The translations under genes and the position numbers were made by a program. The notes beneath the pieces were generated by a model. It saw only the letters and a list, made by a program, of their open reading frames with translations, was not told the DNA's origin and searched no databases. From contig CACXKY010000013.1 in the NCBI GenBank assembly GCA_902768325.1, forward strand, positions 1 to 35,438: a DNA stretch of 35,438 bases, written 5' to 3'. The DNA is from Fibrobacter succinogenes. GTDB taxonomy: Bacteria; Fibrobacterota; Fibrobacteria; Fibrobacterales; Fibrobacteraceae. Position 1 is the first letter of the stretch, and every line of letters begins with the position of its first letter. Positions 1 to 35,438 of this stretch are shown here, piece by piece.

Positions 1-821
1 CCCGAAGTCACTACGGATATTTGGCGTCCACTGCATACAACCTCTACCGGCATGGATTCGCCATCGTACGAATCGCTATATAGTCCTTCCAATTCTTGGC
101 AACTATCATCTATCTCGCTCTGCGGAACATTCGGCATAAACTCCAGAACCATAACCATGGCATAAGATTCACCATAATACTCCGCAGTTAGTTGCATCGA
201 AAGGGAATCAGGAACTCTAGCCGTCAACACAAACGAGTTTTCAGTTTTTCGGGAAGAACAAGTCACAGAATCTTCCGTCTCCGTAGGCCATGTTTCAAGA
301 GTATCCGCGGTGAACTCGTTTAACTGTTCCGTTGATCCATTCATTAGGTTGCAGGTTTCTTTCGCCGAATTCAAAGCCTCATCAAATGTTAGATACGTAA
401 CATCTGTCTCCCTAACCAATATAGTGCGTCCATCGCACGACACCGTCGCATTTTTCGACATCGCTTCCTGTTTATTCGTTTCACACAGCGATTCAACATA
501 GCTCTCCGGGACCGACTTTCCATAAGTAGATTGATATTCAATTTCAATCGTAGAACCGTCAATGGTCGATACAATCTTTGTGGCCGCTCCCTCTTGATTA
601 TAAGTAATCGAGAAGGAATTGGCGGAAAGTTTTGTAACAACACAGTTGCCATCATCGGTTTTTTCCGAATATTCGTGTCTATCTAAAGCTCCCTTCACAG
701 CGCCGGAATCTTTTGTCGTAGAGGACGGGGCCGTAGAAGACGGGGCCGTCGAAGAATCAGAATCGCAACCCGTAAAAATTAGAGCCACAACGGCGGCAGA
801 TAGAAAGAACTTCTTGAACAT
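1..821 (-). CDS. lipoprotein of unknown function, 3' end cut by window edge
   Basis: The reading frame is open from an ATG at 821 to the window edge, giving 273 codons without a stop. The start is supported by a GAAGGGG Shine-Dalgarno a few bases upstream. The N-terminus is a lipoprotein signal (MFKKFF, a hydrophobic stretch, then FTGC with Cys19), followed by a Ser/Thr/Pro linker with a repeated TAPSS motif. Two stretches of the mature part look alike: each has an N-SF motif, a Tyr-rich segment, a C-x(n)-C spacing and a final V-x-C-x-GR-x-I-x-V. This suggests a duplicated Cys-containing domain of about 110 residues. An outer-membrane or periplasmic location is inferred from the signal. No family was recognised. 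It is divergent from bioB. Being a real gene is well supported; function is unknown. Confidence 0.8.
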   Translation of the reverse strand, partial: MFKKFFLSAAVVALIFTGCDSDSSTAPSSTAPSSTTKDSGAVKGALDRHEYSEKTDDGNCVVTKLSANSFSITYNQEGAATKIVSTIDGSTIEIEYQSTYGKSVPESYVESLCETNKQEAMSKNATVSCDGRTILVRETDVTYLTFDEALNSAKETCNLMNGSTEQLNEFTADTLETWPTETEDSVTCSSRKTENSFVLTARVPDSLSMQLTAEYYGESYAMVMVLEFMPNVPQSEIDDSCQELEGLYSDSYDGESMPVEVVCSGRQISVVTS

Positions 822-851
822 ATAACCCCTTCAGTAAAAATGATTACAATC

Positions 852-859
852 CTAATATA
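852..859 (-). promoter_or_regulatory. candidate -10/-7 box of the edge lipoprotein gene
   Basis: TATATTAG on the minus strand lies 30 bases before the ATG at 821, which has its own Shine-Dalgarno. It resembles the TAnnTTTG element seen upstream of several genes here. No clear upstream -33/-35 element was found. Confidence 0.4.
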
Positions 860-871
860 ACATTTCTTTTC

Positions 872-879
872 TATATTTG
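872..879 (+). promoter_or_regulatory. candidate -10/-7 box of bioB
   Basis: TATATTTG is an exact match to TAnnTTTG. It lies 32 bases before the bioB ATG, with the AAGGAG Shine-Dalgarno in between, and back to back with the box of the divergent lipoprotein gene. Confidence 0.5.
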
Positions 880-911
880 CACCCGAAAAAAATTGTTCAA
901 GGAGTGGAGAG

Positions 912-1886
912 ATGTCTTTTATCCAGGAACTTAAGGAAAAAGTGCTCGGCGGCTACGAAATCAACCGCGAAGAGGCCCTTAAACTGCTCAACGAGGATCT
1001 CGAAGAACTTTGTTCGGCATCCAACGAAATTCGCGAGAAGTTCCACGGCAATGATTTTGACTTCTGTTCCATCGTGAACGCCCGCAGTGGCCGATGCTCC
1101 GAGAACTGCAAGTACTGCGCCCAAAGCAGCTATTACCACACGGGAGCGCCCGAATACAAGTTGCTCAGCGCCGACGAAATCGTCGAAGACGCGAAGAAGA
1201 AAGAAGCCGCAGGCATACCGCGTTACTCCATCGTCACCTCGGGACGCACTCTTTCAAACCGTGACGTGGAACAGATCGGCGAGGCCATCCGCCGCCTTAA
1301 AAAAGAGACGAAACTTTCCGTATGCCTTTCGGCAGGATTACTGAACCGCGAACAGTTCGACAAGCTGAAGGAAGCCGGCCTCACCCGCTTCCACAACAAC
1401 CTGGAAACTTACCGCAGGCACTTCCCCGATGTGTGCACCACGCACACCTACGACGACAAGATTGGAGCCTTGCAAAACGCACTGGCCGCCGGGCTTGAAA
1501 TCTGCAGCGGAGGCATTATGGGCCTCGGCGAGACGATGGAAGACCGCATTGACATGTGCCTCGACCTGCGCAAACTCGGCGTCAAGTCCACTCCGGTAAA
1601 CGTACTGAATGCCATCCCCGGCACCCCGTACGAGAACCTCCCGAAGCTTACGAACGACGAATTCTGCCGCATCGTGGCGATTTACCGATTCATCAATCCG
1701 AAAGCATTTATCCGACTTGCAGGCGGGCGCGGCGTGCTGGGCGACGACGGCAAGCGGGCTTTCAAGAGCGGGGCGAACGCGGCCATTACCGATGACATGC
1801 TCACCACCGCGGGCGTCAACAGCTGCAAGGATTTCGAACTCGTGAAGGGGCTCGGTTTCAAACCGCACGGATTTTTAGCGAAGTAG
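912..1886 (+). CDS. bioB: biotin synthase
   Basis: Radical SAM enzyme that inserts sulfur into dethiobiotin to make biotin, the last step of the pathway. The radical SAM cluster motif CxxxCxxC is at Cys62, Cys66 and Cys69, ending YCAQSS as in BioB. Further BioB hallmarks are the YSIVTSGR stretch, the HNNLET motif, the GGIMGLGE glycine-rich segment, the NAIPGTP motif and RLAGGRG near the C-terminus. At 324 residues it has the usual family length. The ATG at 912 has an AAGGAG Shine-Dalgarno at 899-904. No other biotin gene is in the window, so it stands alone here. Its last 12 bases overlap the convergent phosphatase gene. Identification is firm. Confidence 0.97.
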   Translation: MSFIQELKEKVLGGYEINREEALKLLNEDLEELCSASNEIREKFHGNDFDFCSIVNARSGRCSENCKYCAQSSYYHTGAPEYKLLSADEIVEDAKKKEAAGIPRYSIVTSGRTLSNRDVEQIGEAIRRLKKETKLSVCLSAGLLNREQFDKLKEAGLTRFHNNLETYRRHFPDVCTTHTYDDKIGALQNALAAGLEICSGGIMGLGETMEDRIDMCLDLRKLGVKSTPVNVLNAIPGTPYENLPKLTNDEFCRIVAIYRFINPKAFIRLAGGRGVLGDDGKRAFKSGANAAITDDMLTTAGVNSCKDFELVKGLGFKPHGFLAK

Positions 1887-2333
1887 TTTCGCAATCATGG
1901 CGTCACAGCCTTCGTTCACGTCGTCCCAAGTTGCCTGGAAATCACCGGTGTACCACGGGTCAGCCACATCGCGCGATTTGCCGGTCCAATCCATCAAAAG
2001 CGAGACTTTTGACATATCGTGACCGTCACCCAATATCCAGCGCAGGTTCCGCAGATTGTTACGGTCCATGAGCACGATGTAGTCGTAGTATTCGTAATCC
2101 TGAACGGTCATCTGGCGGGCATGCTTGCCGCTACAGTCGATTCCATGAGAATTCAGCATGCGCCTTGCAGGCGGATAAACGGGATTCCCGATTTCTTCGG
2201 TACTTGTCGCAGCACTCGCCACTTCAAAGCCTTCAATTCCGGCAGAGGCAAGCTTGTGCTTCATGACGAACTCCGCCATTGGACTACGGCAGATATTGCC
2301 GTGGCAAACGAACAGGATTTTCACTTTTTCCAT
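1875..2333 (-). CDS. low-molecular-weight protein tyrosine phosphatase
   Basis: Cytoplasmic phosphatase of the LMW-PTP/arsenate reductase fold. The catalytic P-loop C-x5-R appears as CHGNICRS with Cys10 and Arg16, right after the first beta strand (KILFV). The general acid is Asp125 in DPWY. Length is 152 residues, typical for the family. I chose the ATG at 2333 (MEKVKIL). An upstream in-frame TTG would add three residues but lies inside the putative promoter box. There is no Shine-Dalgarno; a TATATTTG box ends six bases before the ATG, so a leaderless transcript is likely. It is divergent from the NlpC/P60 gene and convergent with bioB, overlapping it by 12 bases. The physiological substrate cannot be read from the sequence. 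Confidence 0.95.
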   Translation of the reverse strand: MEKVKILFVCHGNICRSPMAEFVMKHKLASAGIEGFEVASAATSTEEIGNPVYPPARRMLNSHGIDCSGKHARQMTVQDYEYYDYIVLMDRNNLRNLRWILGDGHDMSKVSLLMDWTGKSRDVADPWYTGDFQATWDDVNEGCDAMIAKLLR

Positions 2334-2339
2334 ACCCGC

Positions 2340-2347
2340 CAAATATA
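2340..2347 (-). promoter_or_regulatory. TATATTTG box abutting the phosphatase start
   Basis: Exact TAnnTTTG match on the minus strand, ending six bases before the ATG at 2333. With no Shine-Dalgarno present, transcription probably starts at or next to the start codon. Confidence 0.5.
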
Positions 2348-2365
2348 ACTACAATCCATTTTAAT

Positions 2366-2373
2366 TACATTTC
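2366..2373 (+). promoter_or_regulatory. TACATTTC box abutting the NlpC/P60 start
   Basis: One mismatch from TAnnTTTG, ending six bases before the ATG at 2380. No Shine-Dalgarno is present. It faces away from the phosphatase box within the 46 bases that separate the two divergent start codons. Confidence 0.45.
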
Positions 2374-2379
2374 ATACCG

Positions 2380-3045
2380 ATGATTTCGCTTTCGAAGTTT
2401 GTCGCCGGAATAGCGCTCGCCGCCAGTTGCATATACCTGTGCAGCTGTACCATGCCCGTGCGCACCGGATACGACCGCAAGATAGGCGGATACAAGCCCG
2501 TCCCCGCAAGCGAAACAGCCGCTTCCCAAGAACAAGCCGCTCCGACCAACGATGCCGCCGCGGAACAGGCGCAAGCAGCCTCGGCGCCGGACTCCGGCAA
2601 ATACGAAAACTCCGCCGTCAAGGCCCGCAACGCCGCCACCCGCAAGGAGGCCGCCCGAGTCGCCCCGAAAACCGAATCACGCGGCACAATCGAAAGCTAC
2701 GCCAAGGGCTGGCTCGGAGCAAAGTACGTCTACGGCTCCGCCACCAAGACCAAGACCGACTGCTCCGGCTTTGTGATGCAGGTGTACAAAGGCTACTACA
2801 ACATCGCACTCGACCACAGTTCCTCCGGCATGTTCAAGGACTCCCGCGGTTCCAAGGTGAGCCGCGGCAGCCTCAAGGAAGGCGACCTCGTGTTCTTCGG
2901 GAGTTTCTGGAAAGTTGACCACGTGGGCATCTACCTCAACGGCGACCGATTCATCCATGCTAGCACCAGCAAGGGCGTGATGATTTCGCCGATGAGCGAC
3001 AAATATTGGAGCCACAAGTATCAGGGCGGGCGAAGGTTTAGATAG
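2380..3045 (+). CDS. NlpC/P60 family cell-wall hydrolase lipoprotein
   Basis: Probable peptidoglycan endopeptidase of the C40 cysteine peptidase family. A lipoprotein signal ends in LCSC (Cys23). An Ala/Glu/Pro-rich linker follows to about residue 100, then the NlpC/P60 domain runs to the end. The catalytic triad is visible as Cys128 in DCSGF, His181 in DHVGIY and His193 in FIHAST. The GDLVFF strand typical of the family precedes the first histidine. Length (221 residues) and layout resemble MepS/Spr-type lipoproteins, which cut peptide cross-links during wall growth. Anchoring to a membrane is inferred from the lipobox. There is no Shine-Dalgarno; translation is likely from a leaderless message. 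Confidence 0.92.
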   Translation: MISLSKFVAGIALAASCIYLCSCTMPVRTGYDRKIGGYKPVPASETAASQEQAAPTNDAAAEQAQAASAPDSGKYENSAVKARNAATRKEAARVAPKTESRGTIESYAKGWLGAKYVYGSATKTKTDCSGFVMQVYKGYYNIALDHSSSGMFKDSRGSKVSRGSLKEGDLVFFGSFWKVDHVGIYLNGDRFIHASTSKGVMISPMSDKYWSHKYQGGRRFR

Positions 3046-3137
3046 TTGTTAGTTATTAGTCAATAGTCAATAGTTTTAGTTTGGCACCTACGGTGCGATT
3101 ATTACAACCAATAACTAATGACCAACAACCAATAACC
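3046..3137 (+). repeat. AT-rich inverted-repeat element around a small hairpin
   Basis: This gap holds short tandem words (GTTATTAGTCAATAGTCAATAG on the left, ACCAATAAC/ACCAACAACC on the right). Their ends are complementary (TTAGTTATT at 3049-3057 with AATAACTAA at 3110-3118). In the centre is a small hairpin, GCACC-TAC-GGTGC, at 3084-3096. The layout resembles the GGCGCC palindrome near 21662, which is also flanked by short repeated words. It looks like a dispersed intergenic element rather than a gene. Confidence 0.4.
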
Positions 3138-3152
3138 AAATTCATTTTATTT

Positions 3153-3160
3153 TATCTTTT
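3153..3160 (+). promoter_or_regulatory. TATCTTTT box abutting the pheA start
   Basis: One mismatch from TAnnTTTG, ending five bases before the pheA ATG at 3166. No Shine-Dalgarno precedes the start, so this is a further candidate for leaderless transcription. Confidence 0.35.
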
Positions 3161-3165
3161 TACCT

Positions 3166-4017
3166 ATGAAGAAAATCGCATTTCAGGGCCGTCGCGGGGC
3201 CTATAGCGAAAGCGCCGCCTACCACCTGTTCGGAAACGATATCGAAGTTGTCCCGATGGACACGTTCGAACAGATTTTCCAGGGCATCGAGACCGGCGCC
3301 GTAGACGGCGGGGCCATCCCTATAGAGAACTCCACCGCGGGCTCCATCTACGACAACTACGACTTGCTGTACAAGTGGCGCCACCCCATCGTGGGCGAAG
3401 TCAAGTTGCAGATTTCGCACAGCCTGTGCGCGCTCCCAGGAACAAAGCTCGCCGATATCAAGGAAGTGCTGAGCCACCCGCAGGGCCTTGCGCAGTGCAG
3501 CCGCTTTTTCGGGCGCAACCCGAAAATCAAGAGCACCGCGTTCTACGATACCGCAGGCAGCGCCGAAGAAATCGCCAAGCGTGGCGATAAAACCGTAGGC
3601 GCGATCGCGAGCGCCTACGCCGGCAAGTTCTACGGCCTGGATATCTTGGCCGAAGGTATAGAGAACTTGCCGGGGGTGAACTTCACCCGGTTTTACGCCA
3701 TCCAGAAGACGGCCAACCCGCTCCCGGAAACGGGAACCATCAAGACGACGCTTCTCTTTATGTTGAGCGATTCGGGCAAGTCCGGCGCATTGCATGCCGC
3801 GCTCGGCTGTTTTGCAAAACGCGACCTGAACCTCACCCGCATCGAGAGCCGCCCGCACCCTGACCGCCCGTGGGAATACATCTTCCACCTCTCCTTCGAA
3901 GGGAGTCCGAAGGACCCGGCTGTCATCGAGGCGCTCGAGGAACTGCAAAGTTACTGTGACTTCGTGTACCGCCTCGGAAGCTTCCGCGAAGGCACGACGG
4001 AGAAACTGAGTTATTAA
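3166..4017 (+). CDS. pheA: prephenate dehydratase, monofunctional
   Basis: Converts prephenate to phenylpyruvate in phenylalanine synthesis. The catalytic domain covers residues 1-180: the N-terminal FQGRRGAYSE, the IPIENSTAGS loop at 51-60, the SHPQGLAQC stretch and the catalytic TRF motif at Thr174-Phe176. A C-terminal ACT regulatory domain (about 194-270) carries the ESRP motif at 227-230 that binds phenylalanine for feedback inhibition in this family. There is no fused chorismate mutase, and 283 residues fits the monofunctional type. The ATG at 3166 agrees with the conserved MKKIAFQG start. A palindromic element separates it from rph downstream. Confidence 0.96.
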   Translation: MKKIAFQGRRGAYSESAAYHLFGNDIEVVPMDTFEQIFQGIETGAVDGGAIPIENSTAGSIYDNYDLLYKWRHPIVGEVKLQISHSLCALPGTKLADIKEVLSHPQGLAQCSRFFGRNPKIKSTAFYDTAGSAEEIAKRGDKTVGAIASAYAGKFYGLDILAEGIENLPGVNFTRFYAIQKTANPLPETGTIKTTLLFMLSDSGKSGALHAALGCFAKRDLNLTRIESRPHPDRPWEYIFHLSFEGSPKDPAVIEALEELQSYCDFVYRLGSFREGTTEKLSY

Positions 4018-4023
4018 CCCAAG

Positions 4024-4095
4024 CTGTCACCCCGGCCTCTGTGCCGGGGTCACCTTTTAAAAGCGTCGATGCCGGAACTGAGTCCGGCATGACAG
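4024..4095 (+). repeat. palindromic double-hairpin element between pheA and rph
   Basis: Two perfect hairpins lie between matching ends CTGTCA (4024-4029) and TGACAG (4090-4095). The first is CCCCGGC/GCCGGGG (4030-4036 with 4043-4049). The second is ATGCCGGA/TCCGGCAT (4069-4076 with 4083-4090). No T-run follows, so it is not a standard terminator. It has the look of a REP/BIME-type dispersed repeat. Confidence 0.5.
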
Positions 4096-4109
4096 AATAA
4101 GGAGAACCT

Positions 4110-4832
4110 ATGTACGAACGTACCGACAGAAAGTTTGACGAATATCGCAATCTCAAGATGACCACCGGCTTTATTTCGAGCGCCGATGGTTCCGTCCTCA
4201 TCGAAATGGGACGCACCCGCGTCATCTGCAACGCAACACTCCTCCCGAAAGTACCCGACTGGCTTGCCGGTCGCGGCACGGGCTGGATTACCGCCGAATA
4301 CAGCTTGCTCCCGCAGAGCACGGGCAAGCGTGTAGAACGCGAACGCAAAGGCGCCAGCGGACGCACGCAAGAAATCCAACGCTTGGTGGGCCGTTCGCTT
4401 CGCGGCGCAGCCGACCTTGCAGCCCTCGGCGAGAACGCCATCGTGGTCGACTGCGACGTGATCGAAGCCGACGGTGGCACGCGTACCGCGAGCATCATCG
4501 GCGGTTTCGTGGCGTTAGCGATTGCCCTCAAGAAAATCAAGGAACGCCTCGGCATCACGCAGCAGATTCTCAAACACGGCATCACCGCCATCTCGGTAGG
4601 CGTCGTCGATGGCAAGCCGCTCTGCGACCTCTGCTACGTGGAAGACTCCGCCGCCGACGTGGACATGAACGTCGTTATGCAAGATGCCAAGAACTTCATC
4701 GAAGTGCAAGGTACCGGCGAACACGCAAGCTTCGACCGCAACATGCTCAATACGCTCCTCGACCTCGGCGAGAACGCCTGCAAGGACATCTATAAAAAGC
4801 AGATGGAACTCATCGGCGGCGAACTGCCGTAG
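4110..4832 (+). CDS. rph: ribonuclease PH
   Basis: Phosphorolytic 3'-5' exoribonuclease that trims the 3' ends of tRNA precursors, normally as a ring-shaped hexamer in the cytoplasm. The family pattern is complete: an N-terminal RTDRKFDEYRNLKM, the AEYSLLPQST stretch, the Arg-rich RVERERKGASGRTQEIQRL phosphate-binding region, VDCDVIEADGGTRTAS and a C-terminal DLCYVEDSAADVDMN. The 240-residue length is normal. An AAGGAG Shine-Dalgarno precedes the ATG at 4110. A strong hairpin follows the gene, shared with the convergent lipoprotein operon. Identification is firm. Confidence 0.97.
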   Translation: MYERTDRKFDEYRNLKMTTGFISSADGSVLIEMGRTRVICNATLLPKVPDWLAGRGTGWITAEYSLLPQSTGKRVERERKGASGRTQEIQRLVGRSLRGAADLAALGENAIVVDCDVIEADGGTRTASIIGGFVALAIALKKIKERLGITQQILKHGITAISVGVVDGKPLCDLCYVEDSAADVDMNVVMQDAKNFIEVQGTGEHASFDRNMLNTLLDLGENACKDIYKKQMELIGGELP

Positions 4833-4897
4833 TCAAAGGCAAAAAGGCGACCCAGCAACAATGTGCGGGGTGACAAAGTAAGACAAATGTCCAGTGA

Positions 4898-4923
4898 AAA
4901 CCCGCCGCGAGTGCGACGGGTTT
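4898..4923. terminator. bidirectional intrinsic terminator between rph and lipoprotein operon
   Basis: An 11-base-pair stem (AAACCCGCCGC with GCGACGGGTTT, one G-T wobble) closes a four-base loop. A on one side and T on the other make it usable in both directions. It sits just after rph and just before the convergent lipoprotein stop at 4928. Confidence 0.7.
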
Positions 4924-4927
4924 CATA

Positions 4928-6571
4928 TTATTTGATAACCAGTCCCAGCTTTCCTGATACGAACGGGTCATCGCCCGGTGAACAGAAATTCGTTTTTTCG
5001 GAATACTTGCCAAGCCCTCTTATATTAAATCGGCTCTTAGCGTTTGCATCGCCGTGGACAACAAAGAGAACTGATGTCATAAACGTCCAACTCACTTCAC
5101 TATACACCGACATAAATTTTTCCCAATCGGCACATACCGTCTTTAGCTTAATGGACTTGGGCAATGTCATCTTAGGCATTCTAGAAAGATTTCCAAATCC
5201 ACCTTCTTGAGTATAAGCCAAAATAACTTCCAAATCAGTGTCCGAAGCATACGTTACACACAAGCCTCCCCAACTTGAGATATTAGCCTTAGCAGCCGGT
5301 GAATTACCATCAAGCGGATCAACAACACCAGCGACATGGAAACCTATACCCAAATAACCTTCTTTTGCAAATTCAAATTCGCCACAAGCGCCCATACAGT
5401 AATCATAAATTTCATCGCCCGTCGGATATTCAATCCCAAGCGGTTGCGGCAATTTTACAGAACCAACACCGGACATATCGTCGCCAAAGCTGAACCAATA
5501 TCCTGAAGTTTCGGTACCATTATCTAATCCCGTCTCAACGGTCGTCAGAGGAGGTGCAAATCCATTCCACATTTCGCTAACTTCTTTCGGTTCAGTGCAT
5601 TGTCCAGAACTGGAACTGCGCAGTACAATAATCCCTTCATAGGCAGCTGCAGGGCCATTATCCTTTGGTAAAACTTCAGCATGGCCATCAATTTCACAAG
5701 CTCCATTCGCATCGTATTTACCGATTGCAAAAACAGAAAGGTGTCCCGTTATTTTCTCGGTGCTTTTCATTTTTAATCTAATGCTACGGGCATGTTTCGA
5801 GGCTTCTACAACATTCAGCTCATTCCACGTGATGCACTTTTCCACCATATCAATAGATTTGTCAAGCTTGATTTCATATAAATTAGCACTATCGGCTTTT
5901 AGTTCCAGATAAACATCCTTATCTGCAGCGTATGTCACGCACACGCCACCCCAATCGCTGATATCCCCATCTCTCACACCATCAATGGGGTTCGACTTCA
6001 CCGGGTCTTCAACGCCAGCAACATTGAAACCAAAACCGGCATACGCTTCGTTTGCAGAACCCCTATCTAAAACAAACGCACCACAATAGCCGCCGCATTC
6101 CCCTATAAGACGTACAATATTTTCCCATTCATTCAATTGATCATCGTCATTAATCGGAAATTCAATAAACGACTTTCCACCTTTAAAACTATCTCCGAAA
6201 TTATACCAGAAACCGGCACCATAATCGTTGTTAGGATCAAGCCCCGTATTCACAGGACCGTATTCATCCGTTCCCTTCCACATGCAAGCGGCCGTATTTT
6301 TCGGAGCTTTTGCACTACTTGAGGAATCTGCAATTACGCTACTCGATGTCGCCGCAACATTTTCGTTGCTGCTCGACGCGACATTCGCGGCACTCCCGCC
6401 GGCATCGCCACTGCTCGACTCCGCAACAGACGAACTGCTTTCGCCAGACACCACCGAAGTCCCGCTAGACTCCGGCGAAACGACGGAAGCGTCCGACGGA
6501 TTGTCATCGAAACAAGCGACTAGACAAAGCATCGCCACGCTTGTGGCAAGCCTCAAGATTCTTCTAAACAT
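4928..6571 (-). CDS. lipoprotein with Ser-rich linker and two WGGxC domains
   Basis: Lipoprotein of 547 residues with the lipobox LVAC (Cys20), then a long Ser/Ala/Val linker to about residue 90 with several SSSS runs. Two copies of one domain of about 210 residues follow. Each starts with W-K/N-G and an NTG/ETG motif, then G-x-W-Y/F-x-F-G-D, a C-x-G-x-C-G pair, G-x-G-F-x-V-A-G, the hallmark S/D-WGG-x-C-V-T-Y, and ends F-x-I-x-G-L/I-G-K-Y. The same domain occurs twice more in the preceding gene. The beta-rich pattern might suit a carbohydrate-binding or adhesion module, but this is only inference. The ATG at 6571 is chosen because AGGAGG (6581-6586) sits nine bases before it; a TTG at 6580 would touch the Shine-Dalgarno. 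It is the last gene of a three-gene operon with the TIGR02147 regulator. Confidence 0.85.
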   Translation of the reverse strand: MFRRILRLATSVAMLCLVACFDDNPSDASVVSPESSGTSVVSGESSSSVAESSSGDAGGSAANVASSSNENVAATSSSVIADSSSSAKAPKNTAACMWKGTDEYGPVNTGLDPNNDYGAGFWYNFGDSFKGGKSFIEFPINDDDQLNEWENIVRLIGECGGYCGAFVLDRGSANEAYAGFGFNVAGVEDPVKSNPIDGVRDGDISDWGGVCVTYAADKDVYLELKADSANLYEIKLDKSIDMVEKCITWNELNVVEASKHARSIRLKMKSTEKITGHLSVFAIGKYDANGACEIDGHAEVLPKDNGPAAAYEGIIVLRSSSSGQCTEPKEVSEMWNGFAPPLTTVETGLDNGTETSGYWFSFGDDMSGVGSVKLPQPLGIEYPTGDEIYDYCMGACGEFEFAKEGYLGIGFHVAGVVDPLDGNSPAAKANISSWGGLCVTYASDTDLEVILAYTQEGGFGNLSRMPKMTLPKSIKLKTVCADWEKFMSVYSEVSWTFMTSVLFVVHGDANAKSRFNIRGLGKYSEKTNFCSPGDDPFVSGKLGLVIK

Positions 6572-6598
6572 AACACCCAACCTCCTTCATTTATAAAT

Positions 6599-6800
6599 TT
6601 AATAAACGGTTTTGGGAATAGAGCAAGCCCCATTAGCAGAATACTTTCCAATACCCGCTATATTAAACTGGTTTCTGCCGCCGTTTTCTGAACTCTTTAC
6701 AATAAACTGCACCGTACTCACTGCCGTTCCCAGATTCGGGACACTCGGTTGAAAATCATCCCAGGCAACACACTTTTCGATAAGCCCTCCCGATGCAGGG
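6599..6800 (-). pseudogene. out-of-frame end of the upstream WGGxC lipoprotein
   Basis: This stretch is in another frame from the lipoprotein gene that runs into it. It encodes the expected end of that gene's second WGGxC domain: EKCVAWDDF, a middle with FIVKSS, then NQFNIAGIGKYSANGAC, matching the end of the sister domains. It has no start signal of its own. The join falls near 6785-6800. Against the sister domain the joined sequence is about 10 residues short, so a small out-of-frame deletion fits better than a one-base slip. The stop at 6599 is 27 bases before the next gene. Confidence 0.75.
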
Positions 6801-8154
6801 AGAGAGGGTAAGCATCCTTTTCGGAATAATAAGTGATGCAAAGGCCTCCCCAGTCCTTGATATCGGCAAATTTAGGCGTTCCATAGCAAGTGTTACCTTC
6901 ACAAGAAGTCAATGTATCTTCAGCAATATTGAAGGCTACAGCAGACGCGGCATAATCGGCGTTTTCCAAAGTAAACTCCATCGTTCCACAAAAGCCTTTA
7001 CATTCAACGATAATCGGCTCATACATATAGGGTTCATACTCCATTTCCCTATACGCGGGGAATTCTATTTTAGAATACGCCCCCTCGGGAGAAGCATCGA
7101 CATCATACAACATTCCGACAAATTCATCCCGGTCGTTATAACCCGTATTTACAATACCAGATCCATTCAAACCCTTCCACAAGCAAGTCAATGAATCGCT
7201 ATCATCAGCAATCGAGCCGATGTTCTGTTCATTCACACCGCCATCACGCCACTGCGGAAGATTCTCGTCGTAAGTACTGATACCTACGATATTGAAATCT
7301 CCCGAACCATCGGAATTGCCCATAAACACAAAGGTAATGGCCTTAATTGCTTTGGCAGCCTCTTCGCCAGAATAGACCTTGCTCAATTTAGCCGCATTGT
7401 ATTCTGCCCAGGCAGACACCTTAAAATCGCTCCACTTGGCACAACGCGTAATGGCGGCATCAGGTTCAAGCATCTTCTTAAGCGTCGGTGCATTTGTCAC
7501 CGCTTTCGGGAGTGTTATCATCGGATAAGCCATAAACGGAGACACATTGCTAATCGTATCTATGCCACCGACATCCACATTGAGATAGACATTCACCGGA
7601 TACTCAGAAGCATACGTTACACAGATGCCACCCCACGCGGAAACATCCGCGGTAGAATCCTCTTCGGCAAGCATGATGCCAAGCCCCACCCAGGGAGTCG
7701 ATATGGCGTTGCTCAACTTAATGGTCCCGCACATGCCCCCACAAGCATCAACAACAACGTCGTAAGATTCGCCACTATAATCGTTTCCATGCTGCACCGG
7801 GAAACTGAGGGTCGACATGCCCCCTTCCACATAGTCACTAAAACTGTACCAGTAACCGGTCATTTCATTATCCGTGTTTATCTTAGCGATACCGTCCGCG
7901 CCGTTCCACAAGTCCAACTTGGGCGTCGCCGCAACGCCGCTACTCGACAACGTCGGCGACGAACTTGACAACGTCGGCGACGAACTCGACAACGCCGGCA
8001 ACGAACTCGACAGCGAATCGGCCAAGGAACTGCTAACGTTCTGGGCCAAGGCATTATCATCTTCCGTCACCCCCGCCATCTTGCCCGATTCGGAGCATGC
8101 GGCCAAGGCAAGCAGGCCAACAAATGCCATCAGTTCAACATAAGTCTTCTTCAT
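6718..8154 (-). CDS. lipoprotein with WGGxC domains, frameshifted near C-terminus
   Basis: Paralogue of the next gene in the operon. The lipobox is LAAC (Cys20), followed by a Ser/Leu/Pro linker to about residue 75 built partly from a 21-base tandem repeat. One complete WGGxC domain (about 78-300: LWNG, TGYWYSFSD, CGGMCG, SAWGGICVTYAS, FNIVGISTY) precedes a second that begins with CLWKG and is intact to KDWGGLCITYYSEKDAY. After that the frame runs into 20-odd unrelated residues ending IWERQ, while the genuine domain end continues in another frame downstream. GGAGG precedes the ATG at 8154. The start follows directly on the stop of the TIGR02147 gene, so the two are surely co-transcribed. The shortened protein would lack the last beta strands of its second domain. 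Confidence 0.8.
   Translation of the reverse strand: MKKTYVELMAFVGLLALAACSESGKMAGVTEDDNALAQNVSSSLADSLSSSLPALSSSSPTLSSSSPTLSSSGVAATPKLDLWNGADGIAKINTDNEMTGYWYSFSDYVEGGMSTLSFPVQHGNDYSGESYDVVVDACGGMCGTIKLSNAISTPWVGLGIMLAEEDSTADVSAWGGICVTYASEYPVNVYLNVDVGGIDTISNVSPFMAYPMITLPKAVTNAPTLKKMLEPDAAITRCAKWSDFKVSAWAEYNAAKLSKVYSGEEAAKAIKAITFVFMGNSDGSGDFNIVGISTYDENLPQWRDGGVNEQNIGSIADDSDSLTCLWKGLNGSGIVNTGYNDRDEFVGMLYDVDASPEGAYSKIEFPAYREMEYEPYMYEPIIVECKGFCGTMEFTLENADYAASAVAFNIAEDTLTSCEGNTCYGTPKFADIKDWGGLCITYYSEKDAYPLSLHREGLSKSVLPGMIFNRVSRIWERQ
7943..8005. repeat. 21-base tandem repeat, three copies, in lipoprotein linker
   Basis: Three adjacent 21-base units of the type CTCGACAACGTCGGCGACGAA, differing at a few positions, encode a repeated Ser/Pro/Thr/Leu heptapeptide on the minus strand. 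Copy number could change by slippage and would alter only linker length. Confidence 0.85.
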
Positions 8155-8973
8155 TTATTTATCCTCCCCCCAAGTCAGCGGGAACAACTGTAAATTCAAC
8201 CTATAGACACGCTCTACGGCGCGGCTTTTCAATGCTATCTGGGTAATCTTTTTACGGCAAAGATCCAGCTCCTGCAAGACCTGTTCGTAGTCTTCGGCAG
8301 AAAGCCCCATCGTAAGTCCGGTAAAATTCCTTTCGGAAGGAGGAAACTTCTCGATGGCTTCCTCGGCAAATTGGGCCATTTCGCGATGCATGGAACGGAG
8401 CGCCACCGGCATCACTTCCGAAGATCCCTTCAGGTGCGCATCCGCCTGTTCGTAACCCTCCCCCTTTTTCCTAAGGAGGCCCGCCTTGACCATAAAGTCT
8501 AGCGACTCGCGGATGTCCCCCGCACTAACCCCCTGGCAACAACGTCTGGCGATTTCACCCGGAGTCGCCCCTGGCATGACCGGCGCCAACTCTCTCACCA
8601 CCGGATGTATCCAGGATTCATAATACTTGAAAGCCTCGCCGTCGAGAATCTTCACCTTGCTGTTCTTTGCAAGTTCCAGCATCAGCTCAAAAGCCCTTTT
8701 CTTTTCCAGGTTCGATTCCGCATGGCAATAGGCAACCATGGCCTTGAAATAATCCAGTTCAAAACCAGCCAGATGCAAAGCACTGCCAACGCTTTCCGCT
8801 CCTGCCGCAGAAAGGCGTGACTTTCCTTCGCACACCAGCTTAAGGTACGTAGGCGATGTAAAACCCGCGGCCTTGGCAAATTCGCGCCACGAGAACGTCG
8901 AGACACGCTTCCGCTCGTCATAGAAGTCCTGCATATAGCGTCGATAGTCTTGATATTCAGTAATCGGTTTCAT
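8155..8973 (-). CDS. TIGR02147 family putative regulator
   Basis: Matches the Fibrobacter-type TIGR02147 family in length (272 residues) and pattern. The N-terminus has ITEYQDYRRYMQDFYDERK and a helix-turn-helix-like segment at about 28-58 (FSWREFAKAAGFTSPTYLKL, then a GKSRLS turn). The middle has a winged-helix-like part (IRESLDFMVKAGLLRKKGEGY) and the C-terminus a conserved GLTMGLS and LQLFPLT. Members often sit next to lipoprotein genes, as here. The gene is directly followed by two paralogous lipoproteins, so control of these surface proteins is a reasonable inference. DNA binding has not been shown by anything in the sequence beyond the helix-turn-helix resemblance. There is no Shine-Dalgarno; the promoter box ends seven bases before ATG. 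Confidence 0.88.
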   Translation of the reverse strand: MKPITEYQDYRRYMQDFYDERKRVSTFSWREFAKAAGFTSPTYLKLVCEGKSRLSAAGAESVGSALHLAGFELDYFKAMVAYCHAESNLEKKRAFELMLELAKNSKVKILDGEAFKYYESWIHPVVRELAPVMPGATPGEIARRCCQGVSAGDIRESLDFMVKAGLLRKKGEGYEQADAHLKGSSEVMPVALRSMHREMAQFAEEAIEKFPPSERNFTGLTMGLSAEDYEQVLQELDLCRKKITQIALKSRAVERVYRLNLQLFPLTWGEDK

Positions 8974-8980
8974 ATCTATG

Positions 8981-9009
8981 AATATACACTCATTTTTTTA
9001 AAAAAGCAA
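8981..9009 (-). promoter_or_regulatory. sigma70-like promoter of the TIGR02147-lipoprotein operon
   Basis: On the minus strand TTGCTT (9004-9009) is followed after 17 bases by TATATT (8981-8986). The -10 box ends seven bases before the ATG at 8973 and no Shine-Dalgarno is present, so the start codon would be at or near the first transcribed base. The region up to 9100 is very AT-rich. Confidence 0.55.
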
Positions 9010-9103
9010 TAGAAAATGATACAAAACATCTGTTTTTTATACTTTTTAACAATATTTTTAGAATTTTTATAAAATTCACGTTTTCATGATACGATTTAAT
9101 CGC

Positions 9104-9133
9104 AAAAAAAAGGGACGTCCCTTAAGCGTCCCT
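9104..9133 (-). terminator. intrinsic terminator after hisH
   Basis: Read on the minus strand, AGGGACG (9127-9133) pairs with CGTCCCT (9111-9117) and is followed by a run of eight T. It lies just downstream of the hisH stop at 9151. Confidence 0.8.
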
Positions 9134-9150
9134 GTTTACTGTCTACTACC

Positions 9151-9774
9151 CTAGATTTTCCAGTCGCAGAAATTCTTGAGCATGGCAAGGCCCACATCGC
9201 CGCTCTTTTCCTGGTGGAACTGGGTAGCCACGAGATTGCCTCGGCCCACAATTCCCTGGAACGTCTGCGTGCCGTAAGTCGTCTCGGCGAAGGCGTATTC
9301 CGCGGGCACCAGCGGGTGGTACGAATGCACGTAATAGAAATCGCTACCGCTGCGGATCCCCTTCATTATCGGGTGTTCGCGGGTAAAGTTCACCTGGTTC
9401 CATCCCATATGCGGAATCTTGAGACCGGGTTCGTCCTTGAAGCGCACGGCCTTGCCCGGGATAAGCCCAAGCGTCTTCACGCCACCGTCTTCCTCGCTTT
9501 CCTCAAGAATAATCTGGCATCCGATACAAATGCCGAGCACCGGGTTGCCGGACTTCACCACCATCTTGATGGCATCACCGATTCCCGTTCGGGTCAGCGT
9601 TTCCATGGCCGACGCCGCGGCACCGACACCGGGGAAAATCAACCGCGTCGCCTTCGAGATTTCATCTGCATCCCTGCTGGACTTCGCATTCACGCCGATA
9701 TGCGCGAGCGCATTCATCACAGACGTGAGATTTCCGGCATTGTAGTCGACCACAATTATGGAATTAGCGGGCAT
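9151..9774 (-). CDS. hisH: imidazole glycerol phosphate synthase, glutaminase subunit
   Basis: Glutamine amidotransferase that feeds ammonia to HisF in histidine synthesis. The class I glutaminase triad is visible: Cys83 in GICIGCQ, His187 and Glu189 in QFHQEKSG. Other family marks are VDYNAGNLTS, FPGVGA, PHMGWNQV and the YYVHSYHP region. Two positions are unusual: GICIGCQ in place of the common GICLGMQ, and HQE in place of HPE. The triad itself is intact, so activity is expected. AAGGAGG precedes the ATG at 9774. The start overlaps the end of the upstream lipoprotein gene by 11 bases, so translation may be coupled. No other his gene is in the window. Confidence 0.95.
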   Translation of the reverse strand: MPANSIIVVDYNAGNLTSVMNALAHIGVNAKSSRDADEISKATRLIFPGVGAAASAMETLTRTGIGDAIKMVVKSGNPVLGICIGCQIILEESEEDGGVKTLGLIPGKAVRFKDEPGLKIPHMGWNQVNFTREHPIMKGIRSGSDFYYVHSYHPLVPAEYAFAETTYGTQTFQGIVGRGNLVATQFHQEKSGDVGLAMLKNFCDWKI

Positions 9775-10939
9775 TGGAACCTCCTTCGCACCACGGGTAA
9801 TTTACCGACACCTGCGGCCTAATCCTCTCGACAATCTCCGGGTAGTCAAGCGCAGCATCCATCTGCATCACGCCTACCACGTAATTAGCCGCTCTTGCAT
9901 TAATATTCGAAACATCATCCCAGACCTTGGCGTGCCCTGTACCGGCGCCACCGCGGTCATAACCGGCATCGGCCAAGATCGGCTTGCCTGTCGCTTCGTA
10001 AATCTCCTGCCAAGTTGCCTTGTTGCCTGCGCGCACCTTTTCTCCACCGGCATACGTCCCGCCGCCAGAAGTGCTCGCATAGTCTACCAAGGACAAGTCG
10101 AAGTTAGCATACCAAGCCACCTGAGTAAGGCCTTTCCAATCCGATATCCACGGAGAAATATCGATAGCGATTTTTGCCGCCGGCAAGTACTTCTTGATAA
10201 TGGAAACAATCTGCGCAAAATAGACGCCCATCTCCACATCGGGAATACCGCCATCCGCCTGAGAGTCACCATCGTACTCGGCCTTCTGCTGGGACGCCGA
10301 TTCGGAATACTGATAAAAATCCGGTTCAATAAGCCAAATGGTCTCGAACGTATTCGGGTCTTGATCCAGGACCAGTTCCAGCTGCTCCCTCATGCCCGAC
10401 GCATACGCTTCGTAACGGAACAAGATGGAATCCTTAAAGAACTGGCGGATGATATTGGCGCCCGTATTGCAAAGCGTATTCGGATGGTCCTCGTCCTTCA
10501 TGTCGCAGTCCACAAGGCCCCGGTCCTTACCAAACTCGGCAATCACGTAGGCATAGATCATGGGAGTCGCATGGATGTTCACGCACATTTCCACCATGCG
10601 CTTCTCGAACTCGTTGTACCAGTCGTTGTCGCCCAGCCACACCGCGACATAATCGAGTCCCTTGTAGTTGACTTCATCCTCGTGCGCCGCCTGCCAGGCC
10701 GCACCGAAGTTGAAGTGGCACGAATTAAAACCGGGCACATAGGGCCCTGCAGGCTTATCCGGGGTCGTTTCCGTACCAGCGGAAGAGACCTCCTTGGCCG
10801 AGGAACTCGAAGAGCCTCCCTGGTCTGCACCGGCAAACGGGTTCGTCACCGGTTCAGCAGAAGTTCCACTTTCATTGCACGATACGAATGCCACAGCACA
10901 TATCGCCAGGAGTAACAGAGTAAAGACTAGTCTATTCAT
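9764..10939 (-). CDS. lipoprotein, possible TIM-barrel glycoside hydrolase-like
   Basis: A 391-residue protein with the lipobox VSC (Cys21), a Ser-rich linker (GGSSSSS) to about residue 60 and one globular domain of about 320 residues. The domain alternates hydrophobic strands and helices: YVAVWLGDNDW, TPMIYAYVIAEFG, TIWLIEPDFYQYS, AKIAIDISPWISDW and KPILADAGYD. That order, with acidic residues at strand ends, suggests a beta/alpha barrel such as in glycoside hydrolases. The IEPD strand recalls family 6, but the match is too weak to assign a family or a catalytic residue. It lies between a small membrane protein gene (8-base overlap) and hisH (11-base overlap), all in one direction, so the three probably form an operon. 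A role in polysaccharide use is only a guess. Confidence 0.75.
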   Translation of the reverse strand: MNRLVFTLLLLAICAVAFVSCNESGTSAEPVTNPFAGADQGGSSSSSAKEVSSAGTETTPDKPAGPYVPGFNSCHFNFGAAWQAAHEDEVNYKGLDYVAVWLGDNDWYNEFEKRMVEMCVNIHATPMIYAYVIAEFGKDRGLVDCDMKDEDHPNTLCNTGANIIRQFFKDSILFRYEAYASGMREQLELVLDQDPNTFETIWLIEPDFYQYSESASQQKAEYDGDSQADGGIPDVEMGVYFAQIVSIIKKYLPAAKIAIDISPWISDWKGLTQVAWYANFDLSLVDYASTSGGGTYAGGEKVRAGNKATWQEIYEATGKPILADAGYDRGGAGTGHAKVWDDVSNINARAANYVVGVMQMDAALDYPEIVERIRPQVSVNYPWCEGGSNAR

Positions 10940-11459
10940 TTTTCAATACCGAATGGCGGCTCTTATAATCAGCCAGTTTCTGGTTATAATATTGCGCTTT
11001 TATGCGGTAGCCATCGGCGGACATATCAAAGCCGAACGAGAATCCGGCCGATACGAGCGCCCCCACCAAAATGCCCTCGCCTACATGGCGACATACGCGA
11101 CCGTCTCCTTCATCGGACATCAGGAATCCTGAAGCAAGGACACCGAAGCCCACGACTCCGACACCGGCCGCGACCCACAACAAAACTTTTGAAACAGCAT
11201 GCTTGTGCGCATATTCCTGGCCATTGCGGAACGCCTCCACTTCGTAATACTTGACGCTATCGTCCGAAACCGGACCGTTCCAGTTCAGCGACTGCCCTTC
11301 CGGAACTTCCACCATGTTTTCGGGAGCAGGCTGTTCTACGATAGGCGTCGGCGCCGCAGCGGAATCCATACCGGCAGACGGAACAACCATCCCCTCAGGA
11401 ACAAGCTGAGCCTGGACCAACGCAATCGAGAACAACAAAAATGCCAGAAATTTTCGCAT
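10932..11459 (-). CDS. small exported membrane protein of unknown function
   Basis: A 175-residue protein starting at the ATG at 11459, chosen because it begins a clean signal peptide (MRKFLAFLLFSIALVQA, cleavage before QLVPEG). A GTG at 11474 would add five residues but directly touches a TAAATTTG promoter-like box (11475-11482). A Pro/Ala/Glu-rich segment follows, then a Trp-Asn-Gly motif and two hydrophobic segments (VLLWVAAGVGVVGFGVLASG and GILVGALVSAGFSFGF) that could span a membrane, with a basic C-terminal tail. No family was recognised. It is the first gene of the run leading to hisH and overlaps the next gene by eight bases. Confidence 0.7.
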   Translation of the reverse strand: MRKFLAFLLFSIALVQAQLVPEGMVVPSAGMDSAAAPTPIVEQPAPENMVEVPEGQSLNWNGPVSDDSVKYYEVEAFRNGQEYAHKHAVSKVLLWVAAGVGVVGFGVLASGFLMSDEGDGRVCRHVGEGILVGALVSAGFSFGFDMSADGYRIKAQYYNQKLADYKSRHSVLKNE

Positions 11460-11515
11460 AAAAAATCTGAACACAAATTTAGTAATTCAGCATCATGGAA
11501 AATTATTCCGAAACA

Positions 11516-11545
11516 AAAAACTCCGCACAGAAATGCGGAGCTTTT
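11516..11545. terminator. hairpin with A and T tracts (possible terminator)
   Basis: CTCCGCA (11521-11527) pairs with TGCGGAG (11534-11540) across a six-base loop. A run of A lies on the left and CTTTT on the right, so it could terminate from either side. On the minus strand it would act between pgk and the hisH operon. Confidence 0.6.
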
Positions 11546-11552
11546 AAAATCC

Positions 11553-11697
11553 ATTTTTTCTTAGAGGCGAGTAGAAACAAAAGACCCTGCAAAAACTTGC
11601 AGGGTTTTAAAATCAGGAATTTTTTGCGCAAGCGCAAAATTCTAGGCTCGGAAATGCGAACGCAAGCGTTCGCGCTTCACTCGCCTTACGAATTTTT
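11553..11697. repeat. second, degenerate copy of the TTAGAGGCGAGT repeat
   Basis: The left end ATTTTTTCTTAGAGGCGAGT (11553-11572) is identical over 20 bases to the left end of the element at 11756. A partly complementary right end, ACTCGCCTTACGAATTTTTT, lies at about 11678-11697. Inside are the 11585-11604 hairpin and two near-perfect palindromes (TTTTGCGC-AA-GCGCAAAA at 11622-11639, GCGAACGC-AA-GCGTTCGC at 11656-11673). Confidence 0.4.
11585..11608. terminator. hairpin with T tract (possible terminator)
   Basis: CCCTGCAA (11585-11592) pairs with TTGCAGGG (11597-11604) across the loop AAAC, followed by TTTT. It is the second of three hairpins of the same build in this gene-free stretch. Confidence 0.55.
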
Positions 11698-11721
11698 TCA
11701 GTTGCGAGCAGAGCAAAAAAA

Positions 11722-11745
11722 GAATCTCGACTTTCATCGAGATTC
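11722..11745. terminator. third hairpin of the pgk downstream region
   Basis: GAATCTCGA (11722-11730) pairs perfectly with TCGAGATTC (11737-11745). A run of seven A precedes it, so on the minus strand the stem is followed by seven T, the layout of an intrinsic terminator downstream of pgk. Confidence 0.6.
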
Positions 11746-11755
11746 CCAAAATCCA

Positions 11756-11860
11756 ATTTTTTCTTAGAGGCGAGTGAGACAAGGCGCGAGCCCCCGTAGC
11801 GTACTAAGTCGTACGTGAGGGGGCGAGCAACGCAGTATCGCGAAGCCTATAAGGAAAAAT
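11756..11860. repeat. 105-base element with terminal inverted repeats next to pgk stop
   Basis: The left end ATTTTTTCTTAGAGGC is matched by the reverse complement of the right end (11845-11860) at 14 of 16 positions. Between them is a large imperfect inverted repeat centred at about 11807, with CCCCC and GGGGG arms and GTAC-TAAGTC-GTAC at its tip. The right end touches the pgk stop codon. No coding capacity was seen. The layout fits a small non-coding MITE-like or REP-like element; on the minus strand it would be transcribed as the 3' end of the pgk message. Confidence 0.55.
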
Positions 11861-13116
11861 TACTTGTCCGTGAGGACAGCGACGCCCGGAAGAACCTTGC
11901 CTTCGAGGAGTTCGAGGGAAGCGCCACCACCCGTAGAAGTGTGAGTCACCTTCTTGTCGGCACCGTACTTCTTGGCAGCCGTAGCGGTATCGCCACCACC
12001 GATCACGGTGATTGCGCCAGCAGCGGTAGCTTCGACGATAGCGTCGGCCATAGCCTTGGTGGCCTTTTCGAAGGCTTCGAATTCGAACACGCCTGCAGGG
12101 CCGTTCCAAACGATGGTCTTGGCGGACTTGATAGCGTTCACGAAGAGCTTGGTGGATTCAGCGCCCACATCGAGGCCCATCCAGCCAGCCGGAATGCCTT
12201 CGGCGTCAGAGACAGCCTTCGTGGCAGCGTCGGCAGCGAACTTGTCGGCAGCGATGTAGTCGACCGGGAGGATGATTTCCTTGCCGGCAGCCTTAGCCTT
12301 GGCCATCAGATCCGGAACGAGCTTAGCGCCTTCTTCGTCAAACAGAGAAGAACCGATTTCGATGTTGTTCAGAACCTTCTTGAAGGTGAAAGCCATGCCA
12401 CCGCCGATGATGATCTTGTCGGCCTTGTCGAGGAGGTTGTTGATGAGCTGGATCTTGTCAGCGACCTTGGCACCGCCGAGGATGGCGAGGAACGGACGCG
12501 GAGGATTGTTGAGCACCTGGTCGAAAGCCTTGAGTTCCTTGTTCATGAGGAAACCGGCAGCGCGCTGCGGAAGTTCAACACCAGTCATGGAAGAGTGGTC
12601 GCGGTGAGCGGTACCGAAAGCGTCGTTCACATAGACGTCAGCGAGCTTGGTGAGGCTTGCGCGGAAGGCCTTCACGGCTTCCTTGTCGGCCTTTTCCTTA
12701 GTTTCGGTGCCATCGGCGTTCTTGATCTTGCGCTTGCCTTCTTCTTCGATGTGGAAGCGGAGGTTTTCGAGGAGGATGATTTCACCCGGCTTGATGGCGG
12801 CGCAGGCGGCTTCGACTTCCGGACCGACGCAGTCAGAGAGGAACTTCACCGGCTTCTTGATGAGTTCTTCGAGCTTCTTGGCGACCGGAGCGAGCGTGTA
12901 CTTCATGTTCTTTTCGCCATTCGGACGGCCCAGGTGAGAGGCGAGCACGACGGCTGCACCGTGATCGAGAGCGTACTGGATGGTCGGGAGAGCGGCTTCG
13001 ATACGCTTGGTGTTGGTGATTTCACCAGTCACCTTGTCCTGCGGAACGTTGAAGTCGACACGGATGAACACGCGCTTGCCGGCGAGTTCGAGATCTTCGA
13101 TAGAGAGCTTTGCCAT
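11860..13116 (-). CDS. pgk: phosphoglycerate kinase
   Basis: Glycolytic enzyme that transfers the phosphoryl group of 1,3-bisphosphoglycerate to ADP. It has the N-terminal RVDFNVPQD and SHLGRPNG substrate-binding motifs, the LLENLRFH strand, NDAFGTAHR, the AILGGAKV segment, the GGGMAFTF loop and the C-terminal nucleotide loop [11 protein letters not shown] followed by [17 protein letters not shown]. At 418 residues it is full length. AGAGGA lies before the ATG at 13116, with a TAAATTTT box 22 bases upstream. Codon use is strongly biased, as expected for a highly expressed gene. It stands alone, with hairpins and a repeat element downstream. Confidence 0.98.
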
Positions 13117-13284
13117 TATGGAATCCTCTTTTGGGGTTAAAATTTACGGGCTAAAAAGTAGAATTTTTCGTAGAAAAACACAATAAAACATTAATCAAGC
13201 GCCAATATTGTTCACGACTCCTCATTTTTTGCCCCTCAAAATGGCCAAATTCCTTATTTTTTTTTCCATTTCGCAATTTTTTTA

Positions 13285-13292
13285 TATATTTC
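13285..13292 (+). promoter_or_regulatory. candidate -10/-7 box of the acidic exported protein gene
   Basis: TATATTTC lies 30 bases before the ATG at 13323, with GGAG in between. The spacing is the same as for bioB and the edge lipoprotein. Confidence 0.4.
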
Positions 13293-13322
13293 TTTGGAAA
13301 TTAGTCCATTTGGAGTAATAGA

Positions 13323-14405
13323 ATGAAGCGTTCTTTTTTGTTGGCAATCTGCCTTTCCGTGGCCGCAGCTTTCGCGGGCCCGTATGATATTGATGAATTT
13401 ACCGCTCAGGATGTAGGTACACCTGACGATTATATCACCGCCGAATTCGGTGGCGAACTCAAGGTCGCTCCGGCAGAGGAGGTCGAGTCTCTCCAGAAAG
13501 GTCGTCTGGTCGTCCGTCAGAAGTTCGTAGACCCGTTCGGTGAAGCTGAAACCACTTACCAGCTGTACCAAGGTGCCGCCGGCGAGCTCAGCTCCATGAC
13601 TCCGCTTGAAGTTCCGGAAGGAACCTCCTACAGCGCCGTCGTCAAGTCCAAGATTTACCAGCGCCGTGGCATGAGCGTCGAAGAAGATGCCGAAAAGGTC
13701 TACTTCGATGGCAAGTATGTCTATGTGCCGAAGCGTACTTCCGCATACGTCTTCGTCGACGGCAACCCCGTCGAACTGAAGAAGGCAACTCCTGTTGCCG
13801 ACGCGGAAGAAGAGGATGAACCGGTAGCCGCAGCCGCCCCGGAAGTTCCGAGCAGCAACGGCGAAGAATGCGATGAATACGATCCGGATTGCGAAGACGA
13901 AGATGAAGATGATGTCGATGTCGCCGGCGACATGGACGAAACGAACCGCGAAGCCGACAGGCGCAGGCTCGCTGCCAGGGACGCCGCCGATGACGTTAGC
14001 GAAAACGCTACCGACCGTTTCGGTATTGCCGACGAAGTCCGCTTCTGGTCTGCAGTCGCCCTTTCCGCCCTCGCCGCCACCAGTGCCGTGCTCGGCATCC
14101 TCGAACACATGGATGCGAACAAGGCTGGCGACGCCTATGACGAGCTGGACGGAGTCCACGAAAAGATTGTCACCCAGATCAACGCGTCCTGTACGCCTGC
14201 CGAAGGTGGTGCGCCAAACGCCTCTTGCGTAGCCGCCATGAGCTACTACGACTTGACCATCGGTTCCAACTACTCTCTCAAGACTCTTGAGAGCCGTATG
14301 GACACCAACAAGAAGACCCGTGACTCCCATGCCACAGCCCGTAACATCTGGTTCGGTGTGGCTGGTGCGAGCTTGACGGCCGCAATCGTCCTCTTCGTAT
14401 GGTAA
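13323..14405 (+). CDS. exported acidic protein with two membrane segments
   Basis: A 360-residue protein of unknown function. The signal peptide MKRSFLLAICLSVAAAFA ends before GPYDID. The first 150 residues look like a folded beta-rich domain. A very acidic low-complexity stretch follows (about 160-215, with runs of Asp and Glu). Two hydrophobic segments come next (FWSAVALSALAATSAVLGIL around 243, and a C-terminal NIWFGVAGASLTAAIVLFVW), separated by a loop with a Cys pair. The architecture of signal peptide, linker and late membrane segments is like that of the 175-residue protein ending at 10932. It overlaps folB by seven bases, so the two may be translationally coupled although no functional link is evident. 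Confidence 0.75.
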   Translation: MKRSFLLAICLSVAAAFAGPYDIDEFTAQDVGTPDDYITAEFGGELKVAPAEEVESLQKGRLVVRQKFVDPFGEAETTYQLYQGAAGELSSMTPLEVPEGTSYSAVVKSKIYQRRGMSVEEDAEKVYFDGKYVYVPKRTSAYVFVDGNPVELKKATPVADAEEEDEPVAAAAPEVPSSNGEECDEYDPDCEDEDEDDVDVAGDMDETNREADRRRLAARDAADDVSENATDRFGIADEVRFWSAVALSALAATSAVLGILEHMDANKAGDAYDELDGVHEKIVTQINASCTPAEGGAPNASCVAAMSYYDLTIGSNYSLKTLESRMDTNKKTRDSHATARNIWFGVAGASLTAAIVLFVW

Positions 14406-14764
14406 TTGAAGCCGGCAAGATCAGCCTCAGGGACCTTCGGTTCGACTGTATCATCGGGACCCTCCCCTACGAGAGGGAAAACGAACAGCCGATTATACTG
14501 AACGTAAGCATTTGGCTTGATTTTGCACAGGCGGCCCGTAACGAAGACTTGGCTCATTCTATAGATTATGCGCAATTGGCGGAAGAACTTCAATCGTTCA
14601 TCCGCCTTTCTCAGTTCCAGCTCGAAGAAACGCTCGTCGTAGAAACCGCGAAGCACATCTTGGACAACTACCCCAAGACGATGATGGTCGAGGTAAGCGT
14701 CTGCAAGCCGAAGGCTATTCCCAACTGCGCCGGGGCCGAATCGAGCATCAGGATCCGCCGTTAG
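14399..14764 (+). CDS. folB: dihydroneopterin aldolase
   Basis: Cleaves dihydroneopterin to 6-hydroxymethyl-dihydropterin and glycolaldehyde in folate synthesis. At 121 residues it is the usual size. Family marks are the N-terminal ISLRDLRFDCIIG strand, a Glu in the PYERENEQP loop at the place of the substrate-binding glutamate, the SIDYAQLAEEL segment, the LVVETAKHILDNYP helix and the VCKPKAIPNCAG stretch with the catalytic lysine. The start lies inside the end of the preceding gene with a seven-base overlap, and the last four bases overlap the convergent comM. No other folate gene is in view. Confidence 0.93.
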   Translation: MVIEAGKISLRDLRFDCIIGTLPYERENEQPIILNVSIWLDFAQAARNEDLAHSIDYAQLAEELQSFIRLSQFQLEETLVVETAKHILDNYPKTMMVEVSVCKPKAIPNCAGAESSIRIRR

Positions 14765-16284
14765 CGGTAGGCGCGGTAACGAAGCGCCTCGGACAAGTCC
14801 TCCACATCAACCTTCCCGCTCCCCCGCAGGTCCGCGATAGTACGCGCGACCTTCAATAGCCTATAGTACCCGCGGGCACTCAGGTTCATGCGGTCCGCAG
14901 CCGTAATGGCAAACTTTTCCGTTCCCTTGGACATCTCCGCGAACCGGTGGGCGGCGTCCGACGACATCTCGGCATTCGAGCGGTAGGTAGTACCGGCAAA
15001 ACGCTCCCGCTGGATATCGCGTGCCTTGCAGACCCGCGAGCGGATGCTTGCAGAAGATTCGCCTTTCGGGTTCCCTTCAAATGACTTTGTCTCTATCGGC
15101 GGGACGCTCACCTGGATGTCGATGCGGTCCAACAGCGGCCCCGAAATCTTGTCGCGGTACCGCTTGCGCGCCTCGGGCAAGCAAGTGCATTCCCGCTTCG
15201 GGTCCATCGCGAAACCGCACGGACACGGATTCATTGCCGCCCCCATCATGAAGCGTGCCGGCCACACGACCGTCCCGCTCGCCCGGCTCACCGAGATGGA
15301 CCCTTCTTCCATCGGTTCGCGCAGGGCTTCCAAGACGCTGCGGTTGAACTCCGGCAGTTCGTCCAAGAAGAGGACGCCGTTGTGCGCGAGGCTCGCCTCG
15401 CCAGGGGCGAGGCGCGATCCGCCGCCCACCAAGGAGACCATCGATGCGGAATGGTGGGGCGTGCGGAAGGGCCGGGAGGTTACCGGTTTGAACTCCCCCG
15501 AATCCCCGGCCCGCCTCGCGCACGAATGAATCCGTGTCGTCTCTAAGATTTCCTGCTCCGTCATCTCCGGTAAGATTCCCGGTAAGCACCGGGCACAGAG
15601 CGTCTTGCCGGCGCCCGGTGAACCGACCAGTAAAAAATTATGGGCGCCGGCCGCCGCCACCTCCAACGCCCTCTTTACGCTTTCCATCCCCACCACATTT
15701 TCAAAATCCGGAACGTCTTCGCGTTCCTGACGATAATTTGTCTTCAATCCTTCCGCTGTCTTGATGCAAGAATCGTCATCGGATTCCAAACAGCCCACGC
15801 ACTCCCCCAACGAATCCGCACAAACATACCGCAGGCCTTCTACCAGAGAAGCTTCTTGTGCATTTCCTCTTGGGATTACCAATACAGAGCCGTCCTTCGC
15901 CAGGCTCATCGCAATGGACAATATTCCCCTGACCGGTTTCAGCAAGCCGTCCAGCGAAAGCTCCCCCACAAAGACATACCGTTCCAGCCGATTCACCGAA
16001 ATCTCGCCTGCAGAAACCAGCAAGCCTATCGCCAACGGCAAATCCAGAGCACTCCCCTCTTTTCGTAAATCCGCCGGCGACAGGTTTACCGTCGTACGGT
16101 AACCTGTCACCACTTTCCCGATAGAACGTATTGCCGAAACAACCCGCTCCCGGGATTCCCTTACCGCATTATCCGGGAGTCCCACCAGGGTAAACCCCGG
16201 TAACCCCTGAGAGGCATCCACCTCAACACTGACCGGGACAGCCTTTATCCCGAACAAGCAATAAGAACGGATCCGCTTAAACAC
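14761..16284 (-). CDS. comM: YifB/ComM family Mg-chelatase-like AAA ATPase
   Basis: Homologue of ComM, a hexameric helicase promoting branch migration during natural transformation in other bacteria. The N-terminal ChlI-like domain (about 1-170) holds VDASQGLPGFTLVGLPDNAVRESRERV and NLSPADLRKEG. The AAA domain has Walker A GSPGAGKT at 221-228, LFLDELPEF for Walker B and a C-terminal RAYRLLK-type lid. A Cys cluster, NPCPCG followed by CTC, sits between Walker B and the sensor region, as is typical. I prefer the GTG at 16284 (507 residues) over the ATG at 16332: GAGG lies at the right distance before it, the homologous protein start fits, and the overlap with spoVG disappears (seven-base gap). 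It forms a unit with spoVG. Confidence 0.92.
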   Translation of the reverse strand: MFKRIRSYCLFGIKAVPVSVEVDASQGLPGFTLVGLPDNAVRESRERVVSAIRSIGKVVTGYRTTVNLSPADLRKEGSALDLPLAIGLLVSAGEISVNRLERYVFVGELSLDGLLKPVRGILSIAMSLAKDGSVLVIPRGNAQEASLVEGLRYVCADSLGECVGCLESDDDSCIKTAEGLKTNYRQEREDVPDFENVVGMESVKRALEVAAAGAHNFLLVGSPGAGKTLCARCLPGILPEMTEQEILETTRIHSCARRAGDSGEFKPVTSRPFRTPHHSASMVSLVGGGSRLAPGEASLAHNGVLFLDELPEFNRSVLEALREPMEEGSISVSRASGTVVWPARFMMGAAMNPCPCGFAMDPKRECTCLPEARKRYRDKISGPLLDRIDIQVSVPPIETKSFEGNPKGESSASIRSRVCKARDIQRERFAGTTYRSNAEMSSDAAHRFAEMSKGTEKFAITAADRMNLSARGYYRLLKVARTIADLRGSGKVDVEDLSEALRYRAYR

Positions 16285-16291
16285 CGCTACC

Positions 16292-16627
16292 TCACTGAGC
16301 CGCGATGGAGGCCTGGTATTTTTCAAGAACACAGTTTTCGATGTGTTCTTTCAACTGGCGCGTAATCGGGTTGCAGAGCGTGCGAAAATCTTCGCCCTTG
16401 TAGAACGGATCGTTCGGGTACCCCACGAACAGCCCGTGCTCTCCATCCATAACGCGAAGCCCGCGGACGACCATCTGGTCGTTCAGCACAATCTGCGCAA
16501 GGCCCTTCATGTGCCCCAAGTTCTGCCCTTCCTGGAAGGGCCACACCGTCACCTGCGTTACCGCAAGACAATCAAAGGCGGACGTCGATGCCGCCGTTTC
16601 TTTTTCTGCTTTCTTTTTTTCAGCCAT
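16292..16627 (-). CDS. spoVG: SpoVG family protein
   Basis: A 111-residue protein with the SpoVG pattern: VTQVTVWPF, a short loop, MKGLAQIVLNDQMVVRGLRVMDGEHGLFVGYP, FRTLCNPITRQLKEHIENCVLEKY. SpoVG proteins are small regulators that bind DNA or RNA; in Bacillus they affect sporulation and septation, and in Borrelia and Staphylococcus they act on gene expression. The N-terminus has an extra Lys/Glu-rich tail of about 17 residues. The ATG at 16627 has AGGAGG four bases upstream; earlier starts are not supported. The gene is directly followed by comM, an unusual partner. It is divergent from the CBM9-like gene. Confidence 0.88.
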   Translation of the reverse strand: MAEKKKAEKETAASTSAFDCLAVTQVTVWPFQEGQNLGHMKGLAQIVLNDQMVVRGLRVMDGEHGLFVGYPNDPFYKGEDFRTLCNPITRQLKEHIENCVLEKYQASIAAQ

Positions 16628-16763
16628 ATGGCCTCCTATCTTGAAGAATAACCCGGGACGGCCACGACACGGCCGATCACACTGCGGGTACATAGCTAGT
16701 GCAAAAGCCATGCCAAAAAAAGAATTCCACGCCTTTTCACAAAAAACGCTTTCTGCGCAAAGC

Positions 16764-16806
16764 ACAAGTGTCCAAACATGTACAAAGTGTCCAATACAAG
16801 TGTCCA
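16764..16806. promoter_or_regulatory. three tandem ACAAGTGTCCA repeats
   Basis: Copies are at 16764-16774, 16782-16793 (ACAAAGTGTCCA, one extra A) and 16796-16806. They lie in the divergent gap between spoVG and the CBM9-like gene, the last one ending 18 bases before the TATATT box of the latter. The placement fits a binding site for a regulator. Confidence 0.45.
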
Positions 16807-16823
16807 TTCCGAACAATTTCAGC

Positions 16824-16831
16824 TATATTAA
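16824..16831 (+). promoter_or_regulatory. TATATTAA box abutting the CBM9-like gene start
   Basis: The box ends four bases before the ATG at 16836 and there is no Shine-Dalgarno, so a leaderless message is likely if that ATG is used. Confidence 0.4.
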
Positions 16832-16835
16832 TACC

Positions 16836-17387
16836 ATGCTCTTAAAACCGAATATGAACTGGCCCGCGAACCAAGGGATAGCGCTGCCGACCGTCATGGC
16901 GAATACGACTCTCTCCCGCGATTTTTTACAAGTAGACTTCTCCGTTGAAGAACCCATCAATTGCTTCCGCAGCGAAGTCCTGGAAGACGGCGGCCACAGC
17001 TGGGAAGATTCCTGTGTCGAGATATTCTTGCAGAACCCTGCAGACCCAGGCGAATACTTCAACTTCGAAACGACTAGCCGCGGTTACCTGTTGGCGGCCC
17101 ACGGTCCCGACCGCGAAAACAGAACGCTCCTCAACAGCGCGCAGATGGCACAAGTTGAGCGTACCAAGCAGCTCGCCAGCGTCATCGGGGATTTCGTATG
17201 CTGGGGAATGAGCATCCGCATTCCGGCAAGCCTCTTCGGGCTCGATTCGTTCGAAGGGGTACAACTCCGCGGCAACCTTTACAAATGCGCCGACAAGTCA
17301 AAGACGCCCCATTACCTGAGCGCCTTCCCGATAGAAACAGAAAAGCCGGATTTTCACCGGCCTGAATTCTTCGATATTTTGGTTTAG
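16836..17387 (+). CDS. carbohydrate-binding family 9-like protein
   Basis: A 183-residue protein with the pattern of CBM9-like beta-sandwich domains: the WEDSCVEIFLQNPADPGEYFNFETTSRGYLLAA region (strands with the conserved D-S-C-V-E-I/F-F and Y-x-N-F-E), then a WGMSIRIPASLFG strand and a C-terminal RGNLYKCAD, HYLSAFPI, PDFHRPEFF. There is no signal peptide, so a cytoplasmic location is likely. Such stand-alone domains are usually annotated by similarity only, and the ligand is unknown. ATG 16836 is favoured by the adjacent promoter box; a second ATG at 16854 is possible. The convergent thioesterase gene begins two bases after the stop. Confidence 0.8.
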   Translation: MLLKPNMNWPANQGIALPTVMANTTLSRDFLQVDFSVEEPINCFRSEVLEDGGHSWEDSCVEIFLQNPADPGEYFNFETTSRGYLLAAHGPDRENRTLLNSAQMAQVERTKQLASVIGDFVCWGMSIRIPASLFGLDSFEGVQLRGNLYKCADKSKTPHYLSAFPIETEKPDFHRPEFFDILV

Positions 17388-17388
17388 G

Positions 17389-18144
17389 CTACTTCATCTT
17401 GACTTTCATCTCGAAAACCTGGCGGCCTTCGTCGTCCTCGATTTTCATGTAGGTCGCCCCCATCTTGTCGGCACGGAAAACCTTGACCTCCTGGCCTTCG
17501 TGCGTCTCGCCCATAAAGTGGACTTCGAGCATCGACGGGATGCAAAGTTCCAAGTCTTCGGAACTGAACACGTTCAGGGAAAGTTTCACATACTCAATGT
17601 TGTTCATGTGGTGCGACATGTCGATGTGCTGGGGCAACACCTTCTGGCGGTAGACCTCCACGTATTCCGCGGGTTCCACCGGGAACTTCGTGAACTTGCT
17701 GTCCATGAAGGGTTCCGGGGCGCCTTCCGTCGGGAAATCGACCGCCGAAAGCTTTACGGGGCGGTGACGGTCCAGGTCGAGGCAGCACGCCTCCTGCACG
17801 GCGAGGATAATCGGCTCACCCTCCAACGTGGTGATGGCCGTATTCTCGTATGTACGGATAGGCGCGTTGTCGGCAGGGAAAGAGGTGGTAACCACCTTGT
17901 CGCGCCAGAACGGGCGCTGGAAGAACTTGAATTTCGCCTTGTAGATAACCCAGTAGGCGCCCTTCTCCTTCACACAGAAGTTGTCCTGCTTGATGGCACC
18001 GAAATTCTCGGTAAAGTTGTCCTGTACCATGAGCACCGTCTGCGCTATGCCCATCTTTCCGGACACGTCAATATACGCCGAGGTGATGGTCCTCTGCTTT
18101 TGGAACACAAGCGGATTCTTTGACAAAGCATAGATATCGATCAT
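17389..18144 (-). CDS. acyl-ACP thioesterase
   Basis: Hydrolyses acyl-acyl carrier protein to free fatty acids. A 251-residue double hot-dog protein of the acyl-ACP thioesterase family (PF01643 type). The N-terminal hot dog has the helix region IAQTVLMVQDNFTENFG and the strand AYWVIYKAKFKFFQRPFWRDKVVTTSFP. The second has the catalytic segment DMSHHMNNIEYVKL at 175-188, with the Asp, His and Asn of the family. No signal peptide, so cytoplasmic. The ATG at 18144 has no Shine-Dalgarno but a TATATT box ends six bases before it. It could set free fatty acid supply or chain length; specificity cannot be read from sequence. Confidence 0.9.
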   Translation of the reverse strand: MIDIYALSKNPLVFQKQRTITSAYIDVSGKMGIAQTVLMVQDNFTENFGAIKQDNFCVKEKGAYWVIYKAKFKFFQRPFWRDKVVTTSFPADNAPIRTYENTAITTLEGEPIILAVQEACCLDLDRHRPVKLSAVDFPTEGAPEPFMDSKFTKFPVEPAEYVEVYRQKVLPQHIDMSHHMNNIEYVKLSLNVFSSEDLELCIPSMLEVHFMGETHEGQEVKVFRADKMGATYMKIEDDEGRQVFEMKVKMK

Positions 18145-18148
18145 AACC

Positions 18149-18156
18149 CTAATATA
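18149..18156 (-). promoter_or_regulatory. TATATTAG box abutting the thioesterase start
   Basis: On the minus strand TATATT (18151-18156) ends six bases before the ATG at 18144, with no Shine-Dalgarno: another candidate leaderless start. Confidence 0.45.
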
Positions 18157-18189
18157 TATTATTTGCCGCAGGAATTAACGCACGGCCTA

Positions 18190-18222
18190 TAAAAACGTAA
18201 ACCCCGGTGGCGCCAACCGGGG
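18190..18222 (-). terminator. intrinsic terminator of the SH3-like exported protein gene
   Basis: On the minus strand CCCCGGT (18216-18222) pairs with ACCGGGG (18202-18208), followed by TTTACGTTTTT. It lies 45 bases past the stop of the gene ending at 18267. Confidence 0.7.
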
Positions 18223-18266
18223 GGAATTTATCTGGAATGTTTCCGCTAGGTTCTGACCAACCGGGC

Positions 18267-18713
18267 TCAGTTTTCCCCACGGCTCATTTCCATCTGTTCG
18301 CGATCCATCGTGTGCTGCAAGTACTCCTTGAAGTCACGGTTTATGGTCACGTCATCGAAATCCGCGTAGTTATCTGCGAACAATTCGAATGCCGTCGGAT
18401 TGTCAATCCAGGCATGCACATCGAAATTGTCAATCTTGATCGATTTGTCACCGGGTTTAGCGGCTACATATTCGACTTTCGATTTTTCTACCCAGCCCTG
18501 ACCGCAAGCCCCCTTGACGAGGACATCTACGTCCGACTCTCTGACAATCGTCAGTTCGTCGTGGAATCCGGCCGTGCAGACTACGCCGCCGCCACCGCGC
18601 TGTACTGTTAAATCGAGATCGCCCAGTTTGGATTTTACCACCCTACCAGCAGCGATCGCCGACGTTGCAAACATCGCGATTGCGACTACCATTGTAAACG
18701 TTGTGCGTTTCAT
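18267..18713 (-). CDS. small exported protein, possibly SH3-like
   Basis: A 148-residue protein with a signal peptide (MKRTTFTMVVAIAMFATSAIA, cleavage before AGRVV). AAGGAGG lies before the ATG at 18713, so longer starts are not needed. The mature part begins with short strands (LDLTVQRGGG, CTAGFHDELTIV, DVDVLVKGACGQGWVEKSKVEYV) whose layout, ending GWV-x3-VEYV, recalls bacterial SH3-like domains. The last 60 residues are acidic and helical. The two Cys could form a disulfide in the periplasm. No family could be assigned with confidence. Confidence 0.7.
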   Translation of the reverse strand: MKRTTFTMVVAIAMFATSAIAAGRVVKSKLGDLDLTVQRGGGGVVCTAGFHDELTIVRESDVDVLVKGACGQGWVEKSKVEYVAAKPGDKSIKIDNFDVHAWIDNPTAFELFADNYADFDDVTINRDFKEYLQHTMDREQMEMSRGEN

Positions 18714-18762
18714 GGTCCACCTCCTTACCTTGTTGTTAACCCTATAAACCAAAGTACGAAAA

Positions 18763-18778
18763 CTAATGTTTACAAAAC
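18763..18778. repeat. 16-base motif shared with 30871-30886, copy 1
   Basis: CTAATGTTTACAAAAC occurs here and again at 30871-30886, with some further matches on both sides. This copy lies in the divergent gap between the SH3-like protein gene and the RluE-type gene. Confidence 0.5.
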
Positions 18779-18838
18779 CAGCGTTTTGAAAAAATATCCG
18801 GAAATTTTCACTACAGATTGGAATACCCTTATTTTTTC

Positions 18839-18846
18839 TACCTTTG
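18839..18846 (+). promoter_or_regulatory. TACCTTTG box abutting the RluE-type gene start
   Basis: Exact TAnnTTTG match ending five bases before the ATG at 18852. A TTG (18818-18820) lies 18 bases upstream of the box, close to the Bacteroidetes -33/-7 layout. No Shine-Dalgarno. Confidence 0.55.
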
Positions 18847-18851
18847 CATCA

Positions 18852-19403
18852 ATGTCCACCGTCATCCTCTTCAACAAGCCCTTCGGAGTCCTGAGCCAGT
18901 TCACACCTGAATCGGGACACGCGGCACTCGACTCGTTCGGGTTCCCGCCCGGGGTCTATGCAGCCGGGAGGCTTGACCACGACAGCGAAGGCGCGCTGTT
19001 GCTGACAGACAACGGGAAACTCATCAAGAAACTGCTCGACCCGAAATTCGAGCACCCGCGAACCTACCTGGCGCAGGTCGAAGGAACGATTACCGAAGAA
19101 GCCGTGCACCAACTGGAAAAAGGCGTCACCATCAAAGGTTACCGTACCAAGCCCTGCAAGGCAGAAATCGCAGAGGAACCGGATTGGCTATGGCCGCGCC
19201 ACCCGCCCGTACGCTACCGCGCCAACATCCCCACCAGCTGGGTTCGCCTCACGCTTATCGAAGGCAAGAACCGCCAGGTGCGCCACATGACCGCTGCCGT
19301 CGGCTTCCCTACGCTCCGCCTCATCCGCGTCCAGATAGGAAAAATTCCCCTAGGAGGCCTACTCCCAGGGGAATGGAAAATCATTACAGATAAAGTAATT
19401 TAA
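18852..19403 (+). CDS. rluE: RluE-type 23S rRNA pseudouridine synthase
   Basis: Isomerises a uridine of large-subunit rRNA (U2457 in E. coli RluE). At 183 residues it is short and lacks the S4 domain, as in RluE. The N-terminus ILFNKPFGVLSQFT, the catalytic motif GRLDHDSEGALLLT (Asp42), the KTYLAQVEG-like stretch and the C-terminal EGKNRQVRHMTAAVGFPTLRLIR are all present. ATG 18852 is favoured over an in-frame one at 18786, because the family starts here and a promoter box lies directly in front. The last four bases overlap the convergent lipoprotein gene. Family is firm; the exact target base is inferred. Confidence 0.9.
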   Translation: MSTVILFNKPFGVLSQFTPESGHAALDSFGFPPGVYAAGRLDHDSEGALLLTDNGKLIKKLLDPKFEHPRTYLAQVEGTITEEAVHQLEKGVTIKGYRTKPCKAEIAEEPDWLWPRHPPVRYRANIPTSWVRLTLIEGKNRQVRHMTAAVGFPTLRLIRVQIGKIPLGGLLPGEWKIITDKVI

Positions 19404-19939
19404 TCCTTGGACTTTTCCGAATCTTTTTCTTCGGAATCCTTCTCTTCGGATTCTTTCTTTTTCGAATTCTTCGCCTTGGACGTATCGCAGTGCGACTTCA
19501 GGTACTTCGGGAGATCCTTAAGCTTCATCGAAATCGTTTTTGAACCGCTGTACGACGTTTTATCTTCGTCCTCGGCTTTGAACTGCGATTTCGAGAAACC
19601 GAATTCTTCCCTCGTCGCATCCACGACTTCCTTGGCCGCGCTCGAGTATTTCTTGAAGGTAACCTCGACCGTGATGCTTGCAGACGCACTCCATGCATCC
19701 ACCAAGCCCGAAAGCTCATTCGTCACGACAACCGAGGAGTCCTCCGTAACGCGGTCGCACACGAACGATGTTCCCATAACGGAAAGGCTAATCTCGGCAC
19801 CGGTAGAATCCTCGACCGCTTCCGCATTGAACGATTCGTCGGGAGGCGGACGCAAGACAAGGTCTACAGACGACGAGGAATCATCGCCACAGGCGGCAAT
19901 GAACAACGCCACAGAAACAACTGTCAAAAATTTCTTCAT
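19400..19939 (-). CDS. lipoprotein with charged C-terminal repeats
   Basis: A 179-residue lipoprotein: lipobox IAAC (Cys17), then GDDSSSSVDL. The central part (about 40-150) has a Cys pair (FVCDR, KSHCD) and a regular beta pattern. The C-terminus is a Ser/Lys/Glu tail with repeated SEEKD units. AAGGAGG precedes the ATG at 19939, and a TATGTTTG box (19965-19972) lies 25 bases upstream, so it probably has its own promoter although fumarase is just upstream in the same direction. No family was recognised. Confidence 0.8.
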   Translation of the reverse strand: MKKFLTVVSVALFIAACGDDSSSSVDLVLRPPPDESFNAEAVEDSTGAEISLSVMGTSFVCDRVTEDSSVVVTNELSGLVDAWSASASITVEVTFKKYSSAAKEVVDATREEFGFSKSQFKAEDEDKTSYSGSKTISMKLKDLPKYLKSHCDTSKAKNSKKKESEEKDSEEKDSEKSKD

Positions 19940-19964
19940 CAGTACGGGACCTCCTTAATCACCG

Positions 19965-19972
19965 CAAACATA
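19965..19972 (-). promoter_or_regulatory. TATGTTTG box upstream of the charged lipoprotein
   Basis: Exact TAnnTTTG match on the minus strand in the 55-base gap after fumarase, 25 bases before the ATG, with the Shine-Dalgarno between them. Confidence 0.45.
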
Positions 19973-19994
19973 GAAATTAATGTTCATGTTGCGA

Positions 19995-21632
19995 TTACAG
20001 CAGGTCCTTGAAGAAGTCGTTGCCCTTGTCGTCGACGAGGATGAACGCCGGGAAGTCCTTGATGGTAATCTTGCGGATGGCTTCCATGCCGAGTTCCGGG
20101 AAGGCGACGATGTCATTGCTCAAGATGTTCTGCTCGGCGAGGATGGCAGCCGGGCCGCCGATGGAACCGAGGTAGAAGCCGCCGTACTTGTGGCAGGCGT
20201 CCGTCACGTCCTGGCTGCGGTTGCCCTTCGCGACCATGATCATGGAGGCGCCCTTGCTCTGGAAGCGCATCACGTACGGGTCCATGCGGCCGGCAGTCGT
20301 CGGGCCGAAGCTTCCAGTGGGCATGCCTTCCGGGGTCTTGGCCGGGCCAGCGTAGTAAATCGGGTGGTTGGACACGACTTCGAGAACGGTCTTCTCGATA
20401 TCGGTGAGGGCTTCGCCCTTTTCCTGCTTGTCGAAGATTTCGGCAATCTTGGCGTGAGCCATGTCGCGAGCCACGATCATCGTGCCCTTGAGGTTCAGGC
20501 GGGTCTTGACCGGGTACTTGGTGAGTTCGGCGAGAACTTCCTTCATCGGGCGGTCGAGATCGATTTCCACAGCCGGGGCCATGTTCACGGCATCGCCCTT
20601 CGGCAGGTACTGTTCCGGATGGTGTTCCATCTTTTCGAGCCAGAGGCCGTTCTCGTCAATCTTCGCCTTGATGTTGCGGTCAGCGGAGCAGCTGACGCCG
20701 ATGGAGACCGGGCAGCTTGCCGCATGGCGCGGGCAGCGGATCACGCGGACGTCGTGCACAAAATACTTGCCGCCGAACTGGGCGCCGATGCCCGTCTTCT
20801 GGCAGATGTGCAAAACCTTTTCTTCCATTTCCACGTCGCGGAACATACGGCCGCCTTCAGAACCCGTGGTCGGAAGGTCGTCGAGGTAGCCGCAGCTGGC
20901 GAGCTTCACAGTGTGGGTGTTCATTTCGGCAGAAGTACCGCCAATCACGATGGCCAGGTGGTACGGCGGGCAAGCCGCGGTGCCGAGCGTCTTCACCTTC
21001 TCGCTGATGAACTTCTCGAGGGACTTCGGGTTGAGGAGCGCCTTGGTCATCGGCCAGTAGTAAGTCTTGTTGGCAGAGCCACCGCCCTTCGCTACAAACA
21101 GGAACTTGAGGTCAGCGCCTTCTTCGGCGTGGATGTCGATCTGGGCCGGAAGGTTACAGGCGGTATTCTTTTCCTCGTACATGGTAAGCGGGGCAATCTG
21201 ACTGTAACGCAGGTTCTTGCCCGTGTAGGCGTTGTAGATACCTTCAGAAATCGCTTCGGCATCGTCGCAGCCCGTCCAGACCTGCTGGCCCTTGTGGCAA
21301 ATACAAATAGCGGTACCGGTGTCCTGGCAGAACGGGAGGATTCCCTTGGCAGCGACGCAGGCGTTCTTCAAAAGCGTGAGGGCGACGAACTTGTCGTTGT
21401 CAGAAGCTTCCGGGTCCTGGAGGATTTTGGCGACCTTCTGGGTGTGGGCCGGACGGAGCCTGAAGCTCACTTCTTCGAATGCCGCCTGGGCAATCTTGGT
21501 GAGGGCTTCGGGGGCCACTTTCAGGATTTTCTTGCCTTCGAATTCGGCGACGGAGATGCCGTCCTTGCCGAGGTTCACATATTCCGTAGTATCTTTGCCG
21601 TGCTGCACGGTCGCTTCGTACTTGAATGCCAT
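19995..21632 (-). CDS. fumarate hydratase, class I
   Basis: Iron-sulfur fumarase interconverting malate and fumarate. In succinate-forming Fibrobacter this step would run towards fumarate in the reductive branch. At 545 residues it has both halves of a single-chain FumA/FumB-type enzyme. The three cluster cysteines align with E. coli FumA at a constant offset: Cys102 in [10 protein letters not shown], Cys221 in [11 protein letters not shown] and Cys315 in GVSCSADRN. Other marks are [16 protein letters not shown] and the C-terminal [11 protein letters not shown] and GSIGGPAA. The start at 21632 has no Shine-Dalgarno, only ACTACTACT before ATG, unusual for a gene with such biased codon use. A GC palindrome lies 30 bases upstream. 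Confidence 0.96.
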
Positions 21633-21661
21633 AGTAGTAGTCGGGTTTGAGGTTTAAGGTC

Positions 21662-21677
21662 GGGCGCCATGGCGCCC
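21662..21677. repeat. 16-base GC palindrome upstream of fumarase
   Basis: GGGCGCCATGGCGCCC is a perfect palindrome flanked on both sides by similar words (GAGGTTTAAGGT and GAGGTTAAAGGT). It resembles the GCACC-TAC-GGTGC hairpin at 3084. It could be a dispersed repeat or a site controlling fumarase. The rest of 21633-21930 is AT-rich with long T runs and no gene. Confidence 0.45.
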
Positions 21678-21930
21678 TATGAGGTTAAAGGTTTCGAGTT
21701 TTATATTTACCCCGTAAAATTAAAATTTCTCTCTTCTCTCGTCTAATTTCCCCGACTAGATGGAGCCGTCCTACCCGGTTCAAGCGCCATTTTTGCAAAA
21801 AAAAGCGATGAAGCGGCAAATTAAGGGGATTTTTTAATTTTTTTTAACTTTTTTCGAGCCAAACCCCCTCAATAAGTATTATTTTTTGAACATTGAAATT
21901 TTAAACAAAAACTTCCATGAGGATCATACT

Positions 21931-22596
21931 ATGATGAAGAAGATCTTGCTCGCAACCGCAGTGGCCGCTGCCGTTGCTTTTGCTGCCCCGGCCGCTAAGG
22001 CTGCCAAGGCTGCCCCTGCTGCCAAGGCCGCTCCTGCCGCCGAAGCCGCACCCGCTGCTGCCGCTCCTGCTGCTGAAGCTGCCCCGGCTGCCGCTCCGGC
22101 TGCTGCCGAAGCCCCCGCTGCCGCCGCTCCTGCTGCTGAAGCTGCCCCGGCTGCCGCTCCCGCTGCTGAAGCTGCTGCCGCTCCGGCTGAAACTGCCCCG
22201 GCTGCCGAAGCCGCTGCTCAGCCTGCTGCTGAAGCCGCTCCCGCTGCCGAAGCTGCTGCCGCTCCCGCCGCTGCCCCGGCTGACACTGCTGCCGCCGCTG
22301 CTCCGGCCGAAGCCGCTGTAGCCGCCGAACCGACCAAGGACACCGCCGCTGCCGAAGTGCTCGAAGCCAAGAAGGAAGAAGCTCCGGTTGACTCCGCCGC
22401 TCTCGCCAAGGCTGAAGCCGACAAGAAGGCCGCCGAAGCCGCTGCCAAGGAAAAAGCTGAAGAAGAAGCCCGTGCCGAAGGCGAAAGCCAGGGCGTGAAC
22501 GCCAAGACCACCATCATGGAAAATCCGTGGGAATTCCTGATCGTGTCTGCCGCTTTCGTGGCCTCTGTTCTCGTGATTATCTTCACCGGGGACTAA
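21931..22596 (+). CDS. Ala/Pro-rich exported protein with C-terminal membrane anchor
   Basis: A 221-residue protein of extreme composition. A signal peptide (MMKKILLATAVAAAVAFAAPA) leads into about 125 residues made mostly of Ala, Pro and Glu in PAAEAAPAA-type units. A charged Lys/Glu/Ala helix follows (about 155-185), then a C-terminal hydrophobic segment (FLIVSAAFVASVLVIIF) ending TGD. It therefore looks like a stalk anchored at its end, with the linker outside the cytoplasm. The ATG at 21931 is favoured by GAGGA upstream and by the signal peptide. Codons are strongly biased (GCT/GCC/GCG), suggesting high expression. No homologous family can be named because low complexity dominates. A strong terminator follows. 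Confidence 0.8.
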   Translation: MMKKILLATAVAAAVAFAAPAAKAAKAAPAAKAAPAAEAAPAAAAPAAEAAPAAAPAAAEAPAAAAPAAEAAPAAAPAAEAAAAPAETAPAAEAAAQPAAEAAPAAEAAAAPAAAPADTAAAAAPAEAAVAAEPTKDTAAAEVLEAKKEEAPVDSAALAKAEADKKAAEAAAKEKAEEEARAEGESQGVNAKTTIMENPWEFLIVSAAFVASVLVIIFTGD

Positions 22597-22627
22597 TAAA
22601 GCGCGCTTAAAAGCAAACGACTTTGAT

Positions 22628-22657
22628 AACCGGCCTCCGTGGCCGGTTATTTTTTTA
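22628..22657 (+). terminator. intrinsic terminator of the Ala/Pro-rich protein gene
   Basis: AACCGGCC (22628-22635) pairs with GGCCGGTT (22641-22648), followed by ATTTTTTT, 31 bases after the stop codon. Confidence 0.88.
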
Positions 22658-22791
22658 CCCGACAAAGATTATTGGCAAGGGCAGAACCTATAAAAACATC
22701 TATATCAACGGCCACGAACCCCTAGCAGAATGCAGATGTGGACTGGAGAATTATTTTGTACAATATAATGATGTCAGACAACATTTCTTCT

Positions 22792-22823
22792 TTGACAGAA
22801 ATACACCATTGAATGTATATTTC
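22792..22823 (+). promoter_or_regulatory. sigma70-like promoter of the collagen-like FISUMP gene
   Basis: TTGACA (22792-22797) is followed after 18 bases by TATATT (22816-22821), both close to consensus; the box also reads TATATTTC. It lies 44 bases before the ATG at 22868, with an AAGGA Shine-Dalgarno between them. Confidence 0.65.
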
Positions 22824-22867
22824 CCGATAAAAAAAACTTTATTTGTATTCTTAACCAAGAAGGAAAA

Positions 22868-24142
22868 ATGAACAAAATAATAACGACGATATCTTGTGCG
22901 GTGACGGCCTTGGCTTTTGTCGCTTGTGACGAAGCAACAAACGTTCAGGAAAATCACTACGATACGATGTCCACTATTGAATCTGGCAAAAAGCTGAGCA
23001 AGCTGAAGTGCGAATCTGAAAATGCCGGCGATTTGGTTTTTGTCAAGGATTATGCAGAAGTATATTTCTGCGATGGTGAAGAATGGCTTCCAATGAAGGG
23101 AGACGATGGCGAGAAGGGCGACAAAGGGGACAAAGGCGATAAAGGAGACAAAGGCGATAAAGGGGATAAAGGTGATAAAGGAGCTCCGGGCAGCTCGGGT
23201 TCCAAGGGGGACAAGGGTGACAAAGGAAACGATGGAGCACCGGGCAGTTCGGGTTCCAAGGGTGACAAAGGGGCAGATGGTGCAAACTGCATCATTGACT
23301 CTGAAAAGGACGGCGTGATTACGCTTGTGTGCGGCAAAGATACGACGACTGTGTACAAGGCCCTTTGCGGGACCAAGTCCTACGACCCGGATTCTGCAGC
23401 ATGTTTTGAAAATAAGCTTTATTCGTGCAATGGCGCACCGTATAGCCCTGATGAACAATACTGCTCAAAGGGCGTGGTCAAAAAATACGGTTATATCGTG
23501 GACGAAAGAGACATGAAGTCGTACAAGACCGTGACTATTGGCGAAGGCGATTCTACACAGACCTGGATGGCCGAGAACCTGAACTACGCGGGCTTGAAAG
23601 GTGATTCACTAAGTTTCTGCTATAATAACGAAATCGCAATGTGCGAACAGTATGGCCGTCTGTATATTTTTACAGCCGTAATGGGCATGGATTATGATTG
23701 CGGCATTAATTCAGTTTGTGATGTGACTTATCCTGTGCAAGGTATTTGTCCTAAGGGTTGGCATGTTCCAGATGAAGACGAATGGAATAGATTGTTTGTA
23801 AATGTTGGTGGAACAATTTATAGAGCAAACCACATTCATGCAGGGCAAAATGCAGCAAACCAGCTGTGGAATAAAGATGCTGTGAAAAATACAGAAATTT
23901 CTGAAGAGTATGGATTTTCACTGTTGCCAGCGGGCGCTATGTCGTATAATAACGGATTTGGCGGATTGTATACAGAAGCCGATTACTGGTGTTCAGGCTT
24001 AACAATGCATGCTAAGGAAGATTCTTATAGTGGGCTTAATTTCCATGTTCAATTTGTTGTTGGCGAAAAGAATGCCGCTATAATAGAAAGAACGACATGG
24101 GATGCTTTGAACGCTTATTCCGTTCGTTGCGTTAAGGATTAG
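22868..24142 (+). CDS. FISUMP-domain lipoprotein with collagen-like stalk
   Basis: A 424-residue lipoprotein with lipobox FVAC (Cys20). After a short N-terminal part comes an uninterrupted collagen-like region of 21 Gly-X-Y triplets (residues 78-140), mainly GDK, with two GAPGSSGSK blocks. A Cys-rich middle (about 141-205) follows, then the Fibrobacter major paralogous domain (about 215-424): TWMAENLNYAG, CPKGWHVPDEDEWNRLF, GFSLLPAG and the C-terminal YSVRCVKD are diagnostic for TIGR02145. The overall picture is a surface protein with a rod holding a globular head; what the head binds is unknown. AAGGA precedes the ATG. The second half is more AT-rich in codon use than neighbouring genes, which could reflect transfer or recombination between paralogues. 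Confidence 0.9.
   Translation: MNKIITTISCAVTALAFVACDEATNVQENHYDTMSTIESGKKLSKLKCESENAGDLVFVKDYAEVYFCDGEEWLPMKGDDGEKGDKGDKGDKGDKGDKGDKGDKGAPGSSGSKGDKGDKGNDGAPGSSGSKGDKGADGANCIIDSEKDGVITLVCGKDTTTVYKALCGTKSYDPDSAACFENKLYSCNGAPYSPDEQYCSKGVVKKYGYIVDERDMKSYKTVTIGEGDSTQTWMAENLNYAGLKGDSLSFCYNNEIAMCEQYGRLYIFTAVMGMDYDCGINSVCDVTYPVQGICPKGWHVPDEDEWNRLFVNVGGTIYRANHIHAGQNAANQLWNKDAVKNTEISEEYGFSLLPAGAMSYNNGFGGLYTEADYWCSGLTMHAKEDSYSGLNFHVQFVVGEKNAAIIERTTWDALNAYSVRCVKD
23099..23287 (+). repeat. collagen-like Gly-X-Y repeat tract
   Basis: There are 63 codons with Gly at every third place. Seven consecutive GDK units are encoded by near-identical 9-base repeats, then two longer similar blocks start GGAGCNCCGGGCAG. 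The codons vary at third positions, so selection on the protein is likely, but the DNA repeat could still change length by slippage. Confidence 0.9.
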
Positions 24143-24160
24143 CCTGGCTTCATGATGTTT

Positions 24161-24191
24161 AAAAGGCCTGCCCCACGGGGCAGGCCTTTTT
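24161..24191. terminator. bidirectional terminator between FISUMP and GH9 genes
   Basis: AAAAGGCCTGCCCC pairs with GGGGCAGGCCTTTT around a very short loop, with A and T tracts on the two sides. It can serve both convergent genes. Confidence 0.9.
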
Positions 24192-24213
24192 GTATAAACC
24201 GACTTAGCAAAGC

Positions 24214-27200
24214 TTACTTGCGCTTGGCACGCTTGAACCCGAACGTCTTGGTGGTATCATCCTTCGTCGTCTTGGTTTCCTGGCTCTTCACATTCGTTTC
24301 CGAAGCCTTGAAGTTGAACTTGGAAATATAGGCACCCGTACCAATCTTCTTGCCCTTCTTCGATTTGGGAGCCTCGCCATCGTGCGCAAGCCATTCTAGG
24401 CTCAGGTGCATGACTCCATCGGGAGAGATGGACTGGCGGACCATTTCCGGATCGATACGAATTTCCTGAGTGTTGATGAACTGTCCCAGGTTATCGAACA
24501 CATCAATGTCGATGGTCACTTCCAAATCAAACTTGTTGGCGACAGATCCGTCAGCCGTATCCTTCGCCAATGCCGTCGGGAGCGTAATGTTCATCATGAA
24601 CGTGGGGCCAGAATGCCTGTAACTCAGAGAATCCACGACAGCCCCGCTGAAGGATAGCTTGCCGCCACTCAAATTGGTCAGGTATTCCTTGCCGTCCTTC
24701 AGGGCGCTGATGCGGAAGAATTCATCCGAACCAGGCTGGAACGATCCATAAACCGATACGTCGCCCGTAGACTTGGTCACGCTCTTCGCCAGGAACACCT
24801 CAAACTTAATCTTGCCCATGGCACCCGAAACAAGACGCCAGGGGTTCTGTGAAGTCGGAAGGTTCCCGGCAACATCCTTATAGCGGCTTGCGCTAATCGG
24901 CAAGCGGATGGAATCACCCGCCTGGATAGCGTCGTCGTTATCGGCATTATAAGTATATATCTGGTTCACACCGCTCTGCTTGACCGCGATAGCGCTACGC
25001 AAGAACGTTCCCGCCGTTCCGCCGCGCATACGTTCGATATATTCGAACTGTTCGTTGTCGAGGAGCACGAGCGGTTCAGAAGCCGTCACCGTAAGGTTCG
25101 TGAAGGAGCCCGAAGTATCCGCCTTGCCAGCAATCAATACCGGCGGGCAGCGGTCTACGACGAAGTAGAACTTATCGAAGAAGCCACCTTCAGGGCCAAG
25201 ACGCGGCGTAATATGGCCATAGCCATCGTAGGCACCGCTGGTAAGGCCCTCTTCAAATCCCGTCGAGGCACTCAGGGAAATCTTCACAATACTGAACGTA
25301 TCGACCGCGGTAACCTTGGTCACAGAATCCAGCCACTTCTCGTAGGGTTCCGAGAGAGAGTCCGTAATAGTCCAGTACTTGTCCTTCGGCACAATCTTTC
25401 CGGTGCTGGTATCAGACTTCGTCACAAAGCTCTTGACCGTGGAGTTCATACCCCAGTCAACGACGAAGCTGTCGAGCATGTCCTTGGGGCGCAGCTTCTT
25501 TTCGAAGAGGATATAGACTTCATCTGCAAAGCCGTCACCCTCGAAGTCACGCATTTCGGCAAGCCTGACCGGAACCGGCTTCGGCGTCTCGGCAATAATC
25601 ACTTCCGTACAGGCCGCCGCAGGGTCAACCGCGTTCATGCTCATATCCATCACGTTAACGCCGGACTTGATAGAAGCCTTGCCGCCTACAGGAATATAGG
25701 AGCCGTTATCGTTACCCGTCACCACGAACTGCCAGCTCTTGCCATCCGTAGTCGTGGTCGCCTTGCCAACGACAGTCAGCGTAGCGCCAGAGGGCACTCC
25801 GGCAACGTCCAGCGGCCACGTCGTAAGGGACGCCATTTCAACAGGCTCGGTAAAGGCGATCATCACCGTATCCTGTTCCGCCTCGTGTCCGGGGTTCTCG
25901 AGGATAGTCACACTCAGAAGCTGCGGAGCGATACCATCGGAAATCTTGACCTTTTCCTCCGTTGTCGTTCCATTGTTCACAAGGAACACCACTGCATCAC
26001 CGCTCGGGCTAGCTGTCGCAGCAACGCCAAGGCTATCGGCCAGCGGCACCGTCACTTCGGAAAGTCCCGTCACGGGCTGCGGCACAGAAACCAGTGCGGT
26101 ATCCTTCATCCCATCCATATAGACCTTCATCTGGGTGAATGAGAAGGTTTCGTCTAAGGTATTGCTGAAGTACACCACCAGCTTGTCCGCCTTATTATCG
26201 CAGTCAGAATCCATGGCAAGGACCTTCTGCGGAGTCGGGTAGTTGGACTCGGCAAAGAACGCCGTGATCCGGCTATGGTCTTCTTCATCATCCGGGTCTT
26301 GGTATTCCACATAAATGGTATCACCGGCGAAGAACGAGATCTCGGTTGAACCGCGACTATCCTTAGATGTAGGTACCGCCGTAATCAAGTTCTTGCTGCG
26401 GAACAGACCTTCGCCAATAGATTCCATCACGACCTTCAGCGTATCCTGCTTCTTGCCGTTTATCACATTGACCGTAATCGTACTCGACGTTTTCGCCTTG
26501 TCCTTATCGTTCAAGTAGATATAGAACTTCTGTTTGGAATCAGGATCCACCACGCCGTTTTTGCCAATGGGATCGCCATTGGCGTCCTTCACAGTGAGCA
26601 CGCCATCCGTCATATTCGGGCGGTTGAAAAGCACATAGAAGTTGCGGTTCACGAAGGCGCAGCCACCGTTTTCCTTACATTCTGCACACTCCGGATCCGG
26701 GCCGGCAAATATGGTGACGTCGATTTTATTGCTACCCACATCCATACGGACAGGAATGTTCAAGTCCCAAATGTCCGTCGCTAAATTGTAATGGGCAATG
26801 ACAACGCCGTTGTATGAGAGGTAGCTTTCGTTATCGAGGAGCATGTATTCAGCATCTATCTTGGAACCATTCGCCCAAATTTGCGTAATGTATCCGCCCT
26901 CGGTAATATGGGCACGTCCCTTCACATACACAGTCTTGCTCGTCTGGTCCACTTCCACATAGCTGCCATCCGAAACATTGAACGGAGCATCAAGGGAAAC
27001 ATCCAGCTCATACTTTGCACGCTTTGTTCCCATTTCGGTTTTAGACGGGCTGTAGCCCCAAATGAATTCATCCTTGCGGTACACAGACACATACGGGTTC
27101 ACCGGAGCTGCGTTAACGTCGATATCGCCAGCATCCTTCGAAACACACGGAATACCCGGGAAATCCGCATAATCACCATTTGCCTTGCTATGAGGCATCC

Positions 27201-30200
27201 AGCTCCAGTCACCTGGGTTTTCAGTCAACGCAGTCGCTCCAGGGAAATCATCCGAAGGGAAATACCACTTATTTCCAGATTTACAATAAAGTTTCTTGTT
27301 CGGAGCTTCGTTCATCAAGTCTTGATGCGGAGGCCACGGACTACGATGGTCAAAGCGCACATCAAAGCGAATACGGCTCGATCCCTTGATGGGTGTGGAC
27401 CCCAATTCCAGCGGGAAATACCATTGCCATGTTCCGGTAGCCGCATCATAGGTATCCTCGATCTTTTCCGGCTTAATATTGCGCAAGGCACGTTCCAATT
27501 GTTCCTTGGTTTCTTCAGTACATTCACCATTGAACCCGGCTTCGTCATAGTCATTGCAAATATCCGTTCCCATACCAATATCTGTTTCAATGTCTTCGGT
27601 TCCACGCATGTAGAGACGAATGGTAAGGCTGTCGAACGTTCTCGATTCGTTATTGTACACATTGATATTCAGCATCGCCATATCTTGCCAGTAATACTGG
27701 TAAGTCTTGACACTGAAGTCATATTGCATCACAGGCGTTGTAAACTTGAAGGGAGCTCCCGTTTCAATGTCAGCATTGGCAAACTGGCCGTTGCTTTCCA
27801 CCATATAGTAATACTGCGTACGTTCCTTGAGTCCGCCAATCTTCACGTAGTGGAATTTGGTTGGCACCCCGGAGATATCCGCGTTTTTCACACCGGAATT
27901 GTGAGCGTATTCGTTTGCATTCGTATGCGGCACCGTATCCCAGTAGACCTTAGATTCGTACTCGCCATTCGGGGTATACCACATGATTTCGGCAGAATCC
28001 GCCGAAACATTACAGACCGTCACATTCTGGATATCCGCACTCTCAACAGTATTCAGTGTTGTAAAACTAAACGGGGTCTGCGTACTATCTACCCTGTACT
28101 TGGCTGTAAAATTGTCTTCATTGTACGCATTGATTCCTATAGCGAAGAAATAGTAGGTAGTGCCGGGTTCCAAGTTCCTTAGAACAATCTGATGGATTAC
28201 TCCAGGGGAGTTATCGTCCGGGGCAGCAGACAAATTCATGGACTGTTCACTTGTTCCATAGCTGATGGCAGCCGTACCTCGCTTTGTCAACTTCACGACA
28301 ACAATAGCCGAATCCATGCTGACATGCTGGATTTCAACACTGACTTTCGGAGCTGCCGTATGGTCTATTTTTTGCGCCGCAAGCATACCGGTACTGACAA
28401 ACGTGGCCGCAGCATCGATACATGTTTCCGCAACATACCAATATTCCCAGCTAGTTCCACTAGCCGACGCAGAGGGGTCAATTACATTCATCAACTTAGG
28501 AATCGTTCCACCATACATAGCACCAACAGGAGGCCTGTAGTAATAATTTTGATCTCCTCCGGGAACATTCTTCCCTTCCGGGTTGGCCGCACGGTGGTGC
28601 GGGTGGGCATCATTCTTATCGCCAATACCATATATGTACGAAAAATCCCAAGGATTCATTCCCAATTCATAATTCAACTGATTAAGAGCCAGCTGATACA
28701 TTTCTTCCGTTTTCCAATCCTGGACAGTCCCTTGCTGCGGGAGGGCGACCCCTTCAAAATCCTTGGCGACATCAACATAGGCCAAAACCTCGAAAATATT
28801 GCCAGCCTGGTAACGGTTATAAATCCAGTCCTGGTCTGTCCCCATACTAAACCAAAGCGGATCGTACTTAACAACATTCATAGAACCCGTATTCCAGTTG
28901 CCATTCGACGGAAGCACAATAGAGGATTCCCCGATTCCATTCATAGGCGGGTTACTCGCCAAATTCGGAATCATGGTATGCAAAATGTCTTCTACATACT
29001 CCAAACGGCGTTCGTTGCTAATGCCATAAGTGGCAGCTTTTTCTTCGGAACTCAAGATAAGTTTATAGAAAGCGTAAAGCGTATAAGCATAGACATTCGC
29101 CCAGCTCGTATTCTTTTTCGCTTTCCAAAGGGTACCGTTCTCCCAAGCAAACCAACCACCTCTAAACATGCCGATTCCATGGGCAGCATCCATATTGCGC
29201 TTGGTATTTTTCGCCCCGTAGTTGGAGAAATTTCTTTCTACGGCATCATTCAGGTAAGTCGTATCCTTAGTAGCATACAGAAGAGCGATTGCCGCAAGGC
29301 CCATTTCGTCATGGAACTCATTATTGCCATTATAGGCAGGAGAATCCCAGCCAGCCGCCTTGGTATTGTTCGTGGCGGTATCTCCCAAAGCAAGTTTCCT
29401 TCCAAATTCATACATCTTTTTCGCAATCATCAAACAACTATCCGCAAAGTCCTTGTCATATTCCGCATAATGCACGCTCAACAAGGCTAAACCCGCAGCA
29501 GTTTCTCCACTGACATTGGCGCCCAATTCCCCGAGGCGGACCGTTCGATCTCCAGGCCCCCCGCGCCCCGTCCTTTCGAGCGGGATATCATCCTGTTTAT
29601 CGGGGCTTCCCCACCATCCGTGGTCGCTATCCTTTATCCCTATAGAAAGAGCCATATTATCAATGACGCCTTTAGCGCGATTATAGGCCCGGAACACAAA
29701 ATCGGCCCCATGTTTGGCTTCACGGAGCATGTCGGGAATACCATCAATAGAGGTCTTTCCTTGGTTATAATCATATACGTCATCGTCAGCATCGGGATTC
29801 GTCGCCGCCATTACCGCCGCGACCATGAAAGCGTACATCTGCGTTTGGGATTCCTTTAAATGGTCCCCACAATCGTACCACCCGCCCTGCAAAGTGCCTG
29901 CCATGGACGCATTAAAACGGCCCCTGACTTCTGCGGCTTTAACAACTTCCGCTCCACCACCATCCTTGAGATGGCTAGGGGGATGGAACCAGTTTTCGCT
30001 ATTTCCACTACGGTTTATTCCATAAAATTTCAAGGTAGCATCGCGAACCATGGAGTACACACGGTCGCTAATAATAAACGTACTCGAAATATCGTTCCCG
30101 ACCTTAATACGGAGACGCTTCTCTACCGGCAGATTCGGAGGCAAATTACCATACATCACTGTGGTGGAGGGAACATTCGCATTCACTTCATAACGTTTTT

Positions 30201-30675
30201 TATCATCTGTGCAAGCATTAGTACCAGCAACAATCTTCAAATTTGACGAAATACTTTTCCCCGTAGATGTGAAGTTCCCTTTAACCGCAGGAGAAAGCGA
30301 CTTACCCTCGGCATCAACCACCTCGAAACTGGACGCGGAACCTACATAGTAAAACAACTTGTCGGGATCCTTTTCCAAATAGCCCGCCTGGTTTATACGA
30401 ATTGGCGATATATGGGAAACCATATTATCCAAATAGGCCTGGTTCAATGTATCGGGAATAAACTCATTAGGGGCAAAGGCTGCCGGAGTTCTATTCTTCG
30501 GCACCATGTTCTTCTTTTTAGTCACAGATGTGTCAAATTTGTCAAAAGCACTCTCATCCCACGTAAGCGGCCAAACCGGGCGAATCAAGTCATACGGGGT
30601 CGGTAGCTCCTGACCGGCAGCCAAAGCGGCTACTACGGCTAACAGCACTGCGGTCAAACTCTTCTTAATAGGCAT
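24214..30675 (-). CDS. giant secreted family 9 cellulase, multidomain
   Basis: Endoglucanase-type enzyme of 2153 residues. A signal peptide (about 1-21) is followed by an N-terminal Ig-like domain (about 88-205, SPIRINQAGYL) and the GH9 catalytic domain (about 206-770). Catalytic elements are Asp268 and Asp271 in WYDCGDH, the HPHHR motif at 691-695 and the proton donor Glu750 in WYVAET. Two fibronectin-III/phosphatase-N-like domains (about 775-980) and several beta-rich modules follow, including segments with D-x-D-x(2)-A/G-D calcium-type motifs (DSDCDNKAD, DFEGDGFAD). The end has a FlgD-like Ig domain (FDNLGQFI to GTGAYISKF) and a basic tail, FGFKRAKRK, as in some Fibrobacter enzymes. GGGAGG precedes the ATG. 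It lies downstream of the SecA-like and M50-HlyD genes, 215 bases away. The family is firm; the roles of the C-terminal modules are inferred. Confidence 0.93.
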   Translation of the reverse strand: MPIKKSLTAVLLAVVAALAAGQELPTPYDLIRPVWPLTWDESAFDKFDTSVTKKKNMVPKNRTPAAFAPNEFIPDTLNQAYLDNMVSHISPIRINQAGYLEKDPDKLFYYVGSASSFEVVDAEGKSLSPAVKGNFTSTGKSISSNLKIVAGTNACTDDKKRYEVNANVPSTTVMYGNLPPNLPVEKRLRIKVGNDISSTFIISDRVYSMVRDATLKFYGINRSGNSENWFHPPSHLKDGGGAEVVKAAEVRGRFNASMAGTLQGGWYDCGDHLKESQTQMYAFMVAAVMAATNPDADDDVYDYNQGKTSIDGIPDMLREAKHGADFVFRAYNRAKGVIDNMALSIGIKDSDHGWWGSPDKQDDIPLERTGRGGPGDRTVRLGELGANVSGETAAGLALLSVHYAEYDKDFADSCLMIAKKMYEFGRKLALGDTATNNTKAAGWDSPAYNGNNEFHDEMGLAAIALLYATKDTTYLNDAVERNFSNYGAKNTKRNMDAAHGIGMFRGGWFAWENGTLWKAKKNTSWANVYAYTLYAFYKLILSSEEKAATYGISNERRLEYVEDILHTMIPNLASNPPMNGIGESSIVLPSNGNWNTGSMNVVKYDPLWFSMGTDQDWIYNRYQAGNIFEVLAYVDVAKDFEGVALPQQGTVQDWKTEEMYQLALNQLNYELGMNPWDFSYIYGIGDKNDAHPHHRAANPEGKNVPGGDQNYYYRPPVGAMYGGTIPKLMNVIDPSASASGTSWEYWYVAETCIDAAATFVSTGMLAAQKIDHTAAPKVSVEIQHVSMDSAIVVVKLTKRGTAAISYGTSEQSMNLSAAPDDNSPGVIHQIVLRNLEPGTTYYFFAIGINAYNEDNFTAKYRVDSTQTPFSFTTLNTVESADIQNVTVCNVSADSAEIMWYTPNGEYESKVYWDTVPHTNANEYAHNSGVKNADISGVPTKFHYVKIGGLKERTQYYYMVESNGQFANADIETGAPFKFTTPVMQYDFSVKTYQYYWQDMAMLNINVYNNESRTFDSLTIRLYMRGTEDIETDIGMGTDICNDYDEAGFNGECTEETKEQLERALRNIKPEKIEDTYDAATGTWQWYFPLELGSTPIKGSSRIRFDVRFDHRSPWPPHQDLMNEAPNKKLYCKSGNKWYFPSDDFPGATALTENPGDWSWMPHSKANGDYADFPGIPCVSKDAGDIDVNAAPVNPYVSVYRKDEFIWGYSPSKTEMGTKRAKYELDVSLDAPFNVSDGSYVEVDQTSKTVYVKGRAHITEGGYITQIWANGSKIDAEYMLLDNESYLSYNGVVIAHYNLATDIWDLNIPVRMDVGSNKIDVTIFAGPDPECAECKENGGCAFVNRNFYVLFNRPNMTDGVLTVKDANGDPIGKNGVVDPDSKQKFYIYLNDKDKAKTSSTITVNVINGKKQDTLKVVMESIGEGLFRSKNLITAVPTSKDSRGSTEISFFAGDTIYVEYQDPDDEEDHSRITAFFAESNYPTPQKVLAMDSDCDNKADKLVVYFSNTLDETFSFTQMKVYMDGMKDTALVSVPQPVTGLSEVTVPLADSLGVAATASPSGDAVVFLVNNGTTTEEKVKISDGIAPQLLSVTILENPGHEAEQDTVMIAFTEPVEMASLTTWPLDVAGVPSGATLTVVGKATTTTDGKSWQFVVTGNDNGSYIPVGGKASIKSGVNVMDMSMNAVDPAAACTEVIIAETPKPVPVRLAEMRDFEGDGFADEVYILFEKKLRPKDMLDSFVVDWGMNSTVKSFVTKSDTSTGKIVPKDKYWTITDSLSEPYEKWLDSVTKVTAVDTFSIVKISLSASTGFEEGLTSGAYDGYGHITPRLGPEGGFFDKFYFVVDRCPPVLIAGKADTSGSFTNLTVTASEPLVLLDNEQFEYIERMRGGTAGTFLRSAIAVKQSGVNQIYTYNADNDDAIQAGDSIRLPISASRYKDVAGNLPTSQNPWRLVSGAMGKIKFEVFLAKSVTKSTGDVSVYGSFQPGSDEFFRISALKDGKEYLTNLSGGKLSFSGAVVDSLSYRHSGPTFMMNITLPTALAKDTADGSVANKFDLEVTIDIDVFDNLGQFINTQEIRIDPEMVRQSISPDGVMHLSLEWLAHDGEAPKSKKGKKIGTGAYISKFNFKASETNVKSQETKTTKDDTTKTFGFKRAKRK

Positions 30676-30870
30676 TATGCCTCCCTTTCAATAAACCTAT
30701 AAACAGGGCTTTTCAGCAAAGTCCTCGTCAAACCACATAATCCCAACTATAAAATAGATTTATTGGACTTTATTGCATTCAAAAAACTTGAATAAAACAA
30801 AAAAATACGCATCTGCCCCTTTTTCCCGCAAAAAAAGCGTTCAATCCGTCACGCAAAAACGCAACGTAAC

Positions 30871-30886
30871 CTAATGTTTACAAAAC
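30871..30886. repeat. 16-base motif shared with 18763-18778, copy 2
   Basis: CTAATGTTTACAAAAC lies just past the SecA-like stop codon, about 200 bases upstream of the GH9 start. The rest of 30676-30890 is AT-rich. I see no clear terminator here, and for GH9 only the weak box TATAGTTG. Confidence 0.5.
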
Positions 30887-30890
30887 GAGA

Positions 30891-32849
30891 TTAAATATCC
30901 CCGGAACTGAACCCGAGAGATTCCTCGAGCCATGTATCGGTACGCTGGACCGACAGGCGACTCCTATAGGCCTTGCGGCCAGCGATAAACTGCGCCCACT
31001 TGACAACCAGCGCCGAAAAGAATCCCAGGTGCCGAAGCAGCGGCAGCAAAGCCAGCGGTAGATTGCGCCGGAGCAGCTCATCTTCGAAGCTCGCGTAGCG
31101 GCTCGCGCTGCCTGGGTCCCCCTGACGCGCGGCACGCCCAAAAAGCTGGCGGTCAATACGGGACGATGGGTTACATTCTGTCGCGACCACGTGCAGCCCG
31201 CCAATCTTACGGACCTTTTCGGCAATCTTGATATCGGTACCGCGGCCGGCCATGTTCGTAGCGACGGTAATTGCCTCGAACTTGCCCGCTTCGGCGATAA
31301 TGGCGGCCTCTTCTTCACTGCGTACGGCGTTGATGATTCGGCAACTGTACCCCAGTTCCGCAATCTTCGCTCCCAAAATTTCGCTTTCGTCGATATCCTT
31401 CGTACCGATAAGGATCGGGCGCCCCTGCTTGTGGACGCGCACCACTTCACGTACAATCGCCTCGCGCTTCGCGGACTTTGTCGAATAGGACTTCAGGCGG
31501 CCCACCTTGCGGCGGCACTTCCGGTGATTCGGGATGCACACCACGGGAGCCCCGTATATCGTCCAGAACTCTCTTGATGCTTCCTTGCCGGTACCCGTCA
31601 TTCCCGAGAAATTCCTGTAGAGGCGGAAGAACCGCTGGAAGCTCATTCGCGCTTCGGTTTCCTTGAGCCCCGTAATTTCAAGGCCTTCCTTGATTTCTAT
31701 CATCTGGTGCAGCCCGCCGTTCCAGGAACGCATGGGCATCTTTCTGCCGGTAGATTCGTCGACAATCACGACCTTGCCTTCTTCGACAACATACTGGCGC
31801 CCGTTATTGAACAAGTGCCTCGCGACTAGAGCCTGGCGCACCAGGTCCTTGAGGAAGGCGGCCTTGCAGAAGCCGTTCCCGCCCCCATCCGTCTGCTGCA
31901 CCTCTTCCAGGCGCTCATCCATATCGACCAGGAACCGGACCGAACGTTCCTTTTCCTCGACGCGGTAATCACGCCCCTCTTCCAACTTCCGGCTAAGGTC
32001 AAAAGCGAGCTTACAGATGGCGTTGAAGTCCTCGTTATCTTTCTCGCGCGAAATAATGAGCGGCGTCACGGCCTCGTCAATCAGCACGTTGTCGGCCTCG
32101 TCGACAATCGCAGTAAAAAGCCCGCGCTGGACCGTCTGCTGCATAATCCGTTCCATGTTCTCGGTAACGCCGGCAAGCATGCGCTTCGAGAAATCCCGGT
32201 TCGTCCCCAGGGCAATGTTATCGCGCAAAAAATCCGCCAGCACTTCTTTAGCCGTAGAATACGTCACGTCGGCAGAATAGCCTTCCTTGCGTTCGGGCGG
32301 TTTCATCTCGCCTGTCACGCAGCCTACAGTAACACCGCAAAAACTGTATATGGGCTTCATGATTTCGGCATCGCGGCTGGCCAGGTAATCGTTCGCAGTA
32401 ATCACATGACACGGCCGACCGCTCCACCCGCGGACAGTCGCGCAGAGCGCCGCCGTAATGGTTTTGCCCTCGCCCGTAGACATCTCGGCAATATAACCCT
32501 CGTAAAGGGCGTACGCACCGGCAATCTGTTCTATATACGGGTAAAAACCCATCTTGCGGGCAGCCGCCTCGCGTACCATCGCAAAGGCGCACTTGAGGGT
32601 AGCATCGTCTACCTTACGCCGGAAAGCATCGCCCACATCGCGGATACGGGCCTTCAGTTCGCTATCCGAAAGGCCTTTGTAATCCGAGCACAAGCGGTCT
32701 ACCGCTCGCGCGAACCGCAAAATCTTCCACAGCACCGTCCGGCGGCCCTTGAACTTACCGTAAAGCCCCAAGAGGAACGCGTCCAATCCCGTCGGGATTT
32801 TCTTGACGTGCTTCAAGGAAGTCAACCTGTAATTATCGGTAAGATTCAT
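30891..32849 (-). CDS. SecA-like ATPase without C-terminal scaffold
   Basis: A 652-residue paralogue of the SecA preprotein translocase motor. The first nucleotide-binding domain has EMSTGEGKT (Walker A, 125-130), TANDYLASRDAE, and VDEADNVLIDEAVTPLIIS (Walker B and following helix, about 249-267). A shortened preprotein cross-linking domain follows (about 268-365). The second motor domain has IVDESTGR, FRLYRNFSGMTGT, IGTKDIDESE, TNMAGRGTDI (531-540) and GRAARQGDPG (571-580). SecA proteins normally continue for 200-300 residues with the helical scaffold, two-helix finger and zinc-binding tail. Here only about 60 residues remain, partly hydrophobic (LPLALLPLLRHLGFFSALVVKW). The motor seems intact but its substrate handling must differ. 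It is 17 bases from the M50-HlyD gene and surely in its operon. A housekeeping secA is expected elsewhere. Confidence 0.9.
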   Translation of the reverse strand: MNLTDNYRLTSLKHVKKIPTGLDAFLLGLYGKFKGRRTVLWKILRFARAVDRLCSDYKGLSDSELKARIRDVGDAFRRKVDDATLKCAFAMVREAAARKMGFYPYIEQIAGAYALYEGYIAEMSTGEGKTITAALCATVRGWSGRPCHVITANDYLASRDAEIMKPIYSFCGVTVGCVTGEMKPPERKEGYSADVTYSTAKEVLADFLRDNIALGTNRDFSKRMLAGVTENMERIMQQTVQRGLFTAIVDEADNVLIDEAVTPLIISREKDNEDFNAICKLAFDLSRKLEEGRDYRVEEKERSVRFLVDMDERLEEVQQTDGGGNGFCKAAFLKDLVRQALVARHLFNNGRQYVVEEGKVVIVDESTGRKMPMRSWNGGLHQMIEIKEGLEITGLKETEARMSFQRFFRLYRNFSGMTGTGKEASREFWTIYGAPVVCIPNHRKCRRKVGRLKSYSTKSAKREAIVREVVRVHKQGRPILIGTKDIDESEILGAKIAELGYSCRIINAVRSEEEAAIIAEAGKFEAITVATNMAGRGTDIKIAEKVRKIGGLHVVATECNPSSRIDRQLFGRAARQGDPGSASRYASFEDELLRRNLPLALLPLLRHLGFFSALVVKWAQFIAGRKAYRSRLSVQRTDTWLEESLGFSSGDI

Positions 32850-32866
32850 CGGTCCAAAATTACAAA

Positions 32867-35032
32867 CTACATCCGGTAGTACTTCTGCAAGGCCTGTTCC
32901 ACCTTGCGGATTCCCTGCAAAGCCAAAGGAGTATCGCCCAGGTGGAAACGGATCTTGCCGGACCGGCCATGCATCGCATGCACTTCAGCTTTACCTAAAC
33001 GCAATGACGCCCGTACAAGATAGACCGGTTCTGCCGTCTGCTCCGTCGCATCCTTGCCCATGCGCGTTTCAATATCGCCGCCACCATGCCAGCCAAGCGC
33101 AGACGAAGGCAGCTTATCAATCGACGCGGGAATCGCATAGGCGCTATCCACCAGGATTTCATAGAAAGAATCACCCTTCAGGCGCACCGAAATCCGCCGA
33201 GGCGTCCCCATGAACAAGCGGGAAACTTCTTCTTGCGAAACCACGGCCAAGAAATTGAACGCCGTCGTATCCAGGAGCATTCCCAGGGAATCCCCCTTGG
33301 AAACCCACTTGTCGACAAAGTCGTCGATGTTGTCGACATTCCAGATGCCATCCATACCGGCGACCATCACCAAGCGGTCTTTCTGCAACTTGAGTTCTTC
33401 CAGTTCCTGGCGCAAGACTTCTATACGCTTTTCCAGCGGATACATGTTTTCTGGCGTTTCGTTCAAAGCCTTGTAGTACTGCTGTACGGCCTCGTTGATT
33501 TCCGCATTCTTCTCGTCTATCGTGAAACCGAGTTCTTCGTTTTGCAAGACGACTAACGTATCCCCGCCAGCCACGAAGTCCCCGGACTGGTGGTAAACCT
33601 TCGACACCCTGCCCGATGTAGCGACAATCGTATCTTCGAACTGCTTGGCTTCCAAGACGCCCGGTGCTGTAAACGTGTCCGGAACGGGAATGTAGAAAAG
33701 CGCCGCGAAAAGGGAACCGAAGAAGATGACCGAGATAGTCACCGCCCGCAAGCGAACACGCGTCAAGGCGGGACTGTTGAACACGTACTTCAGGAACTTG
33801 CCCACAGGCATAACGACCATCGAAAGCAGGAGCATCGCGCCCATAATCACAGAGAGAATCAGGTAATGCTGCGAAGCGGCGATAATGAAACCCGCGAAAA
33901 GGAAGAACCTGTAAACGGCACTCGATATCCCGTAGATGGTGAAAATAACAGCTTCGCTCCAGGTTTCTGCCACCTTTTGCGCATCTTGCTTGCGGAACGC
34001 AAACCGTTCGAGCAAGTACTTGAGGTGCATTACGGAATGCTGCTGCAGGTTGGGCATGTCCAGCAAGTCCGTCAAGATGTAGTAGCCGTCGAAGCGCATC
34101 AACGGGTTAATGTTGAACAGCACCGTCGAAACGGACGACATAATCAACACGTTATAAGCCAGGCTCCTGACAAGACCGCCACCCACGTTCGCCCAGATAA
34201 TCATGGCAATGGAAGCGATAAAGAACTCGCACAGCATACCGGCCGCACCCACAAACATCCTGTGGCGTTTTTTGCGGAAAGACCAGCTCGCGGTAGCGTC
34301 CATGTACGGGAGCGGCACGAGCATCATGAACATGATGCCAATCGTGTGGACCTCGCCGCCATACTTCTTGACGGCAAAGGAGTGCCCCAGTTCATGCAGG
34401 ACCTTGACGAGTACGGTGCAGACATACACCCAGCCGATATTGGACGGGGCGAGGAATCCCTGCGCCTGGTCCTTGAGCGTGTCGAAATTTTCTATTCCGT
34501 ACTTGACTGCCACCGCGATTGTCGCAAGCCACACCAAGAAGAAGAACTTCGAAAAGAAGAACGAGCCCACCCACTTGAAGCGACGGAGCATCGGTTCCGG
34601 ATCAAATATCGGAAGGCGTAAGAAAAAGATGTTCAGGAGGGTCGACTTGACCTTCTTCTGGGTATTTTTCTTGTCGCGATCGAACAGCTTCGAACCGTCC
34701 TCTACACCTTCGTACAGGAGCATATTCGCCTGGTAAAGCTGGGCGAGCATCTCGATGACTTCGCCCTGACCAGGGACATCTTCGGCACCGCTGTTCAGCA
34801 GTTCGTTCCAGATTTCACCGACCGTCTTCTTCTGGGTCAGGCGAGAAACGAACTCGTATGCCCCTTGGGGCAAGCGGTAGTACTTATTTGTAAAGGGATC
34901 GAAAAGGACATACCACAAAATCCCGCGGTACATCTGACGATGCACCCGGACACTGGCCCGGAGAGCAATTTTGCTCCCGCTGAGCCTGTACCAGGATTCA
35001 TGGAATATCTTGCGTTGCTGGTCGAGAATCAT
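32867..35032 (-). CDS. PqqD-like / M50 zinc protease / HlyD adaptor fusion membrane protein
   Basis: A 721-residue membrane protein. Residues 35-108 resemble a PqqD-type peptide-binding domain (WYVLFDPFTNKYYRLP, TVGEIWNELL). The middle has about eight hydrophobic segments and the intramembrane M50 (site-2 protease) motifs: HELGH at 213-217 and NPLMRFDGYYILTD with Asp315 as third zinc ligand. After the last membrane segment (about 430-448), residues 455-721 form a HlyD-type adaptor: a lipoyl-like half (GVLEAKQFEDTIVATSGRV), a coiled coil (about 505-555), a second half and a beta-barrel part. Such M50-HlyD proteins are annotated as putative peptide zinc metalloproteases and are linked to peptide maturation or export. 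The zinc ligands are intact. The gene follows the Ala/Pro-linker gene by 10 bases and precedes the SecA-like gene by 17. Confidence 0.88.
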   Translation of the reverse strand: MILDQQRKIFHESWYRLSGSKIALRASVRVHRQMYRGILWYVLFDPFTNKYYRLPQGAYEFVSRLTQKKTVGEIWNELLNSGAEDVPGQGEVIEMLAQLYQANMLLYEGVEDGSKLFDRDKKNTQKKVKSTLLNIFFLRLPIFDPEPMLRRFKWVGSFFFSKFFFLVWLATIAVAVKYGIENFDTLKDQAQGFLAPSNIGWVYVCTVLVKVLHELGHSFAVKKYGGEVHTIGIMFMMLVPLPYMDATASWSFRKKRHRMFVGAAGMLCEFFIASIAMIIWANVGGGLVRSLAYNVLIMSSVSTVLFNINPLMRFDGYYILTDLLDMPNLQQHSVMHLKYLLERFAFRKQDAQKVAETWSEAVIFTIYGISSAVYRFFLFAGFIIAASQHYLILSVIMGAMLLLSMVVMPVGKFLKYVFNSPALTRVRLRAVTISVIFFGSLFAALFYIPVPDTFTAPGVLEAKQFEDTIVATSGRVSKVYHQSGDFVAGGDTLVVLQNEELGFTIDEKNAEINEAVQQYYKALNETPENMYPLEKRIEVLRQELEELKLQKDRLVMVAGMDGIWNVDNIDDFVDKWVSKGDSLGMLLDTTAFNFLAVVSQEEVSRLFMGTPRRISVRLKGDSFYEILVDSAYAIPASIDKLPSSALGWHGGGDIETRMGKDATEQTAEPVYLVRASLRLGKAEVHAMHGRSGKIRFHLGDTPLALQGIRKVEQALQKYYRM

Positions 35033-35042
35033 CTTCTATGTA

Positions 35043-35438
35043 TTAGCCTACAAAAGCGGAAGCCACGAACTGGCAAGCCTTTGCAGCGTGCAAATATACA
35101 TAGATAAAGTCATCTTCGCTAGCCACATCGGAGAGATTGACCTGATAAGAGAGGTCAACATCCTCTTCGACGCTTCTACGCTTTTTGCTCGAATCGTCCC
35201 AGCTCCAAGTAAGTGCCGGCAAGGAGTTGCCATCTTCGCTGTTCACCATCAAGCTCACCGACGAAGCAGATGCGACATTCGATGCACCAATCTTGATGCG
35301 GACCGTCTCACCAGCGCCCACGGAAATAGTATCCGGCAAGCCGTCGACCAGTTCAGTTTCGCTATCGAAACCGGCCAAAGCAGCTGCAGGGGCTGCGGCC
35401 GGAGCCGGAGTCGCCGCAGTGTTCTTTTCACCGGGGAG
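35043..35438 (-). CDS. C-terminal part of an Ala/Pro-linker protein, 5' end cut
   Basis: The frame is open from the window edge to the stop at 35043, giving 131 residues. It begins with an Ala/Pro/Thr linker (NTAATPAPAAAPAAA), then a domain of about 105 residues with a beta pattern: TISVGAGETVRIKIGAS, SVSLMVNSEDG, LTWSWDD, a basic KKRR patch, VDLSYQVNLSD, FIYVYLHAAKACQF. The last strand carries the only Cys. It is 10 bases upstream of the M50-HlyD gene, so it probably belongs to the same operon. It could be a larger adaptor or a cargo protein; no family was recognised. Confidence 0.75.
   Translation of the reverse strand, partial: LPGEKNTAATPAPAAAPAAALAGFDSETELVDGLPDTISVGAGETVRIKIGASNVASASSVSLMVNSEDGNSLPALTWSWDDSSKKRRSVEEDVDLSYQVNLSDVASEDDFIYVYLHAAKACQFVASAFVG

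Follow-up and report, generated by a model that had tools for sequence, protein, structure and literature searches.

The SecA-like ATPase gene and its neighbour, which encodes a fusion of a PqqD-like domain, an M50 membrane protease and a HlyD-type adaptor, belong to a conserved bacterial machine, the probable function of which is the export of giant surface proteins of ~3,800 to 13,000 residues. This machine is likely to depend on TolC and to be dedicated to surface proteins of the giant LEPR-XLL kind, and a truncated SecA-like ATPase takes part in it. Both genes are located in the window, which is the whole of contig C13 (35,438 bases) from a metagenome-assembled genome of Fibrobacter, and the edge of the window is the edge of the contig. 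The results support the original prediction that a motor, a protease and a periplasmic adaptor function jointly in export. The prediction left open whether a peptide or a surface protein is exported; the surface protein is retained, now as a giant LEPR-XLL protein, and the small partner is not retained as a separate protein.

SecA-like ATPase

The window contains two tightly spaced minus-strand ORFs, and the gap of 17 bases between them is confirmed. One ORF (positions 30891–32849, minus strand) encodes a SecA-like ATPase of 652 residues, termed c0 (P0001), and the other (32867–35032, minus strand) encodes a fusion protein of 721 residues, termed c1 (P0002). The c0 protein consists of two nucleotide-binding domains, a preprotein cross-linking domain and the first scaffold helix, and is matched by SecA_DEAD, PP-binding (the preprotein cross-linking domain) and P-loop_SecA in profile searches. 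The Walker A motif STGEGKT (residues 124–130; 32460–32480, minus strand) is invariant from T125 on in the alignment of the SecA-like relatives, and the DEAD motif (residues 250–253; 32091–32102, minus strand) and the later ATPase motifs are invariant as well. In the alignment, c0 stops where E. coli SecA (901 residues) has residue 663, in agreement with the proposal that c0 is a SecA paralogue without the normal C-terminal part. When Fibrobacterota, Spirochaetaceae and alphaproteobacterial members of the SecA-like class are aligned with five full-length SecAs, all of the SecA-like members end around this residue, after the first scaffold helix, and the helical wing domain, two-helix finger and C-tail are missing in the whole class.

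In an unrooted maximum-likelihood tree, a branch with 100/99 support separates 26 SecA-like rows from 13 full-length SecAs, one of which is from a Lactobacillus SecA2/SecY2-type locus. Random duplication or decay of SecA is rejected in view of one well-supported group with a common end point across phyla. The best structure match of the predicted c0 model (mean pLDDT 72.9, moderate confidence) is SecA (3jv2, TM 0.73), and truncated SecA-N68 (5k9t) is also among the matches.

PqqD-like/M50/HlyD fusion protein

The c1 protein contains approximately seven hydrophobic segments, and each of the three parts assigned to it from the beginning is matched in profile searches. The PqqD-like (RRE-type) domain (residues 41–105; 34718–34912, minus strand) matches PF05402 with an E-value of 2.7e-4 and a score of 21.6 bits, just below the Pfam cut-off of 23.4. 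The M50 part is weak in Pfam, and residues 26–410 match the daptide M50 family NF041824 with 151 bits, as compared to its curated cut-off of 300 bits. The N-terminal half of c1 resembles a daptide intramembrane metalloprotease. The features of an M50 site-2 protease, an HExxH motif and a distant aspartate ligand, are both found in c1: the zinc motif HELGH is located at residues 213–217 (34382–34396, minus strand), and the candidate for the third zinc ligand is D315 in NPLMRFDG (34088–34090, minus strand). H213, E214 and H217 are invariant in 15 aligned relatives, and D315 is invariant in the alignment. In the wider set of c1 sequences, HExxH is present in all 15, and the pattern for the aspartate ligand is unmatched in four, one of which is from Thalassospira. 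The C-terminal half matches HlyD/RND adaptors, with the HlyD/MacA/MexA-like periplasmic adaptor region at approximately residues 434–640 (33113–33733, minus strand). The predicted model of c1 is of moderate confidence (mean pLDDT 72.9).

LEPR-XLL giants

A third ORF (35043–35438, minus strand; P0003) is separated from the c1 gene by 10 bases, as originally noted. It was taken for a small-domain partner completing a set of three genes; the SecA-like and PqqD-M50-HlyD genes are as described, and the third ORF encodes the terminal 131 residues of a LEPR-XLL giant, with the domain common to the C-termini of Fibrobacter giants. These residues are 90% identical over 105 residues to the end of a 3,839-residue giant from the closest relative (G137), the gene for which precedes the M50-HlyD gene and the sequence of which begins with MSKQQKRNAMKKYVGKKYKIEALEPRLLMDAS. 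In addition, the last 99 bases of a giant ORF on contig C10 of the same genome are exactly the start of the reverse-complemented window, and joining C10 and the window gives a giant ORF of 3,882 residues that begins with a LEPR-XLL motif. A small partner protein is ruled out by this 90% match and the joined ORF. The join itself is strongly suggested but unproven, because a 99-base end overlap is typical of an assembly-graph branch.

The LEPR-XLL motif of the C10 giant is scored at 18.5 bits (NF012209, cut-off 17), and those of plasmid giants are scored at up to 37.6 bits. A second LEPR giant of the genome (4,963 residues; C17:23741–38632; 19.6 bits) has no exporter genes beside it. No hydrophobic segment is detected in the first 100 residues of the giants, for which the maximum Kyte-Doolittle value over 15 residues is 0.3–1.1, as compared to 2.5 for two exported proteins. 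The net charge before the LEPR motif is +3 to +13. Each Fibrobacter giant contains 12–25 RTX-type nonapeptides, most of which are located in its second half. Pfam confirms the RTX repeats in one giant. Such repeats, together with the common C-terminal domain, are the profile of an extracellular protein with folding after export. The C-terminal domain is common to the Fibrobacter giants, and the motif common across phyla is the N-terminal LEPR. Alphaproteobacterial plasmid giants reach ~12,900 residues, and several of them are annotated as 'LEPR-XLL domain-containing protein'.

Gene order and co-occurrence

Contig C10 carries, divergently from the giant gene, the genes for a GAF-HlyD protein (c3), TolC (c7), HlyD (c4) and a lipoprotein (c16), and carries the gene for a DUF3467 protein on the strand of the giant gene. 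The genome of the window therefore has all parts of the system, divided between two contigs with an overlap of 99 nt. The c3 protein consists of a GAF domain, a transmembrane helix and HlyD, and c16 is a CarboxypepD_reg/Ig-like lipoprotein of Fibrobacterota. A domain search confirms OEP (PF02321, 97.5 bits), HlyD families (59–74 bits) and GAF in the partner proteins, and TolC is also annotated in the plasmid loci. The TolC-like gene sought near the locus is thus present, together with two further HlyD-type adaptors, DUF3467 and, in Fibrobacterota, the lipoprotein. The gene order of the joined Fibrobacter loci is c3-c7-c4-c16 on one strand, followed by DUF3467, usually a gene for ~370–490 residues, the giant, c1 and c0. 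The giant, c1 and c0 genes are neighbours, and the remaining parts are located upstream in divergent orientation. The giants of these loci consist of 4,683–7,246 residues where read whole, and of 8,229 residues in G128. The c3 gene is not found complete at the expected place in three of the ten joined loci, and it directly follows c0 in L039, L057 and L058. The order is c4-c3-c1-c0 with an adjoining TolC gene in Chitinispirillaceae and one Spirochaetaceae genome, and giant-DUF3467-adaptors-c1-SecA-like-adaptor-TolC, with variations, in alphaproteobacterial plasmids. In Pseudosulfitobacter (L098, 17251–18072), a SapC-family gene is located between the c1 and SecA-like genes. The plasmid of this record (NZ_CP085155.1) contains two LEPR giants, with frames of 12,780 and 12,957 residues, and both c1 and the SecA-like class are found at two places on it.

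A strong match to c1 is found in 33 of 168 Fibrobacterota genomes. In these 168 genomes, 32 of the 33 with c1 also have a member of the SecA-like class (47–83% identity to P0001), and 32 of the 33 with the SecA-like class also have c1. The only genome with c1 but without the SecA-like gene is G165, in which the contig ends just after c1. The only genome with the opposite pattern is G096, in which the SecA-like gene is present as broken fragments, c1 and the giant are gone from this place, and the same GH9 gene as in the window is located beside them. This region (contig C9; L156, 8007–8892) is a naturally decayed locus in which two SecA-like fragments remain. The c0 and c1 genes are adjacent almost everywhere where they are present, as expected for a conserved neighbourhood; in G137 they are on separate contigs. 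The c3 gene is found in 31 of the 33 genomes with c1 and in two of the 135 others, which are G087, with a divergent gene block on a contig ending early, and G114, in which the neighbour of c3 is a LEPR giant extending past the end of the sequence read. LEPR matches in frames of more than 900 residues at E<=0.001 are found in 13 genomes, all of which have c1, and those in genomes without c1 are limited to frames of less than 200 residues. At E<=1, the motif is seen in long frames of additional c1-positive Fibrobacter genomes. It is not found in the distant operon carriers G016, G020, G044, G147, G149, G165 and the Spirochaetaceae genome G168, in which the operon is present without a recognised giant. 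A full-length relative of c1 is found in 13 of 72,556 plasmid records, and a member of the SecA-like class is found in 12 of these 13, recognised either from its position or from an alignment that extends through its own C-terminus. A LEPR giant is present in all 11 c1 plasmids tested. Fisher p values are 4e-32 for the genomes and 3e-49 for the plasmids, but they are not corrected for phylogeny and should be taken as counts.

A gene for a GH9 cellulase-like protein (24214–30675, minus strand; 2,153 residues) adjoins the locus in the window, and the same gene adjoins the locus remnant in G096 and the unlinked SecA-like gene in G137. This enzyme is regarded as neighbouring synteny only and not as part of the system, because it has its own hydrophobic N-terminus and is absent among the operon genes seen in other groups. 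A role of the locus in anti-phage defence was also considered and rejected, with no PADLOC match.

Sister branch

Sister M50-HlyD proteins with ~25% identity are encoded by operons of the order giant-TolC-HlyD-HlyD-M50-HlyD. The giants are DUF4347/Ig/tandem-95 proteins, and the hosts are Niveispirillum (DUF4347 giant), Variovorax (tandem-95 giant, 16,000 residues), Magnetospirillum (smaller ELWxxDGT protein) and E. coli plasmids. No SecA-like gene is adjacent to the sister operons at the loci examined. The E. coli plasmid NZ_CP104683.1 (L178, 1–13782) carries a 13.4-kb giant gene, TolC, two HlyD and M50-HlyD genes with no SecA-like gene nearby, and its giant begins with the variant motif ALESRQLFDGAA. 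M50-HlyD matches are found in 18 Escherichia plasmid records. In Variovorax paradoxus CP063167.1 (L177), a 48.7-kb tandem-95 giant gene is located beside TolC, HlyD, HlyD and M50-HlyD genes, followed by type II secretion genes. The Thalassospira marina plasmid NZ_CP024200.1 (L101) contains a LEPR giant, DUF3467, adaptors, a full-length c1 and TolC, and the SecA-like gene is absent from this plasmid. The design of the exporter thus extends beyond the branch with SecA-like proteins. As judged from the loci and plasmids examined, a SecA-like protein is not a constant part of it, because neither the sister operons nor the Thalassospira plasmid has a linked SecA-like gene. The sister branch weakens the assumption that the motor is essential.

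Proposed mechanism

The proposed parts of the exporter are the LEPR giant as a substrate, the small DUF3467 protein, c4, c3, c1, c0 and the TolC/OEP channel c7, with c16 in addition in Fibrobacterota. The basic, non-hydrophobic N-terminus of the giant, which ends with LEPRxLM or LEPRxLL, would be bound in the cytosol by the PqqD-like domain of c1. The chain, still unfolded, would then be threaded by the SecA-like ATPase into a channel that c1 forms alone or with other components, and the leader may be cut off by the M50 domain of c1. Passage to the outside would be through the three HlyD-type proteins and TolC, and the RTX-type calcium repeats would fold there.

A core role of the SecA-like protein in its branch is suggested by its strict co-occurrence with c1 and its fully conserved ATPase motifs. 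These observations, the former of which is made in two unrelated groups, argue against the alternative that the LEPR-giant exporter is real but that c0 is an accessory unfoldase/holdase or a quality-control ATPase, with translocation driven by the housekeeping SecA/SecYEG or by the proton motive force through c1. The sister operons and the Thalassospira plasmid are consistent with such an accessory role, as is the lack in c0 of the two-helix finger, which is the element by which known SecA acts at SecY. However, no other energy source besides c0 is seen in the loci, and this alternative is unlikely. It is considerably less probable that the SecA-like protein functions in an accessory Sec system of the SecA2 type, in which it would bring the giant to the periplasm with SecYEG or SecY2, and the adaptors and TolC would perform a second step. 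The SecA homology of c0 is clear, but the giants have no hydrophobic signal, the helical wing domain is missing together with the finger in the whole class, and SecY is not encoded in the annotated operons. Among 17 genomes with or without the system, 16 have one SecY, none is found in the seventeenth, and a second SecY is found in none of them; the SecY2-type version is ruled out by this count.

The least probable explanation, to which hardly any weight is given, is that the operon is one of convenience, in which c1 matures a small peptide or an efflux substrate and the giant leaves by a type 1 or type 9 route. The M50 half of c1 is related to RiPP leader proteases, and Fibrobacter is thought to have other secretion routes too. 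However, no small precursor gene is noticed at the loci, the giant is located beside the exporter genes in both Fibrobacterota and Alphaproteobacteria, and both the joint loss of c1 and the giant in G096 and the co-occurrence statistics argue against separate functions. Export of the giant by c1, the adaptors and TolC, with the SecA-like protein as the putative motor, is the preferred explanation.

For some of the largest known proteins of bacteria, no exporter has been described, and one catalogued group of them, LEPR-XLL, is now linked to a defined gene set. This set spans Fibrobacterota and Alphaproteobacteria, its exporter genes are also present in one Spirochaetaceae genome, and a related branch is present on E. 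coli plasmids. The giants of Fibrobacter, a rumen cellulose degrader, are candidates for adhesion or surface structure. The proposal that a SecA motor may work outside SecY is a testable claim on how SecA pushes chains.

Comparison with known systems

The nearest known proteins to the putative substrates are LEPR-XLL domain proteins (NF012209) and DUF4347 giants, and the substrates carry the catalogued N-terminal LEPR-XLL motif. None of the papers found connects this family with a SecA-like exporter; a published mention of LEPR-XLL concerns a giant in Vibrio, without SecA or HlyD. No account of the combination of SecA-like protein, M50-HlyD and LEPR giant is found in the open-access literature searched. 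The c1 protein shares a PqqD-like domain and an M50 membrane protease with HExxH with the daptide/epipeptide proteases (NF041824, NF058609), but reaches only about half of the curated cut-off, is fused to a HlyD adaptor, and is linked to giants instead of a precursor peptide.

The motor core of c0 (NBD1, PPXD, NBD2 and the first scaffold helix) is ~40% identical to that of SecA. Of the features of a SecA translocase, c0 has Walker A, DEAD and the preprotein cross-linking domain, but not the helical wing domain and two-helix finger. Of those of accessory Sec systems, a second SecA paralogue is present, but a dedicated SecY2 is not; unlike in SecA/SecA2 systems, the C-tail is also missing and the genes are linked to TolC and HlyD.

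A 2021 review (PMC8277102) names ABC, RND and MFS transporters as the units that supply energy in tripartite and type 1 systems, and SecA is named in its accessible part only beside SecDF. According to a 2026 review (PMC13243786), the canonical type 1 system is defined by three components, namely an ABC transporter, an adaptor and TolC. The system described here shares HlyD-type adaptors and a TolC channel with type 1 secretion systems such as HlyB-HlyD-TolC and LapBCE, and its putative substrates are likewise giant proteins with RTX repeats that lack a Sec signal peptide. It differs from them in that a SecA paralogue is present, whereas neither the annotated operon genes nor the system genes recognised at the Fibrobacter loci include an ABC transporter as the energised inner-membrane unit. 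The candidate signal is N-terminal (LEPR), whereas the type 1 signal is C-terminal, and three distinct HlyD-type proteins are present, of which one includes the M50 protease and another a GAF domain. It is conceivable, though somewhat doubtful, that the system represents a separate secretion class rather than a variant of type 1 secretion, defined by a finger-less SecA-derived motor, a protease-adaptor fusion as a channel, and giants without signal peptides, the LEPR leader of which would be read by the PqqD-like domain and cut by M50. The system is regarded as a variant of TolC-dependent tripartite export, with a fair chance of forming a class of its own.
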